NCBI RefSeq assembly: GCF_014647115.1
Contig: NZ_BMOO01000001.1
Coordinates: forward strand, 310,001 to 374,000
Length of the DNA stretch: 64,000 nucleotides
Direction: 5' to 3'
Origin: Halarchaeum rubridurum
Lineage (GTDB): Archaea; Halobacteriota; Halobacteria; Halobacteriales; Halobacteriaceae
Position 1 is the stretch's first letter. The number at the start of each line of letters is the position of its first letter. The position numbers were made by a program, and so were the translations under genes. The notes under the pieces are model-generated. The model saw nothing but the letters and a program-made list of their open reading frames with translations. It was not told the origin of the DNA and made no database searches. Positions 1 through 64,000 of the stretch are shown in pieces.

Positions 1-1788
1 ATCGCCGTCTCGACGCGCGACGACGCCGGCGAGGACGACCTGACGTTCTCCCGAGTGAAGGTCCCGGGCAACCGCCCGCGGCTCCTCAACGTCGAGGGTG
101 GGACGTTCGTCCCGATCGAGGGCGTCATCCGGCACAACCTCGATCTGCTCTTCCCGAACACCGAGATCGTTGACCACTCCGTCTTCCGCGTCACGCGGAA
201 CGCGGAGGTGGCGGCGGGCGCGGACGACCCCGACGACCTGACGAGCCGCGTCGAGACCCTCCTCAGAGAGCGGCGGTTCGCCCGGGTGGTCCGCCTCGAC
301 GTCGAGGCCGGCACGCCCGAGCGCGTCGTCGACCTCCTCCAGGACCAACTCGGCGTGGGTGAGCGCGAGACGTTCCGCCTCGACGGCCTGCTCGACTACC
401 GGGGGCTGATGGCGCTCACGGACCTAGACCGGCCCGGGCTGAAACTCGACTCGTGGGAGCCCCGCGAACACCCGCGCCTCCCGGACACCCGGGAGTGCGA
501 CGTCTTCGAGACGATCCGCGAGAAGGACGTCCTCGTCCACCACCCCTATCACTCGTTCCGGAAGACCGTCCAGCGCTTCCTCCGGGAGGCCGCCCGCGAC
601 CCGGACGTCCTCGCCATCAAGGCCGCGATCTACCGGACGGCGCGGGACTCCGAGGTCGTCGAGGCGCTTATCGAGGCGGCGCGCAACGGCAAGCAGGTCG
701 CGGTGATGGTCGAACTCACGGCGCGTTTCGACGAGGAGAACAACCTCCGGTGGGCGGACCGGCTGGAGGAGGAGGGCATCCACGTCGCCTACGGCACTAT
801 CGGCTACAAGACGCACACGAAGACGGCGCTGGTCGTCCGCGAGGAGGACGAGGGGGTCCAGCTCTACTCGCACGTCGCCACCGGCAACTACCACGCGGAG
901 ACCGCGGAGCGCTACGAAGACCTCGGGCTCCTCACGGCCGACCGCGAGATCGGTGACGACCTCGTTCGGCTGTTCAACTACTTCACGGGCCACTCGCTCC
1001 ACGAGCGCTACGAGGAGCTGTTGATCGCACCGACGACGATGCGCGAGCGCTTCGTCGAGCTGATCCGCCGCGAGGCCGCGCACGCGGAACGCGGCGAGGA
1101 CGCACGGATCACGGCGAAGATGAATCGCCTAGAGGACCCCGACGTGATCGACGAGCTGTACGCGGCCTCGCAGGCCGGCGTCGAGATCGACCTGCTCGTC
1201 CGGGACGTCTGCCGGCTCCGCCCCGGCGTCGAGGGACTCAGTGAGACGATCAGCGTTCGAAGCGTCGTCGGGCGGTTCCTCGAACACTCGCGCATCTACC
1301 GCTTCGAGAACGCGGCGGCGCGGGCGGAGCCGAAGGCGGCCGGCGACGGTGGCGGCGACGATGTGACTGGTGGTGGAAACGGTGAGACTGGGGGCGACGA
1401 TGTGACTAGCGACGGCGGCGGACGAGACGAGGACAGTCGGGCGTACTACATCGGGTCCGCGGACTGGATGACGCGTAACCTCGACGAGCGCGTGGAGGCC
1501 GTCGCGCCCGTCCACGACCCCGACCTTCGGGCGACGCTTGACGACGTGCTGGCGACGCTGTTCGCGGACAACCGCAAGGCGTGGGTGATGTCGGGCGACG
1601 GGACGTACGCCCTCGAACACCCGGCCGACGGCGACCCGGTCGTGAACGCCCAGGAGACGCTGATGGCGCGGGCGGCCGAGCGCGCGCCGTCGCGGGCCGC
1701 GGACTCCGAGGAGCCGACACGCCGGCTGACGCCGGAGGAGCTGAGCGAGGCCGTCGTCTCGGGGGCGCGGACGGAGGACGACGACTGA
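1..1788 (+). CDS. ppk1: Polyphosphate kinase PPK1, 5'-truncated by window edge
   Basis: This is the C-terminal 595 residues of a type 1 polyphosphate kinase, which reversibly polymerises the gamma-phosphate of ATP into polyphosphate. The frame is open to base 1, so the N-terminal part lies outside the window. Visible family motifs are HHPYHSF, the segment around KAAIYRTARDSEVVEAL, the histidine of YSHVATGNYHAETAERY (codon at 871-873), which matches the autophosphorylated histidine of the family, and LEHSRIYRF (histidine codon at 1285-1287). Between LEHSRIYRF and the GSADW block lies a Gly/Asp-rich insertion of about 40 residues (roughly 1315-1440) with a repeated GDDVT word. This is unlike the compact loop usual there and is probably a surface linker. 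Confidence 0.93.
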   Translation: MAVSTRDDAGEDDLTFSRVKVPGNRPRLLNVEGGTFVPIEGVIRHNLDLLFPNTEIVDHSVFRVTRNAEVAAGADDPDDLTSRVETLLRERRFARVVRLDVEAGTPERVVDLLQDQLGVGERETFRLDGLLDYRGLMALTDLDRPGLKLDSWEPREHPRLPDTRECDVFETIREKDVLVHHPYHSFRKTVQRFLREAARDPDVLAIKAAIYRTARDSEVVEALIEAARNGKQVAVMVELTARFDEENNLRWADRLEEEGIHVAYGTIGYKTHTKTALVVREEDEGVQLYSHVATGNYHAETAERYEDLGLLTADREIGDDLVRLFNYFTGHSLHERYEELLIAPTTMRERFVELIRREAAHAERGEDARITAKMNRLEDPDVIDELYAASQAGVEIDLLVRDVCRLRPGVEGLSETISVRSVVGRFLEHSRIYRFENAAARAEPKAAGDGGGDDVTGGGNGETGGDDVTSDGGGRDEDSRAYYIGSADWMTRNLDERVEAVAPVHDPDLRATLDDVLATLFADNRKAWVMSGDGTYALEHPADGDPVVNAQETLMARAAERAPSRAADSEEPTRRLTPEELSEAVVSGARTEDDD

Positions 1789-1943
1789 CCGGGACGGCCG
1801 CGGGAACGACCGAGCGGCGACCCGGTGACGACTGAGTGACGAGGCGAAACGACGGCCGCGGGACTCCCCGAGAGGGGCCGCGGCGAGCGTCGGCGACGGC
1901 GGCGCGACCGGCCCCGAGCGGGCGCGGAACGAAAACAGCAGTC

Positions 1944-1950
1944 CTTTTAG
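1944..1950 (+). promoter_or_regulatory. TATA-like box of icd
   Basis: The T-rich heptamer cttttag is centred about 29 bases before the ATG of icd. This is the usual distance for haloarchaeal leaderless promoters and it decides the start codon of the gene. Confidence 0.6.
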
Positions 1951-1976
1951 GCGTTCGCCGGAACGCTCCGAACGAG

Positions 1977-3257
1977 ATGAGCTACGAGTACGAGCAGATC
2001 GAGGTCCCCGAGGGCGGGGAGAAGATCACGTACGACGAGGACGCCGACGAGCTCGACGTCCCGGAGAACCCGGTCATCCCCATCCTGCACGGGGACGGCA
2101 TCGGCCGCGACGTCGGTCCCGCGACCCAGAAGGTCCTCACGGCCGCCGCGGAGGCGACCGGCCACGAGATCAACTGGATGCGCGTCTACGCCGGACAGGC
2201 GGCCCGCGACCGCTACGGAGAGGACGTCAACCTCCCCGACGACACGGTGCAGGCGATCCGCGAGCACCGCGTCGCCATCAAGGGCCCGCTCACGACGCCC
2301 GTCGGGGCCGGCTACCGCTCGCTGAACGTCGCGCTCCGCCAGACGCTCGACCTCTTCGCGAACGTTCGCCCGACCTACTACCTCGACGGCGTCCCCTCCC
2401 CGATGAAGTCGCCCGAGGAGATGGACATGGTGACGTTCCGCGAGAACACGGAGGACGTCTACGCCGGCATCGAGTGGGAGGCCGGCACCGAGGAGGTCGA
2501 GCAGGTCCGCGACTTCGTCGAGGACGAGATGGGCTTCGACGACGTCATGCACGACGGCCCCATCGGCATCGGCATCAAGCCGATCACGGAGAAGGGCTCG
2601 AAGCGCCTCGTCCGCGAGGCCATCGACTACGCCATCGAGAACGACCGCGATAAGGTCACGCTCGTCCACAAGGGGAACATCATGAAGTTCACCGAGGGCC
2701 AGTTCGGCGAGTGGGGCATGGAGGTCGCCGAGGAGGAGTACCCCGACGAGGAGGTCTTCGCCGCGCCCGACTCCCTCTGGGAGGAGCAGGACGAGGTCGA
2801 CATCCCGGAGGACGCCGTCATGGTCGAGGAGCGCCTCGCCGACGCGATGCTCCAGTGGATGCAGCTGCGCACCGACGAGTTCGACGTCCTCGCCATGCCG
2901 AACCTCAACGGCGACTACCTCAGCGACGCCGCGGGCGCCCAGATCGGCGGCCTCGGCATCGCGCCCGGCGCGAACTTCGGTGCCGGTCGCTGTCTCGCGG
3001 AACCCGTCCACGGCTCCGCGCCCAAGCGCGCCGGCCAGGACCAGGCGAACCCGTCCGCGATGATCCTCTCCGGTCGGCTCATGTTCGAGTACATGGGCTG
3101 GGACGACGCCGCGACGCTCATCCGTGACGCCGTCGAGGAGTCCATCTCCGCCGGCGAAGTCACGTACGACCTCGAACGCCAGATCGAGGACGGCGTGAAG
3201 CTCTCCACGACCGAGTTCGCGGAGAACATCGTCGAGAACATCGAAGACCTCGCCTGA
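1977..3257 (+). CDS. icd: Isocitrate dehydrogenase (NADP type)
   Basis: A 426-residue isocitrate dehydrogenase that oxidatively decarboxylates isocitrate to 2-oxoglutarate in the TCA cycle. The substrate and metal region shows RENTEDVYAGIEW (about residues 154-166). The cofactor side shows NLNGDYLSDAAGAQIGG (from about 309) and EPVHGSAPKRAGQDQANPS (from about 342). The frame is open further upstream, but the start at 1977 is preferred because an archaeal TATA-like box (cttttag, 1944-1950) lies about 28 bases ahead, giving a near-leaderless transcript, and the upstream extension is Arg/Ala-rich and not acidic. NADP preference is inferred from other haloarchaeal enzymes. The gene stands alone and is followed by an unusual row of palindromes. 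Confidence 0.96.
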   Translation: MSYEYEQIEVPEGGEKITYDEDADELDVPENPVIPILHGDGIGRDVGPATQKVLTAAAEATGHEINWMRVYAGQAARDRYGEDVNLPDDTVQAIREHRVAIKGPLTTPVGAGYRSLNVALRQTLDLFANVRPTYYLDGVPSPMKSPEEMDMVTFRENTEDVYAGIEWEAGTEEVEQVRDFVEDEMGFDDVMHDGPIGIGIKPITEKGSKRLVREAIDYAIENDRDKVTLVHKGNIMKFTEGQFGEWGMEVAEEEYPDEEVFAAPDSLWEEQDEVDIPEDAVMVEERLADAMLQWMQLRTDEFDVLAMPNLNGDYLSDAAGAQIGGLGIAPGANFGAGRCLAEPVHGSAPKRAGQDQANPSAMILSGRLMFEYMGWDDAATLIRDAVEESISAGEVTYDLERQIEDGVKLSTTEFAENIVENIEDLA

Positions 3258-3440
3258 GCGGCGAGTTCTTCTCCGCGGGAAATCGGAGATTCCCCGCTCG
3301 CCACCGAACTCACGCGGTGAGTTCGGCGACATCAACGAACTGGCGTACGCCAGTTCGTTTAGCAGTCGGAACGCGACGCGTTCCGACGCAATCGAAGACC
3401 TCGCGTAAGCGAGTCGTGGGTTAGTCGGGCTCCGCCCGAC
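3258..3440. repeat. Array of perfect palindromes downstream of icd
   Basis: The spacer after icd holds consecutive inverted repeats. A 10-bp stem lies at 3304-3313/3317-3326, a perfect 26-bp palindrome at 3334-3359, an 11-bp stem at 3365-3375/3377-3387, and a 7-bp stem at 3424-3430/3434-3440. A weaker inverted repeat comes right after the stop codon. The words atcgaagacctcgc and aagcgagtcg recur between stems and echo the last codons of icd, so the array looks built from partial duplications of the gene end. It may act as a transcript 3' end or processing signal. No gene is seen in the array. Confidence 0.7.
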
Positions 3441-3565
3441 GCAATGAAGACCCGGCACAAGCGAGTCGCCGTCGACGCCCGATTCTCCCCTTCTTTCGAG
3501 ACGCGAACCCGGCAGCGACGGCGTTCGCCACCGGCTTCTTTGTCGTCGCGTGCGTACCATCAGGT

Positions 3566-3850
3566 ATGGCTGACGACGATCCGTTCGCGGACATCCCGGG
3601 TATCGAGGAGGACCTCGCGCGGGCCGAGGAGGTGCTGTCGGTGCGCGTCGAGCGCCGCACGTACGACAAACCCGTCACGATAGTCGAGGGGTTCGACGAG
3701 TCCTCGACGGACCTCGGCGACGTCGCCACGAAACTGAAGAAGAACCTCGGGGCGGGCGGGACGGTGAGCGACGGCGCGGTCGAGATTCAGGGCGACCACG
3801 CCGACCGCGTCCCGGACCTGCTCGAAGAGATGGGGTTCAGCGTGGAGTGA
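3566..3850 (+). CDS. SUI1/eIF1-family translation initiation factor
   Basis: A 94-residue protein of the eIF1/SUI1 family, which acts on the small ribosomal subunit in start-codon selection. The hallmarks are the basic KKNLGAGGTV loop (residues about 57-66), followed by the GAVEIQGDHADRVPDLLEEMG segment that fits the second beta strand and the final helix of the fold. An acidic N-terminal segment is typical of haloarchaeal members. A T-rich promoter element (about 3535-3545) sits 25-30 bases ahead of the ATG. Confidence 0.85.
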   Translation: MADDDPFADIPGIEEDLARAEEVLSVRVERRTYDKPVTIVEGFDESSTDLGDVATKLKKNLGAGGTVSDGAVEIQGDHADRVPDLLEEMGFSVE

Positions 3851-3894
3851 CGGCGGGCGTCGGGTTTATCCCGGAGAGCGCCCCGAGGTGAGGC

Positions 3895-4416
3895 ATGTAC
3901 GCCGTCGTCGGGTGTAGCGATTGTTCGATGCTCTGGGTCGTGGAGGGCGACCCGGAGCGCACGAAGTGCCCGCGCTGTGGGACCTCGAAGGCCCACGCGA
4001 AGCGCAAGGAGTTCGTGACGACGGAGGACCGCGAGCACGCCGCGGAGGTGCGCGCGTCGATGCTGGCGAACCGTTCGGGGCACGGCGAGGCGTTCGCGGA
4101 CCTCGACTCCTACGCGGCGATGGGCGAGCGCGCCGACGACGACGTGGTGAGCGACGACGAGTACCTCGAATCCGGGGGCGTCGACGCCGACGCGGCACGC
4201 GCGGCGAACGAGCGCGCGGGCTCGTCGGGCGGCTCCGTCTCCCGGCAGGACCGGGTGAAGGAGGCCGTCCGCGAACTCGACGAGCCGACGGCGGACGCCG
4301 TCGCGGCGTACTGCGCGGAGCACGGCGTGAGCGAGGCGTACGTCCGCGAGGCTCTCGAACGCCTCGCGCGACGCGGGGAGGCCTCGGAGTCGCGCGGCGT
4401 CTATCGGTTGCTCTGA
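3895..4416 (+). CDS. Zinc-ribbon and winged-helix protein (DUF5817-like)
   Basis: A 173-residue protein with an N-terminal zinc ribbon, CSDC (C7, C10) and CPRC (C25, C28). An acidic low-complexity middle (about 60-115) follows. The C-terminal 60 residues (QDRVKEAVRELDEPTADAV onward) read as a small winged helix-turn-helix. The architecture resembles the haloarchaeal family annotated DUF5817. The domains suggest nucleic-acid binding, for example in transcription or recombination, but no target can be read. It lies 44 bases after the SUI1 gene on the same strand, and the SUI1 and DUF5817 genes may be co-transcribed. It is convergent with hmgA. Confidence 0.8.
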   Translation: MYAVVGCSDCSMLWVVEGDPERTKCPRCGTSKAHAKRKEFVTTEDREHAAEVRASMLANRSGHGEAFADLDSYAAMGERADDDVVSDDEYLESGGVDADAARAANERAGSSGGSVSRQDRVKEAVRELDEPTADAVAAYCAEHGVSEAYVREALERLARRGEASESRGVYRLL

Positions 4417-4425
4417 AGTGGGGGC

Positions 4426-5667
4426 CTACCGGCCGAGCTCCTCGTGCGCGCTGGAGAGGTGCCGGGAGGCGAGCGCGGCGAGCAGCGAGAGTTCGCCCGC
4501 GAGCGCGCCGGCGGCGATGACCTCCGCGAGTTCGTCCGCGTTGCTCCCGGCGGGGTCGCCGCCGCCGCGAACGCCCAGGACGTCGAGGGCCTCGGCCTGC
4601 GTCGGGAGCTTCGTCCCGCCGCCGACGGTCCCCACTTCGAGGGACGCGAGGTTGACGGAGGCGTAGAGTTCCGACTCGCGGGCCTCGACCGTGGTGATGC
4701 AGTTCGAACCCTCGACGACCTGCGCGGCGTCCTGCCCGGTGGCGAGGAAGACGGCGGCGACGACGTTCGCGGCGTGGGCGTTGAAGCCGAGACTCCCAGC
4801 CTTCGCGCTCCCGACGAGGTTCTTCCGGGTGTTCACCTCCGCGACGGCGTCGGGGGTGACGCCGAAGCGCTCCTCGACGACGTCGCGCGGAATGCGGACG
4901 TCCGCGGTGACGGTTCGCCCCCGTCCCTCGACGGCGTTTATCGCCGCGGGCTTCTTGTCCGAACAGAGGTTCCCGGAGAGGGCGACGAGGCTCGCGGGCG
5001 TCTCGTCCTCGACGACCTCGCAGGCCGCGCGGGTGGCGATGGTCGCCATGTTCATCCCCATCGCGTCCGCGGTGTCGTAGGCGAAGCGGAGGTAGACGTT
5101 GTCGCCGACGACGTAGTGCGTGACTTCCTCCAGGGTGCCGTGACTCGTCGTCGCCTCGGCGGCCGCGCGGAGTTCGTCGGTGTGCTCGTCCACCCAGCGC
5201 GCGACCTCCGCGCCCTCGGTGACGTCGGCAACGCGGAAGACCGGCGCGCGCGTCATCCCACGCTTGGTGACGCGGGCGTTCGCGCCGCCCGCGGCCGTGA
5301 TAGCCGAGCATCCGCGGTTGATGGAGGCGACGAGCGCGCCCTCCGTCGTGGCGAGCGGGAGGTGGTAGTCGTCGCTCGCCGCGTCGCCCTCGACGGCGAG
5401 CGGGCCCGCGACGCCGAGCGGGAGTTGCGTCCCGCCCACGAGGTTCTCGACGTTCGCGTCGGCCGCGCGTTCGGGGTCGAAGGCGTAGTCCGCGGTGACG
5501 TCGAGGGCGGCGCCCGTCTCGCGTTCGAGGACGCGGCGGCGGGCCGCGGCGGCGGTCGCGGCGTCCGCGTGGTCGTCGAGCTCGTAGAGTCGGAGGTCGC
5601 CGTCGCGTACCCGCTCCGCGAGCGTCTCGGCGTCCGCGTCGGCGTCGACGTCGGCGTCGTCGGTCAT
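4426..5667 (-). CDS. hmgA: 3-hydroxy-3-methylglutaryl-CoA reductase
   Basis: A 413-residue HMG-CoA reductase that makes mevalonate for archaeal isoprenoid lipids, carotenoids and quinones. Visible signatures are ENLVGGTQLPLGVAGPL, the catalytic glutamate in TTEGALVASINRGCS (near residue 107), DAMGMNMAT (near 200), GRGRTVTADV, GTVGGGTKLPTQ (near 348) and the C-terminal ASRHLSSAHEELG with the catalytic histidine. The frame extends 31 residues upstream, but that stretch is Arg-rich and the ATG at 5667 opens a typical acidic N-terminus (MTDDADVDADAD). The gene is convergent with the DUF5817-like gene, with a gap of nine bases, and divergent from a small membrane-protein gene. Confidence 0.95.
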   Translation of the reverse strand: MTDDADVDADADAETLAERVRDGDLRLYELDDHADAATAAAARRRVLERETGAALDVTADYAFDPERAADANVENLVGGTQLPLGVAGPLAVEGDAASDDYHLPLATTEGALVASINRGCSAITAAGGANARVTKRGMTRAPVFRVADVTEGAEVARWVDEHTDELRAAAEATTSHGTLEEVTHYVVGDNVYLRFAYDTADAMGMNMATIATRAACEVVEDETPASLVALSGNLCSDKKPAAINAVEGRGRTVTADVRIPRDVVEERFGVTPDAVAEVNTRKNLVGSAKAGSLGFNAHAANVVAAVFLATGQDAAQVVEGSNCITTVEARESELYASVNLASLEVGTVGGGTKLPTQAEALDVLGVRGGGDPAGSNADELAEVIAAGALAGELSLLAALASRHLSSAHEELGR

Positions 5668-5740
5668 GTCCGAGGGTGTGCGAGCCACACGCCTATGCGT
5701 ATCGGTGCGTACTTCCCCCGGCCGTCGAATAAGACGGCGT

Positions 5741-6109
5741 ATGCGTCGGTTGGACCTCACCGCCGTCTTCCGCGCGGTGCTCGGCTGTTTCGTCGCCGCG
5801 CCCGTCGGCTACGCGCTCGCCGCGCCGTTCGCCCCGCCGGACCCGTTCACCGCCATCGCGTACGGGCTCGTGGGTGCGACGCTCGCCGGCGCGCTCGGGG
5901 CCGCCGTCGCCGTCCGGCGCGCGCTCGCCCCCGAGCGGCTCGCGCGGGCGCTCGTCGTCTTCTACCTCGGGACGTTCGCGGCGCTCGTCGCCGTCCAGAC
6001 GCTCGCGCGGGCGACCGTCGGCTGGATCGAGGGGCCGTGGGCGGGGTTCGCCGCGCTCCTCGTCGGCGGACTGCTCGCGTACGCGCTCGCGTTCCGCGGA
6101 CGGGCGTAG
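5741..6109 (+). CDS. Small membrane protein, function unknown
   Basis: A 122-residue protein with about four hydrophobic segments (around residues 8-25, 36-55, 65-85 and 95-115) separated by Arg-rich turns, so an integral membrane protein. No enzymatic motif is visible. Similar short haloarchaeal membrane proteins exist, but I cannot assign a family with certainty. The start at 5741 gives MRRLDLTAVF leading straight into the first helix; the open frame upstream overlaps the divergent hmgA start and is basic. The gene is divergent from hmgA and 50 bases before an amidohydrolase-like gene. Confidence 0.7.
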   Translation: MRRLDLTAVFRAVLGCFVAAPVGYALAAPFAPPDPFTAIAYGLVGATLAGALGAAVAVRRALAPERLARALVVFYLGTFAALVAVQTLARATVGWIEGPWAGFAALLVGGLLAYALAFRGRA

Positions 6110-6159
6110 CGAACGGGGGTTCCCGAACGTTCTTCCCGCCGCCGGCCCCCTGGTCGCGT

Positions 6160-7209
6160 ATGCACGCGGACGCGGACGTCGTCCTGACCGGGGGCGAGGT
6201 CCACACGCTCGGGGAGCCCGACAGGACGTACGACGCCGTCGCGCTCCGCGACGGCCGAATCGCGCGACTCGACAGCGACTACGAGATCGAGTTCAGCGTC
6301 GGCGTCGAGACGGACGTTATCGACCTCGACGGCCGGGTCGTCCTCCCGGGGTTCGTCGACGCGGCCGCCGCGCTCGGCGACGGGGAGGCGACACGGCGCT
6401 CGCGTCGGGCGGCCGCGCGCCGGGCGAGCGAGCGCGGCGTGACAACCGTCTACGACCGCGTCACGGGCGCGGCGGCGGGCGCGTACCGCGAACTCGCGGC
6501 GGGCGGGGAGGGCGACCTCCCGCTCCGCGTCGCGCTCGATTACGCGTACGGGGCGCTCGACGCCGCGGCGTCGCTCGGCGCGCGCACCGGCCACGGGAGC
6601 GAGCGCGTGTGGACGGGCGCGCTCGCGGTCCCGGCGGTCGGCGACGGCGACGGGGACGTCACGCCGGCGGTTCGGCGCGACGTGCTCCGCCGCGCGGACG
6701 AGGCCGGCCTCCGGGTCGCCGCGCGCGTGAGCGACGCGGAGAGCGTGGCGAACCTCCTCGACAACTACGAACGCGCGAGCGCCGACCCGGGCGCGGCGCG
6801 CCACCGCGTCGTCGGCGTCGAGCGCGTCACGCCGGCGGTGGCGACGCGACTCGCCGAGACCGGCGTCGTCGCGGTCGTCCCACCGGAGTCGAACGCCGTC
6901 GACACGCTCCTCGACGCCGGCGCGCACGTCGCGTTCGGCGCGCGTGGCGATGGCGACGGAGCGTACGACCCGCTCGCGGCCGTCGAGGCGGCGGTCGAGC
7001 GGGGCGTGGGGACGACGGCGGCGCTGCGCGCGGCGACGGCCGGCGGGGCGTACGCGGGCGGCGACGAGGGGCGCTACGGGACGCTCGCACCCGGGCACGC
7101 AGCGGACCTCGTCGTCCTCGACGGGTCGCCGTGGGAGAAAGAGCGCGTCACGGACCTCGACGTGACGGCGACGGTCGTGGGCGGCGAGGTCGGCGACGAC
7201 GCGCGCTGA
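6160..7209 (+). CDS. Amidohydrolase-like protein lacking metal-binding histidines
   Basis: A 349-residue protein with the two ends typical of amidohydrolases. The N-terminal composite beta domain reads VVLTGGEVHTL and ends in LDGRVVLPGFVD. The C-terminal signature is YGTLAPGHAADLVVLDGSPW. Active members have the metal-binding HxH directly after PGFxD. Here the sequence is PGFVDAAAALGDG with no histidine, and the central barrel is shorter than in the roughly 500-residue YtcJ-type relatives. I infer a degenerate paralogue with no metal catalysis, possibly a structural or binding protein or a gene in decay. The reading frame is intact. It is convergent with gpmI with no intergenic gap. Confidence 0.75.
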   Translation: MHADADVVLTGGEVHTLGEPDRTYDAVALRDGRIARLDSDYEIEFSVGVETDVIDLDGRVVLPGFVDAAAALGDGEATRRSRRAAARRASERGVTTVYDRVTGAAAGAYRELAAGGEGDLPLRVALDYAYGALDAAASLGARTGHGSERVWTGALAVPAVGDGDGDVTPAVRRDVLRRADEAGLRVAARVSDAESVANLLDNYERASADPGAARHRVVGVERVTPAVATRLAETGVVAVVPPESNAVDTLLDAGAHVAFGARGDGDGAYDPLAAVEAAVERGVGTTAALRAATAGGAYAGGDEGRYGTLAPGHAADLVVLDGSPWEKERVTDLDVTATVVGGEVGDDAR

Positions 7210-8727
7210 TTAGTCGAGGAGGTCCTCGCCCGTCATCTCGGCGGGCGTCGGGACGTCGCAGTGGTCGAGGAGCGTCGGCGCGACGTCGCGAAGCGACCCG
7301 CCCGCGCGGACCTCGCGGCCGCCGTCGTCCCCGTTGGGGGTGAGGTAGACGAACGGCACGGGGTTGAACGTGTGTGCGGTGTGGGGGTCCTCGCGGGTGC
7401 CCATGTCGTCCGCGTTGCCGTGGTCGGCGGTGAGGTGGACGTGCGCGCCCGCCTCGCAGAGTTCGGGAACGAGCCGGCCGACCTGCTCGTCGACGGCCTC
7501 GACGGCCTCGACGGCGGCCTCGTAGTCGCCCGTGTGGCCGACCATGTCCGCGTTCGCGTAGTTCAACACGAGGAGGTCGGGGTCCGTCTCCGCGACGGTC
7601 TCGATGGCGGTGTCGGTCACCGCGGCGGCGCTCATCTCGGGCTGGCGGTCGTACGTCGGGACGTCCGGGCTCTCGATTATCTCCCGCATCTCGCCGTCGA
7701 ACTCGACCTCGCGGCCGCCGTTGAGGAAGTAGGTGACGTGGGGGTACTTCTCGGACTCCGCGATGCGGAGTTGGGTCCGGCCGGCGTCGGCGACGACCTC
7801 GCCGAGCGTGTTCGCGGGCTGCTGGGGCGCGAAGGCGACCGGGAGGTCGAACGTCGCGTCGTACTCCGTCATCGTCGCCACGCGCGTCGCCGGGGGGTGG
7901 GTCTCGAAGTCCCAGTCGTCGGGGCGGATGTCCGCGAGCAGCCGCGTGAGTTGGCGCGCGCGGTCCGAGCGGAAGTTGAAGAAGACGACCGAGTCGCCGT
8001 CCGAGAGCGCCGCGCCGTCCGCGACGACGGTCGGCTCGACGAACTCGTCGGTGTCGCCGCGCTCGTAGGAGTCCGTGACGGCCTCGACGGCCGTCTCCGC
8101 GCGATAGTCGGCCTCGCGGTGGACGATGGCGTCGTAGGCCCGCTTGGTGCGCTCCCAGTTCTGGTCGCGGTCCATCGCGTAATACCGACCGGAGACGGTG
8201 GCGACGTCGCCCGTGCCGTGCTCGGCGGCGACGGCGTCGAGGGTTTCGAGGTAGCCCTCGCCGCCCGTCGGGGAGGTGTCCCGGCCGTCCGTGAAGGCGT
8301 GCGTCGTCGCCGCGACGCCGTAGTCCGCGGCGGCCTCGATGAGCGCGTGGAGGTGCTCGTGGTCCGAGTGGACGCCCCCGTCGGAGACGAGGCCCACGAA
8401 GTGGACGCGGCCGTCGTGTTCGTCCGCGTAGTCGAACGCGCCGCGGATCGCGTCGTTCTCGGCGAGTTCGCCCGCGGCGACGGCGTCGTTGATCCGCGTG
8501 TACTCCTGGAGGACGACGCGCCCGGAGCCGATGGTGAGGTGGCCGACCTCCGAGTTGCCCATCTGGTCGTCCGGGAGGCCGACGTCGCGGCCGTGGGTGG
8601 TGAGCGTCCCGGACGCGCCCGCCGCCGTGTAGCGGTCCACGTTCGGCGTGTCAGCCGCCTTCACGGCGTCGAGTCGGTCGTGGTCGCCGAGCCCCCAGCC
8701 GTCGAGAATGACGAGTGCCGCTCGCAT
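7210..8727 (-). CDS. gpmI: 2,3-bisphosphoglycerate-independent phosphoglycerate mutase
   Basis: A 505-residue cofactor-independent phosphoglycerate mutase that interconverts 3- and 2-phosphoglycerate in glycolysis and gluconeogenesis. It belongs to the alkaline phosphatase superfamily with two metal ions. Visible residues include D9 in ILDGWGLGD, the nucleophilic serine S59 in GNSEVGHLTIGSGRV, HVTYFLNGG, LNYANADMVGHTGDYEA, TADHGNADDM and PHTAHTFNPVPF. The length matches the family. A TATA-like element (about 8749-8757) lies upstream of the ATG. The stop codon abuts the stop of the convergent amidohydrolase-like gene. Confidence 0.96.
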   Translation of the reverse strand: MRAALVILDGWGLGDHDRLDAVKAADTPNVDRYTAAGASGTLTTHGRDVGLPDDQMGNSEVGHLTIGSGRVVLQEYTRINDAVAAGELAENDAIRGAFDYADEHDGRVHFVGLVSDGGVHSDHEHLHALIEAAADYGVAATTHAFTDGRDTSPTGGEGYLETLDAVAAEHGTGDVATVSGRYYAMDRDQNWERTKRAYDAIVHREADYRAETAVEAVTDSYERGDTDEFVEPTVVADGAALSDGDSVVFFNFRSDRARQLTRLLADIRPDDWDFETHPPATRVATMTEYDATFDLPVAFAPQQPANTLGEVVADAGRTQLRIAESEKYPHVTYFLNGGREVEFDGEMREIIESPDVPTYDRQPEMSAAAVTDTAIETVAETDPDLLVLNYANADMVGHTGDYEAAVEAVEAVDEQVGRLVPELCEAGAHVHLTADHGNADDMGTREDPHTAHTFNPVPFVYLTPNGDDGGREVRAGGSLRDVAPTLLDHCDVPTPAEMTGEDLLD

Positions 8728-8879
8728 ACGTGAGGGGACGACACCCCGGCGTAACTAGGCTTCGGGATGTCGACCGCGGGCGGAGAGCGGACTGGCGCCG
8801 ACCGCGAATAGGGGCGAGGGTCGTCCGTCGAGGGGAGCGCACCGCCGACTTCAAGCGCGTCCGCGGCGACGCCACGAGT

Positions 8880-10130
8880 ATGACCCTCGACCCCGTCCAC
8901 TTCGCCGGCATCCCCGACCTCGTGCGCGACGTGCGCGGCGGGGCGGACGAGGCGGAGCATCGCGCGGACGCCGAGCGGGTGTGGGAGACGTACTTCGACC
9001 CGCTGTACGACGACGGCGCGGTGCTGGTACCGGTGACCGAGCAGGGACGCTACCTGGCCGACCTGACGGAGGCGGGCGCGAGCGACCCGGCGTTCGACGC
9101 CGTGCACGGCCTCGACTCGGGGACGGTGAACCCGCGGGCGTTCAAGAACGGCATCGTGCTGGACGTCGCACAGGCGGCGATGGGCGCGATACCGGGGGAC
9201 ACGGCCCTCCACCGGAACCGGACGGTCATCGCGACGATGCTGCGCCGCGACCGGACCGAAGAGACGCGCGAGTTCGACGATGTCCCGTGGACGCGACAGG
9301 ACGAGGGGTACTGGCGCGGGAAGGCCATCGACGCGCCGTACGTCGAGCGCAACGAGCGCGGGGTCGTCCACGCGCTCAGCCTCTACCTCGCGGAGAGCGA
9401 ACACGCCCTAACGCACTTCGAGTCGGTCCCCGAGTTCCTCCTCCTGGACGGCCCGCTCTACCCGAAGGTCGTGACGAACTGGCTCGACCAGACGGAGGAG
9501 CTGGCGACGCTCCCCGCCGAGGACGGGTTGACGCGCCGCGTCATCCGGAACTACCTCGAACTCGTCGAGCGCGCCGTCGAGTCGGACACCGTCCTCGGCG
9601 GGTTCGTCAAGAACGTCTCCTCGCGCGGCGTCGTCGCGGCGCTCTCGGGGAAGACGCACGCGCCGTGGATCGACGACGCCGAGCTGTTCGGCCAGCTCTT
9701 GGAACGCCGCGACGACGACGGCGAGCGCGTCACGGACGACCTCGCGTACACGAACTGGTTCCGCTCGCGGGTGGGGTACGACCGGGAGTTCTCGACGCTC
9801 GGCGAGCGCCTCGACCTCGACCTCGAACTCGACCCGGCCGCCTACGAGGTGGCGTTCTGCGTGCTGTACGACCCGCGGACGGACACCGTCTACAAGGCCG
9901 AACTCCCGCGGGCGTTCGCGGAGGACGACGCGATCCGCGAGCGCGTCACGGCGCAGTTGGTCCGCGACGTCGCGGGCGAAACGGGGCCGCCCGAAGCGGT
10001 CGGGCGCGCGGACGAACTCGCGCGAATCAGCGTCGGGGAGACGCGAGAACTCGTCACGGCGATGGCCGAGGCGATGGACACCGAGCCCCGGGAGGGGTAC
10101 GACGTGGACCGCTGGGGAATCGACGCCTAG
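8880..10130 (+). CDS. nurA: NurA 5'-3' nuclease for DNA end resection
   Basis: A 416-residue NurA-family nuclease. In archaea NurA works with the HerA helicase, and with Rad50-Mre11, to resect double-strand breaks. The domain runs through most of the protein. I see the PRAFKNGIVLDVAQAAMGA and FLLLDGPLYPKVVT segments, the latter with the conserved catalytic-type aspartate, and GGFVKNVSSRG. The start at 8880 (MTLDPVHFAGIPD) gives a normal N-terminus; the longer open frame overlaps the gpmI promoter. The context is decisive: herA follows 426 bases later on the same strand, with one small antisense gene between them. Confidence 0.85.
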   Translation: MTLDPVHFAGIPDLVRDVRGGADEAEHRADAERVWETYFDPLYDDGAVLVPVTEQGRYLADLTEAGASDPAFDAVHGLDSGTVNPRAFKNGIVLDVAQAAMGAIPGDTALHRNRTVIATMLRRDRTEETREFDDVPWTRQDEGYWRGKAIDAPYVERNERGVVHALSLYLAESEHALTHFESVPEFLLLDGPLYPKVVTNWLDQTEELATLPAEDGLTRRVIRNYLELVERAVESDTVLGGFVKNVSSRGVVAALSGKTHAPWIDDAELFGQLLERRDDDGERVTDDLAYTNWFRSRVGYDREFSTLGERLDLDLELDPAAYEVAFCVLYDPRTDTVYKAELPRAFAEDDAIRERVTAQLVRDVAGETGPPEAVGRADELARISVGETRELVTAMAEAMDTEPREGYDVDRWGIDA

Positions 10131-10462
10131 CGCGGGTGGTCGCGCTCGACGGAGACGGTGACGTCGTCGGGGTCGACGCCGATGCGCGCGAACTGCGTGC
10201 GGACGTGCTCGCGGGCGGCGGCGACGGCCTGGTCCCGGGTGTCGAAGCCGCGGGGCATCGGCGACTCGAAGGCGACGCGGACGTCCTCGCCGTCGACCTG
10301 CTGGACGAGGCCGCCGCTCTCCACCTCGTAGAACTCGTCGCAGACCCAGACGTAGGGGGCGTCCTCGTCGGGCGCGCCCTTGAACGACGGGGCGTCCTCG
10401 CCGCGCTCGTACACCGTGCCGGTGAGTGTGGTGCCCGCCGCGGAGCCGCGCACGAGTAACAT
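10127..10462 (-). CDS. Conserved haloarchaeal protein of unknown function (DUF7113-like)
   Basis: A 111-residue acidic protein that reads as a compact beta-rich domain (MLLVRGSAAGTTLTGTVYER, YVWVCDEFYEVESGG). It has the look of the short haloarchaeal family annotated DUF7113; no function is assigned. Its stop codon overlaps the nurA stop by three bases on the opposite strand, and its start faces the herA promoter. It is therefore wedged antisense between two genes of one repair system. Whether it has a role there cannot be read from sequence. Confidence 0.7.
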   Translation of the reverse strand: MLLVRGSAAGTTLTGTVYERGEDAPSFKGAPDEDAPYVWVCDEFYEVESGGLVQQVDGEDVRVAFESPMPRGFDTRDQAVAAAREHVRTQFARIGVDPDDVTVSVERDHPR

Positions 10463-10525
10463 GCGAGCGGCTAGGAGCCGGACGACGAAAAACCGTGTGG
10501 CGGTCGGGTGCGCGCGACGAAAAGA

Positions 10526-10533
10526 CGTTTAGG
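10526..10533 (+). promoter_or_regulatory. TATA-like box of herA
   Basis: The element cgtttagg lies about 26 bases before the ATG at 10556. It indicates that herA has its own promoter and does not depend on read-through from nurA. Confidence 0.55.
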
Positions 10534-10555
10534 CGCGGCCGGTGTTTCGCGTGAC

Positions 10556-12448
10556 ATGACAGAGGAGGACCTCGGGAGCTTCGCCGACTTCGGGGGGGAC
10601 GGCGACGACGGCGAGGACGCGTCGGCGAAAGCGTCGGACGGCACGGACGTCGACGCCGACGCCGGCGGCGAACGCGGGCGCGAACGTGGGCGCGGGTCGA
10701 GCGACGACGCCACCGACGCGACGGACGAGGCGGGGGACGCCTTCGAGCGCGTCGCCTACGAGGGCGCGAGCGGGGACGGCCTCGGCGTCCTCGCCGTCTC
10801 CGAGGGGCTGCGGATCGGCCAGCGCGAGGACGAGACGCGCCTCCGGGCGTACGTCACGAGCGCGAACCGCTCGAACGTCCGCCTCGGGCGCTACCTCGTC
10901 GCGCCCTACCCGGACGGCGAGTCGCTGTTCTGCAAGATCGTCGGCCTCGAGTACGGCCAGCGCTTCCACGGCGACGACGCCAACGAGATTCACGCGCGGC
11001 GCGCGATGGACGGGAGCGGAATCGACGAGGACGACTACACCTTCATCGCGGACCTCGAACCCGTGAGCGTCCTCTACCGCGACGGCGGGGAGCTGCGCCG
11101 ACGGATGCCGGACCGCGTGCCGAAACCCGAGACGGTCGTCCGGGAGGCCGACGACGACGAGGAGATCAAGACCGCGCTGAAGATTCCCGACGCGGGCGTG
11201 TTCCTCGGCCACCTCGCGGTCGGCGGCGAGAAGGTCCGGACGGGCGCGACGCCGCCGACCATCGACTACCGCGTGACGGACGACTACGCGACGGGCGACC
11301 CGCTCGCGTTCCGCCACACGCTCGTCGCCGGCGGGACGGGGTCGGGGAAGACCCACACCGCGAAGAACGTCCTCCGGCAGTACCTCTCGACGGAGCGCAC
11401 CTACCCCGTCGAGGCGGGGAGCGACCGGGAGGTGCGGGCCGCAGTCGTCCAGTTCGACCCGCAGGACGAGTACGCCCAGATGCACGACGACAACCCCGAG
11501 GCGGGGCCCGAGGACGAGCGCCGCTGGGAGCGCGAGGGCGTCGCCTACGGCGGCCACGACGACACCGTCGCGTTCGTCCCGACCGTCGGGAACGCGACCT
11601 ACACGGCCGCCCACCACGGCGCCGAGCAGATTCCCTTCACCGTCCCGTTCAGCATGGTGCGGAGCCGGCCGTGGCTCGCCGCCTCCGCCGGCCTCAACGA
11701 CAACCAGTACCCCGCCCTCCAGACGCTCCTCTCGCGTTTCTTCGACCAGCACGGGGACGCGGGCACCTACCGGGAGTTCTGCGCGTTCCTCGACGATCCC
11801 GCGCTGAAGGAGGAGCTCGACGAGTCCGGGCGGATACACGAGGCGACCTACGAGGCCGTCTTCCGTCGCGTCCGCGGGATGCCGAACGGCGTCTTCGACC
11901 AGGACGCCCGGCCGATCACCGAGCTCGTCGAGCAGTTCGTCAAACCCGGGCGGCTCTCCGTCGTCCCCACCTACCACGTCAGCGACTCGCGCGCCACCGA
12001 GACGGTCGTTCTCGCCCTCGCCAGCCTCCTCGTCGACGAGAAGCTCTCCAGCGACCCCCGCTTCCCTCGAATCGCGGAGACGCCGCTCATCGTCGGGATG
12101 GACGAGGCGCACAACTTCCTCGCGGACGCCGACACCGTCCAAGCGCGACAGGTCGTCGGGAAGTTCACCGACGCCGCCAAACAGGGCCGCAAGGAGCGCC
12201 TGGGGCTCTTCCTCATCACGCAGGACCCACAGGACGTCGCGGAGAGCGTCTTCAAGCAAGTGAACACGAAGGTCGTCCTCAACCTCGGCGACGAGGACGC
12301 CATCAAGAGCGTCAACATCCCCCCGGCGCTCGCCGAGAAGGTGCCCTACATGGAGACGGGGCAGATGGTCGTCTACTCGCCCGACAACTCCGAACCCGTC
12401 GAACTCCTCGGACTCCCCACCTGCCTGACGCGCCACGGCCGCGGATAG
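10556..12448 (+). CDS. herA: HerA-type bipolar DNA helicase/ATPase
   Basis: A 630-residue HerA/FtsK-superfamily ATPase, the motor partner of NurA in DNA end resection. It has an acidic disordered N-terminus (about 1-75), a HAS-barrel-like region (about 80-200), Walker A AGGTGSGKTHT (near 259-268), and Walker B PLIVGMDEAHNFL (near 511-521). A sensor-like LGLFLITQDPQDV and the C-terminal brace VELLGLPTCLTRHG follow. The start at 10556 is supported by the TATA-like box at 10526-10533. Haloarchaeal proteins of this type are often annotated only as ATP-binding proteins; the adjacent nurA supports the HerA name. Confidence 0.88.
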   Translation: MTEEDLGSFADFGGDGDDGEDASAKASDGTDVDADAGGERGRERGRGSSDDATDATDEAGDAFERVAYEGASGDGLGVLAVSEGLRIGQREDETRLRAYVTSANRSNVRLGRYLVAPYPDGESLFCKIVGLEYGQRFHGDDANEIHARRAMDGSGIDEDDYTFIADLEPVSVLYRDGGELRRRMPDRVPKPETVVREADDDEEIKTALKIPDAGVFLGHLAVGGEKVRTGATPPTIDYRVTDDYATGDPLAFRHTLVAGGTGSGKTHTAKNVLRQYLSTERTYPVEAGSDREVRAAVVQFDPQDEYAQMHDDNPEAGPEDERRWEREGVAYGGHDDTVAFVPTVGNATYTAAHHGAEQIPFTVPFSMVRSRPWLAASAGLNDNQYPALQTLLSRFFDQHGDAGTYREFCAFLDDPALKEELDESGRIHEATYEAVFRRVRGMPNGVFDQDARPITELVEQFVKPGRLSVVPTYHVSDSRATETVVLALASLLVDEKLSSDPRFPRIAETPLIVGMDEAHNFLADADTVQARQVVGKFTDAAKQGRKERLGLFLITQDPQDVAESVFKQVNTKVVLNLGDEDAIKSVNIPPALAEKVPYMETGQMVVYSPDNSEPVELLGLPTCLTRHGRG

Positions 12449-12499
12449 CCCGTCGAGCCGGCCCCCACTCTTTTCTGGCGGCCGAGCGAACCCCGAGAC

Positions 12500-12925
12500 A
12501 TGACGCGAATCCTCGTGCCGATAGACGGCTCCGAACAGTCCGACGACGCCCTCGAATACGCCCTCGAGGAGTTCCAGAGCGACGACATCACGATTATCAA
12601 CGTTATCGACCCCATCGAGGCCGGCTACACCGCCCAGGCCACCGTCCCCGGCTACTCCGAGGAGTGGTACGAACAGGCAGAAGAGGAGGCCGAGACGCTC
12701 TTCGAGGAGGCCCAGGACATCGCCGACGAGTACGGCGTCACCCTCGACACCGTCACCGAAGTCGGCCGGCCCTCGCGCACCATCGTCGACTACGCCGACG
12801 ACAACGACTACGACCACATCATCATGGGGAGCCACGGCCGCAGCGGCGTCACGCGCGTCCTTCTCGGCAGCGTCGCCGAGAGCGTCGTCCGGCGCTCCAC
12901 CGTCCCCGTCACGATCGTTCGTTAG
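12500..12925 (+). CDS. Universal stress protein A family protein
   Basis: A 141-residue single UspA domain, a nucleotide-binding alpha/beta fold used in stress responses. The N-terminal strand RILVPIDGSEQSDDALEYAL and the ATP-binding signature GSHGRSGVTRVLLGSVAE (G-x2-G-x9-G-S) are intact. The protein ends in VPVTIVR, as usual for the family. A T-rich element ahead (cttttct, about 12469-12475) fits a promoter. The stop codon is followed at once by one arm of a long hairpin-bearing inverted repeat. Confidence 0.93.
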   Translation: MTRILVPIDGSEQSDDALEYALEEFQSDDITIINVIDPIEAGYTAQATVPGYSEEWYEQAEEEAETLFEEAQDIADEYGVTLDTVTEVGRPSRTIVDYADDNDYDHIIMGSHGRSGVTRVLLGSVAESVVRRSTVPVTIVR

Positions 12926-13055
12926 CACGCGACCTTTTGTCGCGCTTGAGCGCGCGAAGCGCGCTCTACGCTAACAAAAGCTCGGCCAAAAGCACCGTCG
13001 GACCCCCTTCGGGGGTCCTCGGGCCTCGCGCCGTCGGCGCGAGTGAATCGCGGAC
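12926..13055 (+). repeat. Left arm of an inverted pair of hairpin elements
   Basis: Starting four bases after the usp stop, this segment shares an ordered set of blocks with the reverse complement of 13490-13594. They are cgaccttttg (12930-12939), an exact 19-mer (12975-12993), a hairpin (about 13001-13019), and cctcgcgcc...ggcgcgagtga. Between shared blocks the hairpin stems are kept but their bases differ from those in the other arm. The pairing, more than the sequence, therefore seems conserved. Confidence 0.7.
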
Positions 13056-13173
13056 CTACCGGGTTCTTCGAACCACTCGGTCCGCGAACGCTACCGCCGT
13101 GGTTCGTCGGCGCTCGTCGTCGAAGGGGTCCAGTTCACGTAAGCACTCATCAGCCACCGCTAGAACGATATCC

Positions 13174-13341
13174 TTACTCGCCGTACGTTCGGTTAATCAG
13201 CTGCGGAACCATCACGCCGACAATAATAACCTCGGCTATCCCTGCCCACGTCGGGAGGTCAATTAACTGTGTCATCACGTAGAGAACGACAAGTGATAGC
13301 AACCCGAAAACGATGATGACTCGATTCTCGCGGGAGATCAC
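13174..13341 (-). CDS. Small two-helix membrane protein in an AT-rich island
   Basis: A 55-residue hydrophobic protein with two predicted membrane helices (IIVFGLLSLVVLYVMTQLI and AGIAEVIIVGVMVPQL). The frame can begin at a GTG at 13380, but the downstream GTG at 13341 is preferred. A strong TATA-like stretch (tatttatt, about 13362-13370 on this strand) lies 20-25 bases ahead of it, giving a leaderless transcript. Local base composition is far richer in A/T than anywhere else nearby, and the gene sits between two inverted hairpin elements. Both facts suggest acquired DNA. The function is unknown. Confidence 0.55.
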   Translation of the reverse strand: MISRENRVIIVFGLLSLVVLYVMTQLIDLPTWAGIAEVIIVGVMVPQLINRTYGE

Positions 13342-13489
13342 ATAAATAATAGGTTGTAATTCAATAAATACTTTCGCCACGGCTAACAGTCGATGAACGA
13401 TCTATGTCACTACGGCTTCCCAGCCGAGCTTCCTATCCCGCTAAGCATCCGCGAGCGAGCGGCTCGAAGAGCCCGAGCGAAGCGGTTCA

Positions 13490-13594
13490 CTCGCGCCGGA
13501 GGCGCGAGGCGCAAGCACCCCCGTAGGGGGTGCGACGCGCTTTTGGCCGAGCTTTTGCCAGCGCGGCCGAAGGCCGCGCACAGCAAAAGGTCGT
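13490..13594 (-). repeat. Right arm of the inverted pair of hairpin elements
   Basis: Read on the minus strand, this arm begins one base after the stop of the KaiC-like gene with cgaccttttg (13593-13584). It then has a GC-rich hairpin (about 13578-13560), the exact 19-mer shared with the left arm (13557-13539), a second hairpin (about 13531-13515) and cgcgagtgaa. It mirrors 12926-13055, with changed but still complementary stem bases. Confidence 0.7.
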
Positions 13595-14584
13595 CTAGAA
13601 GATGTTCGCCTGCCGATACACGCTGATCCCGCTGTTGGTAATCTCGTAGGGTTTGGTCTCGCGGGAGTGGTTGGCGTCGCGTATCTTCTGTATCTCGACG
13701 GCGAGGCGGGTCTCGCGGAAGTCCTCGGGGCGGACGTAGCGGAGGACGACGACGCCGTCGGTGAGGTACTCGATGATGCCGTGGCGGGAGGCGAAGGCGT
13801 TGTCCTGGTCGGCTTCGCTGGTGAGGAAGGTGGTGACGCCGGCGTTCTTGAGGGCCTTCGTGAAGTCGTAGATTTCGGTGCGGCGGGTGGCCTGGTCGTC
13901 GTACATCATCTCCAGGAGGGAGACGGAGTCGAGGACGAGGCGTTCGGCGCCGAACTCCTCGACGAGCTGGGGGAGTTCGTTGCGGATGCTGGAGAGGGAG
14001 TTGGCCATCTCGATGGGGTCGAGGTCGACGACGGCGAGGTCGCCGTTCTCGACGTGCTCCTCGAAGGGCCACCCCTTCTCGCCGGCGCTCTGGACGACGC
14101 GCTCGTAGCTCTCCTCCAAGGTGATGTACGCGCCCTTCTGCCCGTTCTCGATGCCGTGCTGGAGGAACTGGAGGCCGAAGGTGGTCTTCCCGGTCCCGGC
14201 GCTCCCGATGGTGACGAGGAGGCTGCGCTCGGGGATGCCGCCCTGCACCATCTCGTCGAGGCCGTCGACGCCGAACTCGATGCGCGGGATGTCGGATTCG
14301 AAATCCTCGTCGGCGAAGTCGTCGCTTCCGCCGCCCCCGCCGCCACCGCCGAAGCCGAACTCGCCGGGGTCGGGTTCGTCGCCGGCGTCGAAACCGAAGT
14401 CGCCGCCTCCGCCGCCCCCACCACCGCCGCCGTTGAAGGCGTCGGCGAAGTCGTCCGCGTCGTCGGCGGCGCCCTCGCCGGCGTCGCCCCCGCTGGCGTC
14501 GAAGGCGTCTGCGAAGTCGTCGGGGCCGTCGCCGTCGAAGGCGTCTGCGAAGTCGTCGTCGTCGCCGTCGTCCTCACCGGACAC
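13595..14584 (-). CDS. KaiC-like RecA-superfamily ATPase with acidic FADAF repeats
   Basis: A 329-residue protein with a single KaiC/RecA-type ATPase domain from about residue 98. It shows [18 protein letters not shown], Walker [11 protein letters not shown] (near 125-134), [10 protein letters not shown], and a Walker B-like [14 protein letters not shown] (near 217-224). The first 95 residues are unusual: the peptide DDFADAF occurs three times, with a fourth related DDFADED, spaced by Gly/Asp runs including a ten-glycine stretch. This looks like a flexible tail with repeated short binding motifs. The start is a GTG at 14584. KaiC-like proteins in archaea are often signalling or motility switches, but the target here is unknown. 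It is divergent from nadK. Confidence 0.85.
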
Positions 14585-14713
14585 GGCACGCTCCCCCGTG
14601 TACGTTCGCGGCGTCCGTCATTGGGTACTGGGACAGTCGCGGACGGCAAGAAGGTTCCCCCCGCGGCGTCGCACACGTGTGCCTTTTTGAATGGGGGACC
14701 CCTCGGCGTTCGT

Positions 14714-15541
14714 ATGCGCGTCGGGATCGTCGCTCAGCGCGGAAACGCCCGTGCGGCCTACCTCGCTGCGGACATCGGCGAGATGCTCGCAGCGCGGGAT
14801 GCGGAGACCTGGTACGACACGGAGACAGCGGACGCCATCGACGTCGATGGGACGCCGGTCGAGGAGTTCGACCGCTGCGACCTCGTGGTGAGCATCGGGG
14901 GCGACGGCACGTTCCTCTTCGCCGCCCGCGGGGCGGGTTCGACGCCCATCCTCGGCGTGAACCTCGGCGAGGTCGGGTTCTTGAACGCCGTCTCGCCGGA
15001 CGACGCGGTCACGGCGGTCCGCGAGGAGGTCGAGCGCGTCGCGGAGACGGGGTCGGTCCGCGCCCGCGAGGTCCCGCGAGTGCAGGCGGAGGGCGGTCAG
15101 GAGTGGTCGCTGACGCCGGCGCTGAACGAGGTGGTCGTCCAGGGCCCGAAGCGCGGGCACGGCCAGGGCGTCGAGATGGAGGTGCGCGTGGACGGGTCGC
15201 TCTACACGGCGGGGCACGCGGACGGCCTCCTCGTGGCGACGCCGACGGGCTCGACGGCGTACAACATGAGCGAGCGCGGACCGCTCGTCCAGCCGGGCGT
15301 CCCGGGGTTCATCGTGAACGACATGTGCGCGACGGACACGATGCCGCCGCTCGTCGTGCCGCTGGACGCCGAGATAACCGTGCGCGTCGACGGCGCTGAC
15401 GAGGTGGTGGTGTCCGCGGACGGCGCGAGCCGCTATCACGTCGAGATTCCCGAGATAATCACGTTGACGCGCGCCGACGAACCCGCGCGGGTCGCCGGCC
15501 CGGAGAGCGACTTCTTCCAGGCGCTGAACAAACTCGAGTAA
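14714..15541 (+). CDS. nadK: NAD kinase (ATP or polyphosphate dependent)
   Basis: A 275-residue NAD kinase that makes NADP from NAD. The catalytic signature [10 protein letters not shown] is at about residues 60-69, followed by [13 protein letters not shown], the NE motif in [11 protein letters not shown] and [11 protein letters not shown]. The start at 14714 is the first ATG after a TATA-like element (ctttttga, about 14685-14692), about 27 bases away. The very long upstream open frame is the antisense shadow of the KaiC-like gene. The phosphate donor cannot be told from sequence. Confidence 0.95.
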
Positions 15542-15592
15542 CGCGGGACGGCGGAGAGAGAGCGGCGCGGGCGGGAGCGCGAGAGCGGCGCG

Positions 15593-16396
15593 TCAGCCCT
15601 CGATGGGGTCGGCGGCCTCCCACCCGCGGTCGAAGGCCTCGCGGACGCTCGTGGCGAACGACGGGTCGGTGAGGTCGATGACGGCGAAGGCCTCCTCGGG
15701 CGCGATTGGGTTGCGGAGGTCGAGACAGACCTCGACGCCGTCGACGATGGTGACGTCGCCGTGGACGGAGTCGCCGACGCGCGCCTCGAAGTTCTCGTAC
15801 TCCTCGAGGAGCGAGAGCGACGGGTCGCCCGCTGCGTCCGGGACGTCTTCGAGGAGGGCGGGCGAGGCGAGGAAGCGGACGGTGACGTCGCGTTCGAGCG
15901 CGTCGACGAGGTGGTCGGCGATGCGGTTCGAGGCCGCATCGACGTCGACGCCGGCCGGGACGGTGTGCGAGACGCTGTGGATCGACTCGTCGGCGTCGTC
16001 GATGCATTCGACGAGGCGCTCGATGGCGACGTCCGCGCCGACCTCCGCGGTCCAGTAGCCCTCGTCGGGTTCGGGCGGTCGGGCGAGTTCGCCGCGGAGT
16101 TCGTCCGCGACGGTCGCGTACTGGTCGGCTTCGGCGTCGAGTTCGCGTTCGCGGGCGGCGAGGAGTCTGTCGAGCGCGGCGTCGGGGTCGACGGCGACGT
16201 ACTTCTTCGGCCGGCTGGCGTCCTGGGAGCGCGCGAGCTGGCGGGATTCGATGCTCCCGAGGACGTCGTAGATACGTCCCATCGGGACGTCGCTCGTCTC
16301 GGACAACTCGCGTGCGGTTGCCGGGCCGGCGTCGACGAGCGCGCGATAGGCCTCGGCCTCGTACTTCGAGAGCCCGAGGTCCGTCAGGTCCGACAT
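15593..16396 (-). CDS. TrmB-family transcriptional regulator
   Basis: A 267-residue regulator of the TrmB type. Residues 1-70 form a winged helix-turn-helix (LGLSKYEAEAYRALVDAGPA and VPMGRIYDVLGSIESR) and are followed by a coiled-coil-like linker (AARERELDAEADQYATVADEL, about 88-108). The C-terminal effector half resembles the phospholipase D-like fold seen in TrmB proteins (WTAEVGADVAIERLVECID). TrmB proteins commonly sense sugars. The start at 16396 follows a TATA-like box (gtttaac, 16421-16427 on this strand). No obvious operon target lies beside it. Confidence 0.87.
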   Translation of the reverse strand: MSDLTDLGLSKYEAEAYRALVDAGPATARELSETSDVPMGRIYDVLGSIESRQLARSQDASRPKKYVAVDPDAALDRLLAARERELDAEADQYATVADELRGELARPPEPDEGYWTAEVGADVAIERLVECIDDADESIHSVSHTVPAGVDVDAASNRIADHLVDALERDVTVRFLASPALLEDVPDAAGDPSLSLLEEYENFEARVGDSVHGDVTIVDGVEVCLDLRNPIAPEEAFAVIDLTDPSFATSVREAFDRGWEAADPIEG

Positions 16397-16444
16397 ACGG
16401 GAATACTGAGTCGGACCGGGGTTAAACCTGTCGAGTGTTTGTAT

Positions 16445-16493
16445 CGCCACGCCCCGCCGGCTCGACGGGCGACGGATGCGGTGGGGCGTGGCG
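16445..16493 (-). terminator. GC-rich hairpin between DUF255 gene and trmB-like gene
   Basis: A 14-bp stem with one G-T pair (16445-16458 with 16480-16493) lies downstream of the DUF255 stop and just upstream of the regulator's TATA box. It may end the DUF255 transcript. Its place next to the promoter means an operator role is also possible. Confidence 0.45.
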
Positions 16494-16516
16494 CGGTGTC
16501 GCCGGGCAAGTGTGAA

Positions 16517-18136
16517 TCAGACGTGCTCGGCGACGAGCGCCGTCAGCTCCTCGGGGTCGGTCGCGGGGCCGTGGAGGTCGCCGCCGATGGCGACGAACGC
16601 GGCGCCGTCCTCGACGCCGTCGGCGTCGGGAACGACGACCTTCTCGTGGTCGGCGACGCGGAGCGCCGCGCGGTGGAGGTCGGTGCCGGGGGCGTCACCC
16701 ACGCGGACGGTGAGGGGGCGCTCGACGGCGCGGGAGGCGGCGGCGGCGTAGTCCGCGACCTGCACGCCCATCCGGTCGGCCGCGCCGGCGAACGCGCCGA
16801 TGGCGTCGCGGGCGGCCGCGCGGTACGCGTCGTCGTCCGTGAGCGCCGCGAGGTCGAGGAGACCGTGGGCCATCGTCGCGTTGTCGTCGATGGGGTGGAG
16901 CGGCTTGTCGAGGAGACCGACGGCCTCCTCGGGGCCGTCGCGGAACGCCGCGTCCTGCAGGGTCTCGACGGCGTGGTCGGCGACCGCGGTGGCGACGTCG
17001 AGGTAGTCGGGGTCGACGGTCTGCGCGCCGCGGGCGAACGCGACCGTGAGCGCCGCGTGGTCCGTGAGGATGCCGCGGGGCGCGTCCGGGTCGTCGTAGC
17101 GCGCGACGACGCCGTCCGCCACGAGCGTCTCGGCGAGGTAGTCGAGGGTGCGCTCCGCGTAGCGCTCGGCCGTCCGGTCGTCCGTGTACGCGTAGTAGGT
17201 GAGGAGGGCGTCGGCCGCGCGGGCGTTGTTGCCGGCGTACGCCGTCGCGTCGACGCCGGGTTCGTCGTCCGCGGCGCGCTCCGACGGCGGGCGCTCGAAG
17301 TAGTCGCCGGGGTGTTGGCTCCCCGCGAACGCCTCGCCCGTCCAGAGCGTCGAGGTGAGGTAGTCGACGGCGTTCGACGCCGGCCCCTCGTACGTCTCGC
17401 GGCCCGTGTAGAGGTAGGCGTTGGCGAACGCCCGCAGGAGTCCCGCGTTCGTCGAGAGCAGTTTCTCGCGCTGCGGGTCGCTCCAGTCGCGGGCGTGCGC
17501 GAAGCGGTAGAAGCCCCCGTCGTAGTCGTCCGCGAGGTTGCGGCTCACGGCCTCCAGCGTCCGCAGGGCCTGCTGGCGCTCACGTTTCAGCGCGAAGTCG
17601 ATGGTCCGCGGGAGCGGGAACTTCTCGTTCGTCGCCCACCCGCCGAAGCGGTCGTCGTACTGCTCGCCGAGCTGGCCGGCGACGAGCGCCTCTATCTCGT
17701 CGGTGACGGGGCCCGCGGGCGGCTCCTGCCCGCGGAGGGCGCGCGGGACGCGACCCGCCTCCTCGCCCTTCTCGTCCCACGTCTCGCGAACACGGTCGAG
17801 GACGCCGCGGAGGCTCTCCGCCTCCAGGTAGGTCGCGCCCGCGATGAGGTCGCCCGAGGGCGTGAGGAACACCGTCGAGGGGAACCCGCCCATGTTGTAG
17901 CGCTCGCGGACGCGCGGGTGTCGGTCGGCGTCGGCGCGAACGGGCACGAACTCCTCGTTGACGTTCGCGGCGACGGTGGGCACCGAGAACGCGCCGCGGT
18001 CCATCTCCCGACAGCGCGCCGACCACGACGCGACGAGCGAGAGCAACACGGGCGTGCCCGATTCCGCGGCCTCGTCGAACGCCGCCGGCCCCCACGGTCG
18101 CCACTCCACCTTCGTCCGTTCGGCGGACTCGTCCAT
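16517..18136 (-). CDS. DUF255 thioredoxin-fold/glycosidase-like protein (YyaL type), no CxxC
   Basis: A 539-residue member of the DUF255 (YyaL/SPATA20) family: an N-terminal thioredoxin-like domain (about 10-130) followed by a long alpha-helical barrel resembling six-hairpin glycosidases or epimerases. The thioredoxin part keeps the GGFPSTVFLTPSGD strand with the cis-proline. At the redox site, where most relatives have a CxxC-type motif, it reads SWSARCREM, so only one cysteine is left. Thiol-disulfide exchange of the usual kind is therefore unlikely. It is also shorter than full-length relatives of roughly 700 residues. It is divergent from the fxsA-like gene. Confidence 0.82.
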   Translation of the reverse strand: MDESAERTKVEWRPWGPAAFDEAAESGTPVLLSLVASWSARCREMDRGAFSVPTVAANVNEEFVPVRADADRHPRVRERYNMGGFPSTVFLTPSGDLIAGATYLEAESLRGVLDRVRETWDEKGEEAGRVPRALRGQEPPAGPVTDEIEALVAGQLGEQYDDRFGGWATNEKFPLPRTIDFALKRERQQALRTLEAVSRNLADDYDGGFYRFAHARDWSDPQREKLLSTNAGLLRAFANAYLYTGRETYEGPASNAVDYLTSTLWTGEAFAGSQHPGDYFERPPSERAADDEPGVDATAYAGNNARAADALLTYYAYTDDRTAERYAERTLDYLAETLVADGVVARYDDPDAPRGILTDHAALTVAFARGAQTVDPDYLDVATAVADHAVETLQDAAFRDGPEEAVGLLDKPLHPIDDNATMAHGLLDLAALTDDDAYRAAARDAIGAFAGAADRMGVQVADYAAAASRAVERPLTVRVGDAPGTDLHRAALRVADHEKVVVPDADGVEDGAAFVAIGGDLHGPATDPEELTALVAEHV

Positions 18137-18265
18137 ACCGACGCGTCGCGCGGCCCGCGGGAAAGCGCTTCGGAGACGGCGGAACGCGAAGACGGACGCG
18201 TCGCGGCGCGACGACGCGAAACCTCGAAAAGCCCATAACGCGCGAGCGGCCTAGTCCGAGCAGAG

Positions 18266-18853
18266 ATGGCAAAGCGCCTCATCGCGGGACTCCTGTTGAT
18301 CCCGCTCGCGGACGCGCTCCTCCTCGTCGCGTCGAGCGCGTTCCTCGACTGGCGGCTCATCGTCGCCCTCGTCGTGCTCACCGGCCTCCTCGGGATGCTG
18401 GCCGTGCGCGCCGAGGGCCGACACACCCTGCGGCGCATCCAGCGCTCGCTCGCGCGGGGCGAGCCGCCGACGGACGAACTCGTCGACGGCGGCCTCCTCG
18501 TCGCCGCCGGCGCGTTCCTCCTCACGCCGGGGTTCGTCACCGACGCCGTCGGCTTCCTCCTCGTCTTCCCGCCGACGCGCCGCCTCGTTCGGGGCGTCGT
18601 CAAATCCCGGTTCGTCGTCCCCAAGATGGACGAGATGACCGGCGGCTTCGCCACTGGGAACGTCTACACCTTCGGCTTCCCGAACGACGACGGCGGGATG
18701 GGCCCGATGGGCGGGAACGGCCCCGAACCCGGCGCGGGCGGCTCCGGTTCGAGTGGAACCGGGAGCGCCGGCGCGGGCCGCGACGGCGACACCGTCGACA
18801 TCGACGAGGACGCCTACGACGTCGAGTTCGACGACGACGATACGAGAGCGTAG
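18266..18853 (+). CDS. FxsA-family membrane protein
   Basis: A 195-residue FxsA-like protein. There are four hydrophobic segments in the first 125 residues (AGLLLIPLADALLLVASSAF, LIVALVVLTGLLGMLAV, LVAAGAFLLTPGFVTDAVG, FLLVFPPTRRLVRGVV) with the family hallmark LTPGFVTDAVGFLL. The C-terminal tail is Gly-rich and then strongly acidic, as in other haloarchaeal versions. In bacteria FxsA affects phage exclusion; its role in archaea is unknown. A TATA-like element (ccataacg, 18233-18240) lies about 29 bases before the ATG. Confidence 0.85.
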   Translation: MAKRLIAGLLLIPLADALLLVASSAFLDWRLIVALVVLTGLLGMLAVRAEGRHTLRRIQRSLARGEPPTDELVDGGLLVAAGAFLLTPGFVTDAVGFLLVFPPTRRLVRGVVKSRFVVPKMDEMTGGFATGNVYTFGFPNDDGGMGPMGGNGPEPGAGGSGSSGTGSAGAGRDGDTVDIDEDAYDVEFDDDDTRA

Positions 18854-18952
18854 AGAGACCGCCCGACGGCGTGGCAACCGATGTCTCGCTCCCCCCGAAA
18901 GGAAACTCTTAACCTTCCCACCCGGCAACGAAGTGATGGACGCAGCGGACGC

Positions 18953-19026
18953 GGGCTAGTAGCTCAACTAGGTAGAGCGCCACTCTGATAAGGTGGAGGC
19001 TTGCGGTTCAAATCCGCACTGGCCCA
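18953..19026 (+). tRNA. tRNA-Ile (anticodon GAT)
   Basis: A full cloverleaf: acceptor GGGCTAG/CTGGCCC, anticodon stem CCACT/GGTGG around the loop CTGATAA (anticodon GAT), T arm TGCGG-TTCAAAT-CCGCA, and discriminator A. A T-rich promoter element lies near 18905-18912. The 3' end is not followed by an encoded CCA. The final 13 bases are repeated at 20684-20696, and a truncated integrase frame ends inside the T loop, which marks this tRNA as an integration site. Confidence 0.95.
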
Positions 19027-19532
19027 TCCGAAAAGAAGTCGCGGTCGTCGCCGTCGTCGATATTCGCTGTGCTGTCCTCGTCGGTACTCCCGTCTACTGG
19101 TGGCTGTGGTGGTGGACTCATCGTGTTCGTCGACTTCGTCGTTTCAGCGAGTAGCTCACTCCGCGTGAGCATGCTCTCGCGCGCTCTCCTGACGTCGTAG
19201 TGCTTCCTGATGACCTTCGGCGTCGCGTTCACGCGCTCCGCGAGTTCTTGGATCGGCCAGCCACGTCGGAGGTGGTCGCTAATCGACCCGCGGCGGATGT
19301 CGTGCGGTGGCCGGACACTCGGGCATTTCGAGGCGTACTCGCGTCCGTCTGCGGCGTCGCACGTCGCCGGGTCACGGTCGTGGGGACAGTCGCCGATGAG
19401 GCAGGGTTGGGTGAGATTGTAGCTCGTCGTTCGAAGCCAGCCCGTGTTACTCGTGGAGAGGTACACGTCGACCGGGAGGAGAAGCGTATTCAGGGTGAGA
19501 AGAAGGAGATCGGTTCGACCGGGTCGGGTCAT
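19008..19532 (-). pseudogene. Truncated tyrosine-recombinase (integrase) overlapping tRNA-Ile
   Basis: The frame encodes 174 residues. From about residue 22 it matches the C-terminal part of haloarchaeal tyrosine recombinases: a Cys-rich insert (CLIGDCPHDRDPATCD), the HxxR box in PPHDIRRGSISDHLRRG and the nucleophile in VIRKHYDVRRARESM. The first catalytic arginine and the whole N-terminal core-binding domain are missing, and the first 20 residues look unrelated. It is probably a remnant. Its last codons and stop lie within the T arm of tRNA-Ile (stop at 19008-19010), as expected where the attachment site overlaps the integrase gene end. Confidence 0.75.
19014..19026 (+). repeat. Putative attachment-site core, copy 1 (in tRNA-Ile 3' end)
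   Basis: CCGCACTGGCCCA forms the 3' end of tRNA-Ile and recurs exactly at 20684-20696 in the same orientation. The two copies bracket the integrase fragment, the VapBC genes and a pseudogene. Confidence 0.65.
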
Positions 19533-19617
19533 ACGTGTTCTTGGGGTTCGAGCATTCTAGTTCTACTGTCCTACTACTGGGGAAGGGGTGAAGTGTGTCG
19601 ACGGCGTAAACGAGAGT

Positions 19618-19833
19618 ATGGGAACGAGACAGATGCGGGTGAGTGAGGACCTGTACGCTCGAGTGCAGTCCGAGAACCGGGAGGATGAGACGCTGGCGGA
19701 GACGCTCGATCGTCTCGTCGGCGGCTACGGCCTCACCGACTTCGCGGACGACGTCGCCGAACTCGACATCGACGTAAGCGTCGAAGAAGCGACCGACGGG
19801 TCGGTCGGAGCGACGCCGCCGACCCACGAATGA
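19618..19833 (+). CDS. vapB: VapB-type antitoxin
   Basis: A 71-residue protein with the N-terminal MRVSEDLYARVQSENREDET pattern (from residue 6) typical of haloarchaeal VapB antitoxins, a ribbon-helix-helix-like DNA-binding segment followed by an acidic toxin-binding tail. The ATG at 19618 is chosen because it opens directly into this motif; an in-frame GTG lies 30 bases upstream. It overlaps vapC by four bases (ATGA), implying translational coupling. It lies inside the putative remnant bounded by the att-like repeats. Confidence 0.78.
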   Translation: MGTRQMRVSEDLYARVQSENREDETLAETLDRLVGGYGLTDFADDVAELDIDVSVEEATDGSVGATPPTHE

Positions 19834-20234
19834 TACTCGACACGCAGTACCTCGGCGCGCTCGCGGATGGGAACGCTGCGGCCCGGGAGAAAGCGGCTGA
19901 ACTCGACGAGGAGGTCGTCCCCACCCGCATCCCGGCCGCCGTCATCTGGGAGGTGTTCACCGGGATCGGGAACGCGCCGCTCGAAGAGCACGGAAACGAG
20001 TTGCGCGCGCTCTACGAGAAGCTGATCGCAAGTCGCTCCACCGTCGCCCTTACGCCCGAAGTGGCGCGTCGCGCGGGCGAGCTGAACGGGACCCACCTGA
20101 AGTCGGATGTCGTGACGGAGCTCGATGGCGCTGACTCGGTCGTCGCTGCGCACGGATTACTGCTCGACGAGCCGGTGCTCTCGAACGACGCTGATTTTCT
20201 GGATGTCGACGGCCTCGACGTCGAGACGTACTAA
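19830..20234 (+). CDS. vapC: VapC-type PIN-domain toxin ribonuclease
   Basis: A 134-residue PIN-domain ribonuclease of the VapC type. The acidic catalytic residues are in place: D4 (MILDTQYL), E41 (IWEVF), D99/D102 (ELDGADSVVAAHG) and D120/D122 (LSNDADFLDVDG). VapC toxins usually cut tRNA or rRNA and are neutralised by the cognate VapB encoded just upstream. The frame looks intact, unlike its neighbours in this element remnant. Confidence 0.85.
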   Translation: MILDTQYLGALADGNAAAREKAAELDEEVVPTRIPAAVIWEVFTGIGNAPLEEHGNELRALYEKLIASRSTVALTPEVARRAGELNGTHLKSDVVTELDGADSVVAAHGLLLDEPVLSNDADFLDVDGLDVETY

Positions 20235-20235
20235 C

Positions 20236-20680
20236 TGTCGACGGCTTCAGAAAGAGCGGGGGGTATCTCGCGTCGACGTCGGGGATGTGGACGGCGAGCG
20301 AGAGCGACGTCGCCAGCTCGTGCGTTCCGAGCTCGGACGGCGATGGTTCCGACTTCCGCGTCCGCGTCGTCCCCTTTCGCCAGTTGATGGTCAGCCAGCT
20401 CTCGATCTGCTTCTCGCGCTCGCTCGTGCCGACCGCCCCCGGTCGTCGGCGACGTCGTCCTCGACGACCGCCTCGGCGTCGACACCGAGGTTCGACTCGA
20501 GGACGTCCGTCTTCCCGTTCTTCTCCCGCCGGTCGACGCGGACGCGCCCCGGCCGACTACCGAGGCCGCCCCGGTCGATCACGCCGCGCCCGTACACCGG
20601 ATGGGGGACCGGCTGGCCGTCCGACCACTCTTCCGCGCTCACGCTGCGACACCTCGGCTGAAGAGCAGTCGACCCCGACG
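20236..20680 (-). pseudogene. Frameshifted remnant of an unknown accessory gene
   Basis: The minus strand reads as protein in two frames that join near 20438. The upstream frame gives RVDRREKNGKTDVLESNLG and an acidic VVEDDVADD stretch. The downstream frame continues as TSEREKQIESWLTINWRKG followed by ELGTHELATSLSLAV. Composition and amphipathic patterning are protein-like in both, and no single frame covers the region, so I infer a frameshifted gene. No start or stop can be fixed and I do not recognise the family. It fills the space between vapC and the second att-like repeat. Confidence 0.4.
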
Positions 20681-20683
20681 GAC

Positions 20684-20696
20684 CCGCACTGGCCCA
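20684..20696 (+). repeat. Putative attachment-site core, copy 2
   Basis: An exact 13-base copy of the tRNA-Ile 3' end, direct orientation, 1670 bases downstream of copy 1. It marks the likely far boundary of the decayed integrated element. Confidence 0.6.
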
Positions 20697-20788
20697 CTCC
20701 TCTTCCCGACGTTCCGTCCGCCGTCGCCGATACGCTTCTGTCGCCGTCGAACCGAACCGTTGACCCTCGGGGCCGTCCAAGCGGTCGT

Positions 20789-20986
20789 ATGGGCGAGACG
20801 TACTCGCGGTGGACGCTGGCCGCCCTGGCCGTCGTCGGAATCCTCGGGCCGGGGATGGCGCACTACTACCTCAATCGGGCGGGCTACCCGCTGGTGGCGA
20901 ACGTCGTCTTCGTCGTCGGCTACCTCGGCGCGGCGTTCCTCCTCTGGAACGGCTGGCTCCGGCACGTCGACATCGGCGCGAACTGA
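20789..20986 (+). CDS. Small membrane protein, function unknown
   Basis: A 65-residue protein with two membrane helices (LAALAVVGILGPGMAHYYL and LVANVVFVVGYLGAAFLLW) joined by a short NRAGYP loop, and few charged residues. The start at 20789 (MGETYSRWTL) is the one nearest the first helix; the longer frame upstream crosses the element boundary and is not protein-like. It is the first chromosomal gene after the integrated remnant and lies 49 bases before the TrpD-like gene on the same strand. Confidence 0.6.
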   Translation: MGETYSRWTLAALAVVGILGPGMAHYYLNRAGYPLVANVVFVVGYLGAAFLLWNGWLRHVDIGAN

Positions 20987-21035
20987 GCCGGCGCGGAGGG
21001 GAGCGTTTACGGCCGTCGCGTCCCACTCGGCGTGC

Positions 21036-22103
21036 ATGGCGAGCGAACAGGAGTCGGGGGAGTGGCCGCTGAAGCGACTGATGAGCGAGGTCGTCGGGTC
21101 GGGGCCGAAGTCCGCGGAGGACATGACGGGCGCACAGGCGACGGCGGCGTTCGAGCGCATCCTGCGCGGCGAGCCGGACCCGACGACGCTCGGGGCGTTC
21201 TGGCTGGCGAACCGCTGGAAGAAGAACACGCCGACGGAGCTCGCGGCGTACCGCGACGCGATGGCGCGGTGCTCGGTGGCGTCGATGGCCCCGGACTGCG
21301 ACCCCGTGGACTGCGGGGCGAACTACGACGGGAAGGGCCGGACGGCGCTGCTCGGCGTCGCCGCGGGGCTCGTCGCGGCGGGCGCGGGCACGCCCGTCGT
21401 CGTCCACTCGGCCGACCGGGTGCCCTCCGGGGAGGGCGTCGCGTACAAGCACGTCCTCGACGAACTCGGCGTGGAGACCGACTGCTCCCCCGGCGCGTCG
21501 GCGGCGATGACGGACGAGGTCGGCTTCGGGTTCTACTACCAGCCGAACTTCAACCCGGGCGTCCACGACCTGCTCGACCGGCGCGAGCAGATGGGCGTGC
21601 GGACGTTCCTCAACACCGTGGAGACGCTGGCGAACCCCGCGAACGCGGACGTCCACCTCGGGAGCTTCTACCACCTCTCCTTCGCGACGAAGCTCACCGA
21701 GACGGTCGCGGCGAGCGAGACCGCGAGCTTCTCGCGCGTCCTCCTCTTCCAGGGGCTGGAGGGGTACGACGACGTCCGGCCGGGCTCGACGACGGTCGCG
21801 GAGTGGGACGGCGACGACCTCGACGACTTCACCATCGAGACCGCGGCGTACGGGATGGCGATGGAGGAGGCGGACCTCGAAGTCGCGGACGTCGCCGCGG
21901 ACTCCGCGCGCATCACGGAGGCGGTGTTGACGGGCGAGCGGACGGACGGCTTCGCGGACGCCGTCGCGCTCAACGCCGCGCTCCGCCTCTACGCCGCGGA
22001 GGACGTCGCGGACATCGAGGAGGGCCTCGCCGTCGCGCGCGAGACCATCGAGAGCGGTGCGGCCGCGGACGCGCTCGCCGACCTGCGGGCGTTCGAGGCG
22101 TAA
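21036..22103 (+). CDS. TrpD-like glycosyl/phosphoribosyl transferase family protein
   Basis: A 355-residue protein with the nucleoside phosphorylase/anthranilate phosphoribosyltransferase (TrpD) fold: an N-terminal helical domain (MSEVVGSGPKSAEDMTGAQA, ending WLANRWKKNTPTELAAYRDA) and a catalytic-like domain from about residue 95. At the PRPP loop, where TrpD has GTGGD, it reads CGANYDGKGRTALLG. It therefore resembles the TrpD2/YbiB branch more than a true tryptophan enzyme. No trp genes are nearby. A TATA-like cgtttacgg (about 21004-21012) precedes the ATG by some 27 bases. Confidence 0.8.
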   Translation: MASEQESGEWPLKRLMSEVVGSGPKSAEDMTGAQATAAFERILRGEPDPTTLGAFWLANRWKKNTPTELAAYRDAMARCSVASMAPDCDPVDCGANYDGKGRTALLGVAAGLVAAGAGTPVVVHSADRVPSGEGVAYKHVLDELGVETDCSPGASAAMTDEVGFGFYYQPNFNPGVHDLLDRREQMGVRTFLNTVETLANPANADVHLGSFYHLSFATKLTETVAASETASFSRVLLFQGLEGYDDVRPGSTTVAEWDGDDLDDFTIETAAYGMAMEEADLEVADVAADSARITEAVLTGERTDGFADAVALNAALRLYAAEDVADIEEGLAVARETIESGAAADALADLRAFEA

Positions 22104-22256
22104 GCGGGGGCCACCGAGGGCCGACGAGGACCGAGGGGCCGAGGGACCGAGGACCGCCGCGCCCGCGGGACCGGCCGCGTCCGACCGTCGCCGCGTCCGT
22201 GGGCCCGAGCGCCCGCGCACCGGTGGCGTTTTCCGTTCTTGCGCCCACCCTCGGGT

Positions 22257-22808
22257 ATGAGCGACCTGACGGCGACGCTGCACACGAGCGAGGGCGACAT
22301 CGAGATCGAACTCTACCCGGAGAAGGTGCCGACGACGGTCGGGAACTTCGTCGGGCTCTCGAACGGGAAGATCGCGTGGGAGGACCCCGAGACGGGCGAG
22401 GTCGTCGAGAACGAGGCCTACTACGACGACGTGCCGTTCCACCGCATCATCAGCGACTTCATGATCCAGACGGGCGACCGGACGGGAACGGGTCGGGGCG
22501 GCCCGGGCTACCAGTTCGACGACGAGTTCCACGAGGACCTCCGCCACGACGACGCGGGGACGGTCTCGATGGCGAACTCCGGGCCGAACACGAACGGCTC
22601 GCAGTTCTTCATCACCCTCGACGCCCAGCCGCACCTCGACGACCGGCACGCGGTCTTCGGGCAGGTGGTCGACGGGATGGACGTCGTCGAGGAGATCGGG
22701 AACGTCCCGACGGACCGCAACGACGAGCCGATGAAGGACGTCACGCTGGAGTCCGTCTCGATGAACGGCGACACGCGCGACGTCGACTACTCGGGCCTCG
22801 GCGTCTAG
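22257..22808 (+). CDS. Cyclophilin-type peptidylprolyl isomerase
   Basis: A 183-residue cyclophilin that catalyses cis-trans isomerisation of prolyl bonds in folding proteins. Active-site segments are FHRIISDFMIQTGDRTGTG and SMANSGPNTNGSQFFIT, followed by LDDRHAVFGQVVDGMDVVEE. There is no signal peptide, so it is cytoplasmic. The ATG at 22257 (MSDLTATLHTSEGD) gives the canonical N-terminus, and a T-rich element (gttttccg, about 22229-22236) lies upstream. Confidence 0.95.
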   Translation: MSDLTATLHTSEGDIEIELYPEKVPTTVGNFVGLSNGKIAWEDPETGEVVENEAYYDDVPFHRIISDFMIQTGDRTGTGRGGPGYQFDDEFHEDLRHDDAGTVSMANSGPNTNGSQFFITLDAQPHLDDRHAVFGQVVDGMDVVEEIGNVPTDRNDEPMKDVTLESVSMNGDTRDVDYSGLGV

Positions 22809-22845
22809 AGCGAAGCCTCAAGCGCCCGCGGAACGGAGACGACGT

Positions 22846-23184
22846 ATGAGCGACTCGGACGAGCTCGACCCGGCGCGAATCGGCGAGGGGGACGCCCCGC
22901 CGGTCGAGGAGGCGCCCTACAAGGTGCTCTTCGAGGCGAACAAGTGCTTCGGCGCGGGGAAGTGCGCCGCCGTCTCGGAGAACTGGGAGATGGACCTGGC
23001 GAGCGGGATGGCGCGCCCCGCGACATATTTCTTCGGCGAGGACGACCTCGCACACAACGTCGCCGCCGCGGAGGCCTGTCCCGCGAAGAAGGGCCGCGGC
23101 GTCATCCACGTCGTCGACCGGCGGACGGACGAGGAGATCGCGCCCGACCCCGAGGGCGACGGGACGATCACCGTCGACTGGTGA
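22846..23184 (+). CDS. Single-cluster ferredoxin
   Basis: A 112-residue ferredoxin-like electron carrier. The cluster ligands are C34 and C40 (NKCFGAGKC) and C78 (EACPAKKG). There is one motif with three cysteines, the pattern of small [3Fe-4S] or three-cysteine [4Fe-4S] ferredoxins and not the two-cluster type. An acidic N-terminal tail of about 22 residues precedes the domain. It lies 37 bases after the cyclophilin gene and may be co-transcribed. Its redox partner cannot be told; the siroheme reductase at 31.7 kb is one possible client. Confidence 0.82.
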   Translation: MSDSDELDPARIGEGDAPPVEEAPYKVLFEANKCFGAGKCAAVSENWEMDLASGMARPATYFFGEDDLAHNVAAAEACPAKKGRGVIHVVDRRTDEEIAPDPEGDGTITVDW

Positions 23185-23230
23185 GGGAGTAAGCGAAAAC
23201 GGTTTGCGACGGCCACGCGAAACGACGGCC

Positions 23231-23313
23231 GCGAGAGTGGCCGAGTGGCCAAAGGCGGCGGGCTTAAGACCCGCTCCCGTAGGGGTACGTGGGTTCGAAT
23301 CCCACCTCTCGCA
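23231..23313 (+). tRNA. tRNA-Leu (anticodon TAA)
   Basis: A class II tRNA of 83 bases: acceptor GCGAGAG/CTCTCGC, anticodon loop CTTAAGA (anticodon TAA) on a GCGGG/CCCGC stem, a long variable arm (TCCCGTAGGGGTA) and the T arm GTGGG-TTCGAAT-CCCAC. The discriminator is A. The 3' end and following bases have a diverged echo 90 bases downstream. Confidence 0.95.
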
Positions 23314-23389
23314 TGCTGTCGCGAACGAACGTGAGCGACGCATCGAGGCCGTGGGATTCGAAGCAGTGAGTGAAGCGAAGCGGAACGAC

Positions 23390-23423
23390 CGCGGCTCGAA
23401 TCCCGCCGCTCGCGGGCTGTCGG
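23390..23423 (+). repeat. Diverged copy of the tRNA-Leu 3' end
   Basis: About 26 of 34 bases match the T arm, acceptor strand and first bases after tRNA-Leu (23298-23331), including ctcgaatccc and gctgtcg. It cannot fold as a tRNA. It looks like the scar of a tandem duplication or an old attachment site. Confidence 0.4.
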
Positions 23424-23540
23424 GGAAGGTCGCGGTTCGTCCCGCCTCGCATTGGCATCGCTCTCGGCGGCCGTCGACCCCCGCGCCGTCGCCCGCTTCG
23501 GGGACCACGTTCTTGTGTGAGGCGGATGAAGCGAGTGTGT

Positions 23541-23972
23541 ATGTACGACCGAATCTTGGTGCCGACGGACGGCAGTCCGGAGAGCGAGGACGCAATCGAC
23601 GAGGCGATGGAGCTCGCCGAGCTGACGGGCGCGACGGTGGTCGCGCTGTACGTCGTGGACACCCGCGACTACAGTTCGCTGCCGGAGTCGAAGTGGTCGA
23701 CGCTGCAGGACGAACTCTACGCGGAGGGCGAGGAGGCGGTCGCGGCGGTCGCCGAGCGCGGCGACGAGGCGGGCGTCGCGGTCGAGGAGGTCGTCGCGGA
23801 GGGCTCGCCCCACGAGGTCATCCTCGACACGGCGACCGAGGAGGAGTGCGACGCGGTCGTGATGGGGACGCACGGGCGCTCGGGCGTCGAGCGCTTCCTC
23901 CTCGGGAGCGTGACGGAGCGCGTCGTCCGCCACGCCGAGATTCCGGTGATGGTCGTGCGAGTCGAGGGGTAG
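23541..23972 (+). CDS. Universal stress protein A family protein
   Basis: A 143-residue UspA-domain protein. It has the N-terminal RILVPTDGSPESEDAIDEAM, DTRDYSSLPES in the region after beta-2, and the complete ATP-binding signature GTHGRSGVERFLLGSVTE. The start at 23541 (MYDRILVPTDGS) is chosen over an upstream ATG that adds a basic stretch. It is convergent with the fluoride-exporter operon, with only one base between stops. It is the second Usp of the window, and the two share the fold but differ in sequence. Confidence 0.93.
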   Translation: MYDRILVPTDGSPESEDAIDEAMELAELTGATVVALYVVDTRDYSSLPESKWSTLQDELYAEGEEAVAAVAERGDEAGVAVEEVVAEGSPHEVILDTATEEECDAVVMGTHGRSGVERFLLGSVTERVVRHAEIPVMVVRVEG

Positions 23973-23973
23973 C

Positions 23974-24330
23974 TCACCCGAGGAGGAGCCACGCGAGCGC
24001 GATGGCGAGGCCCGCGCCGACGAGGTTCGCGGCGGCGTTGAACGCGGCGACGACGCGCTCGCCGTCCTCCCAGAGTCGCACGGTCTCGACGGCGAACGAG
24101 GAGAACGTGGTGAACGAACCGCACGCGCCGGTGCCGAGGAGGAGGGCGAGGCGGTGCTCCGCGCCGAGGACGGTGAGCGCGGCGAGGCAGAAGCTCCCGA
24201 GGACGTTGACGAGGAGCGTGCTCGCCGGGTAGTTCCGGACGGTGATGAGTTCGCCGACGAGCGTCCGGAGGAGCGCGCCGAGCACGCCGCCGAGGCCGAC
24301 GAGGTAGGCGGGGTCGACGAGTGGGGTCAC
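23974..24330 (-). CDS. crcB: Fluoride exporter CrcB/Fluc, second subunit
   Basis: A 118-residue four-helix membrane protein of the Fluc (CrcB) fluoride channel family. Family motifs are GLGGVLGALLRTLVG, STLLVNVLGSFCLA with the conserved asparagine, and GACGSFTTFSSFAVETV, the phenylalanine-box helix. The GTG at 24330 (MTPLVDPAYLVGLGG) is taken as start. It follows the first crcB gene by 52 bases on the same strand. Fluc channels are dual-topology dimers, and adjacent pairs such as this usually form heterodimers in opposite orientation. Expression is expected to follow the riboswitch upstream of the first gene. Confidence 0.92.
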   Translation of the reverse strand: MTPLVDPAYLVGLGGVLGALLRTLVGELITVRNYPASTLLVNVLGSFCLAALTVLGAEHRLALLLGTGACGSFTTFSSFAVETVRLWEDGERVVAAFNAAANLVGAGLAIALAWLLLG

Positions 24331-24382
24331 GCGAGCCACCCCCGGCGGGCGCGACGCGGTCGGGCCGGCGGGCCGGTGTGGC

Positions 24383-24787
24383 TCACGCGGACGCACCCCC
24401 GGCGGTGCGGCGGGCGAGCGCGCGGCCGGCGACGACGGCGGCGAAGCCGAGCGCGTACGTGGCGACGACGTTCCCGACGAGGGGGAGCACCGCGGACTGC
24501 GCGCTCTGGAGGGCGAACGTGCTGTACGTCGTGAACGAGGAGAGGAAGCCGGTGGCGACGACGAGGCGTGTCTCGGCGGAGAGCGCGCCGGCGTAGCGGG
24601 ACTCGTAGAAGACGAAGCCGAGGAGGAAGGCCCCGACGACGTTGGCGAGCAGGGTGCCGCCGAGTCCGGGGACGAGGAGGCTCGCCACGTAGCGGCAGTT
24701 CGCGCCGGCGAAGCCGCCGAGGGCGACGAGCGCGAGGGTTTCGAGGCGGGCGAGGAGCGGACCGGAGGTGAGCGTGCCTGTGGACAT
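24383..24787 (-). CDS. crcB: Fluoride exporter CrcB/Fluc, first subunit
   Basis: A 134-residue Fluc fluoride channel subunit with four membrane helices. It shows ALGGFAGANCRYVAS, GTLLANVVGAFLLGF and GFLSSFTTYSTFALQSAQ. The ATG at 24787 is chosen over an in-frame ATG at 24808 because the latter lies inside the folded fluoride riboswitch (in its TGATGACGCC segment). The riboswitch ends about nine bases before this start, so fluoride binding probably controls access to the start codon. It leads a two-gene operon with the other crcB. Confidence 0.93.
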   Translation of the reverse strand: MSTGTLTSGPLLARLETLALVALGGFAGANCRYVASLLVPGLGGTLLANVVGAFLLGFVFYESRYAGALSAETRLVVATGFLSSFTTYSTFALQSAQSAVLPLVGNVVATYALGFAAVVAGRALARRTAGGASA

Positions 24788-24796
24788 GACTGTCTG

Positions 24797-24850
24797 GGCA
24801 GGCGTCATCAGCCGGCGTATCCGGCGGTTCGGGCGGACGCCATCGCCGCG
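24797..24850 (-). ncRNA. Fluoride (crcB motif) riboswitch
   Basis: On the minus strand directly upstream of the crcB pair, the sequence matches the fluoride riboswitch layout. Stem P1 comes from GGCG...CGCC (24847-24832, GGCGATGGCGTCCGCC), a CGAA joint follows, and stem P3 is GCCGG/CCGGC around ATACG. The downstream TGATGACGCCTGCC comes last. GGCGTC in the first loop can pair with GACGCC near the 3' end, giving the pseudoknot that forms the fluoride pocket. A TATA-like element (gcgtaagtg, about 24886-24878) puts the transcript start close to the 5' end of the motif. No terminator is seen, so control of translation is more likely. Confidence 0.88.
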
Positions 24851-24935
24851 GTCACGTCGTCGGTCGTCGCGCACCCACTTACGCTTCGGGATTCGGTAGC
24901 GCAACGCCCATTTCCGTCGCGGCCCTTCTCCCCCC

Positions 24936-25415
24936 ATGAGCGACGGAGACATCCGGGGCGCGTTCGCCGCGCACCCGAAGTTCGAGGACGCGGGCGACGA
25001 CGCGTACGCGCCGACGACGAACGACTGGGACGCGACGGTGACGGTCGCAGAGGGGTCGGTGACGGTGACGGTGCGCGTCCCGACGCTGTCGGCGTCGGTG
25101 ACCGCGCACGACGAGGTGGCGGACGTCGTCGAGGAGGGGTGGTTCGAGACGCTGGAGCTCCGACTCGACGACGCGACGAACGTGACGCGGGCCGAGGCGA
25201 AGGGCGAGCCGATGGTGGAGCGCGACGACGGCGAAGTCGTCTTCGAGGCGACTATCGACGCGCGCCGGGAAAACGTCGCGGACGACGCGCTCGCGGTCGT
25301 GAACTACGTCGAGGGGACGTGGTTCGAGGGTATCATCCCGGGGTACGACTACCGCGAGGACGTTCAGGACCTCCGGGACCGGGCGGCCGGGAACGCGCAG
25401 GCCGACCGGCTCTGA
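24936..25415 (+). CDS. Conserved haloarchaeal protein (DUF5813-like)
   Basis: A 159-residue acidic soluble protein. The middle is beta-rich (VTVAEGSVTVTVRVPTLSA, EVVFEATIDARRENVADDAL), and near the C-terminus it reads VEGTWFEGIIPGYDYREDV. It resembles the haloarchaeal family annotated DUF5813, which has no known function. It is divergent from the riboswitch-crcB operon and convergent with tmk. Confidence 0.8.
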   Translation: MSDGDIRGAFAAHPKFEDAGDDAYAPTTNDWDATVTVAEGSVTVTVRVPTLSASVTAHDEVADVVEEGWFETLELRLDDATNVTRAEAKGEPMVERDDGEVVFEATIDARRENVADDALAVVNYVEGTWFEGIIPGYDYREDVQDLRDRAAGNAQADRL

Positions 25416-25428
25416 GGAAGCGAGCGAA

Positions 25429-26016
25429 TCACGCGACGCGCTCGTCGATAGCGGCCGCGACGCGCGCGCGGACCTCGTCGAGGGGGCGTTCGGCGTCGAT
25501 GCGGACGAAGCGCTCGGGGTCGGCGTCGATGAGGCGCTCGTAGTTCTCGCGGACGCGTTCGAGGAACGCGACCTGCTCGAACTTGTTCGTCGCGCCGGCG
25601 CGCTCGGCGGCGACCTCGGGGTCGACGTCGAAGTAGAGCGTGCAGTCGGGGGGGCGAGTCCAGGGCTCGTGGACGCGCCGCACGAAGTCGATGGGGTCCT
25701 CGACCGTGCCGTCGAGGGCGACGCCCTGGTAGGCGTAGCGCGAGTCCGAGTAGCGATCCGAGACGACGACGTCCCCCCGTTCGAGGGCGGGCCGAATCGT
25801 CCGCGAGAGGTGGGCTGCGTGGTCGGCGGTGTAGAGGAAGGCCTCTGCGAGCGGGTCGGCGTCGTCGTCGCGGACGGAGCGCAGGACGGCCTCGCCGTAC
25901 CACGAGTCGGTGGGTTCGCGGGTGAACGTGTAGCCGTCGCCACCGCGGGCCTCCCGGAGCGCCCCCCACGCGGTCGTCTTGCCGCTCCCGTCGATGCCTT
26001 CGAGCGTGACGAGCAT
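25429..26016 (-). CDS. tmk: Thymidylate kinase
   Basis: A 195-residue dTMP kinase that phosphorylates dTMP to dTDP for DNA synthesis. Walker A is [10 protein letters not shown] (residues 6-15). The substrate loop is [10 protein letters not shown], the DR signature is [16 protein letters not shown], and a lid segment [12 protein letters not shown] follows. Length and order match the family. The gene is monocistronic and convergent with the DUF5813-like gene. Confidence 0.95.
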
Positions 26017-26203
26017 ACGCGTCGTTCCCGGCGGGCCGGTTTAGGCGTGCCGTCTCGACCGTCGACCGTCGAGCGCGGAGGAGGGGGACGGACGGGGGCG
26101 ACGGGACGCGGCAGGCCGGCGAGCGGCGACCGGCGGGGCAGCGGCGATACGCGGCGCCGATACGGGGGGTAGCTTTAGGGTGGCTTCGTGCGAAACGCAG
26201 GGT

Positions 26204-27091
26204 ATGAAGGTCCTCGTGACGGGCGGCACGGGATTCATCGGGACGCACCTCTGCCGTGAACTCGACGCGCGCGGCCACGACGTGACGGCGCTCTCGCGCT
26301 CGCCTGGCGACGCGGGGCTCGGCGACGGCATCGAGACGGCGACGGGCGACGTCACGGCGTACGACTCCATCGCCGGCGCCTTCGAGGGGCAGGACGCCGT
26401 GGTCAACCTCGTCGCGCTCTCGCCGCTGTTCAAGCCCCGCGGCGGCGACGAGAAACACTTCGCGGTCCACCTGGAGGGGACGCGGAACGTCGTGAACGCC
26501 GCCGAGGAGCACGGCGTCGAAGCGCTCGTCCAACTGTCGGCGCTCGGGGCCGACCCGGAGGGCGAGACGGCGTACATCCGGGCGAAGGGGCAGGCGGAGG
26601 ACGTCGTGCGGGAGTCCGACCTCGCGTGGACCATCTTCCGGCCCTCCGTCGTGTTCGGCGAGGGCGGGGAGTTCGTCTCCTTCACGGAGACGCTGACGAC
26701 GCCGTACGTGACGGCGCTCCCGGGCGGCGGGGAGACGCGCTTCCAGCCCATCTGGGTGGGCGACCTCGTCGGGATGATTGCCGACTCGCTCGACGGCGAG
26801 CACGACGGGGAGACCTACGAGGTCGGCGGCCCCGAGGTGCTGTCGCTCGCGGACGTGGCGAAGGCCGTCTACCGGGAGAAGGGCCAGTCGCTGACGGTGC
26901 TCTCGGTGCCGATGGCGCTCGCGGGGGTCGGGATGTCGCTCGCCGACCCCCTGCCGTTCGTCCCGTTCGGCTCCGACCAGTACCGCTCGCTGCGCTTCGA
27001 CAACACCGTCGCGACGAACGACGTGACGGCGTTCGGGCGCGACCCCGACGACCTGAAGCGCCTCGACGACTACCTCCGGGAGCGACGCTGA
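26204..27091 (+). CDS. NAD(P)-binding SDR/NDUFA9-like protein
   Basis: A 295-residue atypical short-chain dehydrogenase of the complex I NDUFA9-like group. The Rossmann glycine motif is VLVTGGTGFIGTHLCREL (residues 3-20), then DAVVNLVALSPLF, VQLSALGADPEGETAY and ETRFQPIWVGDLVGM. The tyrosine and lysine of a classical SDR active site appear in AYIRAKGQAE. Haloarchaeal relatives are annotated as NADH dehydrogenase-like or nucleotide-sugar epimerase-like, and the substrate is unknown. A clear TATA-like box (gctttagg, about 26172-26179) lies 25-30 bases before the ATG. Confidence 0.85.
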   Translation: MKVLVTGGTGFIGTHLCRELDARGHDVTALSRSPGDAGLGDGIETATGDVTAYDSIAGAFEGQDAVVNLVALSPLFKPRGGDEKHFAVHLEGTRNVVNAAEEHGVEALVQLSALGADPEGETAYIRAKGQAEDVVRESDLAWTIFRPSVVFGEGGEFVSFTETLTTPYVTALPGGGETRFQPIWVGDLVGMIADSLDGEHDGETYEVGGPEVLSLADVAKAVYREKGQSLTVLSVPMALAGVGMSLADPLPFVPFGSDQYRSLRFDNTVATNDVTAFGRDPDDLKRLDDYLRERR

Positions 27092-27277
27092 CGCGCGCCT
27101 CGCGCGCGGCGACGCGGACGTGGTGAAGCGGTCGCCGTCGGGAGCCGTGCGACTGAGTCACGCTCGCGTATCAGCGCGTGAAACGCCCGGTATCGTCGCG
27201 TATCGCCCGACAGTCCGACGGCCGTCACACCAACACTTATCCGTCTGATGGCACTCGATACAGCAACGGCCACCAGC

Positions 27278-28459
27278 ATGAAACTCGCAATGATCGGCTT
27301 CGGACAAGCCGGTGGGAAGATACTCGATACGTTCCTCGAACACGACGAGCAGGCGGGGAGCAACATCGTCCGGGCGGCGGTGGCGGTGAACACGGCGAAG
27401 GCCGACCTGATGGGGTTGGAGCACGTCCCGGAGGAGAACCGGGTGCTCATCGGCCAGTCGCGGGTGAAGGGCCACGGCGTCGGCGCGGACAACGAGCTCG
27501 GGGCGGAGATAGCTGAGGAGGACATCGACGAGATACAGGGAGCCATCGACGACATCCCCGTCCACGAGGTCGACGCCTTCCTCGTCATCACGGGCCTCGG
27601 CGGCGGCACCGGCTCCGGCGGGTCGCCCGTGCTGGCGCGCCACATCAAGCGCATCTACACCGAGCCCGTCTACGGGCTCGGCATCCTCCCCGCGGGCGAC
27701 GAGGGCGGCATCTACACGCTGAATGCCGCCCGGTCGTTCCAGACGCTCGTCCGCGAGGTGGACAACCTCCTCGTCTTCGACAACGACGCGTGGCGCAAGA
27801 CGGGCGAGTCGATGCAGGGCGGCTACGCACAGATAAACGAGGAGATCGTCAAGCGCTTCGGCATCCTCTTCGGCGCGGGCGAGGTCGAGCAGGGCGGCGA
27901 GGTCGCGGAGAGCGTCGTCGACTCCTCCGAGATAATCAACACGCTCGCGGGCGGCGGCGTCTCGACGGTCGGCTACGCCGCCGAGAGCGTCGCCGACGAG
28001 AAGGAGAGCGGCGGCATCCTCTCGCGCTTTACGGGCTCGAAGGAGGAGAGTTCGCTCGACTCGGCGAACACGACGAACCGCATCACCTCGCTCGTCCGGA
28101 AGGCCGCGCTCGGGCGGCTCACCCTCCCCTGCGAGATCGAGGGCGCGGAGCGGGCGCTGCTCGTCACCGCCGGCCCCTCGAAGTTCCTCAACCGGAAGGG
28201 CATCGAGCGCGGGCGCAAGTGGCTCGAAGAGCAGACGGGCTCGATGGAGGTCCGGGGTGGGGACTACCCCGTCGAGGCCTCCGACAACGTCGCGGCCGTC
28301 GTCCTCCTGAGCGGCGTGACGAACGTCCCGCGGATCAAGGAGCTCCAGCAGGTCGCCATCGAGGCCCAGGAGAACATCGGCGAGATCGAATCGGAGAGCG
28401 AACAGAACTTACAGGAGCTCGTCGAAGACGACGACGATGAACTCGAGCCGCTGTTCTAA
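27278..28459 (+). CDS. cetZ: CetZ tubulin/FtsZ-superfamily cytoskeletal GTPase
   Basis: A 393-residue CetZ protein, the haloarchaeal tubulin/FtsZ relative involved in cell shape and motility. It starts MKLAMIGFGQAGGKILD, has the GTP-binding tubulin signature GLGGGTGSGGSP (near residue 105), AVNTAKADL for base contacts and NNVTT-like NTTNRITSLVRK later. An acidic tail (VEDDDDELEPLF) ends it. An ATG 30 bases upstream (27248) is in frame but lies almost on the TATA-like acttat (about 27235-27240), so 27278 is preferred. The last 23 bases overlap the start of the next gene, which points to co-expression. Confidence 0.93.
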   Translation: MKLAMIGFGQAGGKILDTFLEHDEQAGSNIVRAAVAVNTAKADLMGLEHVPEENRVLIGQSRVKGHGVGADNELGAEIAEEDIDEIQGAIDDIPVHEVDAFLVITGLGGGTGSGGSPVLARHIKRIYTEPVYGLGILPAGDEGGIYTLNAARSFQTLVREVDNLLVFDNDAWRKTGESMQGGYAQINEEIVKRFGILFGAGEVEQGGEVAESVVDSSEIINTLAGGGVSTVGYAAESVADEKESGGILSRFTGSKEESSLDSANTTNRITSLVRKAALGRLTLPCEIEGAERALLVTAGPSKFLNRKGIERGRKWLEEQTGSMEVRGGDYPVEASDNVAAVVLLSGVTNVPRIKELQQVAIEAQENIGEIESESEQNLQELVEDDDDELEPLF

Positions 28460-29222
28460 ACTCGCGCTCGCGGCCGTCGTGCTCCTCGCGACGGCGGCCG
28501 GCGGCGCGCTCGCCGTCGACGCGAGCGGCGACGTACCGGGGAGCGTCGAGGTCGGCACACAACAGGAGACGCAGTTCACGTTCACGGAGCCCTTCTCCGG
28601 GCAGTACAACGAGTGGACGCTCCGTGGGGAGACGGAGCTGACGGACGTGACGTGGGTCGTGACGACGTACGACAACACCGGCGCGCAGGTCGATTCGCGG
28701 GTGTTGAACGGCCAGTCGTTCGACTACGACCTCGACGCGAGCGACGGCGTCACCAGGGTGACCGTCGACCTGACCGGGACGACGCCGCCGGTCGAGCGCT
28801 GGAGCTACGCGCCCGCCCAGTCGGTCACGTACGCGGCGTTCACGCAGGCCCAGCCCGGCGGCTCCGCGAGCGTGATAGAGACGTGGGACGGCGTCCGGCC
28901 GTACACGCAGGCGAGCCGGGACGCCCGGGGCGAGATAGAGCGCGCGGAGAGCGCCGTCGAGAGCGCGGCGGCCGGGGGCGCGAGCGTCGGCGACGCCCGC
29001 GACCTCCTGGAGAACGCGAAGTCCGCGTACAACGCGGGGAACTTCGACAACGCGGTCTCGCTCGCGAACCAGGCGGAGTCGCGCGCGAACGCCGCGTCGT
29101 CCTCCCAGCGCACCCAGCGCTGGGCGCTCATCGGCGGCGCGGTCGTCGTGCTGCTCGTGGTCATCGGGGGGGTCGTCTGGTGGTATCTGAACCAGCGCGA
29201 CACCTACGACCGCCTCGGCTGA
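28437..29222 (+). CDS. Secreted, C-terminally membrane-anchored protein coupled to cetZ
   Basis: A 261-residue protein with an N-terminal signal peptide (LALAAVVLLATAAGGALA). An extracellular beta-rich domain (about 30-150) and a helical, Ala-rich segment (about 155-220, SRDARGEIERAESAVESAA) follow. A C-terminal transmembrane helix (LIGGAVVVLLVVIGGVVWWYL) ends in a short cytoplasmic tail, NQRDTYDRLG. The start codon lies inside the cetZ coding region, so translation is probably coupled to it. No family is recognised. The topology would allow a link between an internal cytoskeletal polymer and the cell exterior, which is inference from context only. Confidence 0.75.
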   Translation: MNSSRCSKLALAAVVLLATAAGGALAVDASGDVPGSVEVGTQQETQFTFTEPFSGQYNEWTLRGETELTDVTWVVTTYDNTGAQVDSRVLNGQSFDYDLDASDGVTRVTVDLTGTTPPVERWSYAPAQSVTYAAFTQAQPGGSASVIETWDGVRPYTQASRDARGEIERAESAVESAAAGGASVGDARDLLENAKSAYNAGNFDNAVSLANQAESRANAASSSQRTQRWALIGGAVVVLLVVIGGVVWWYLNQRDTYDRLG

Positions 29223-29268
29223 GCCGAACCCGCACGCCTTTTTCGCCTCGGACGGGTAGCGGACGACG

Positions 29269-29886
29269 ATGCGGACGCTCGTCCCGTTCGACGCGACGGA
29301 CCCGAAGACGCGCCTCGAGGGCCTGTTCTCGCCCGCGGAGCGCCGCGACCTCGCCGCGGTGATGCTCGCGGACGTCATCGAGGCGGTGCGCGCGGCGGGC
29401 GGCGACCCGCTCGTGGTCGCAACCGCGGACGTCGCGTGCGACGCGCCCGTGCAGGTCGACGAGCGGGCGCTGAGCGACGCCGTGAACGCCCGCCTCGAAC
29501 CCGGAACGGCGGTCGTGATGGCGGACCTCGCGCTGGCGACGCCGCGCGTCCTCCGCTCGTTCTTCGCGGCGACCGGCGACGTCGTGCTCGCGCCCGGCCT
29601 CGGCGGCGGGACGAACGCGCTCGTCGTCCGCGACGACGGGTTCGCCGTCGACTACCACGGCGCGTCGTACCGCGACCACCTGCGCAGCGCCGCGGCGGCG
29701 GGCTGTTCGGTGCGGGAGTTCGACGCGACGCGGCTCGCGCTGGACGTCGACGAGCGCGCGGACCTCGCGGACGCCCTGGTGCGTGGCGAGGGACGGACGC
29801 CGGGGTGGCTCCGGGACGCGGGCGTCGCGCTCGCCGACGGGTCGGGGCGGGCGAACGTCGCCCGCCGACGGGACGAAAAGCGGTAA
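29269..29886 (+). CDS. cofC: 2-phospho-L-lactate guanylyltransferase CofC
   Basis: A 205-residue CofC that activates 2-phospholactate with GTP for coenzyme F420 synthesis. It has the nucleotidyltransferase start LVPFDATDPKTRL, the metal-site region GTAVVMADLALATP, and APGLGGGTNALVV, which binds the substrate. The archaeal length is normal. It heads a cluster with a membrane-protein gene and cofG; a T-rich element (ctttttc, about 29238-29244) serves as promoter. Confidence 0.9.
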   Translation: MRTLVPFDATDPKTRLEGLFSPAERRDLAAVMLADVIEAVRAAGGDPLVVATADVACDAPVQVDERALSDAVNARLEPGTAVVMADLALATPRVLRSFFAATGDVVLAPGLGGGTNALVVRDDGFAVDYHGASYRDHLRSAAAAGCSVREFDATRLALDVDERADLADALVRGEGRTPGWLRDAGVALADGSGRANVARRRDEKR

Positions 29887-29911
29887 GGCGCTCGTGGACG
29901 ACCCGTCGACG

Positions 29912-30322
29912 ATGGACGCGCGTCTCCTTCGAACCGTCGTCGCCGCCGTCGCGTTGCTCGCACTCGGGGCCGTCGTCGGGGCCGCGACGAACCTCGGCCT
30001 GACGCTGCTCGGCGCGCCCGTCGCGCTCGGCACGCCGGTCGGCGTCGCCGTCGCGGTGACGGTCATCCTCCCGCTGGCGGACGCCTACACGCTCCTCGGG
30101 CGCGGCGTGGACACGGACACCCTCCGTGAGCGGGGGCGGGCGCGACTCGCCGCGGAGGTCGCCTTCGCGGCCGTCGGGGCGATGGCCGTCTCGGGACTGC
30201 TCGCGGCGGGCGTCTACACGGCCGACACGGCGTGGGCGTTCGCGCTCGTCGTGGCGGTCGGCGTCGCCGTCGGCTACGGGACGTTCGTGTTGCGAAACCG
30301 GGCGTACTACGCGGCGGCGTGA
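29912..30322 (+). CDS. Membrane protein between cofC and cofG
   Basis: A 136-residue protein with about four hydrophobic helices (VVAAVALLALGAVVGAAT, LGTPVGVAVAVTVILPLA, FAAVGAMAVSGLLAAGVY, AFALVVAVGVAVGYGTFVL) and a short Arg-rich middle loop. No catalytic motif is seen. It follows cofC by 25 bases and its stop is just ahead of the cofG promoter. It may be an F420-linked membrane component or simply a passenger. Confidence 0.65.
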   Translation: MDARLLRTVVAAVALLALGAVVGAATNLGLTLLGAPVALGTPVGVAVAVTVILPLADAYTLLGRGVDTDTLRERGRARLAAEVAFAAVGAMAVSGLLAAGVYTADTAWAFALVVAVGVAVGYGTFVLRNRAYYAAA

Positions 30323-30390
30323 CGCCGGACGAGGGGGCACGCGCTGTCGCCGTAGCAACCCTTTTCGGCACGCGGGCGCTACCGGCGCTC

Positions 30391-31479
30391 GTGTTTCCGG
30401 GCATCGAGGCGTACGACGTCGAGGTGACGGTCGCCGAGCGCGACGTGCGGGAGGCGCTCGCGGTCCGTCCGGACGACGTCGAGGCCGCCGAGGAACTCTC
30501 GTTCGCGCGGAACGTCTTCCTCCCGCTGACGACGGCGTGTCGCTACACGTGTACGTACTGCACCTACTACGACCCGCCGGGGCAGGCGACCCTCATGACG
30601 CCCGAGGAGGTCCGCGAGACGTGCCGGCGCGGCGCGGCCGCGGGCTGTACGGAGGCGCTCTTCACGTTCGGCGACGACCCGGACGAGCGCTACACCGAAA
30701 TCCACGACGAGCTCGCGGAACTCGGCCACGACTCCATCCACACGTACCTCCGCGAGGTCTGCGAAATCGCCCTGGCGGAGGGGCTCCTCCCGCACAGCAA
30801 CCCCGGCGACCAGACGTACGAGGAGATGGCGGCGGTCGCGGACGTGAACGCCTCGATGGGCGTGATGTTGGAGACGACGGCGGAGGTGCAGGCGCACGGC
30901 GGGCCGCGCTCGAAGGTGCCGGGCCAGCGGCTGAACACCATCGCCAACGCGGGCAAACACGGGATTCCGTTCACGACCGGCGTCCTCGTCGGGCTCGGCG
31001 AGACGTGGCGCGACCGGGCGGAGAGCCTGCTCGCGATCCGCGAACTCGACCGGCGGTACGGCCACGTCCAGGAGGTCATCGTCCAGCCGGTCACGGACAA
31101 CGAGCGCTGGGACGGCGGGTCGCCCTCGACGGCGACGATGCGCCGCGCGGTGGCGATGGCGCGCGCCGTCCTCCCCGAGAGCGTCTCCGTGCAGGTGCCG
31201 CCGAACCTCATGGACGCCCGCGACGTCGTCGACTGCGGAATCGACGACCTCGGTGGCGTCTCGCCGGTGACGGACGACCACGTCAACCCCGAGTACGCGT
31301 GGCCGGCGCTGCGCGAACTGGAGGACGTCGCCGACTACGCGGGCGTCCCGCTGCGCGAGCGCCTCCCGACGTACGAGCGCTACCTCGACGAGACGTGGCT
31401 CTCGGAGCGCGTGCTCGCGGCCCTCGACGCCTCGGACGAGGCCGGCGAACGCTACCGGGCCGTCCGCGCCGACGCGTAG
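30391..31479 (+). CDS. cofG: FO synthase subunit 1, CofG (radical SAM)
   Basis: A 362-residue radical SAM enzyme that, with CofH, builds the deazaflavin FO, the chromophore of F420. The cluster-binding motif is CRYTCTYC (C-x3-C-x2-C, near residues 50-57), preceded by FARNVFLPLTTA. It then shows FTFGDDPDERY and a C-terminal NLMDARDVVDCGIDDLGG. The GTG at 30391 is preferred to an upstream GTG at 30319 because a TATA-like cctttt (about 30358-30364) lies 27-30 bases before it. This start also gives the MFPG opening that I recall for haloarchaeal CofG. The partner CofH is encoded about 5 kb away on the other strand. Confidence 0.93.
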   Translation: MFPGIEAYDVEVTVAERDVREALAVRPDDVEAAEELSFARNVFLPLTTACRYTCTYCTYYDPPGQATLMTPEEVRETCRRGAAAGCTEALFTFGDDPDERYTEIHDELAELGHDSIHTYLREVCEIALAEGLLPHSNPGDQTYEEMAAVADVNASMGVMLETTAEVQAHGGPRSKVPGQRLNTIANAGKHGIPFTTGVLVGLGETWRDRAESLLAIRELDRRYGHVQEVIVQPVTDNERWDGGSPSTATMRRAVAMARAVLPESVSVQVPPNLMDARDVVDCGIDDLGGVSPVTDDHVNPEYAWPALRELEDVADYAGVPLRERLPTYERYLDETWLSERVLAALDASDEAGERYRAVRADA

Positions 31480-31506
31480 GAGAAAATTGCCGGTATCTGT
31501 GATGGA

Positions 31507-31525
31507 GTCGTTTGTCTTAAACGAC
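31507..31525 (+). terminator. Hairpin downstream of cofG
   Basis: GTCGTTT/AAACGAC, a 7-bp stem with a five-base loop containing Ts, 27 bases after the cofG stop. It is a candidate end signal for the cofC-cofG transcript. The rest of the spacer up to 31674 holds no evident gene. Confidence 0.4.
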
Positions 31526-31674
31526 GGGCGTTGTGGCGTTCGGTCGCTTTGAGGCGCGTTTTGCCGCGATTGCCGCCGTCGTCGATGCGGGCGGGATGGG
31601 ACGAGAGCCGGGAGCAGGGGCACCGCTTGCGGACACAGGTACAAAGAGGGTGGCGCACGTCTAGGGTTGATACA

Positions 31675-33381
31675 GTGAGTCTGAACACGACCGAACAGTG
31701 GAAACAGGAGAAACATCCCCTCGACGTCGTCGATGATCTCCGCGAGTACGCCGAGGAGGAGCTCGGTTTCGAGGAGATCGAGGAGCGGGCGGGCGACGGC
31801 GAGTGGGAGCGCCTGAAGTGGGCGGGCACCTACACCCAAAAGCAGGACGGCTACTTCATGATGCGGACGAAGGTCCCCGGCGGCCACCTCACCCCCGAGC
31901 AGGCCGAGGTCATCGGCGAGGTTGCCGACGAGTACGCCGTCCAGCCCGAAGAGGAGTACGAGGAGGTCAACGACGACTACTGGGGCGACGCCTACCTCGA
32001 CATCACGACGCGACAGGACATCCAGATGCACTGGATTCGCGTCGAGGACATCCCCGAGATATGGGACAAGTACGACGAGGTCGGCCTCACCACGATTCAG
32101 GGGTGCGGTGACTCCGCGCGCAACGTCCTCGGCTGCCCCGCGGCGGGCCTCGACGACCACGAGTGCTTCGACGCCCAGCCCGTCATCGACGCCGTCAGCG
32201 ACTACTTCACGGGCAACCGCGAGTTCGGCAACCTCCCGCGGAAGTTCAAGATGACAATCACGGGCTGCAAGCACGACTGTGCGCAGTCCCAGATCAACGA
32301 CGTCGGTCTCGTCCCCGCGAAGAAGGAACTCGACGGCGAGGGCGCCGGCTACACGTACGGCTTCCACCTCCGCGTCGGCGGCGGCCTCTCCGACGGCCCG
32401 CGGATGGCCTCCCAGCTCGACGTCTTCGTGCGCCCCGAGCACGCCGTCGAGCTCTGCCGGGCGATTGCACAGACGTTCAAGGAACTCGGCGACCGGCACA
32501 ACCGCGGCGTCTGCCGGATGCGCTACCTCGTCCAGCAGATGGGCCCGGAGAACTTCGAGCAGGCAGTCCGCGACCGCTGCGACGTCGAGCTCCCCGAGAG
32601 CGGGATCGACCTCACCGAGGGGTACGTCGGCGACCACGTCGGCGTCCACGACCAGAAGCAGGACGGCCTGAAGTACGTCGGCTTCAACGTCATCTCGGGC
32701 CGCGTCGGCGGCGACGAGTTCGTGCAGGCCGCACGGGCCGCGAAGAAGTACGGCACGGAGGAGTCCACGGTGCGACTCGCAACCGACCAGAACTTCCTCA
32801 TCACGCACGTCCCCGAGGAGAACGTCGAGGACCTCGTGAGCGAGGAGTTCGCGGCGGACTACCAGCCCGACCCCGGCCCGTTCTCCCGCGGCGCGGTCGC
32901 CTGTACGGGCACCGAGTACTGCAAGTACGCCATCATCGAGACGAAGGCGCGCACGAAGCAGTGGGCGCGCCAGCTCGACGAGCAGATCGACACGCCCGAC
33001 GACCTCGACGTCGTCCGGATGCACATGTCCGGCTGCTCGGCGTCGTGCGCGCAGCCCCAGATCGCGGACGTCGGCTTCCGCGGCGAGACGGTGAAAGTCG
33101 AGACCGCGGACAACTCGGAGGACGACATCGTCGAGGGGATGGACTTCGGTCTCGGGGGAAGCCTCGGTGCCGACAACGCCTTCCTCGACTGGGTGGAGAC
33201 CGCCGTCCCCGCCGGGAGCGTCACCGACGCCTTGGAGGAGCTGTTCGCCGCCTACACCGAGGAGCGCACGGAAGGCGAGCGCTTCTACGAGTGGACGCGC
33301 CGCGTCGACAACGACCGGCTGCGAAGCGTGATGCAACAGGCCGACGCTCCGGTCTCCTCGGGGGTGGCCCACGGTGACTAA
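31675..33381 (+). CDS. Siroheme [4Fe-4S] sulfite/nitrite reductase
   Basis: A 568-residue NirA/Sir-type reductase that carries out the six-electron reduction of sulfite or nitrite. Two ferredoxin-like half-domains are visible: the first precedes the siroheme region DITTRQDIQMHWIRVEDIP, the second lies near DGLKYVGFNVISGRVGGDE. The siroheme-[4Fe-4S] ligands are ACTGTEYC and MSGCSASCAQPQIAD (C-x5-C and C-x3-C). The GTG at 31675 is taken as start; an upstream extension is basic. It overlaps the following F420-dehydrogenase-like gene by eight bases, so the two are one operon. This suggests reduced F420 and not, or not only, ferredoxin as donor. Sulfite versus nitrite cannot be decided from sequence. 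Confidence 0.9.
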   Translation: MSLNTTEQWKQEKHPLDVVDDLREYAEEELGFEEIEERAGDGEWERLKWAGTYTQKQDGYFMMRTKVPGGHLTPEQAEVIGEVADEYAVQPEEEYEEVNDDYWGDAYLDITTRQDIQMHWIRVEDIPEIWDKYDEVGLTTIQGCGDSARNVLGCPAAGLDDHECFDAQPVIDAVSDYFTGNREFGNLPRKFKMTITGCKHDCAQSQINDVGLVPAKKELDGEGAGYTYGFHLRVGGGLSDGPRMASQLDVFVRPEHAVELCRAIAQTFKELGDRHNRGVCRMRYLVQQMGPENFEQAVRDRCDVELPESGIDLTEGYVGDHVGVHDQKQDGLKYVGFNVISGRVGGDEFVQAARAAKKYGTEESTVRLATDQNFLITHVPEENVEDLVSEEFAADYQPDPGPFSRGAVACTGTEYCKYAIIETKARTKQWARQLDEQIDTPDDLDVVRMHMSGCSASCAQPQIADVGFRGETVKVETADNSEDDIVEGMDFGLGGSLGADNAFLDWVETAVPAGSVTDALEELFAAYTEERTEGERFYEWTRRVDNDRLRSVMQQADAPVSSGVAHGD

Positions 33382-34921
33382 GCGTACGCCGGGCGTCCCG
33401 AACGCCGGGTCGTCCGACTCGAACGAGAGCGAGAGCGGCGCCTGCGGGACGGACTGCGGCTGTTCGAGCGGCGCGGAGTCGTCCGCGTCGAACGCGTCGG
33501 CGGACGTCCGCGCGGACGGTGGTGAGGGACCAGCGGGGTCGCGAGGAACGTCGGAGCTGCGCTCCGACGGTGGTGCGGTGAACGTCGACGAGAACGGCCA
33601 GCTCAACGACTTGGAGTTCACCGAGCCCTCGACGGGCAAGAGTCAGGACGTCGACTCGCCGGGCGCGGAGCCCGACAAGCGCGTCGGCGTCCCGGAGGGC
33701 GTCGACCTCGACACCCCCGAGTACTCGATTCGCTCGGAGATGAACGACATCGACACGCCCGACGACAAGACGTGGTTCATGGAGCTCGACGAGGCGGTCA
33801 TCGACGCCGACCGCTGTATCCAGTGCGGGACCTGCGTCGCCGCCTGCCCCTCGGACTCCATCGGCGTCGGCGAGGACGGTCATCCCGAACTCGTCAAGAT
33901 GTGTACGGGCTGTTCGATGTGTTGGGACTTCTGCCCGCGCGGGGGGATGCGCTACGAGCGCCAGTGGAAGATAACCGGCGGCGACGACAACGTCTCCGGC
34001 GCCGGCGACCCCATCACGGAGTTCACGGCACAGGTCCGCGACGACTGGCACGGCGACGCCCAGGACGGCGGCGTCGTCACCGCCGTCCTCTCCACGCTCC
34101 TCGAAGAGGGTGAGATCGACGGCGCGCTCGTCGCCACCGAATCCGAGGAGGACCCGTGGAAGGCCGAGTCCTTCCTCGCCACGAGCCACGAGGACCTCGT
34201 CGAGAACGCCGGGTCGTTCTACAACCAGACGATGGCGCTCGGCAACCTCGACCCCGAGCAGTGGGAGCACAAGCTCCCCGAGAAGGACCTCGCGGACGTC
34301 AGCCTCGCGCTCGTCGGCACGCCCTGCGAGATCGAGGGCATCCGCGCCCTCCAGGACTTCGACTGGTCGAAGGGCGCACAGACGGAGCTCGTCGAGGCCG
34401 TCGACTACCGCATCTCGCTGATGTGCACGAAGAACTTCAACTACGAGCGCCTCATCGGCGAGCAGCTCGCCGAGAAGCGCGACATCTACCCCGAGGACAT
34501 CGGGAAGATGGACGTCATCGAGGGCGAGATGCGCGTCTACGGCAACGACGGCGAGCAGATCATCGCCGAGGACGTCAACGAGTTCCACGACGCCACCCTC
34601 AAGGGGTGTGACGAGTGTGCGGACTTCACCGGCATGACCTCCGACATCACCGTCGGCTCCGTCGGCTCCGCGGACGGCCACTCCTCCGTCATCGTCCGCA
34701 CCGAGCAGGGGATGAAGGCGTGGGAGGCCACCGAGTCCGTCCTCGAACACCGCGACCTCGACTCGCGCAAGGCGGTCGGCAAACTCCAGGGCTGGGACAA
34801 GAAGAAGGCCTTCGAGGCGCTCGAACGCCCCTTCGACCCGGACGCCCCGCGCTTCATCGACTACACCGACCACGCCGAGTACTACGGCACGCAGGTCGCG
34901 CCCCACGACAAGGGCCACTAG
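33374..34921 (+). CDS. F420 hydrogenase/dehydrogenase beta-subunit (FrhB) family iron-sulfur protein
   Basis: A 515-residue FrhB-family flavoprotein of the type that exchanges electrons between F420H2 and iron-sulfur partners. Residues 1-130 form a disordered extension with a small Cys-rich patch (CGTDCGCSS). A two-cluster ferredoxin domain follows, CIQCGTCVAACP and CTGCSMCWDFCP. The FrhB domain then shows DAQDGGVVTAVLSTLLEEG, LVGTPCEIEGIRALQ, SLMCTKNFNYERL and KGCDECADFTGMTSDI. The GTG start lies within the end of the siroheme reductase gene. In methanogens an FrhB-like domain is fused to a siroheme reductase in Fsr; here the two parts are separate polypeptides. Confidence 0.88.
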   Translation: MTKRTPGVPNAGSSDSNESESGACGTDCGCSSGAESSASNASADVRADGGEGPAGSRGTSELRSDGGAVNVDENGQLNDLEFTEPSTGKSQDVDSPGAEPDKRVGVPEGVDLDTPEYSIRSEMNDIDTPDDKTWFMELDEAVIDADRCIQCGTCVAACPSDSIGVGEDGHPELVKMCTGCSMCWDFCPRGGMRYERQWKITGGDDNVSGAGDPITEFTAQVRDDWHGDAQDGGVVTAVLSTLLEEGEIDGALVATESEEDPWKAESFLATSHEDLVENAGSFYNQTMALGNLDPEQWEHKLPEKDLADVSLALVGTPCEIEGIRALQDFDWSKGAQTELVEAVDYRISLMCTKNFNYERLIGEQLAEKRDIYPEDIGKMDVIEGEMRVYGNDGEQIIAEDVNEFHDATLKGCDECADFTGMTSDITVGSVGSADGHSSVIVRTEQGMKAWEATESVLEHRDLDSRKAVGKLQGWDKKKAFEALERPFDPDAPRFIDYTDHAEYYGTQVAPHDKGH

Positions 34922-35060
34922 ACGCTCGCGGCTCTCCGGTTCTCCTCGTTTCTTCCGTCTCGCTTTTCGTCCCCTCCCGTCTTTCCTCGCGTCGTCGTCA
35001 CTTCCTCGCCGCCTTCGGTCCCCCGCGGTTTTACGACGACGGCGACCCGAGGAGTCGCGT

Positions 35061-35441
35061 ATGCCGCTGTTGCAGTTCGACACGACGCTGTCGCTCGACG
35101 GCGCGGAGACGGAGGCGTTCGCGGCGTTCGTCCGCGAGACGTACGCCGACGTGATGCGGACGGGGACGTCTCACGTCGCGGTGACGGTTCGGACACACGG
35201 GGACGCCGCGCTCTCGCTCGGCCGCGACGTCGAGGGGCCGCTGCTCTTCTTGGACGCCGAGATACGGCGCGGGCGCGACGACGGGACAAAACGCGAGTTC
35301 GCGCTCGCGGTGATGGAGCACGCTCGCGGGACCTTCGGGGTGCCAGAGGAGAACCTGAAGGTCGTCTTCACCGAGCACGACGGGCCGTCGATGATGGGGT
35401 ACGACCGCGTCGGCGGCGAGTGGTCGCCCGACGAGGCCTGA
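35061..35441 (+). CDS. Tautomerase-superfamily (4-oxalocrotonate tautomerase/MIF-like) protein
   Basis: A 126-residue protein of the tautomerase superfamily. After removal of the initiator methionine it begins PLLQFDTTLSL, so the catalytic N-terminal proline is available. The fold repeats appear as HVAVTVRTHGDAALSLG and LKVVFTEHDGPSMMGYDRVGG. The length corresponds to a fused two-motif (MIF or cis-CaaD-like) subunit and not the 60-residue 4-OT subunit. The substrate is unknown. Its stop abuts the stop of the convergent neighbour. Confidence 0.78.
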   Translation: MPLLQFDTTLSLDGAETEAFAAFVRETYADVMRTGTSHVAVTVRTHGDAALSLGRDVEGPLLFLDAEIRRGRDDGTKREFALAVMEHARGTFGVPEENLKVVFTEHDGPSMMGYDRVGGEWSPDEA

Positions 35442-35918
35442 CTACTCGCGGGCCCACTGGGGGGCGCGGGCGATCTCCTGCTCCGAGAACTCGTCGAGGA
35501 TTTCGAGGACGTCGTGGACGAAGTCCGTGATGACGGGCGCGCGCGACGGGTCGAGTTCGACGAGCGTCCCGCGCCGGCGGTCCTGCACGAAGTGGACGAG
35601 GAGCGCGTCGTCGAAGGCGTGGAGCGAGCAGTAGAGCGAGCCGAACTCGTGGAAGCGCTCCTGAATCGGCCGCCCGAGGTCGCGCAAGCGGAGGTCCTCG
35701 ACGAGGTCGTGGAGTTCGGCCTCCGTATAGGACGTCCCGACGTCCTCGTCGGCGGCGACGGCGATGGTGTGCGCGTCGTAGTGGACGACGCGCCGGAGGT
35801 CGGCGCCGAGCGTCTCGCGGAGGTAGTCGAGCAGTTCGCTCGGGAGGGGGATTGCGTCGCCGTCCGCCCCGTACGTCTCGACGTCGCGCGGCCCGTCGTC
35901 CGACTCGTCGTGGTCCAT
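35442..35918 (-). CDS. Conserved haloarchaeal protein of unknown function (DUF7522-like)
   Basis: A 158-residue acidic soluble protein: an amphipathic start (PLPSELLDYLRETLGADLRR), a beta strand and helix with TYTEAELHDLVEDLRLRDLG, and RRRGTLVELDPSRAPVITDF near the end. It resembles short haloarchaeal proteins annotated DUF7522. It has no membrane segment and no metal motif. It lies between the tautomerase-like gene (convergent) and a membrane-hydrolase-like gene (same strand, 48 bases upstream). Confidence 0.72.
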   Translation of the reverse strand: MDHDESDDGPRDVETYGADGDAIPLPSELLDYLRETLGADLRRVVHYDAHTIAVAADEDVGTSYTEAELHDLVEDLRLRDLGRPIQERFHEFGSLYCSLHAFDDALLVHFVQDRRRGTLVELDPSRAPVITDFVHDVLEILDEFSEQEIARAPQWARE

Positions 35919-35966
35919 GCCCGAACACGTCGCAGGCGAGGTACATATAGCCCGGGCCGGCCCCGC

Positions 35967-36521
35967 TCACTCGACCAGCCACGGCGCGAGGTCGGGGAGG
36001 CGCTTGCGGAGCGCCGTGTAGGCGACCGAGACCGGGAGCGTCGCCGCGGCGAGCGTCCGGACGTGGCCGTCGGCGGCGAGGAGGACGACGCAGACACAGA
36101 CGCCACAGAGCGCGAGGTCCTCGGGCGCGCCGTCCCATCGAATCCAGTGGCGCGGGTGGAGCCAGCGCCGCCCGAGGCGACAGTAGACCCCGCGGTGGTC
36201 GTCGCTGAGCCACGGTCGCGGGGCGAGACCGCCGCCGAAGGCGTCCGCGACCGAGTGGAGCGCGGCGGCCCCGACGAACGCCGCGACACAGGCGGTGAGC
36301 GCGAGCGGGCGGAGGACTGCGAGGCCGGCGAGCGGGAGCGCGCAGAGCGCGTAGTAGTCGGGGTAGTGGAGGGTGCGGCGGTGCTCGCCGACGAGCAGGT
36401 CCAGGTCGGGGAAGACGCCCCCGCAGAAGGCGGCGAGCGCGGCGACGCCCGCGAGGCGCGGGGAGAGCGGGAGGAGCGCGACGAGCGCGGCCCCCATCGC
36501 CGCGTGCGTCGTGACCATCAC
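35967..36521 (-). CDS. YdjM/DUF457-type membrane metal-dependent hydrolase
   Basis: A 184-residue membrane protein of the YdjM-like putative metal-dependent hydrolase family. Metal-site candidates are the histidine in VTTHAAMGAALVA (near residue 6), the acidic pair in GGVFPDLDLLVGEHRRTLHY (about 35-54) and HSVADAFGGG (about 89-98). Four or five hydrophobic helices fill the rest. Family members are linked to membrane lipid or envelope functions in bacteria; the substrate here is unknown. It is followed by the DUF7522-like gene. Confidence 0.75.
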   Translation of the reverse strand: MMVTTHAAMGAALVALLPLSPRLAGVAALAAFCGGVFPDLDLLVGEHRRTLHYPDYYALCALPLAGLAVLRPLALTACVAAFVGAAALHSVADAFGGGLAPRPWLSDDHRGVYCRLGRRWLHPRHWIRWDGAPEDLALCGVCVCVVLLAADGHVRTLAAATLPVSVAYTALRKRLPDLAPWLVE

Positions 36522-36554
36522 GGCCGGGACCTCGCGTGGAACACGTCTCGCGGG

Positions 36555-37907
36555 CTAGTCGAGGAGCGGCGTGCCGTCGGCCTCGGGGCCGAGTCGGGGG
36601 CCGAAGACGTCCGCGTCGGTGTCGATCCGACGGCGCTCCGTGTAGTCGGTGGTGCGCTCGACCGGCGGGCGACCGATGGCCGTGAGCATCTCGACGTAGT
36701 CGCGGAAGGAGCGGAACTCGCCGTACTGGCCGCCCGCGCGCTTCGTTATCTCCTCCGAGAGGATGGTGCCCATGAAGTCGTCCGCGCCGCAGTTGAGGAG
36801 TTTGAGGCCGAACTCGTCGCCGTACTTCACCCACGAGGACTGGATGTGCTCGACGTTGTCGAGGAAGAGGCGCGCGACGGCGATGAGGAGTTCGTCCTCG
36901 GCCTTCGAGGCCCCCGACTCGACGACGCCGTGTTCGTGGAGCGGGGTGTCCTGGTGGATGAAGGAGAGCGGGACGAACTCCGTGATGTTCCCGGTCCTGT
37001 CCTGGAGGTCGCGGATGACCTTCAGGTGCTCGACGCGGTGGGCCTCGTTCTCGACGTGGCCGTACATCATCGTGGACGTCATCGGCAACCCCACCTCGGC
37101 GGCGGCCGCCATCGAGTCAACCCACTCCTGGGTGGTTATCTTCCCCGGGCAGATGACGTCGCGCACCTCGTCGACGAGGATTTCGGCGGCGGTCCCGGGC
37201 ACCGTCTTCAGGCCGACGTCCGCGAGTTCGCGGTAGACGTCCGCGTACCCCCAGTCCGCGCCGCGCTGGGCGTGGTCGACCTCCTCGGGCGTCATCGAGT
37301 GGACGTGCGCGCCCGTCTCCGCCATCGCCGCGATCTGCTCGCGGTACGTCGTCGGGTCGGTCTCGTAGGCCTCCGGGGGTTTGTAGTTGAGTTCGGGGTC
37401 GTCGGGGTCGAGGAGTTCGCGGTGCTCCTCGTTCAGACCGAACGCAGGATGCAGCCCGGAGACGGACGTGACCTCGTAGACGCCGCGCTCGACGGCGTCC
37501 GCGACGACGTCACGGGACTCGGCGGGCGTCTTCGTGAAGCCGCCGTGGTCCTGCTGGTACTCCGTCTCGAACTGGTGGGCGGTGTCCTTGAAGTTGCAGA
37601 AGAGACAGCCGGTGTTGCACGCCGTCGTGACGTTGTTGTTGACGTTGGCGATGAACGTCACCTCCTCGCCGACGACCTCCGCGCGGCGGCGGTCCGCGGC
37701 CTCCAGGACGAGCTCCTTCCGGCGCGGGTCGAGCCCCTCGACGTCGGTGCCGGTCGTGATGAGCTCGATGCCGTCGTCGACGGTGAGGCGAACGCCGTCG
37801 CGGGCCTTCGAGAGCGCGTTCTCGAAGGACTGGTCGGTCTCGGGGACGACGTCGAAGCCGAACTCGTCGGCGTCGAGGTCCGCCGCCCGGTCGTCAATCC
37901 AAGACAT
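36555..37907 (-). CDS. cofH: FO synthase subunit 2, CofH (radical SAM)
   Basis: A 450-residue radical SAM enzyme, the partner of CofG in FO (F420 chromophore) synthesis; it joins the tyrosine-derived and ribityl-uracil moieties. The cluster motif is CNTGCLFCNF (C-x3-C-x2-C) after FIANVNNNVTTA, followed by ITSVSGLHPAFG-like and KTVPGTAAEILVDEVRD segments. The ATG at 37907 follows a TATA-like cttttgc (about 37931-37937) by roughly 25 bases. It is convergent with the region carrying cofC, cofG and the F420-linked reductase, about 1.6 kb from the FrhB-like gene. Confidence 0.93.
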   Translation of the reverse strand: MSWIDDRAADLDADEFGFDVVPETDQSFENALSKARDGVRLTVDDGIELITTGTDVEGLDPRRKELVLEAADRRRAEVVGEEVTFIANVNNNVTTACNTGCLFCNFKDTAHQFETEYQQDHGGFTKTPAESRDVVADAVERGVYEVTSVSGLHPAFGLNEEHRELLDPDDPELNYKPPEAYETDPTTYREQIAAMAETGAHVHSMTPEEVDHAQRGADWGYADVYRELADVGLKTVPGTAAEILVDEVRDVICPGKITTQEWVDSMAAAAEVGLPMTSTMMYGHVENEAHRVEHLKVIRDLQDRTGNITEFVPLSFIHQDTPLHEHGVVESGASKAEDELLIAVARLFLDNVEHIQSSWVKYGDEFGLKLLNCGADDFMGTILSEEITKRAGGQYGEFRSFRDYVEMLTAIGRPPVERTTDYTERRRIDTDADVFGPRLGPEADGTPLLD

Positions 37908-37985
37908 ACAACTCGGTTTCGCGTCCACGTGCAAAAGCGGGCGGGTCCCGTCAGGTGAGCGGGGGAATCGGTGACGGACGACGCT

Positions 37986-38324
37986 TCACGCGAGCCGCGT
38001 CGAACGGCCCGTGACGCGCTCGTAGAGGAGGGAAACGACGGACGCGACGCCCGCGAGCGCGAACAGCGCGTCGAAGAGCGAGAGCCCCTCCGCGGCGAGG
38101 CCGTATACGCCGACGACCCCGAGCCCGACGGTGAGCAGGCGGTCGTGTTCGGGAATCCGCTCGCGGACGGGGACGAAAATCCCCGTGAGGGCGACGAGGG
38201 CGAGCGGGACGTAGGACAGCGATTCGAGGAGCGGCAGCGAGCCGAAGGCGTAGACCCCGACGGCGCCGGCGGCGATCAGCGCGTACGCGGCGCTTCGGTA
38301 GTCGAACGAGTCGCGGAGGGCCAT
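37986..38324 (-). CDS. Small membrane protein, paralogue of its upstream neighbour
   Basis: A 112-residue protein with four membrane helices (ALIAAGAVGVYAFGSLPLL, VPLALVALTGIFVPV, LLTVGLGVVGVYGLAAEGL, LFALAGVASVVSLLYERV). The loop VPVRERIPEHDRLLTVGLGV aligns with VPRVLRDAVPVYDRLAAISV of the next gene, so the two are paralogues from a local duplication. A TATA-like cccttttgc (about 38349-38357) lies 25-30 bases before the ATG. The function is unknown. Confidence 0.65.
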   Translation of the reverse strand: MALRDSFDYRSAAYALIAAGAVGVYAFGSLPLLESLSYVPLALVALTGIFVPVRERIPEHDRLLTVGLGVVGVYGLAAEGLSLFDALFALAGVASVVSLLYERVTGRSTRLA

Positions 38325-38375
38325 GGCCGGCGGGACGCGAGGCGCGAGCAAAAGGGTTCGGTGCGGGACGCGGCG

Positions 38376-38690
38376 TCACGCCCGCGAGAGGAGGAGTTCG
38401 AGGAGCGCGACGCCGCCCGCGACGGCGCAGACGATCCCGTCGAGACGCCACACGCCCATCGCCGCGAGCCGGACGACGCCGTAGACGCCGACGGAGATGG
38501 CGGCGAGCCGGTCGTACACCGGGACGGCGTCGCGGAGCACGCGCGGAACACCGACGCCGAAGACCACCGCGACGAGGACGTACGCGCCGGTCAACGCGTC
38601 GTGCGTGGCGAGCGCCGCGAGGGCCGCACAGCCGAGCGCGACACACGCCGTGACCGGGCTCCAGCGGTCGAAATAATGAGCAAGTGACAC
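38376..38690 (-). CDS. Small membrane protein, paralogue of its downstream neighbour
   Basis: A 104-residue protein with four hydrophobic helices and the same layout as the 112-residue neighbour, including the conserved pattern with YDRL before the third helix. The start is a GTG at 38690 (MSLAHYFDRWSP); a strong T-rich promoter element (acttttttgcc, about 38715-38725) lies some 28 bases upstream. The longer open frame upstream runs into repeats and is not coding. Confidence 0.62.
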   Translation of the reverse strand: MSLAHYFDRWSPVTACVALGCAALAALATHDALTGAYVLVAVVFGVGVPRVLRDAVPVYDRLAAISVGVYGVVRLAAMGVWRLDGIVCAVAGGVALLELLLSRA

Positions 38691-38775
38691 ACGCCACCGG
38701 ACAACACAATACGGCAAAAAAGTACGCGTCGGCTTACACGTCGAGTCGGGCGAACCACACCACGGCGTCGCCCTC

Positions 38776-39203
38776 CCGTTCGCGTCCTCTCGGGCCCTCG
38801 CTCGCCAGCGCTCACTCGGCCCCGCGCCCTGCTCGCGTTCTCGTCGTTCTCCCTCGCTCGCTACCGCTCTCTCTCCGAACGACGCCCTGCTCACGCCTCA
38901 CTATCGCTCAGCGTTCGCGTCTTCGCGGACCCTCGCTCGCCAGCGCTCACTCGGCCCCGCGCCCTGCTCGCGGGTCGTCCCTCCCCGCTCGCGTCCTCGT
39001 CGTTCTCACTCGCTCGCTATCGCTCTCTCTCCGAACGACGCCCTGCTCACGCCTCACTATCGCTCAGCGTTCGCGTCTTCGCGGGCCCTCGCTCGCCAGC
39101 ACTCACTCGGCCCCGCGCCCTGCTCGCGGGTCGTCCCTCCCCGCTCGCGTCCTCGTCGTTCTCACTCGCTCGCTACGCTCCCTCACTCCGAACGACGCCC
39201 TGC
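38776..39203. repeat. Tandem repeat (about 134-156 bp units) running into the aldolase 3' end
   Basis: Three imperfect direct copies begin near 38776, 38910 and 39066. Shared words include ccctcgctcgccagc, actcggccccgcgccctgct and tccgaacgacgccctgct. The first copy lacks about 21 bases present in the others. The third copy runs into the aldolase gene: its ccgaacgacgccctgct block is the last codons of that gene. The first two copies therefore carry duplicates of the gene end. The stretch between 38740 and 39182 otherwise holds nothing that looks coding. Confidence 0.8.
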
Positions 39204-39836
39204 TTCCACTTCCGCGACGAGCTCTTCGGCGTTGGCCGTGATGACCTCGAAGTCGCCGCGCTCGATGGCGTCCTCGTCGATGAGCGAGCCACCGGCACCG
39301 ACGGCGACCGCGCCCGCCTCGATGTACGCCCGGGCGTTGTCGGGGCCGACGCCGCCCGTCGGAACGATGTCGAGCTGGCCGAGCGGGCCCTTCAGCGCCG
39401 AGACGTGCGCGGGCCCGACGCTCTTCGCTGGGAAGACCTTCACCGCGCTCGCGCCGGCCTCGATGGCCGAGACCGCCTCGGTGGGCGTCATGATGCCCGG
39501 GAAGGAGGCGACACCGTAGCGGTTGCAGGTCTCGATGACCTCCTCGTGGAGCGACGGCGAAACGACGAACTCCGAGCCGGCGCGGAGGGCGGCGTTCGCC
39601 GTCTCCTCGTCGACGACGGTCCCCGCGCCGACGTGGACCTCGGTGTCCGCGAAGTGGTCGGCGAGCGCGTCGATCCCCTCGATTGCGCCCGGCGAATCCG
39701 CCGTGACCTCGATGGTCGTGACGCCGCCCGCGCGGAGCGCCTCGCCCGTCTCGATCAGCGTCTCCGGTTCGAGGCCGCGCATCACGGCGACGACGCCGCA
39801 CTCCGTGAGCGCCGACAGCGTCGGGTCTGCTACCAT
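39183..39836 (-). CDS. KDPG/KDPGal aldolase (Entner-Doudoroff-type aldolase)
   Basis: A 217-residue class I aldolase of the KDPG/KHG (Eda) family that cleaves 2-keto-3-deoxy-6-phosphogluconate or a related acid to pyruvate and an aldehyde. Visible motifs are GVVAVMRGL, TIEVTADSPGA with the catalytic glutamate, GAGTVVDEETANAAL, FPGIMTPTEAV, the Schiff-base lysine in ASAVKVFPAKSVG and PTGGVGPDNARAYIEAGA. The start at 39836 has a TATA-like ctttatg (about 39862-39868) upstream. The C-terminal codons are duplicated in the downstream tandem repeats. Confidence 0.92.
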   Translation of the reverse strand: MVADPTLSALTECGVVAVMRGLEPETLIETGEALRAGGVTTIEVTADSPGAIEGIDALADHFADTEVHVGAGTVVDEETANAALRAGSEFVVSPSLHEEVIETCNRYGVASFPGIMTPTEAVSAIEAGASAVKVFPAKSVGPAHVSALKGPLGQLDIVPTGGVGPDNARAYIEAGAVAVGAGGSLIDEDAIERGDFEVITANAEELVAEVEAGRRSE

Positions 39837-39973
39837 ATCCGACCGTGGCGCGCGCCGGGGCATAAAGACGGGTGGAACGCCGACAGCACGGACGTGCATA
39901 CCTCGGTGTCGAGAGGAGAGGGAGTGGGCACGTCGATGGAAACCCCTTAGTCCCCGGGCGACGCAGGACGCGT

Positions 39974-41008
39974 ATGACGAGCGTCAAGGACCTCCGCGTC
40001 GCGGACGCCCCGACGCGGGAGGCACCGGGCCGCGGTCGGTTCGCGTTCACCGACGACTACAGCGTCTTCGACTGGGGGAAGATGCCCGACCAGATTCCGC
40101 AGAAGGGCGCGGCGCTCTGCACGATGGGCGCGTACAACTTCGAGTCCCTCGAAGCCGCGGGCGTCCCCACGCACTACCGGGGCGTCGTGGACGGCGGCGA
40201 CGCCGACCGCGTCGTCGACCTCGATAGCGCGGGCACGGCCCCGACCGAGATGGCCATCGACCTCGTGCAGGTGCCCGACCTCCCCTTCGTCGACGGCGAC
40301 TACGACTACGACTACGACGCCTTCCACGCCGAGGCGGGGGCGAACTACGTGGTGCCCCTCGAAATCGTCTTCCGCAACACCGTCCCCGTCGGCTCCAGCC
40401 TCCGCTCGCGCGGCACGCCCGAGGAGTACGGCCTCGACGTCGCCGAGTGGCCGGCCGAACCCGTCACGCTCGCCGACCCCGTCGTCGAGTTCTCGACGAA
40501 GTTCGAGGAACAGGACCGCTACGTCGACGACGCCGAGGCCGACCGAATCGCGGGCGACGCCGCCGTCGCCGACCTCGAATCGCTCGCCCGGCGCGTCAAC
40601 GACGTCGTCACCGAGCGCGCCGAGGCCGCCGGCTTCGAGCATCAGGACGGGAAAATCGAGTGCGCGGTGGTCGACGGCGAGCTCGTCGTCGCGGACGTCG
40701 TCGGGACGTTCGACGAGAACCGCTTCGCCTACCGCGGCCAGCAGGTCTCGAAGGAGGTCGTCCGGCAGTTCTACAAGAGCTACGACCCGACGTGGGTCGA
40801 GGCCGTGAGCGAGGCGAAGGCCGAGGCCGACCGGCGCGGCGTCGCCGACTGGCGCGAGCTCTGCGGGGCGTCGCCCGACCACCTCCCCGAGGACGTCGTC
40901 GAGACGGTCTCGGACCTCTATCGCGCGGGGACGAACGCCTACACCGATACCGAGTGGTTCGACGCGCCCGACATCGAGGCGGCCGTCGACGCCGTTCGGG
41001 ACCTCTAG
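39974..41008 (+). CDS. purC: SAICAR synthetase (purine biosynthesis)
   Basis: A 344-residue phosphoribosylaminoimidazole-succinocarboxamide synthase, which adds aspartate to CAIR. It has the N-terminal [38 protein letters not shown], a substrate segment [17 protein letters not shown] and [15 protein letters not shown] with VGTFDENRF. It is longer than the roughly 240-residue bacterial enzyme, which I take to be the haloarchaeal form. The start at 39974 follows a TATA-like aacccctta (about 39942-39950). purS and purQ lie about 1.3 kb downstream. Confidence 0.9.
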
Positions 41009-41241
41009 CGCTCGTTCTCTCCAGTCATCGTCACGGGGTCGTCGACGTCGACGGCCTCGGTGTCGTCGCGGCCCAGCAGGACGAGAACACCGTAGACGCA
41101 CGCGCCGACGACGCCCGAGAGCGCGACGGCGAGGAACCAGAACGGGCCGTTTCGCTCGTGCGTCGCGGCGTGCGCGCCGCAGGCGAGTCCGAGGACGCCC
41201 CAGAGCAACGACACGAGCACGAGTACGCCGTCCGCGGCCAT
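41005..41241 (-). CDS. Small two-helix membrane protein
   Basis: A 78-residue protein with two membrane helices ([19 protein letters not shown] and [21 protein letters not shown]) and an acidic cytoplasmic tail ([20 protein letters not shown]). The family is unknown to me; such two-helix proteins are common in haloarchaea. The stop overlaps the purC stop by four bases on the opposite strand. Confidence 0.6.
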
Positions 41242-41358
41242 AACTAGTGGTACCGAGGCGCGCACGTAGCCGTTGGGGCCGCTTAGGGCAGCGGGGTCGT
41301 CCGGTCGGCGAGCCCCCGGCGGGCTACCTCTTTGTAGCACCGGCGCGTTGCGTCACCC

Positions 41359-42177
41359 ATGATCGTCACCGAGGCCGGCGAGCGCTACCGGTTCGTCACC
41401 CAACCCGACCACGCGGCGCTCTCCGGGCGCTTCGCGCGCCACTGGGGCGGCGAGGCGGTCGTCGTCCCCGACCCGCGCCTCCCGTTCGTCGTCGCCGCGG
41501 AGACCCACGACCAGGGGTGGAGCGACTACGACTGCCGGCCGCGCCTCGACGGCGAGGGCGACCCGGTGGACTTCGTCGCGGTCGACGGAGACGACTGGAC
41601 CGACTTCTACGCGCGCGGCGTCGACGTCGCCGCCGACGTCCACCCATACGCGGGCCTGCTCGTCTCGCTACACGCCGCCGGCCTCCGCCGCGGCGGCTAC
41701 GGCGTCCGCACCGAGATCCTCGACCTGAGCGACGAGGAGCCGTACGCGTCGTTCGTCGACGACCAGGAGGCCAGACAGGACGCGTTCGCGGCGGAGTGCG
41801 ACCTCCCCGAGCGCGACCGCGACGTGCTCGACGCCCTCCACGCCGAGGGAACGGCCCCCGCGGGCGCGGTCCGCAGCGACCTCTGGAAACACTACCTCCT
41901 CCTGCAGGCCCTCGACTCCCTCTCGCTCTACACCTGCCACAACGCCCGCTTCGAGCCGGCGGAACTCGGGCCCGTCCCGGTCGGGGGCGACGACACGACG
42001 ACGCTCGACGTGACCCCCGTCGGCCCCGCGACGCTCCGCCTCGACCCCTACCCCTTCGACGTCGCCGCGCTCTCCGCGACCGTCCCGCGGCGCGTCGTCC
42101 CGAACGACGCCGACGACCTCGTGAGCGCCTACTACGACGCCGACGTCCGGCGCTTCGAGGTGACGTTCGTCGCGTGA
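41359..42177 (+). CDS. DUF3891-family protein
   Basis: A 272-residue soluble protein of the DUF3891 family. The N-terminal half has histidine/aspartate patterns suggesting a metal-dependent hydrolase: VTQPDHAALSGRFARHWG, AAETHDQGWSDYD and HPYAGLLVSLHAAGL. The C-terminal half includes WKHYLLLQALDSLSLYTCHN. The substrate is unknown. It lies 85 bases before purS on the same strand. Confidence 0.8.
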   Translation: MIVTEAGERYRFVTQPDHAALSGRFARHWGGEAVVVPDPRLPFVVAAETHDQGWSDYDCRPRLDGEGDPVDFVAVDGDDWTDFYARGVDVAADVHPYAGLLVSLHAAGLRRGGYGVRTEILDLSDEEPYASFVDDQEARQDAFAAECDLPERDRDVLDALHAEGTAPAGAVRSDLWKHYLLLQALDSLSLYTCHNARFEPAELGPVPVGGDDTTTLDVTPVGPATLRLDPYPFDVAALSATVPRRVVPNDADDLVSAYYDADVRRFEVTFVA

Positions 42178-42262
42178 GTGGCCGCCGACGCGGGCCGCAC
42201 GAACGTGCAACATCCCCGCATTTTCAGAAGTCTTTTTGACCACGGTCACGCACTCACGGGCG

Positions 42263-42517
42263 ATGAGCGCCTACACCGCGACGGTGACCGTCCGACTCAA
42301 GCGCGGCGTCCTCGACCCCGAGGCCGAGACCACGAAGCGCGCCCTCGAACGCCTCGGTTTCGAGCTAGAGGCGCTGCGCTCGACCGACCGCTTCGAGGTC
42401 GACCTCGACGCCGCGGACGCGGACGCCGCGGCCGAGCGCGCCGAGGAGATGGCCGAGCGCCTGCTCGCCAACCCGACGATCCACGACTACGACGTGGACG
42501 TCGCCGAACGCGAATGA
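42263..42517 (+). CDS. purS: FGAM synthetase subunit PurS
   Basis: An 84-residue PurS, the small structural subunit of the PurLQS formylglycinamidine ribonucleotide synthetase that channels ammonia. It reads YTATVTVRLKRGVLDPEAE with the expected beta-alpha-beta pattern and ends NPTIHDYDVDVAER. A TATA-like tctttttgac (about 42230-42239) lies 25-30 bases before the ATG. The stop overlaps the purQ start (ATGA). Confidence 0.93.
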   Translation: MSAYTATVTVRLKRGVLDPEAETTKRALERLGFELEALRSTDRFEVDLDAADADAAAERAEEMAERLLANPTIHDYDVDVAERE

Positions 42518-43185
42518 TCTCCGTCGTCCGCTTCGGCGGGTCGAACTGCGACCGCGACGCCGCCCGCGCCCTCGACGCCATCGGCGTCGAGGCCGAAATC
42601 GTCTGGCACGAGGACGGCCTCCCCGCGGACACGGACGGCGTCGTCATCCCCGGCGGCTTCTCCTACGGCGACTACCTCCGCGCGGGCGCGATGGCGGCGC
42701 GCTCGCCCGTCATGGACGACGTCCGCGACGCCGCCGAGTCGGGGACGCCCGTCCTCGGCGTCTGCAACGGCGCGCAGATCGGCTGCGAGGGCGGCCTGAC
42801 GCCCGGCGCGTTCACGACGAACCGCTCCGCGCGCTTCCAGTGCGAGCACGTCAACCTCCGCGTCGAGAACGCCGAGACGCCGTGGACCCGCGCCTACGAC
42901 GCCGGCGAGGTCCTCACGATCCCCATCGCGCACGGCGAGGGCCGCTTCGAGATCCCCGACGACGAGCTGGCGACGCTCGAAGACGAGGACCGGATCCTCT
43001 TCCGGTACTGCGACGCCGACGGGAACGTCACGGACGACGCGAACCCGAACGGCTCGAAGGGCAACGTCGCGGGCATCGTCGGCGACGCCGAGACGGTCGC
43101 CGTGATGATGCCCCACCCCGAGCGCGCCGCGCTCCCGCTCCTCGGCGGGACGGACGGGCGGGGCGTGTTGGAAGCGTTCGCGTAA
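42514..43185 (+). CDS. purQ: FGAM synthetase glutaminase subunit PurQ
   Basis: A 223-residue class I glutamine amidotransferase that supplies ammonia to PurL. It opens SVVRFGGSNCDRDAARAL, has the nucleophile cysteine in PVLGVCNGAQIG and the His/Glu pair in VMMPHPERAALPLLG, plus TNRSARFQCEHV and GNVAGIVGDAETV. It is coupled to purS by a four-base overlap. The large subunit purL is not in the window. Confidence 0.95.
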   Translation: MISVVRFGGSNCDRDAARALDAIGVEAEIVWHEDGLPADTDGVVIPGGFSYGDYLRAGAMAARSPVMDDVRDAAESGTPVLGVCNGAQIGCEGGLTPGAFTTNRSARFQCEHVNLRVENAETPWTRAYDAGEVLTIPIAHGEGRFEIPDDELATLEDEDRILFRYCDADGNVTDDANPNGSKGNVAGIVGDAETVAVMMPHPERAALPLLGGTDGRGVLEAFA

Positions 43186-43523
43186 CTGGTAGAGTCAGTT
43201 ACGCGAGCACGGCGGACGCTGTCCGCCGGAGTTCGCCTGAGCGGGCGCGACGGCGAACGAGGGAACGTCGTTGCGACGGCGACCGTGGGACCGATCGCGG
43301 TGAGGACCGCGAGGAGGCCGCCGTCGCCGTAGTAGCCGACGACGACGGCGAACGCGAGCGCGAGGGCGGCGGTGGCGAACGGGAGGTCGCCGAAGACGTA
43401 GAACGCGGCGTCGCGGAGCCAGAAGAAGTGGAGCGGCACGGCGGCGACGGTGGCGACGAGAGCAGCGAGCGCGCACTCCGGGCGGGCCGCGGGGTCGCCG
43501 AGGAGGGCGCGACGGGCGTGCAT
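42894..43523 (-). CDS. Small membrane protein whose frame runs antisense into purQ
   Basis: From the ATG at 43523 the first roughly 100 residues look real: LAALVATVAAVPLHFFWLRD, FATAALALAFAVVVGYY and GGLLAVLTAIGPTVAVAT form three or four membrane helices. After about residue 100 the frame has no stop and continues for a further 100 residues opposite purQ, where it is low-complexity and unlike a protein. A single frameshift near 43260 would instead reach a stop at 43195. I think the gene recently lost its natural end or carries a frameshift. The 3' boundary is uncertain. Confidence 0.42.
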   Translation of the reverse strand: MHARRALLGDPAARPECALAALVATVAAVPLHFFWLRDAAFYVFGDLPFATAALALAFAVVVGYYGDGGLLAVLTAIGPTVAVATTFPRSPSRPLRRTPADSVRRARVTDSTSYANASNTPRPSVPPRSGSAARSGWGIITATVSASPTMPATLPFEPFGFASSVTFPSASQYRKRIRSSSSSVASSSSGISKRPSPCAMGIVRTSPAS

Positions 43524-43655
43524 GGCCGTGAGAGCGGGGGGACGCGGATACGGCTTGGGGCCGCGTCGCGGCGTCGCGGTGCGTCGCGGCCTCGGAGCGG
43601 GGCACCGCGTTGCCCGTTCGTACGTCACGGTGCGTCGCGTCGCCCAGAGCCGCGT

Positions 43656-44735
43656 TTATTCGGCGAGCGGGAGGTTGTAGCTCGTCTCGCGTTCGAGGAC
43701 GACCTCGTGGGTCGCCTCGCACTCGCAGGACACCTCGTCGAACACGGAGGGATCCTGTCGGAGGTCGAAGTCCTTGATGGCCTCGTAGACGAGGTCGTCG
43801 CACTCGCCGCAGTTGTGCGGGCCGCGGTCGGAGCCGTTCCCGACGGGATCGGAGACGACGATGACGTCCTCGTCGGCGGTGTCCTCCAGGACCTCGGCGA
43901 CGGACCAGAGCCACGGCGGGCGGTACCCCCCGCGGAAGTGGAGTTGGTCGACCATCGTGTAGCGCTGGACGTTCGTGGGGTTCATCGAGACGGTGTGACA
44001 GCCCTCGACGGCCGCACAGCGCGCGATGGAGTCCTTCATGTCGGCGACGGCCTCGGACTCGGAGAGGAAGGGCGGCTTCATCAGGAGGTAGGCCTTGATG
44101 CCCGCGCCGACGGAGCGCGCCTCACGAGCCGCGTCCTCGAAGTCCGCGAAGTCGAAGTACTTGTTCACGCAGTCGTGGCGCACGCGGTCGGTCGCGGTCT
44201 CCAGGCCGACGGCGACGTCGGTTTCGAGGCCGACGTCCGTGAAGTCGGAGACGCGCTCGGCCTCCACGAAGTCCGGGAGGCTCTCGACGACGATGCGCTC
44301 GCGGTCGGCGAAGACGTCCGCGATGGCCTGGCGGGTCTCCGCGGGCACCTCGCGTTCGTCGAGGAACGACCCGGAAGTGTAGATCTTCACGAGCCCCGAT
44401 TCGTCGTCGGCCTCCTCGGCCTCGTGGTCGAGGCAGGCCTGGATCTGGTCCATGAGGGCGTCGTGGCCGACGCTCCCGCCCTCGACGGATTCGGCGACGT
44501 AGCCGCACATGGTGCAGCCGCCGGCGCGCGCCCACCGGCAGCCGCCGGTGTTGAGGATGATGGTGAGGCTCTGGTAGACGCCGTCGGGCGTGTTGTCCTC
44601 GTCGAGCCAGACGCGCGTCGGCTCGTGGGGGTCGTACTCCTTGTTCCCCTTCTCGGCGCGGAGTTCGCGCATCACCTGGTTGTGCGCGTCCATCCCGCGC
44701 CCCTGCTCGTACACTTCGGGGGACGGCTTGCTCAT
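43656..44735 (-). CDS. RaSEA, radical SAM enzyme of archaeosine synthesis
   Basis: A 359-residue radical SAM protein of the archaeosine type (RaSEA), the partner of ArcS that converts the lysine adduct of preQ0-tRNA to archaeosine at position 15. The cluster motif is unusual, C-x7-C-x2-C in GGCRWARAGGCTMCGYV, as in the Elp3-like family it belongs to. It also shows VKIYTSGSFLDEREVP, VGLETATDRVRHDCVNK, KAYLLMKPPFLSESEA and a C-terminal cysteine set NCGECDDL / SCECEATHE. A TATA-like gttttacg (about 44759-44766) precedes the ATG. ArcS and TgtA are encoded 4-8 kb further along, on the same strand. Confidence 0.88.
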   Translation of the reverse strand: MSKPSPEVYEQGRGMDAHNQVMRELRAEKGNKEYDPHEPTRVWLDEDNTPDGVYQSLTIILNTGGCRWARAGGCTMCGYVAESVEGGSVGHDALMDQIQACLDHEAEEADDESGLVKIYTSGSFLDEREVPAETRQAIADVFADRERIVVESLPDFVEAERVSDFTDVGLETDVAVGLETATDRVRHDCVNKYFDFADFEDAAREARSVGAGIKAYLLMKPPFLSESEAVADMKDSIARCAAVEGCHTVSMNPTNVQRYTMVDQLHFRGGYRPPWLWSVAEVLEDTADEDVIVVSDPVGNGSDRGPHNCGECDDLVYEAIKDFDLRQDPSVFDEVSCECEATHEVVLERETSYNLPLAE

Positions 44736-44831
44736 TACCACGTAGAAGCCCGGGCGCGCGTAAAACCCCCGCGGTCGGCCGGGGTTCGGGACGGCGACAA
44801 CGCTTACGCGGGCGGCGGGCGACCCTCGGGT

Positions 44832-45413
44832 ATGTCCGAGTCGATGCCGACAGCGGTGACGGTCGAACACGAGTTCGCGGCCGCCCCCGGGCCCGTCTGG
44901 GTCGCGCTCTCCGATCCGGTGACGACGCGCGAGTGTCTCCCGGGGTGTACGGCGCTCGAACCCGCGGACGGCCGCGACCTCCCCGCGGGGTCGCTCGCGC
45001 ACCTGCTCGCCGCGGACGACGCGACGCGCGACGCGCGGACGGTCACGCCCGGCGAACGCTACGACGCGGCGGTCGGCGCGGCCGTCGCCGGGGTCGGCGT
45101 CGACATCGACGTGGACGTGGCGGTCACGGAGCGCGACTACCCGGACATGGCCATCGAGGGCGACATCGGCGGCGACGCCGTCGACGCGGCGATGGACGCG
45201 ACCCTCACCCTCGAAGAGCGCGAGGCGGGCTGTGTCGTGACGTGGCGCGCCGAGGCGGACGTAGAGGGACGACTCGCCACGTACGGCCGGCGCGCCGTCG
45301 AGTCGACGGTCGCGCGCGTCGCCAGCGACTTCTTCGAGGCGGTCGAGGAACGCCTCGCGGCCCGCGACGGCCCCGAGAACGAGCGGGCGGTGAAGGACCC
45401 GGATTGGGGGTAG
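44832..45413 (+). CDS. CoxG-like SRPBCC-domain protein
   Basis: A 193-residue SRPBCC (START-like) fold protein similar to CoxG of carbon monoxide dehydrogenase clusters. It opens VEHEFAAAPGPVWVALSDPV, contains RECLPGCTALEP and ends in a helix FFEAVEERLAAR. The hydrophobic-pocket fold binds lipids or other small ligands, or anchors enzymes to the membrane. No coxLMS genes are near, so a CO role is not supported here. A TATA-like cgcttacg (about 44805-44812) lies upstream. Confidence 0.8.
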   Translation: MSESMPTAVTVEHEFAAAPGPVWVALSDPVTTRECLPGCTALEPADGRDLPAGSLAHLLAADDATRDARTVTPGERYDAAVGAAVAGVGVDIDVDVAVTERDYPDMAIEGDIGGDAVDAAMDATLTLEEREAGCVVTWRAEADVEGRLATYGRRAVESTVARVASDFFEAVEERLAARDGPENERAVKDPDWG

Positions 45414-45414
45414 C

Positions 45415-45442
45415 GTGGTGCCGAGCGATAGCGAGGCACCAC
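45415..45442. terminator. Palindrome after the CoxG-like gene
   Basis: GTGGTGCC/GGCACCAC (45415-45422 with 45435-45442) forms a hairpin directly after the stop codon. The loop word gagcgatagcgag also occurs, in reverse complement, in the tandem repeats near 39013-39025, so the two regions share parts of a dispersed palindromic repeat family. Confidence 0.5.
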
Positions 45443-45532
45443 GGAGAACGAACGCCGAACGCCAGAGAGGCGTGAGTAGCGTCGGCCCCGAAAGGGGCGA
45501 CGATGAAGCGAACGCCCCACTCTCCCAAGCCG

Positions 45533-45901
45533 TCACGGGCGTTCGAACACACGGCGGAGGCGGACGGCGAGCGCGCCGAGGCACGCGCCGGCGGCGTCGG
45601 CGGCGAAGTCGAGGAGCGAGGGGTCCCGGCCGGGGACGAACGCCTGTGCGAGTTCGACGCCGCCGCCGTAGAGCGACGCGAGGACGGCGAGCGCGAGGAG
45701 CGCGCGGGTGTCGTCGCGGCGGAGGGCCCACGCGCCGGCGACGACGAGCGCCGCGCACCCCGCGGCGTGCAGGAGTTTGTCCCACGGGAGGCCGCCGGTC
45801 GCGGGCGCGCCCGCGCCGGGGAGGAGGGCGGCGACGGCGAACGCGAGCGCGAGTGCGACCGGGGCGAGGAGGGCGCGGGGGCGGGGGCGAGGCCGGTTCA
45901 C
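45533..45901 (-). CDS. VanZ-family membrane protein
   Basis: A 122-residue VanZ-like membrane protein with four helices. Family hallmarks are GLPWDKLLHAAGCAALVV (D and H conserved), YGGGVELAQAFVPGRDPSLLD and AADAAGACLGALAV. VanZ proteins are linked to glycopeptide resistance in bacteria, but archaeal members have no known role. It starts at a GTG that overlaps the azlD stop (GTGA), so it is the third gene of the azlC-azlD operon. Confidence 0.82.
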   Translation of the reverse strand: MNRPRPRPRALLAPVALALAFAVAALLPGAGAPATGGLPWDKLLHAAGCAALVVAGAWALRRDDTRALLALAVLASLYGGGVELAQAFVPGRDPSLLDFAADAAGACLGALAVRLRRVFERP

Positions 45902-46251
45902 GCGACCCCCGCGAGCGGGAGGCCGAATCGAATCGTCCAGAGGACGGCCATCCCGACGGCGATGGTGGCGAGGACGTTCTCGGTGTAGTAGGCGACGCCG
46001 GCGGCGACGACGCCCGCGACGACCTTCTCCTGGGCGAGCGTGGCGGCGACGGTGGCGTGGAGCGTCACGACGTCGGGGACGACGAGGGCGGCGAGGACGG
46101 CGGCGGGGACGAACGCGAGCGCGCGCTCCGCCCAGTCGGGGACGCCGCCGACGCGTCCGAGGAGGCCGATGAAGGAGAAGCGGACGAGGAACGTCGGGAC
46201 GGCGATGGCGGCGATGAGCGCCCACGTCGTGAGGGCGTCGTACGTCGTCAT
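45898..46251 (-). CDS. azlD: AzlD-family branched-chain amino acid exporter subunit
   Basis: A 117-residue small subunit of the AzlCD (LIV-E) exporter family. It has three or four helices, with LIAAIAVPTFLVRFSFIG, RALAFVPAAVLAALVVPDVV and NVLATIAVGMAVLWTIRF. It starts inside the azlC stop codon (ATGA overlap) and ends overlapping the vanZ-like start, so all three are translationally coupled. The transported substrate is inferred from the family only. Confidence 0.88.
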   Translation of the reverse strand: MTTYDALTTWALIAAIAVPTFLVRFSFIGLLGRVGGVPDWAERALAFVPAAVLAALVVPDVVTLHATVAATLAQEKVVAGVVAAGVAYYTENVLATIAVGMAVLWTIRFGLPLAGVA

Positions 46252-46922
46252 CGTCGCCACCCCGCGACGACGAACCCGGTGAGGATGCCGGCGAGCGCGC
46301 CGACGAGCAGGCCGGCGTTGAACGGCCAGCCCGCACCGTAGACGGCGATGGCGGCGGCGACGACCGCCGCGGCGGCGTGCGGGACGCCCTCGATGGTGGG
46401 GACGAGGAGGGCGAGGAAGACGAGCGGCACGGCGAAGTCGAGCCCCCACGACGGCGGGACGTCCGCGCCGACGAGCACGCCGGTGGCGATGGCGAGTTGC
46501 CAGACGACCCAGAGCGCGCCCGCGACGCCGACGTAGTACCAGCGGGGGTCGACGTCGCGCTCGCGGTAGGTGGCGAGGGAGATGGCGTAGGCCTCGTCGA
46601 TGAGGAGGAAGGCGAGGAGTGCGCGCCAGCGGGCGGCGTACTCCTCGAAGTAGGGCGCGATGGACGCGGAGTAGACGCCCATTCGGAGGTTGACGGCGAC
46701 GGCGGTGGCGACGACGGCGAGGAAGGCGCTGCCCTGCTCGACGAGGGAGAGCGCGGCGAGCTGGGACGCGCCGGCGAAGACGAACGCGGAGAGCCCGAGC
46801 GATTGAGCGAGCGTCAGGCCGGCGTCGGCGGACGCGACGCCGGTGACGAGACCGAAGGGGACGATGCCGAGGAGCATCGGGACGGCGTCGCGGGCCCCGC
46901 TGACGAACGCGTCACGTTCCAT
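46248..46922 (-). CDS. azlC: AzlC-family branched-chain amino acid exporter subunit
   Basis: A 224-residue AzlC large subunit. Signature segments are DAVPMLLGIVPFGLVTGVAS, FVFAGASQLAALSLVEQG and AVNLRMGVYSASIAPYF, followed by FLLIDEAYAISLATY and further helices to the end. In bacteria AzlC and AzlD export branched-chain amino acids or their analogues. It leads the azlC-azlD-vanZ operon, with a promoter in the 130-base gap to the divergent antiporter genes. Confidence 0.9.
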   Translation of the reverse strand: MERDAFVSGARDAVPMLLGIVPFGLVTGVASADAGLTLAQSLGLSAFVFAGASQLAALSLVEQGSAFLAVVATAVAVNLRMGVYSASIAPYFEEYAARWRALLAFLLIDEAYAISLATYRERDVDPRWYYVGVAGALWVVWQLAIATGVLVGADVPPSWGLDFAVPLVFLALLVPTIEGVPHAAAAVVAAAIAVYGAGWPFNAGLLVGALAGILTGFVVAGWRR

Positions 46923-47052
46923 ACGTGTCGCTCGGCGGTCGGCGGGGTAAACTCCATCGAACCGGCCGCAGGCGCGGCGTTCCGAGGGCGCGGACGGGCG
47001 AGGGCACGCCGATTCGATGGGTTTCTTGACCGGCCCGGGCGTGGGGGCGCGC

Positions 47053-47568
47053 ATGGTCATCCACGAGGTCGACGTCCCGGGCGTCGGCAAACAGTACGAG
47101 GTGCCGGCGGGCGGGGAGACGCGCTTCGTCGTCATCGTCCACCACGACGGCCGCCGGGAGGTCTACCGGCGGGAGGGCCCCGACGCGGACGCGGAGAAGC
47201 TCTTCGACCTCGACGCGGCGGCGGCGCGCGAGGCCGCGAGCGTCCTGCAGGCGGCCGACTTCCAGCCGCTCGACCTCGACGACGTCGACGTCCCGCTCGG
47301 CGACGCGATCATGGAGTGGGTGGAGGTGCCCGCCGACTCCCCGGTCGCGGGCGAGACGCTGTCCGACGCGGGCATCCGGGCGGAGACGGGGGCGACCGTC
47401 GCGGCCGTCCAGCGCGGCGCGGAGACGCTCGCCAACCCGGGCGCGGACACCGTCCTCGAACCCGGCGACATCCTCGTCGCCATCGGCTCGCGCGACGAGC
47501 AGAAGGCCCTCCAGTCGCTCGTCGCCGCGGGCGAGGGCGGGAGCGACGACGGGAGCGAGACGGCGTAG
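47053..47568 (+). CDS. KhtT-like regulatory subunit with RCK_C (TrkA-C) domain
   Basis: A 171-residue cytoplasmic protein with an N-terminal KhtT-like domain (IHEVDVPGVGKQYEVPAGGE) and a C-terminal RCK_C/TrkA-C domain (about 95-155, WVEVPADSPVAGETLSDAGI to LEPGDILVAIGS). In the bacterial KhtTU system the T subunit gates the K+/H+ antiporter U in response to a cyclic dinucleotide or pH. The gene is one base ahead of the antiporter gene. A T-rich element (gtttcttga, about 47021-47029) lies near -28 of the ATG. Confidence 0.87.
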   Translation: MVIHEVDVPGVGKQYEVPAGGETRFVVIVHHDGRREVYRREGPDADAEKLFDLDAAAAREAASVLQAADFQPLDLDDVDVPLGDAIMEWVEVPADSPVAGETLSDAGIRAETGATVAAVQRGAETLANPGADTVLEPGDILVAIGSRDEQKALQSLVAAGEGGSDDGSETA

Positions 47569-47569
47569 G

Positions 47570-48745
47570 ATGGCGGGCGTCCTCTTCGAGACCGGGGTCG
47601 CGTTCCTCGCGCTCGCGCTCGCCGGCGCGCTCGCCCACCGCCTCGGGCAGTCCGTCATCCCCGCGTACATCCTCGCGGGCGTCGCCGTCGGCCCGTACGT
47701 CCCGACGGAGGTCGCGGGCGTCTCGCTCGCGCTCGTGACCCACGGGGAGTTCGTCACCACCGCCGCCGAACTCGGCATCGTCCTCCTGTTGTTCTTCCTC
47801 GGGCTGGAGTTCGACATCGGCTACCTCCTCTCGAAGGGCCGCGAGCTCGCGCTCCTCGGCGGCGTCGACTTCCTCGTCAACGGAGCGGTCGGCGTCGCGC
47901 TCGCGTACGCCTTCGGTCTCGGCCCGCTCGGCGCGGTGTTCGTCGTCGGCATCGTCTTCGTCTCCTCCAGCGCCATCGTCACGAAGTCGCTGACGGACGC
48001 CGGCTGGCTCGCGAACCCCGAGAGCCGCACGATCCTCGGGACGCTCGTCGTCGAGGACATCATCGTCGCCGTCTACCTCGCCGTGCTCGCCGCAATCGTC
48101 GGCGGCGGCACGCTCCGCGGCGCGGCGCTCAGCGTCGCCGGCTCCTTTTGCTTCCTCGCCGTCCTCGCCCTCGTTGCCTACTACGGAAGCGACCACGTCG
48201 AGCGCGCCTTCGACGTCGGCCCGGACGAGCTCTTCGTCCTCCGTGTCGTCGGCGTCGCCGTCGCGGTCGGCGCGCTCGCGCTCTCCGTCGGCGTCAGCGA
48301 GGCGGTCGCCGCCTTCTTCGTCGGCACCGCGTTCAGCACGACGGAGCTCGTCGAGCGCATCGAGCACCTCGTGATGCCGCTGCGCGACGTCTTCGCCGCC
48401 GTTTTCTTCTTCGCCATCGGCCTCGACACCGACCTCCGCGTCGTCGCGGGCGTCGCGCTCCTCGTCGCGGTCGGCGCGCTCGCCACGACCGCGAGCAAAC
48501 TCGCCAGCGGCTACGCGGGCGGGCGACTCACCGGCCTCGACGCCCGGCGCTCCGCGCGCGTCGGCATCGGGCTCCTCGCGCGCGGGGAGTTCTCGCTCAT
48601 CGTGGCGACGCTGGCCGCGGCGAGCGTCGTCCCCGCCATCAACGAAGTCGTCCCGCCGTTCGCCGTCGGCTACGTGCTCGTCATGAGCATCCTCGGAACG
48701 CTCGCCATCGCCCACGAGGGCGTCCTCACCTCGCGGCTCGCGTAG
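47570..48745 (+). CDS. KhtU-like CPA2 cation:proton antiporter
   Basis: A 391-residue antiporter of the CPA2 (KefB/KhtU) family with about 12 helices. Motifs include GQSVIPAYILAGVAVGPY, IVLLLFFLGLEFDIGYLLSK and the ion-site region VFVSSSAIVTKSLTDAG. TILGTLVVEDIIVAVYLAVL, with the conserved aspartate, and GLLARGEFSLIVATLAA follow. It lacks a cytoplasmic RCK domain of its own; that function is supplied by the gene just upstream. It is probably a K+/H+ antiporter for pH and osmotic control. Confidence 0.92.
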   Translation: MAGVLFETGVAFLALALAGALAHRLGQSVIPAYILAGVAVGPYVPTEVAGVSLALVTHGEFVTTAAELGIVLLLFFLGLEFDIGYLLSKGRELALLGGVDFLVNGAVGVALAYAFGLGPLGAVFVVGIVFVSSSAIVTKSLTDAGWLANPESRTILGTLVVEDIIVAVYLAVLAAIVGGGTLRGAALSVAGSFCFLAVLALVAYYGSDHVERAFDVGPDELFVLRVVGVAVAVGALALSVGVSEAVAAFFVGTAFSTTELVERIEHLVMPLRDVFAAVFFFAIGLDTDLRVVAGVALLVAVGALATTASKLASGYAGGRLTGLDARRSARVGIGLLARGEFSLIVATLAAASVVPAINEVVPPFAVGYVLVMSILGTLAIAHEGVLTSRLA

Positions 48746-48761
48746 CGCGCAGCGTCCGAGC

Positions 48762-49103
48762 TCAGCGGCCGAGGACGACCGCCGTTCGCACGTCGAGCGC
48801 CGTCTCGAACTCCGCGAGGCGGTCCGCGCGGTCGCCCGCGAGCAAGAGGGTGGCCTCGTGGGCGCGTTCGACCGCCGTCGTCTCCGTCTCGTCGAACCCC
48901 AGCGCCTCGCCCGTCCGCTCCCAGAAGGCCGCGTCCGCGAACAGGACGACCCCGTCCGTCGCCGTGATCGCGCACTCGTACCGGCGTTCGAGCGCGCGCT
49001 CCTTCCCGCGGAAGTAGTCCGCGACGCGCCCGAGGAGCGCGTCGAGCGTCGCGGGGTCGACGTCCGCGCCCTCGCACGCGGCCGCCGGGATCGGGTGCGT
49101 CAT
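48762..49103 (-). CDS. Conserved protein of unknown function downstream of arcS
   Basis: A 113-residue soluble protein, largely helical (PATLDALLGRVADYFRGKER, ERTGEALGFDETETTAVERA), with an internal CAITATDGVVLFADAAF beta stretch. I do not recognise a family. The ATG at 49103 lies four bases after the arcS stop on the same strand, so it is likely co-transcribed with arcS. It is convergent with the antiporter gene. Confidence 0.68.
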   Translation of the reverse strand: MTHPIPAAACEGADVDPATLDALLGRVADYFRGKERALERRYECAITATDGVVLFADAAFWERTGEALGFDETETTAVERAHEATLLLAGDRADRLAEFETALDVRTAVVLGR

Positions 49104-49107
49104 CGCG

Positions 49108-50868
49108 TCACGTCTCCTCGCTGTGTCGGACGTCGACGACGACGCCGCGCGTCGCGTCCGCCATCGCCGACCCGTGGACGGTCGCGCGCCCCACCGCGAA
49201 CGCCGCGGGGCCCTCAACGACGACCTCGTCGCCCGGCCGAATCGCGTCGTCCGCCTCGACGACGCCCGGCGCGAGGACGTTCCCGCGCGGGACGAACGAG
49301 TCGATCTCGACGCGCTTCGTCGGCACGTCGCTCGCCGCCCACTTTCGCGCGCCCGCGAGCGAGAGCGAGAGCGTGCCGTACTGCGGGACGAGCGCCGCGA
49401 GCTGCTCGCCGTCGCCGTCGAGCGCCTGCAGTTTCGGATAGCGGCCCTGCAACTCGAAGTCGTCCGGGGCGAAGAGGACGTCGCCCGCGCCCTCGCCGAA
49501 CTGGTAGTCCGCGACGGCGCGGAGCGTGGCGGCCTCGCGTTCTTGCACCCAAATCTGGTCCTCGCCCTGGAGGGCGGCGTTCAGTTCGCCGAGGGACTCG
49601 TCCGTCGTCGGGTGGTCCTCGACGGTGTACGTGACGGGGATGTCGCGTCCCGCGGTCGCGCGCTCGACTATCTCCCGGTAGCCCTCGTCGGGGACGTGCG
49701 CGACGATGCGCGGGTAGTCCGTCCGGTCGAGGTAGCGTTCGAGGACCGACGTCACGAAGTCGAGTTCGTTCTCCGTCCACCGGCCCGTCACGACCGAGTC
49801 GTAGTGCTGGGCGGGGTAGGTGAGTTCGAGTTCGGTCGGGACGACGCCGATGGGCGAGGTCATCGAGACGACGTGGCCGCGGTAGCTCGCGGCGTCCTGG
49901 AACTGCCGGTGGCTCTGGGAGTCCGAGTAGGGTTTGCGCGCCGAGCAGGGCACGAGGAGGAGGGGATAGTCGTCGAGGCGCGGCGTGTAGCGCGCGGTGA
50001 CGCGCTCGGCGAAGCGCTGTATCTCGACGCGCCGGAGGGTGTCCTCGCTCGCCGCGAGGAGGAGGCTGTCGCGCTCGACTGGCGTCCGCTCCTCGACGTA
50101 CCCCCACTGCTGGTCGAACTCGCGGAAGGCCGCGGTCGTCCACGCCTCGTGGCGCGCCTGGCCCTCGACGTAGTCGCGGAGGCGGCCCTGTCGGATGCGC
50201 CCGCGGACCCGCGCGAGTTCGGCCTCGAGGGCGTTGACGTTGTGCTCGACGCAGTCCTCGCGGTCGAACTCGGCGAGCGGCTGTTGGCACGCCGGGCACG
50301 CACAGGGGAGTTCGTCGAGGTCGGCGAGGTCGTGCTCGCCCTCCGTCGTGAGGTAGCGCCCCTGCGTCCCGCGGACGACCGCGCGGTCGCCGTCCACGAG
50401 GTCGACGCCCGCGGAGACGAGCGTGGCGACGTTCGACGGCGTGGCGACCCCGGAGAGGTAGAGCGCGGTGTCGTCCGGGACGGCCTCGCGGACGTCGATG
50501 ACGGCGTCGCGGAACGAGCTCGCGTGGCCGACGAACCCCGGCGCGCCCGAGACGACGTAGACGTCCGCGCCGTGGTTCGCCGCGGTGTCGGGCGAGACGA
50601 CGGCACCGCTCGGGTAGTCGACGTCGGGATGCTCGACCGCGAAGGACTCCTGGACCTCCGCTGCGGTCCCGCGCGGGAACCCCCGGTGGGGGAGGATGGT
50701 CACCCGCGACTCGTCGCCCTCGGGGACCTCGCGCTCCGCGTTCCAGAGGCTCCCCGCGTCCGTCACGACGTCGTCCGCCAGACACGGCGTCGTGACGGGG
50801 TCGGCGAGGCGCAACTCGCCGATGCGGGCCGCCGCGTCCCGGCGATGGACTTCGAAGTAGTCGGTCAT
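49108..50868 (-). CDS. arcS: Archaeosine synthase ArcS (TgtA2)
   Basis: A 586-residue ArcS, a paralogue of tRNA-guanine transglycosylase that modifies preQ0 at tRNA position 15 to archaeosine, in Euryarchaeota together with RaSEA. It has a degenerate TGT-like half with a zinc set CACPACQQP, the ArcS-specific PLLLVPCSARKPYSDSQSH (about 300-318), and a C-terminal PUA domain (from about 500) with SLSLAGARKWAASDVPTKRV and GDEVVVEGPAAFAVGRATV. It follows tgtA on the same strand, with 45-bp tandem repeats between them. Confidence 0.92.
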   Translation of the reverse strand: MTDYFEVHRRDAAARIGELRLADPVTTPCLADDVVTDAGSLWNAEREVPEGDESRVTILPHRGFPRGTAAEVQESFAVEHPDVDYPSGAVVSPDTAANHGADVYVVSGAPGFVGHASSFRDAVIDVREAVPDDTALYLSGVATPSNVATLVSAGVDLVDGDRAVVRGTQGRYLTTEGEHDLADLDELPCACPACQQPLAEFDREDCVEHNVNALEAELARVRGRIRQGRLRDYVEGQARHEAWTTAAFREFDQQWGYVEERTPVERDSLLLAASEDTLRRVEIQRFAERVTARYTPRLDDYPLLLVPCSARKPYSDSQSHRQFQDAASYRGHVVSMTSPIGVVPTELELTYPAQHYDSVVTGRWTENELDFVTSVLERYLDRTDYPRIVAHVPDEGYREIVERATAGRDIPVTYTVEDHPTTDESLGELNAALQGEDQIWVQEREAATLRAVADYQFGEGAGDVLFAPDDFELQGRYPKLQALDGDGEQLAALVPQYGTLSLSLAGARKWAASDVPTKRVEIDSFVPRGNVLAPGVVEADDAIRPGDEVVVEGPAAFAVGRATVHGSAMADATRGVVVDVRHSEET

Positions 50869-50931
50869 TGGCGAACGTCGGGGTCGAACCGAGAAGGGTC
50901 TTGCCTTAGCGCGCCGGCGGGACGGGACGCC

Positions 50932-51034
50932 GGGTGCGGCGGGGTGGCGGAACGGCAGGTGCGCGTCGGGTGCGACGGGTGCGGCGGGGTGGCGGAACGG
51001 CAGGTGCGCGTCGGGGACAACGGGTGCGGCGGGC
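50932..51034. repeat. 45-bp tandem repeat between tgtA and arcS
   Basis: Unit starts at 50932, 50977 and 51022 (the last partial) share gggtgcggcggg and, in the first two, ggtggcggaacggcaggtgc. The period is exactly 45 bases. The last partial unit ends just before the tgtA stop (51038). Nothing coding is seen. Confidence 0.8.
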
Positions 51035-51037
51035 CCC

Positions 51038-52534
51038 TCAGGTCTCGTCGCCGTCGGGACCCGTCAGTCGGTCCTCGCCGAGGTCGAGTGTCTCGACGCG
51101 CGGCGGGACGTAGTCGAGGGCGTCCGCCGGCCACGACTCGTGGGCGAGCGTGAAGTCGGCGTCCGGGTGTTCGCCGGCGAGGCGCGCGACGCCCTTCGCG
51201 GCCGCCTCGTACCCCTCGCGGTCCATGTTCGACGGCGTCTCCGCGGTGAGCGGGTAGACCTCGGAGAGCGCGGCGGGATACGGGCCGAACGGCGCTTTCA
51301 CGCGCCAGCACTCGTCGTAGCCGTCGTGGCGCGGCCCCTCCGAGAGGAGGACGTGGCCCTCGGGGGAGAGGCGCGCGAGGCGCTCGCGGTGGCGCAGGAC
51401 CTCGGGGCGGCGCGCGGACTCCGCGGAGGCGTAGAAGAAGGCGTCCTTGCTCGCGGGGTCGCTCGCCTCGTACTGCGCGGCGTGGTCGAGGAGGGCGCGA
51501 TAGCCGTCGAGCGTCCGCGGGTGGGCGTGCGCGCGCGCCTCGACGAGTTCGAGCAGGTCGCCGTCGCGGACCGCCTGCTTCACCCGGCGGAGTTCGGTGA
51601 ACGAGACGTGGAGGTTGTGCTCGGCGAGCAGTTCCTCGCGGGCCGCGTCCGGCATCCGACGCACCTCCTCGGGGGTGTGTTCGGTGCAGATCGGGCAGGC
51701 GCAGGGGAAGTGGTGGAGGTCCGCGAGCTGCTCGGTGCCGTGGACGGTGAGGTAGCGGTCGTCGCGGGCGTAGAGGGCGTACGCCGCGGAGTCGAAGAGG
51801 TCGCATCCCAGCGCGACGGCGAGCGCGAACATCATCGGGTGGCCCGCGCCGAAGAGGTGGACGGGCGCGTCGGCGCCGAGGCCGCGTTTCGCGCCCGCGA
51901 CGGCGCGCGCAACGTCGTCGTAGCGATAGTCGTTCATCATCGGCACCGCCGCGCCGACCGGGAAGACGTCGAGGTCCGTCGCGTAGGCGTGCGCGCCCGC
52001 CTCCTCGCGGAGGTCGGGGTACGTCGAGCCCTGCACGGGCGCGTTCACGAGCATGTCGCCGACGTCTACCGTCTCCGCGAGTTCGAGGCGCTCCTGGGTG
52101 GTTCGGAGTTCGTCCGCCGCGCGCTCTCGGTCCACGTCGGGTGGCGTCGGGATGTCCACGGGCGTCCCGATGTCGCTCCCGATGTCGTGTTGGAAGCGCA
52201 GTATTTCCTCCGTGTCCGTGTCGATTTCGCCGTACTCGGAGAGCTGGAAGGAGCCCGAGTCCGTCATGATCGCGCCGTCGAAGCCGAGCAGGTCGTGGAG
52301 ACCCTCCTCGCGGGCGCGCGCCGCGAGGTCGTCGTCGCGCTTGATGATGTAGGAGTTCGTGATGAGGATTTCCGCGCCGAACTCGTCGAAGCGGGCGGGG
52401 TCGACCGTTATCACGTTCGGGTTGACGACGGGGAGGAGCGCGGGCGTCTCCACGGTCACGTCCGCCCGCGGGACGTGCAGGTCGCCGACGCGGCCGCCGG
52501 CGTCCTGCGCGCGAATCTCGAAGACGTCTCTCAT
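51038..52534 (-). CDS. tgtA: tRNA-guanine(15) transglycosylase TgtA
   Basis: A 498-residue archaeal TGT that replaces guanine 15 of tRNA with preQ0, the first tRNA-bound step to archaeosine. It shows [19 protein letters not shown] and the nucleophilic aspartate in [14 protein letters not shown] (near residue 95). [29 protein letters not shown] and the zinc ligands [14 protein letters not shown] follow. It continues beyond the catalytic domain for about 200 residues but has no obvious PUA domain of its own; that domain is in ArcS. It is probably co-transcribed with arcS. Confidence 0.94.
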
Positions 52535-52696
52535 TAGTGGTGATGGACGGAGCGCGTCACTAAGGGTTGCGTTCGGCGGAGGCCTCGCGCGCCGGACGGC
52601 ACGGGTGACGACGCGACGCGCGCCCGGACGCTGCGGGGGCGACGAGTCGGACGACGACGACGACGCGAGACACGCCTCGCGCGTCGCGAGGACCGC

Positions 52697-53254
52697 CTAC
52701 GCCTCGAAGGCCTCGTAGTAGAGGAGGGCGAGCGCGGTGCGCCCGTCCCGACACGCCCCCTCCCGGACGGCGTCGCGGAGCGCGTCGGGCGTCGTCTCCG
52801 CGACGCGGATGCTCTCGTTGAAGTCGAGGTCGCGTTCGCCCGTCGGCGTACACCCCTCGGCGACGAAGAGGTGGTGGACGGCGTTCGAGATGCCGTTGGC
52901 GGGCTCGACGGTCGTCAGCGCGTGGAGGCTGTCGGCCTCGTAGCCCGTCTCCTCTTCGAGTTCGCGGCGCGCCGCGGCCGTGAGGTCGGCGTCGTCGGTC
53001 TCGACGCCGCCCGCGGGGAGCCCGCGGTTGACGCGTTTGACCGCCTGTCGCCACTCCTCGATGACGACGACGTCGCCGTCGGGCGTGAAGGGGAGGACGA
53101 CGACCGCGGGGTCGTCGTCGAGGTAGTCGTAGTCGCTCTCGGTGCCGTCCGGGAGGACGACCTCGTCGCGGACGATGTCGAACCCCGGGCAGGTGTAGGC
53201 GACGTCGCTCGCCGTCGTCTCCCACGCGAGCGCGTCGTCGGCGTCCTCGGGCAT
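52697..53254 (-). CDS. Nudix hydrolase, ADP-ribose pyrophosphatase type
   Basis: A 185-residue Nudix hydrolase similar to ADP-ribose pyrophosphatases. Before the box it has VVVIEEWRQAVKRVNRGLPA, typical of the ADPRase group. The box GVETDDADLTAAARRELEEE continues TGY and keeps REL-EEE-TG with the metal-binding glutamates; at the first glutamate position there is an alanine. After it, NGISNAVHHLFVA fits the family. The substrate is inferred only. The ATG at 53254 is chosen because the upstream frame is basic and Cys/Arg-rich. Confidence 0.87.
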   Translation of the reverse strand: MPEDADDALAWETTASDVAYTCPGFDIVRDEVVLPDGTESDYDYLDDDPAVVVLPFTPDGDVVVIEEWRQAVKRVNRGLPAGGVETDDADLTAAARRELEEETGYEADSLHALTTVEPANGISNAVHHLFVAEGCTPTGERDLDFNESIRVAETTPDALRDAVREGACRDGRTALALLYYEAFEA

Positions 53255-53371
53255 ACGGGGGCAGTCGGCGGCCGGCCCCCTCGCCGTTTCGGTTCCGCGT
53301 CGCTCGCACGGACCCCGAACGACGGTCGCACGTCTCCCCGCACGACGGCGGCACACGCCGCCCCGCACACC

Positions 53372-54124
53372 TCAGAGTTCGACGCCGTCGAGGGCGTCGC
53401 CGAGTTCGTCGACCTCGGCGTTGAACGCCTCGACGAAGCCCCGGAAGCCGGGCGCGTACGTGCGGACGTCGCCGGGCGACGGCGGCGCGTACTGCGAGAC
53501 GAGGTAGACGCCGCCCTCGCCGCCCGCGCGGACGTAGCTCGCCCGGTCGGCCTCGCGTTTGAGCTCCCAGCGCGTCCCCTCGACCGTCGCCGCGAACGTC
53601 CCGTACTCCGTGGGTTCGACGCGGTGGAGTTCGGCCGCCATCCGGTCGGCGGCCTCGCGCATCCGCGAGACGAGGCGGTCGCGCTCCGCGGCGACGTCGC
53701 CCGTCGAGGCGACGTCCGGGACGGTCTCGGGGACGCCGTCGAGGACGCCGCCGAGCGAGTCCACGTAGTCCGCGAAGGCGGCGACGAACGCCTCGTAGTG
53801 GTCCATCGCCGCCGCGAGGTCGGGAATCTCGGGGTCGGTCTTCGTCGAGACGACGTAGACGTCGAGGCCGGCGCGCCCCTCGAAGCGGAGGAAGTCGAGG
53901 TCGCCCGCCTCGTACTTCAGCGTCCACTCGCCGCCCTCGACGCGGAAGGTCCGCCGGCCGTAGTCGCCGCCCTGGAGGCGCGCGAGTTCGCGCGCGAGGC
54001 GACCGGCGTGCTCGCGGACGCGCGCGACGACGCGGTCGCGCTCCGCGGCGGCCGCGTCCGCCGTCGGCACCGGGACCGCGACGCGCTCGGCGTCCGTCTC
54101 CGTCTCCGTGTCCGTCTCCGTCAT
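53372..54124 (-). CDS. Protein with two tandem copies of an unknown domain
   Basis: A 250-residue acidic protein made of two roughly 105-residue repeats. Each begins AAERDRxVxRxREhA, passes through an RVEGGEWTLKYEAGDLDF / TVEGTRWELKREADRASY strand pair and a VYVVST / VYLVSQ strand. Each ends in an FVxAFxxxVDxLGxxLDGV helix (about 28-132 and 145-249). I do not recognise the domain. The alternation of a long helix, a small beta meander and a final helix is clear in both copies. It lies just downstream of the DICT-domain gene on the same strand. Confidence 0.75.
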   Translation of the reverse strand: MTETDTETETDAERVAVPVPTADAAAAERDRVVARVREHAGRLARELARLQGGDYGRRTFRVEGGEWTLKYEAGDLDFLRFEGRAGLDVYVVSTKTDPEIPDLAAAMDHYEAFVAAFADYVDSLGGVLDGVPETVPDVASTGDVAAERDRLVSRMREAADRMAAELHRVEPTEYGTFAATVEGTRWELKREADRASYVRAGGEGGVYLVSQYAPPSPGDVRTYAPGFRGFVEAFNAEVDELGDALDGVEL

Positions 54125-54166
54125 GGGCGAGGAGAGGGCGCGGACGGGGATACGTCCCCCGCTCTC

Positions 54167-54916
54167 TCAGAGGGTGTACGCGACGTAGTCGGCGATGTCG
54201 TCGACGAGGTCGTCGCGGCTCGTCCAGAACCCCGTCCAGCGTTTTTCCTCGGTCCGATAGGCCGCGAGCGCCGACCCGCCGCCGTCCGGGCGATGGTGGA
54301 CGACGAACCACCCGCGGCGGAAGTCGGAGCCGTACCCCCCGTGAATCGTCACGCCGACGCTCTCCGGCGGAACCCAGTCCGGGACCCCGTAGACGTGGAC
54401 GTCGAGGTCGCTGTCGCCGAGCGTGTCGTAGACGGCGCGCGTCCCGGACTCGTCGCGGATGCGCGAGAGGTACTGGAAGGCGGAACGCAGCCGACCCTCG
54501 CCAGACAGCCACGCGTCGCGCTCGATGGCGCGCGAGACGGCGATGAGCAGGAGTTTGTCCGTCTCCGAGGCGGGGTAGCCCCGGACGTCGAAGCGCGTCT
54601 CCTCGATTTCGGTGAGCACGGTCGGGAGTTCGGCGTCGGCGAGCGTGCGCGCTCCCGTCGAGAACAGGTCGGAGTTCACCAGCAACACCGACTGCATCAC
54701 GTCTTCGAGGGGCGAGGTGGCGACGACGTCGCCGTCCCGCACGAGGAGGACGACGTCGTGTGCACCGTCCGGGATGGCGGACTCCTCGACGTGGACCGGT
54801 TGGTCCTCGAAGAGCCGCGAGAGCATCCGCTGGACCGGCCGGGGTTGGTCGCGGTTGACCACGACCAGCGACGACCGGGCCCCCTCGACCCGGTCGAAGA
54901 ACCGTGCGATGGACAT
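54167..54916 (-). CDS. DICT sensory-domain protein
   Basis: A 249-residue protein resembling the DICT domain, a sensory module often found next to histidine kinases and in haloarchaeal light or redox signalling proteins. Characteristic parts are RSSLVVVNRDQPRPVQRM, VMQSVLLVNSDLFSTG, and the C-terminal WTGFWTSRDDLVDDIADYVA. No output domain is attached, so it may work in trans. The next gene upstream on the same strand is a membrane histidine kinase, which supports a sensory pairing. Confidence 0.8.
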   Translation of the reverse strand: MSIARFFDRVEGARSSLVVVNRDQPRPVQRMLSRLFEDQPVHVEESAIPDGAHDVVLLVRDGDVVATSPLEDVMQSVLLVNSDLFSTGARTLADAELPTVLTEIEETRFDVRGYPASETDKLLLIAVSRAIERDAWLSGEGRLRSAFQYLSRIRDESGTRAVYDTLGDSDLDVHVYGVPDWVPPESVGVTIHGGYGSDFRRGWFVVHHRPDGGGSALAAYRTEEKRWTGFWTSRDDLVDDIADYVAYTL

Positions 54917-55009
54917 GCCGCCGAGATTTCCAGGTGCAGAGACAAAAGCCGTTCGTGTCGGGTCGTGGGCGGGGTCGCCGGGGGCGCGACACCCGGACGC
55001 GACGACGAG

Positions 55010-56455
55010 TCAGGCGTCGGGCGGGTCGGCCCGCGGGACGCGGAGGTGGACGGTCGTCCCCGTCTCGCAGTCCTCGAAGGAGAGGCGGCCGTCGGCGTCC
55101 GTCGCCGCCCACTGCGCGAGCCACAGCCCGAGGCCGTCGAGGTGACCGAGCTGGTCGTGGTCGCGCTCGCCCGTGATGAGCTCGCGCGTCGCCGGGTCGA
55201 TACCCGGGCCGTCGTCCGTGACGGCGACGTCGACGAACCCGTCGTCGTCGAGGGCGGCCGTCACGCGGACGGCGGGCGCGTCCGCGTCGTTGTGCGTCAC
55301 CGCGTTCTCGACGAGCGCCTCGATGGCCATGCCGAGCGCGCTCGTCCCCGAGGCGAACAGGTCGGGGCGGCAGGCGACCTCGTAGTCGGCGTGGGGATGG
55401 CGAACCCGGACGCTCTCGACCGCGTCCTCGACGAGCGAACCGACGGGCTGGGGGCGCGTCTCGACGTCGTCGGACGCCACCGCGGCCTCGATTTCGTAGG
55501 CGCGCTCGCTGAGAGAGACGAGGTCGTCGGCGGCCACGGAGAGGTGTTCGAGCAGTTCCCCGCACTGCTCGACGTCCCGGTCGCGGAGGCTGTCCGCGTT
55601 CCCGGAGATTATCGTCAGCTTGTTCCGGAGGTTGTGCCGGATGACGCGTCTGAGGACGTCGAGGCGCTCCTCGCGCTGGCGGTCGTCCGTCACGTCGATG
55701 TAGACGTCGACGTCGCGCTCGGCGTCGGGTTCCTCGACGAGCGGCGAGTCGAGGCGGACGAACTCGCGCTGGCCGCCGCGGGTGCGGAAGGTGAGCGACG
55801 CCGCCACCCAGTCGGCGTCGGTCGGCGTCTCGCGGGGGAGCGACCCGGTACCGTCGTCGTGCTCGACCGCGAACTCCGCGAGCGGCCGCCCGGCGACGTC
55901 CGCCTCATCGACGTCGAGGGCGGCCTCGAAGGCGGGGTTGACGAGTTCGACCCGACGCGCGCCGTCGCGGGAGACGACGCCGAACACCGGGTCGGGGACG
56001 TTCTCGAAGAGCGCGGAGAACCGGTCGTGGAGCCGCCGCGAGAGCCGGCGTTCGTGGGCGTATTTCGAGAGGTAGAGACCGAGGAGGGCGCTGATGACGA
56101 GCGCGGCGGCGAGCATGCTCGTGAGGATGTAGAGCGGTTGGAAGCCGCGTTGGTACTGCTGGAAGAACGCCTCCCAGAGCGCGATGGCGAGAATCGACGT
56201 CGCGCCCGCCGCCATCGACACCAACACGTAGTGCGCGACGTGCGAACAGTCCTCGCAGCGGTATATCCACACGCCGAGGCCGACGAGGACGAGTTCGGCA
56301 GCACCCGGGAGGAGGGACTCCAGCACGGAGACGGTCGCGCTGTCGCCGCGCACGAGGACGTTCTCGACGGCGTTGAAGACGGTGATGGAGAAGAACGTCG
56401 CGCCGAGTCCCGCGGTAATCGCGCCGGCGACCCGGGCCCCGTTGTCTGACTGCAC
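55010..56455 (-). CDS. Membrane-bound PAS-domain histidine kinase
   Basis: A 481-residue sensor histidine kinase. Four membrane helices fill residues 1-125, with a cysteine/histidine pair in YRCEDCSHVAHYVL between helices. A PAS-like domain follows (about 145-260, LFENVPDPVFGVVSRDGA). The phospho-acceptor histidine is in RRVIRHNLRNKLTII (near 272). The ATPase domain has the N box ALVENAVTHN and G1 DDGPGID, then GLGLWLAQWA. No fused receiver or adjacent response regulator is present. The start is a GTG at 56455. It is divergent from the pilin genes, 200 bases away. Confidence 0.9.
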   Translation of the reverse strand: MQSDNGARVAGAITAGLGATFFSITVFNAVENVLVRGDSATVSVLESLLPGAAELVLVGLGVWIYRCEDCSHVAHYVLVSMAAGATSILAIALWEAFFQQYQRGFQPLYILTSMLAAALVISALLGLYLSKYAHERRLSRRLHDRFSALFENVPDPVFGVVSRDGARRVELVNPAFEAALDVDEADVAGRPLAEFAVEHDDGTGSLPRETPTDADWVAASLTFRTRGGQREFVRLDSPLVEEPDAERDVDVYIDVTDDRQREERLDVLRRVIRHNLRNKLTIISGNADSLRDRDVEQCGELLEHLSVAADDLVSLSERAYEIEAAVASDDVETRPQPVGSLVEDAVESVRVRHPHADYEVACRPDLFASGTSALGMAIEALVENAVTHNDADAPAVRVTAALDDDGFVDVAVTDDGPGIDPATRELITGERDHDQLGHLDGLGLWLAQWAATDADGRLSFEDCETGTTVHLRVPRADPPDA

Positions 56456-56653
56456 TACCGGGGGCTTCGTGGCCGGATACTAAAAGCGGAAGGGCTAGTC
56501 GCGGGCGACCCGGTACGTCCGCGAGCGGCAGAAACCGCCACGACGCGGTCGTTCAGCGACCGGATTGGCGATTCAGATAAATACCGACCGTGACCAAGTG
56601 ACGACCAACGCCCGCACGCCGCCGCGGCGGGGCGGGGCGCAAAAGGGAACACG

Positions 56654-57139
56654 ATGCAACTCACACCACTCCTCGACGACGACCGCGGTGTCTCGCCGGT
56701 CATCGGCGTCATCCTGATGGTCGCCATCACGGTCATCCTCGCCGCCGTCATCGGCACCTTCGTCCTCGGCCTCGGCAGCAACGTCGGTAACAACGCACCC
56801 AGCGCCACCTTCAGCTACGACTACGAGAACTTCAGTACCGCGAGCGACGTCCAGGTCATCACGGTAACCGACCAGGGCGGCGACGCCATCGAGACCGAGA
56901 CGCTGAGCGTCAGCGTCGGCGGCGCGACGTACTACGCGGCCGGGAGCGACGCCGACGGTAGCGACGACGTCGACGCCACCGGCTGGGACGACACGACCAT
57001 CAGCGCCGGCGATACGCTCACGCTGACGGAGAACGGCGCGGCGACGAACCCGTTCGACGCCGATGCCGACGTCCGGGTCATCTGGCAGTCCTCGGGTGGC
57101 TCCTCGTCCATCATCAGCACCTCGACGACGCCGAACTGA
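56654..57139 (+). CDS. Archaeal type IV pilin, first of three
   Basis: A 161-residue pilin precursor. It has a short type III signal peptide, then the archaeal H-domain [20 protein letters not shown] and the rest of the hydrophobic helix. An acidic beta-rich surface domain follows, with a tail [18 protein letters not shown]. PibD-type peptidase should cut just before the hydrophobic helix. A TATA-like ataaata (56577-56583) suggests a leader of some 45 bases. A hairpin with a T run ends the gene at 57141-57163. It encodes a major or minor adhesion pilin. Confidence 0.92.
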
Positions 57140-57140
57140 C

Positions 57141-57163
57141 GCCGCGGGCTCGCGGCCGTTTTT
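57141..57163 (+). terminator. Hairpin and T-run terminator after pilin 1
   Basis: GCCGCG/CGCGGC (57141-57146 with 57151-57156) around GGCT, followed by CGTTTTT. It starts two bases after the pilin stop and probably separates this gene from the other two pilins. Confidence 0.6.
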
Positions 57164-57255
57164 CGCGCCCCTCGACGCCGAGACGCGCGCCGACCGTCAC
57201 ACCCCGGACCCGACCCACCGACACCGACACCGACTCTCGCGGCTCGTTTTGGCCG

Positions 57256-57343
57256 TCCTGTTTAAGTGTCCGGCAGAGTGACGACTCAACAACGTCGGAA
57301 CATCGCAGAAGGCAGATGTCGACGGAGTCCACGAACGGACTCC
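57256..57343 (+). promoter_or_regulatory. Orphan promoter-like element followed by a hairpin
   Basis: The word tgtttaagtg (about 57259-57268) is a good TATA-like box with no gene start about 25-30 bases downstream. A perfect stem GGAGTCC/GGACTCC with a six-base loop (57324-57330 with 57337-57343) follows. A separate TATA-like cataagac (about 57374-57381) fits the second pilin. The stretch could yield a short untranslated RNA or a longer pilin leader; no frame looks coding. Confidence 0.35.
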
Positions 57344-57408
57344 ACCGACCCACCCGTACGTCACCGGGGCGTGCATAAGACCTCTGCGGCCACTCCGACG
57401 CACACACC

Positions 57409-57873
57409 ATGAAACTGACACAGCTCATCGACGACGACCGCGGCGTCTCGCCGGTCATCGGCGTCATCCTGATGGTCGCCATCACGGTCATCCTCGCCGC
57501 CGTCATCGGTACCTTCGTCCTCGGTCTCGGCAGCAACGTCGGCAACAATGCGCCGAGTGCGACGTTTAACTACGAGTACGGTCTCGGAGATAGCGACAGC
57601 GGCGTTAACGCGACCGTAACGATTACCAGCCAAGGCGGGGACAGCATCACTGGTTCTACATTAGAGAACCAAGTCTCAAACGGCGACGCGACGTACGGCA
57701 CTACTGATGATTGGCCGGACACCGTGACGGCCGGGTCGAGCTCAACTTTCGAAAAGAGTGCCGGTAACAACACGAACGCCTCGTGGACTGGTGAGACGAT
57801 TCAGGTCGTCTGGTCGTCCGAATCCGGCGGCTCCTCGTCGATCATCAGTTCCTCGACGGCCCCCAGCAACTAA
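57409..57873 (+). CDS. Archaeal type IV pilin, second of three
   Basis: A 154-residue pilin precursor with the same H-domain ([20 protein letters not shown]) as its neighbours and a diverged outer domain that contains several N-glycosylation-type sequons (NAT, NNT, NAS). The tail [16 protein letters not shown] is shared. The outer domain is less GC-rich than the flanks. A TATA-like cataagac lies about 30 bases before the ATG. The third pilin follows after only six bases, so they are co-transcribed. Confidence 0.92.
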
Positions 57874-57879
57874 CCACCA

Positions 57880-58356
57880 ATGGACCTGAAACAATTCCTT
57901 AGCGACGACCGCGGCGTCTCCCCCGTCATCGGCGTCATCCTGATGGTCGCCATCACGGTCATCCTCGCCGCCGTCATCGGCACCTTCGTCCTCGGCCTCG
58001 GTAGCAACGTCGGTAACAATGCGCCTAGCGCGACGTTCAACTACGACTACAGCGCCGCCGATACCTTCGGCGACGGTGAAGATACAAACGCATGGGTGAA
58101 CATCACCGACCAAGGCGGTGACTCCATCGAAGCGAGCACGCTCTCCGTGTCCGTCGGAGACGTCACCGTCAATGACGTGACAACCGAAGAGAATGTCGTG
58201 AATTCGAGTTGGTCGGACCCCGTGACCGCAGGCGATACGCTCCGCCTCAACGAAGAGGAGAACTCGACGTTCGACGCCGATGCCGACGTCCAGGTCGTCT
58301 GGCAGTCCTCGGGCGGCTCCTCGTCCATCATCAGCTCCTCGACGACCCCGCAGTAA
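57880..58356 (+). CDS. Archaeal type IV pilin, third of three
   Basis: A 158-residue pilin precursor: [12 protein letters not shown], the common H-domain, an outer domain rich in Asp/Thr/Ser with NIT, NSS and NST sequons, and the tail [18 protein letters not shown]. The first 150 bases are almost the same as in the other two pilins, while the rest differs. It shares a transcript with the second pilin. A T run (about 58389-58395) after a weak GC inverted repeat probably ends transcription. Confidence 0.92.
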
Positions 58357-58579
58357 CGAACGAACCGGCCCCCACGGGCTGACTCGCGTTTTTTCTCGCC
58401 GCCGCGAAATCCCGACAGCGTGACTCGGGTCCGCGTCGTCGCGCCCGGAGAATACGGACCGGCGGCTCCGCTGGCGTGAAAGCGAAGCGACCATCGCGCA
58501 CGTCGGCGGCGGGTCGTCACGCAGACCGCCCGAAGCGGCCGCTATCTGTTGATGGATACCCGGAAAGGGATGCGGGAAG

Positions 58580-58652
58580 TGGGCCGGCGCGAATTCGAAT
58601 CGCGGTTACGGCCACCCGAAGGCCGAAGGATACCAAGCTACCCCACCGGCCC
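58580..58652 (-). tRNA. tRNA-Pro (anticodon CGG)
   Basis: On the minus strand: acceptor GGGCCGG/CCGGCCC, anticodon stem CGGCC/GGCCG around TTCGGGT (anticodon CGG), T arm CGCGA-TTCGAAT-TCGCG, and discriminator A. A TATA-like gcgttaaagg (about 58686-58677) lies upstream. No encoded CCA. Confidence 0.93.
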
Positions 58653-58702
58653 GCACCTTTTCGAAGGGGTGCGTCGCCTTTAACGCTTCCGAAAGGGCGG
58701 AC

Positions 58703-59299
58703 TCAGTAGTGCGTGTAGCCGTCGGTGTCGAGGTAGTTGTGGGCGACGGTAATCGTGTGGTCGGCGTGGAGGACCTCGGGGCCGACGCGGACGCGTTCGT
58801 CGCTCGCGTCGGCGAGGAGCGACGCTTCGGCGTCGGTGAAGTCGCGGTGGTCGGAGAGGACGAACACGGGGTCCGCGGGCGGTTCGACGTCGGCGAGCGG
58901 CGCGCCGTCTTCGTGGAGTTGGACGACGGTGCCGTCGCGCGCGGCGGCCTCGACGGTCGGTTCGAAGCCGCGCTTCGAGACGTAGACGCCGGGGGAGGGG
59001 GCGGCCTCGCGGTGGCCGATGGCCCGCGATTTGGCCTCGATGGCTTTGCGGAGCATCCCGGCGATGTTGCGCTCGTCGGGGTTGAGGTAGCGAATCTCGC
59101 TCCCCTCGAAGCGGACGGTGAGTTCGTCGGCGAGGACGAGGCTGACGCGGACGTCCTCGCGGACGCCGTGCGAGAGGAAGAGGGCCGCGCCGACGCAGCG
59201 ACAGAGGACGTCGAGGCGGCCCGCGCCGCCGGCGAGGTCGGAGAGGTCGAAGTCGGCCGTCGTGGGGGCGTCGTGGCCGTGGACGACGAAGTGGCGCAT
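58703..59299 (-). CDS. trmY: tRNA pseudouridine(54) N1-methyltransferase TrmY
   Basis: A 198-residue SPOUT methyltransferase that makes N1-methylpseudouridine at tRNA position 54. Family segments are [39 protein letters not shown], and the knotted C-terminal SAM site around [17 protein letters not shown]. The C-terminal [11 protein letters not shown] region completes the knot. Its substrate base is made by Pus10, encoded about 1.1 kb away. It lies upstream of tRNA-Pro on the same strand. Confidence 0.93.
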
Positions 59300-59345
59300 A
59301 CGGGGAGTGGCGGCGCTGCGGGCTTGAATCCCGCGGAGTGCGCGT

Positions 59346-60332
59346 CTACGCCTCGCGCGCGGCGAGGCGCTGGTCGGCGACGAGCGCCAGCGCGGGGGCG
59401 GTGTCGCCGAGGAGGAGGAGGGCGTAGTAGCGCAGCGCGGCCTGCACGGGGGCGGTGACGAGGCCGACGCCGAGGAGGAAGGCGAGCGCGCCGAGCAGGA
59501 GGCCGACGCCGAGCCACGCCCACGCGAGGACGCCGCTCGCGCCCGCGAGGACGAACGGGAGGCCGAAGACGAGGCCGACCGGGAGGGCGACGGCGAACGC
59601 GACGATGGCGACGCCGATGGTGACGAGCACGCCGCCGGCGAGCGAGAGGGCGAAGTTCAGGACGACGAAGACGCCGTACTCGCTCGGGTTCGCGCGGACG
59701 ACCCCGAGGAGGCGACGCCACGCGGTGAGGACGCCGACGTCTTCGTGGTACATTATCGGGACGACGAACGCGCGCGTGAAGCCCGAGACGACGGACGCGA
59801 GGAGCGCGAGGAGGCCGACGACGGGCAGGAGGAGGAGGAAGAGGACGCCGACGGGGAGGCCGGCGAGCAGCGGGCCGACGGTGAGAACGAGCGCGAGGAG
59901 GACGACGAGGCCGAGTGCGACCTCGAAGGCGAGGACGCGGACGCCGTCGCGCCAGTGGGCGGCGAACGGCCGGCGGACGGTGACGGCGCGTTCGACGAGC
60001 GCGTCGACGAAGACGAACTGGAACGTCGCGGAGACGGCCCCGAGGACGAGAGCGAGGGCGACGAGGGCGGCGACGACGGCGACGACCGTGGCGGCGTCGA
60101 GCGCCGGGAGACCGCCGGGTGCCATGCCGGAACCGGGACCGGGACCGGGACCGCCGGTCGGGCCGGGACCGCCGAAATCGGACGACCACGTGAACGAGGA
60201 CGCTCCGGCGGTGCCGCCGGAGAGCAGGGCTATCAGGGCGAGTTTCAGCCACTCCCGCGGCGCGAGACCGCGGCAGAAGGCGACCGTGACGGAGACCGCG
60301 TCGTCGATGTCGTCGACTGCGTGGAGGGACAC
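59346..60332 (-). CDS. Multi-pass membrane protein (DUF7544-like)
   Basis: A 328-residue integral membrane protein with about seven helices, a glycine/proline-rich extracellular loop ([15 protein letters not shown], near residues 55-70) and a cytoplasmic segment [20 protein letters not shown]. That segment recalls glycerophosphoryl-diester-type or DUF7544 haloarchaeal membrane proteins. No catalytic residues are evident. The start is a GTG at 60332. It is divergent from pus10. Confidence 0.75.
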
Positions 60333-60415
60333 ACGTGGTCGGTTGGGGGCCGACGAGGTAACGGTTTCCCCGCGAAACCGAAGGCTTCCTCCCGGCGCGC
60401 GACGATACGGCGCGT

Positions 60416-61702
60416 ATGAGTCTCCTTGAGGACGCGCGGGCCGTCGTCGAGAACGGCCCGGTCTGCGACGCCTGTCTCGGCCGGCAGTTCGCCGACCGGA
60501 GTTTCGGGCTGACGAACGCCGAACGGGGCGCGGCGCTGCGGGTGAGCGTCGAGCTCGACGCCGACGACCCGCACGAGGACGTCGCGCCCGCGGACTGCTG
60601 GGTCTGTGAAGGCCTCTGTGCGACGTTCGACGAGTGGGCGGAGCGCGCCGTCGCGGCGCTCGACGACGTCGAGTTCGCCACCTACCAGGTGGGGACGCGC
60701 GCGCCGCCGCTCGTCGAGGAGAACGAGGCGCTGTTGCGCGAGAGCGCCGGCATCGCGGAGGGCGGCGAACCCTTCAAGTCCGAGTTCAACCGCGAGGTCG
60801 GCAAGCGCGTCGGCGAGCGGACCGGCACGGACGTCGACTTCGAGCGCCCGGACGTCCTCTTCGTCCTCGACGTCGACGACGAGTCCGTGGACGCGCAGGT
60901 GAATCCGGCGTTCGTCTACGGGCGCTACCGGAAGCTGAGTCGGGAAATCCCGCAGACCGAGTGGCCGTGTCGGGAGTGCAACGGGACGGGGCGACGCGGC
61001 GGCGAGCCCTGCATCCACTGCGACGGCACGGGGTACATGTACGAGGAGTCGGTCGAACAGCTCGTCTCGCCGCCGATTCTGGAGGCGATGGAGGGCGACG
61101 ACTCGTCGTTCCACGGGGCGGGGCGCGAGGACATCGACGCGAAGATGCTCGGGACCGGGCGGCCGTTCGTCGTCGAGGTGAAACACCCCCGAACGCGCTT
61201 CCCGGACGTCACGGCGCTCGAAGCGGAGATCAACGACGGGACGGGGAAAGTCGAGGTCGAGGGCCTGCGCCTCGCCACGTACGACATGGTCGAGCGCGTG
61301 AAGGAGCTCGACGCCTCGAAGACGTACCGGGCGCGCGTGCGGTTCGACGAGCCCGTGACGGCGGACGACTTCGCGGAAGCGCTCGACGAGCTCGACGGCG
61401 CGACCATCGAGCAGGACACGCCCGAGCGCGTCTCGCACCGCCGCGCGGCGAAGACCCGCGTCCGCGAGGCCTACGCGGTGTCGGGCGAGCTGGCGGACGA
61501 GACGCACGCGACGGTCGAGATACACGGCGAGGGCGGCCTCTACATCAAGGAGCTCGTCTCCAGCGACGAGGGCCGGACGACGCCGTCGCTCGCCGGCCTC
61601 CTCGGTACCCCGTGTCACGTGACGGAACTCGACGTGCTCGCCGTCGAGGGCGAGGACGAGCCCTTCGAGGACCCCGACTTCTTCCTCGACACCGGGGCGT
61701 GA
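60416..61702 (+). CDS. pus10: tRNA pseudouridine(54/55) synthase Pus10
   Basis: A 428-residue Pus10 that isomerises U54 and U55 in archaeal tRNA. The N-terminal zinc-binding part has CDACLGRQF and CWVCEGLC, a THUMP-like domain follows, and a second CRECNGTG / CIHCDGTGY cysteine set appears near residue 183. The catalytic aspartate is in GREDIDAKMLGTGRPFV (near 240). The C-terminal part includes GLYIKELVSSDEGRTTPSL. It overlaps rnhB by one base (TGATG). The product of U54 modification feeds TrmY, encoded nearby. Confidence 0.95.
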   Translation: MSLLEDARAVVENGPVCDACLGRQFADRSFGLTNAERGAALRVSVELDADDPHEDVAPADCWVCEGLCATFDEWAERAVAALDDVEFATYQVGTRAPPLVEENEALLRESAGIAEGGEPFKSEFNREVGKRVGERTGTDVDFERPDVLFVLDVDDESVDAQVNPAFVYGRYRKLSREIPQTEWPCRECNGTGRRGGEPCIHCDGTGYMYEESVEQLVSPPILEAMEGDDSSFHGAGREDIDAKMLGTGRPFVVEVKHPRTRFPDVTALEAEINDGTGKVEVEGLRLATYDMVERVKELDASKTYRARVRFDEPVTADDFAEALDELDGATIEQDTPERVSHRRAAKTRVREAYAVSGELADETHATVEIHGEGGLYIKELVSSDEGRTTPSLAGLLGTPCHVTELDVLAVEGEDEPFEDPDFFLDTGA

Positions 61703-62352
61703 TGACGCGACGGTTCGGCGTCGACGAGGCCGGGAAGGGGCCCGTCCTCGGGTCGATGTTCGCGGCGGCGGTCGTCTGCGACCCCGCCGTCCTCCCCGAG
61801 GGCATCCGGGACTCGAAGCGCCTCCCGCCGGCGCGACGCGAGACGCTCGACGCCGCGATCCGCGACGTCGCGACCGTGGGCGTGGCCGAAATCACCGTCG
61901 CGGAGATCGACGCCCCGGCGACGGACATGAACACGCTCACCGTCGCGGCGCACGCGCGGGCGCTCGAAGCAGTGGGCGTCGAGGTCGACCTCGACGGGCT
62001 CGCGGGCGTCGTGGACGGCGGCGACGTGGACGCCGAACGCTTCGGGCGGCGGGTCGCAGAGCGCCTCGACGCCGACGTGGACCTCGTCGCGGAGCACGGC
62101 GCGGACGACGCCCACGAGATCGTCGGCGCGGCGAGCGTCGTGGCGAAGGTCGCACGCGACGACCACGTCGACGCGCTCGCCGCGACGTACGGTGAGGTCG
62201 GGAGCGGCTATCCGGGCGACGCGACCACCCGCGCGTTCCTCCGCGAGCACGTCCGCGAGCACGGGTCGCTCCCGGCGTGCGCGCGCGAGTCGTGGCAGAC
62301 GTGCGACGACGTGCTCGCGGCCGCATCGCAGTCCGCGCTCGACGACTTTTAA
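61702..62352 (+). CDS. rnhB: Ribonuclease HII
   Basis: A 216-residue RNase HII that cleaves RNA in RNA-DNA hybrids and at single ribonucleotides. Catalytic residues: D8 and E9 in RFGVDEAGKGPVLGSM, the aspartate in LAGVVDGGDVD, and later GADDAHEIVGAASVVAKVAR. Length and order match archaeal enzymes. It is translationally coupled to pus10 and followed after 34 bases by nucS, with a separate promoter in between. Confidence 0.95.
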   Translation: MTRRFGVDEAGKGPVLGSMFAAAVVCDPAVLPEGIRDSKRLPPARRETLDAAIRDVATVGVAEITVAEIDAPATDMNTLTVAAHARALEAVGVEVDLDGLAGVVDGGDVDAERFGRRVAERLDADVDLVAEHGADDAHEIVGAASVVAKVARDDHVDALAATYGEVGSGYPGDATTRAFLREHVREHGSLPACARESWQTCDDVLAAASQSALDDF

Positions 62353-62386
62353 CGGTTTTACGCGTGGGCCGCGTCCCACGCGGCGA

Positions 62387-63166
62387 ATGAGTACGGAACG
62401 CTACGCGTCGCCGGACGCGGAAACCGTGGCGCGGGTGATCGACGAGGCGCTCCACGCGGGCGCGCTCGTCACCGCGGAGGTGCGCTGCGAGGTCGAGTAC
62501 GACGGCCGGACGAGCGGCTACCTCGGGCCGGGCGACCGCCTGCTCGTCGCCAAACCCGACGGCACCGTCCTCGTTCACAAGCCGGCGAACCACAAGCCCG
62601 TGAACTGGATGCCCGCCGGTGGCACCGTCACGGCGTCCGTCGGCGACGCCTCGGGCGAGCCGGTGGTCGTCGCGCGCCGGACGAACCCCCGCGAGCGCGT
62701 CGAGGTGCGCGTCCGCGAGACGTACGGTCTGACGCGCTTCGACGCCGACGACACGGCCGAGTACGAGGAGTCCGGCACCGAAGCCGAGATGCACGACTAC
62801 ATCGCGGCGAACCCCGAGGAGGTGGAGGAGGGCCTGCGGATCGTCGAGCACGAGCGCGAGACGAAGTACGGCTACCTCGACTTCTACGCGAGCGACGCCG
62901 AGGGGACGCCGGTCGTCATCGAGGTGAAGCGCGTGCAGGCGACGCTGACGCACTTCGACCAGCTGAAGCGGTACATGGACCTCTTCGCGGGCGACGAGGA
63001 CGACGTCGACGGGACCGAGCGCGCGGTCCGCGGCATGCTCGTCGCGCCGTCGGCCTCGGCGCGCGTGAAGCGGGCGTGTCGCGACGCCGGCCTGGAGTTC
63101 GTCGCGCTCCCCGACTTCGAGACGGAGGCCGCGGGGACGAACGCGTCGCTCGCGGACTTCGAGTAG
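62387..63166 (+). CDS. nucS: NucS (EndoMS) mismatch endonuclease
   Basis: A 259-residue NucS/EndoMS, which cuts both strands at mismatches in archaea that lack MutS-MutL repair. The N-terminal dimerisation half (about 1-120) includes GDRLLVAKPDGTVLVHKPAN with the base-flipping region. The C-terminal nuclease half has the restriction-type site GYLDFYASDAEGTPVVIEVK (D and E-x-K) followed by RVQATLTHFDQLKRYMD. A TATA-like gttttacg (about 62355-62362) gives it its own promoter. Confidence 0.94.
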   Translation: MSTERYASPDAETVARVIDEALHAGALVTAEVRCEVEYDGRTSGYLGPGDRLLVAKPDGTVLVHKPANHKPVNWMPAGGTVTASVGDASGEPVVVARRTNPRERVEVRVRETYGLTRFDADDTAEYEESGTEAEMHDYIAANPEEVEEGLRIVEHERETKYGYLDFYASDAEGTPVVIEVKRVQATLTHFDQLKRYMDLFAGDEDDVDGTERAVRGMLVAPSASARVKRACRDAGLEFVALPDFETEAAGTNASLADFE

Positions 63167-63244
63167 CGGGGCGGGGAGCGGCGAGGCGGAGGGAAAAAGC
63201 GAGCGGCGAAAAGAGCGCGCGTGCGGTGGCTTCGGCGCGGGGCG

Positions 63245-64000
63245 TCAGTTGTCGTCGGTGAGCAGGTAGCGCAGGATGTCACCGTAGGCGGGCCGCGTGA
63301 GCAGCACGCCGACGAGGACGCCGAGGATGGTGACGATGGCGAACCCGCGGAGGTCACCGAGCGAGAGGACGGCGAGCGGGCTCATGGCGACGATGGTCGT
63401 CGCGGCCGCACCGCCGATTATCCAGAAGGCCTTGCGGAAACGACTCTGGAAGACCCGGTCGGAGGAGACCTGCTCGGTGGTGACCTCGTCGGCGATGATG
63501 ACGAGGTCGTCCACCCCCGTCCCGATCACCGCGATGAACCCCGCGATGTGCGAGAGGTTCAAGGAGAGGCCGGCCAGGGAGCTGAAGCCGAGGAGGATGA
63601 CGACCTCGCTCAGCGCCGTGACGAGCATCGGGGCGGCGATCTTCGCGCGCCCGTAGCGGAAGTAGACGACGAGGCTGACGGCGAGCGCGGCGATGAGCCC
63701 CGTGAGGAAGCTGAGGGGCTTGAAGCGCTCGGCGAGCGACGCGTCGATCTGGTAGACGTCACCGCTCTCGATGTCGAGGGAGGCGGGGAGCGCGCCGGCG
63801 CGGAGGTCGATGGCGATCTGGCGGGCCTCGCTCATCGAGTTCGTCTGGAGGACGAAGGAGTTCGTCGTCTGGAAGTCGCCGCGCTCGATGGAGCTGGCGA
63901 GCGTCTCGCCCATCCCGTACGTCCCGACGACCTCGCTGTCGCGGGTCGTTATCAGGCAGTATTCGTCGCCGGGCGTGCCGTTCGGGTACTGGCAGTTACT
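63245..64000 (-). CDS. secD: Preprotein translocase subunit SecD, C-terminal part
   Basis: The last 251 residues of SecD; the frame is open to the window edge, so the N-terminus lies outside. SecD with SecF supports protein export through SecYEG using the proton gradient. After the periplasmic/extracellular P1 end (LRAGALPASLDIESGDVYQI) come five helices. The first is FLTGLIAALAVSLVVYF, and the hallmark GFIAVIGTGVDDLVIIADEV carries the conserved aspartates. The protein ends GDILRYLLTDDN. Confidence 0.94.
   Translation of the reverse strand, partial: SNCQYPNGTPGDEYCLITTRDSEVVGTYGMGETLASSIERGDFQTTNSFVLQTNSMSEARQIAIDLRAGALPASLDIESGDVYQIDASLAERFKPLSFLTGLIAALAVSLVVYFRYGRAKIAAPMLVTALSEVVILLGFSSLAGLSLNLSHIAGFIAVIGTGVDDLVIIADEVTTEQVSSDRVFQSRFRKAFWIIGGAAATTIVAMSPLAVLSLGDLRGFAIVTILGVLVGVLLTRPAYGDILRYLLTDDN

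Follow-up and report, generated by a model that had tools for sequence, protein, structure and literature searches.

The closest described counterpart of the gene pair analysed here was proposed in 2012 by Susanti & Mukhopadhyay, who described a haloarchaeal arrangement as putative aFsr-alpha/aFsr-beta (PMC3448663). In the part of that article available to us, aFsr-alpha is of the aSir type, aFsr-beta consists of FrhB plus two N-terminal [4Fe-4S] clusters and is assigned to an FGltS(I)-alpha/aFsr-beta/FpoF clade, the proposed electron donor is F420H2, the members include Halogeometricum, Haloterrigena, Halalkalicoccus, and Halorhabdus, and no assay is given; the same part contains neither a class-wide survey of aFsr nor a residue-based argument about its substrate. 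In 2022, aFsr was still called putative (PMC9295563), and a literature search found it named in these two papers only, with no assay. For haloarchaea, a single F420-dependent reaction was reported as of 2021, and the role of the cofactor there was called enigmatic (PMC8305020). The pair described below represents a concrete, testable use for F420 in these organisms.

The pair lies in the window, that is, the whole 64,000-nucleotide stretch of Halarchaeum rubridurum DNA that was analysed (Table 1). Both ORFs open with GTG, at 31675 for alpha and at 33374 for beta; the former closes with a TAA stop at 33379-33381, and the latter ends at 34921. The first-pass annotation had reported an eight-base overlap of a siroheme reductase gene with an FrhB-family gene, and this overlap is indeed seen. 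Alpha and beta are likely to be the two subunits of an assimilatory-type sulfite reductase that depends on F420H2, matching the aFsr predicted in 2012; beta, judged by its relatives, probably serves as the electron-input partner that feeds alpha from the deazaflavin cofactor F420. F420H2 as the donor, specificity for F420, and an alpha-beta complex are predicted from the Fsr and FrhB relatives, and we infer sulfite to be the physiological substrate. Observed directly are both domains, all cluster ligands, substrate residues of the SiR type, the conserved adjacency of the two genes, and, elsewhere in the genome, a distinct nitrite reductase.

Table 1. Features of the alpha-beta pair and its cof neighbours, with positions in the window
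Feature	Position	Strand	Reading	Basis
cofC	29269..29886	+	2-phospho-L-lactate guanylyltransferase (F420 biosynthesis)	TIGR03552, 149 bits (cut-off 105)
cofG	30232..31479	+	FO synthase subunit	NF004884, 468 bits (cut-off 209)
alpha (aFsr-alpha type)	31675..33381	+	Putative assimilatory-type siroheme [4Fe-4S] sulfite reductase, 568 aa	Pfam NIR_SIR and NIR_SIR_ferr; PDB relatives plant NiR, M. tuberculosis NirA, SiRHP
C154, C198, C202 of alpha	32134..32280	+	Extra cysteines, first (non-catalytic) half	All-or-none across haloarchaeal relatives
Lys192 codon of alpha	32248..32250	+	SiR-type residue	Aligns with E. coli SiRHP K217 and the Asn in RKWNP of tobacco NiR
C410, C416, C454, C458 of alpha	32902..33048	+	Siroheme-coupled [4Fe-4S] ligands, C-x5-C...C-x3-C	Aligned with E. 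coli CysI C434, C440, C479, C483
Overlap of alpha stop and beta start	33374..33381	+	8 bases, GTGACTAA	Read from sequence
beta (aFsr-beta type)	33374..34921	+	Putative F420H2 dehydrogenase subunit, FrhB family, two ferredoxin clusters, 515 aa	Pfam FrhB_N/FrhB_C/Fer4; best PDB matches Fsr, 8riu, FrhB
C24, C28, C30 of beta	33443..33463	+	C-x3-C-x-C motif, low-complexity N-terminal tail	Similar motif in relatives
C148-C158, C177-C187 of beta	33815..33934	+	Two C-x2-C-x2-C-x3-CP ferredoxin motifs	Pfam Fer4; invariant in alignment
C318, C351, C412, C415 of beta	34025..34756	+	FrhB core, four cluster cysteines	Pfam; alignment
cofH	36555..37934	-	FO synthase subunit	NF005609, 524 bits (cut-off 426)

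Alpha has the complete four-domain architecture of assimilatory siroheme reductases, both halves being present (NIR_SIR, E 4.9e-53; NIR_SIR_ferr, E 1.8e-32). Among PDB chains, it matches plant NiR at up to 1.4e-82 and Fsr at just 5e-10, and its match to the models of Fsr and DsrA/DsrB is weak, while that to the assimilatory family is strong. The closest full-length relatives in the PDB and NCBIfam are nitrite reductases, below the curated cut-offs: the best curated model, PRK09566 (‘ferredoxin--nitrite reductase’), gives 400 bits against a cut-off of 594, and PRK09567 gives 314 against 523. Likewise, beta reaches 119 bits with the FpoF model, whose cut-off is 475. Because no curated equivalog is passed by either protein, neither can be named by rule. 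The first half of alpha also contains the three extra cysteines, which are missing from only three aligned haloarchaeal proteins, each of which lacks the whole set; these proteins come from two different families. In E. coli SiRHP, the first cysteine alone is present. Such an all-or-none pattern would be expected if the three cysteines jointly bound a metal or cluster. An AlphaFold2 model of alpha, built from an alignment of 10 closely related rows, was poor (mean pLDDT 51).

In beta, the domains follow the order Fer4-Fer4-FrhB_N-FrhB_C (FrhB_FdhB_N, 8e-21; FrhB_FdhB_C, 3.7e-33), and the cluster cysteines are all present and invariant across the aligned relatives. Its two complete ferredoxin motifs bear out the earlier description of an FrhB-family protein with two ferredoxin clusters, and its matches to Fsr chains in the PDB, at about 1e-42 to 1e-37, agree with the proposal of an F420-type electron-input subunit resembling Fsr-N. 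The best solved relatives are F420 enzymes, namely the Fsr chains 9tn7 (Methanocaldococcus infernus), 7np8, and 7npa, together with FrhB; 8riu, an FrhB-family chain with N-terminal ferredoxin clusters, and 8rja also score high. The N-terminal tail of beta is acidic and variable, and a C-x(1-5)-C-x-C motif is kept there in 68 of the 79 named relatives.

Conservation was surveyed in 292 genomes of the haloarchaeal class with a completeness of at least 90%, beta orthologs being sequences that are 64% or more identical along almost their entire length. Orthologs of beta are found in 83 genomes, and alpha adjoins beta in every one of them; the script scored 82 of 83, the exception (G043) having an overlap larger than the script's window and a pair that is still adjacent. 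The pairing is therefore not a matter of chance, and the FrhB-like gene does not commonly occur without the reductase, an outcome named beforehand as one that would refute the first-pass reading. The nearest named relatives belong to Halarchaeum (beta 88-92% identical). Alpha lies directly upstream of beta in 79 of the 80 named loci, and the sole exception (L166) is a second copy in a genome that also holds a complete pair (L146). Two genomes have a further FrhB paralog that is not accompanied by a siroheme gene; in one of them (L101), its neighbour is a flavoprotein. A candidate overlapping start of beta, by 8 or 11 bases, is present in 75 of 79 named loci, a tally in which the start closest to the alpha stop was picked and exact overlaps are thereby biased.

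The pair is preceded by cofC and cofG and followed by cofH, as had been noted, and all three exceed their curated family cut-offs. The ends of cofC and cofG are those of the ORF list, and the true start of cofG probably lies further downstream (the NF004884 match begins at residue 81). Co-occurrence with cof genes across haloarchaea, which had been suggested as a check, is real in several lineages (Halarchaeum, Halospeciosus, Halobonum, Halegenticoccus, Halogranum, Salinigranum, and one uncultured lineage) but is not general, as only 9 of the 80 named loci have cof genes next to the pair. The linkage is lineage-specific, and the related genomes that share it are not independent. The notion that the cof neighbours prove function was rejected, since 71 of 80 loci are without them. 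In about 40 loci, the pair instead comes after a block of SRP and translation genes, which was identified by eye from one SRP54 sequence.

Regarding the physiological role, we lean towards the view that the pair uses environmental, organosulfur-derived, or thiosulfate-derived sulfite, mainly for detoxification, rather than serving assimilatory sulfate reduction; this concerns the role and is compatible with the mechanism of an F420H2-dependent sulfite reductase. Of the 292 genomes, only 4 match the CysH family strongly (E below 1e-25); 79 of the 83 carriers thus have no such match, and the sulfite used in most carriers is probably environmental or derived from other sulfur compounds. The window genome has weak PF01507 matches only, no strong CysH, and no PF01747 ATP sulfurylase. 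In keeping with this, no sulfur-assimilation genes were recognised by inspection, as distinct from family search, among the conserved neighbours, which are mainly the SRP/translation block or cof genes. On the other hand, all four genomes with a strong CysH match carry the pair (hypergeometric p 0.006), which would be consistent with an assimilatory function in carriers that use sulfate. Both detoxification and sulfite scavenging are possible.

As to the substrate, the sulfite-binding residues of E. coli SiRHP are R83, R153, K215, and K217; their identities were confirmed in the E. coli K-12 sequence, and all four are matched in alpha by alignment. The discriminating position is that of K217, occupied by Lys192 in alpha and in tobacco NiR by an Asn numbered N226 in the literature. 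Lys is found at this position in 21 of 21 aligned alpha orthologs, in all 76 motif matches among named alpha loci, in 20/20 members of a stand-alone SiR-like family, and in 17/17 rhodanese-fused paralogs, whereas the nas-type NirA relatives checked by tblastn alignment have Asn without exception (30/30). The idea that these 20 stand-alone, non-nas relatives might be NirA was rejected, given their Lys and the absence of any nas gene found in their vicinity. The residue rule is based on what is known of SiRHP together with the alignment. From these active-site residues, sulfite is the likelier substrate of alpha; accordingly worded, the first-pass reading of a sulfite or nitrite reductase keeps its sulfite half and loses much of its nitrite half. 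The residue evidence also suggests that the automatic ‘nitrite reductase’ names given to this family are wrong. Siroheme sulfite reductases usually reduce nitrite as well, and residue-based calls of substrate are imperfect because Fsr does so too and FsrII of ANME-2c carries out F420H2-dependent reduction of nitrite, not of sulfite (PMC9295563).

The window genome contains two siroheme reductases, of which alpha is the only one of the Lys type. The other is NirA (L005:8658-10430), flanked by a molybdopterin nitrate reductase on one side and an MFS transporter on the other, and the stand-alone SiR-type family is absent. Across the 292 genomes, 40 have both the pair and the stand-alone family, 43 the pair only, 163 the stand-alone family only, and 46 neither, so that the family tends to be missing where the pair is present (odds ratio 0.26 and p 1e-6, uncorrected for phylogeny). 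This exclusion fits two alternative sulfite reductases with different electron sources.

A second, paralogous pair is present in 25 of the 292 genomes, 7 of which are without the first pair; it is absent from the window genome, which has only one FrhB-type gene. Its siroheme subunit, alpha2 (about 780-880 aa), begins with a tandem rhodanese, unlike alpha, and the rhodanese loop is intact (CNTARR) in the sequences printed. Its FrhB subunit, beta2, is about 40-50% identical to beta and adjoins alpha2 in 25 of 25 cases. Rhodanese-NirA fusions have been reported for 19 of 529 halobacterial NirA (FusFiss 2024, PMC11237513), and the literature search found no report of an FrhB partner for them, nor is one mentioned in the accessible portion of that article. 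From its composition, the second pair may be a reductase of thiosulfate or sulfane sulfur linked to F420H2: sulfite would be freed from thiosulfate or a different sulfane-sulfur compound and then reduced within one complex. That the two pairs form a haloarchaeal family of F420H2-driven sulfur reductases, with the second as an F420H2-dependent thiosulfate reductase, is put forward tentatively and is less likely than not; the second pair nevertheless speaks for a sulfur-related function of the group as a whole. It thereby bears on the alternative that alpha-beta is an F420H2-dependent nitrite reductase, either ammonifying or detoxifying. To this alternative belong the full-length relatives of alpha, which are nitrite reductases though below the curated cut-offs, and the precedent of FsrII; set against it are the SiR-type Lys in every alpha checked, the nas-linked NirA already available in the window genome, and the sulfur chemistry implied by the rhodanese-fused paralogue, which together make it unlikely.

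In an F420H2-dependent sulfite reductase of this composition, beta would oxidise F420H2 at the FAD of its FrhB core, from which electrons would pass to the FrhB-core cluster (C318, C351, C412, C415) and then to the two ferredoxin clusters. These would hand them to the siroheme-coupled [4Fe-4S] cluster of alpha and on to the siroheme, where sulfite would be reduced to sulfide by six electrons, the order of transfer being predicted from Fsr and the FrhB relatives. Fsr itself was reasoned to need an additional cluster between its halves, according to the available part of the 2012 article (PMC3448663). As alpha is without the Dsr-type extra domain, the ferredoxin clusters of beta would dock directly, much as ferredoxin does in NiR. 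A ferredoxin-fed sulfite reductase, with beta relaying electrons from ferredoxin or another donor and not from F420H2, is likewise unlikely: FrhB-family proteins with non-F420 donors do exist (plant HCAR, of FrhB fold, takes electrons from ferredoxin), beta has ferredoxin clusters of its own, and many genomes of the class have stand-alone SiR-type relatives with no FrhB gene next to them, but the closest solved relatives of beta are F420 enzymes, the pair is linked to cof genes in several genera, and the FrhB core is full, cluster cysteines included.

Compared with known systems, alpha shares the four-domain siroheme fold with NirA (plant NiR and the nas-linked haloarchaeal NirA), its closest full-length structural relatives, but NirA has Asn at the substrate residue and resides in a nas cluster, whereas alpha has Lys192, is paired with an FrhB subunit, and does not reach the curated PRK09566/PRK09567 cut-offs. 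With Fsr (7np8, 7npa, 9tn7), the pair has in common an F420-type input module with two ferredoxin clusters and siroheme catalysis, and probably the same overall reaction. Fsr is one chain with a Dsr-type siroheme half bearing extra clusters, whereas the haloarchaeal pair consists of two genes in 83 of 83 genomes and alpha is of the assimilatory type. The earlier statement that the parts of Fsr recur here as two coupled genes thus applies to beta, a homolog of Fsr-N, and not to alpha, which is of the SiR/NiR type; separate evolution from Fsr is supported for the catalytic part, whose ancestry differs. With aFsr, no difference was found: the host is haloarchaeal, the siroheme subunit is of the assimilatory (aSir) type (NiR/SiR relatives at 1e-82, Fsr at 5e-10), and its companion is a free-standing Fsr-N homolog with FrhB and two N-terminal ferredoxin-type clusters. 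Congeners of all four genera named above carry the pair among the surveyed loci. The window pair is thus another aFsr member, its arrangement having been proposed in 2012, to which a test of conservation, an assignment of the likelier substrate, and the sister pair with its rhodanese fusion are now added.

Siroheme reductases fused to tandem rhodanese domains (alpha2) form a second paralogous pair with an FrhB subunit (beta2) that adjoins in every case (25 genomes), and this pair is a candidate F420-linked reductase of thiosulfate or sulfane sulfur. At one locus (L103:8484-9262, G192:C1), beta2 is broken into two fragments and alpha2 is missing. FrhB-type paralogs also occur apart from any siroheme reductase; that of L101 has as neighbours an SDR-like gene and a flavoprotein of the FAD_binding_2 family (10459-11886), so another enzyme may have recruited this electron-input subunit.

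Feature coordinates in the window and at surveyed loci (L) or genomes (G)
Feature	Position	Description
C-x(1-5)-C-x-C of beta	window 33443-33463	low-complexity N-terminal tail
C154, C198, C202 of alpha	window 32134-32280	non-catalytic half
FrhB-type paralog	L100:8559-9842	64-65% identical to beta; siroheme partner absent
FrhB-type paralog	L101:8801-10084	64-65% identical to beta; siroheme partner absent
alpha2	L088:9972-12467	tandem rhodanese-siroheme reductase fusion
alpha2	L092:9312-11693	tandem rhodanese-siroheme reductase fusion
beta2	L088:8715-9971	FrhB subunit adjoining alpha2
nas-type cluster	G000:C2:82000-101500 (L005:6315-12015)	molybdopterin oxidoreductase, NirA, MFS transporter

A stand-alone SiR-like protein is widespread (about 203 of 292 genomes). 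At L195-L214, it carries Lys at the position of SiRHP K217, and no neighbours of the nasA or pair-1 type were found beside its genes. It is probably a separate sulfite reductase, frequently lumped with NirA, the nas-type nitrite reductase. NirA of the nas-type cluster in the window genome has Asn at the NiR position.

The tail of beta diverges otherwise, yet its cysteine motif is conserved in 68 of 79 named relatives (L108-L187); the motif is not apparent in the beta2 tails compared. Haloarchaeal proteins, whether alpha1, alpha2, NirA or stand-alone SiR-like, retain or lose the three cysteines of alpha as a set (L102, L209 and L211). Possibly, this trio constitutes a second metal or Fe-S site, one that E. 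coli SiRHP does not have.
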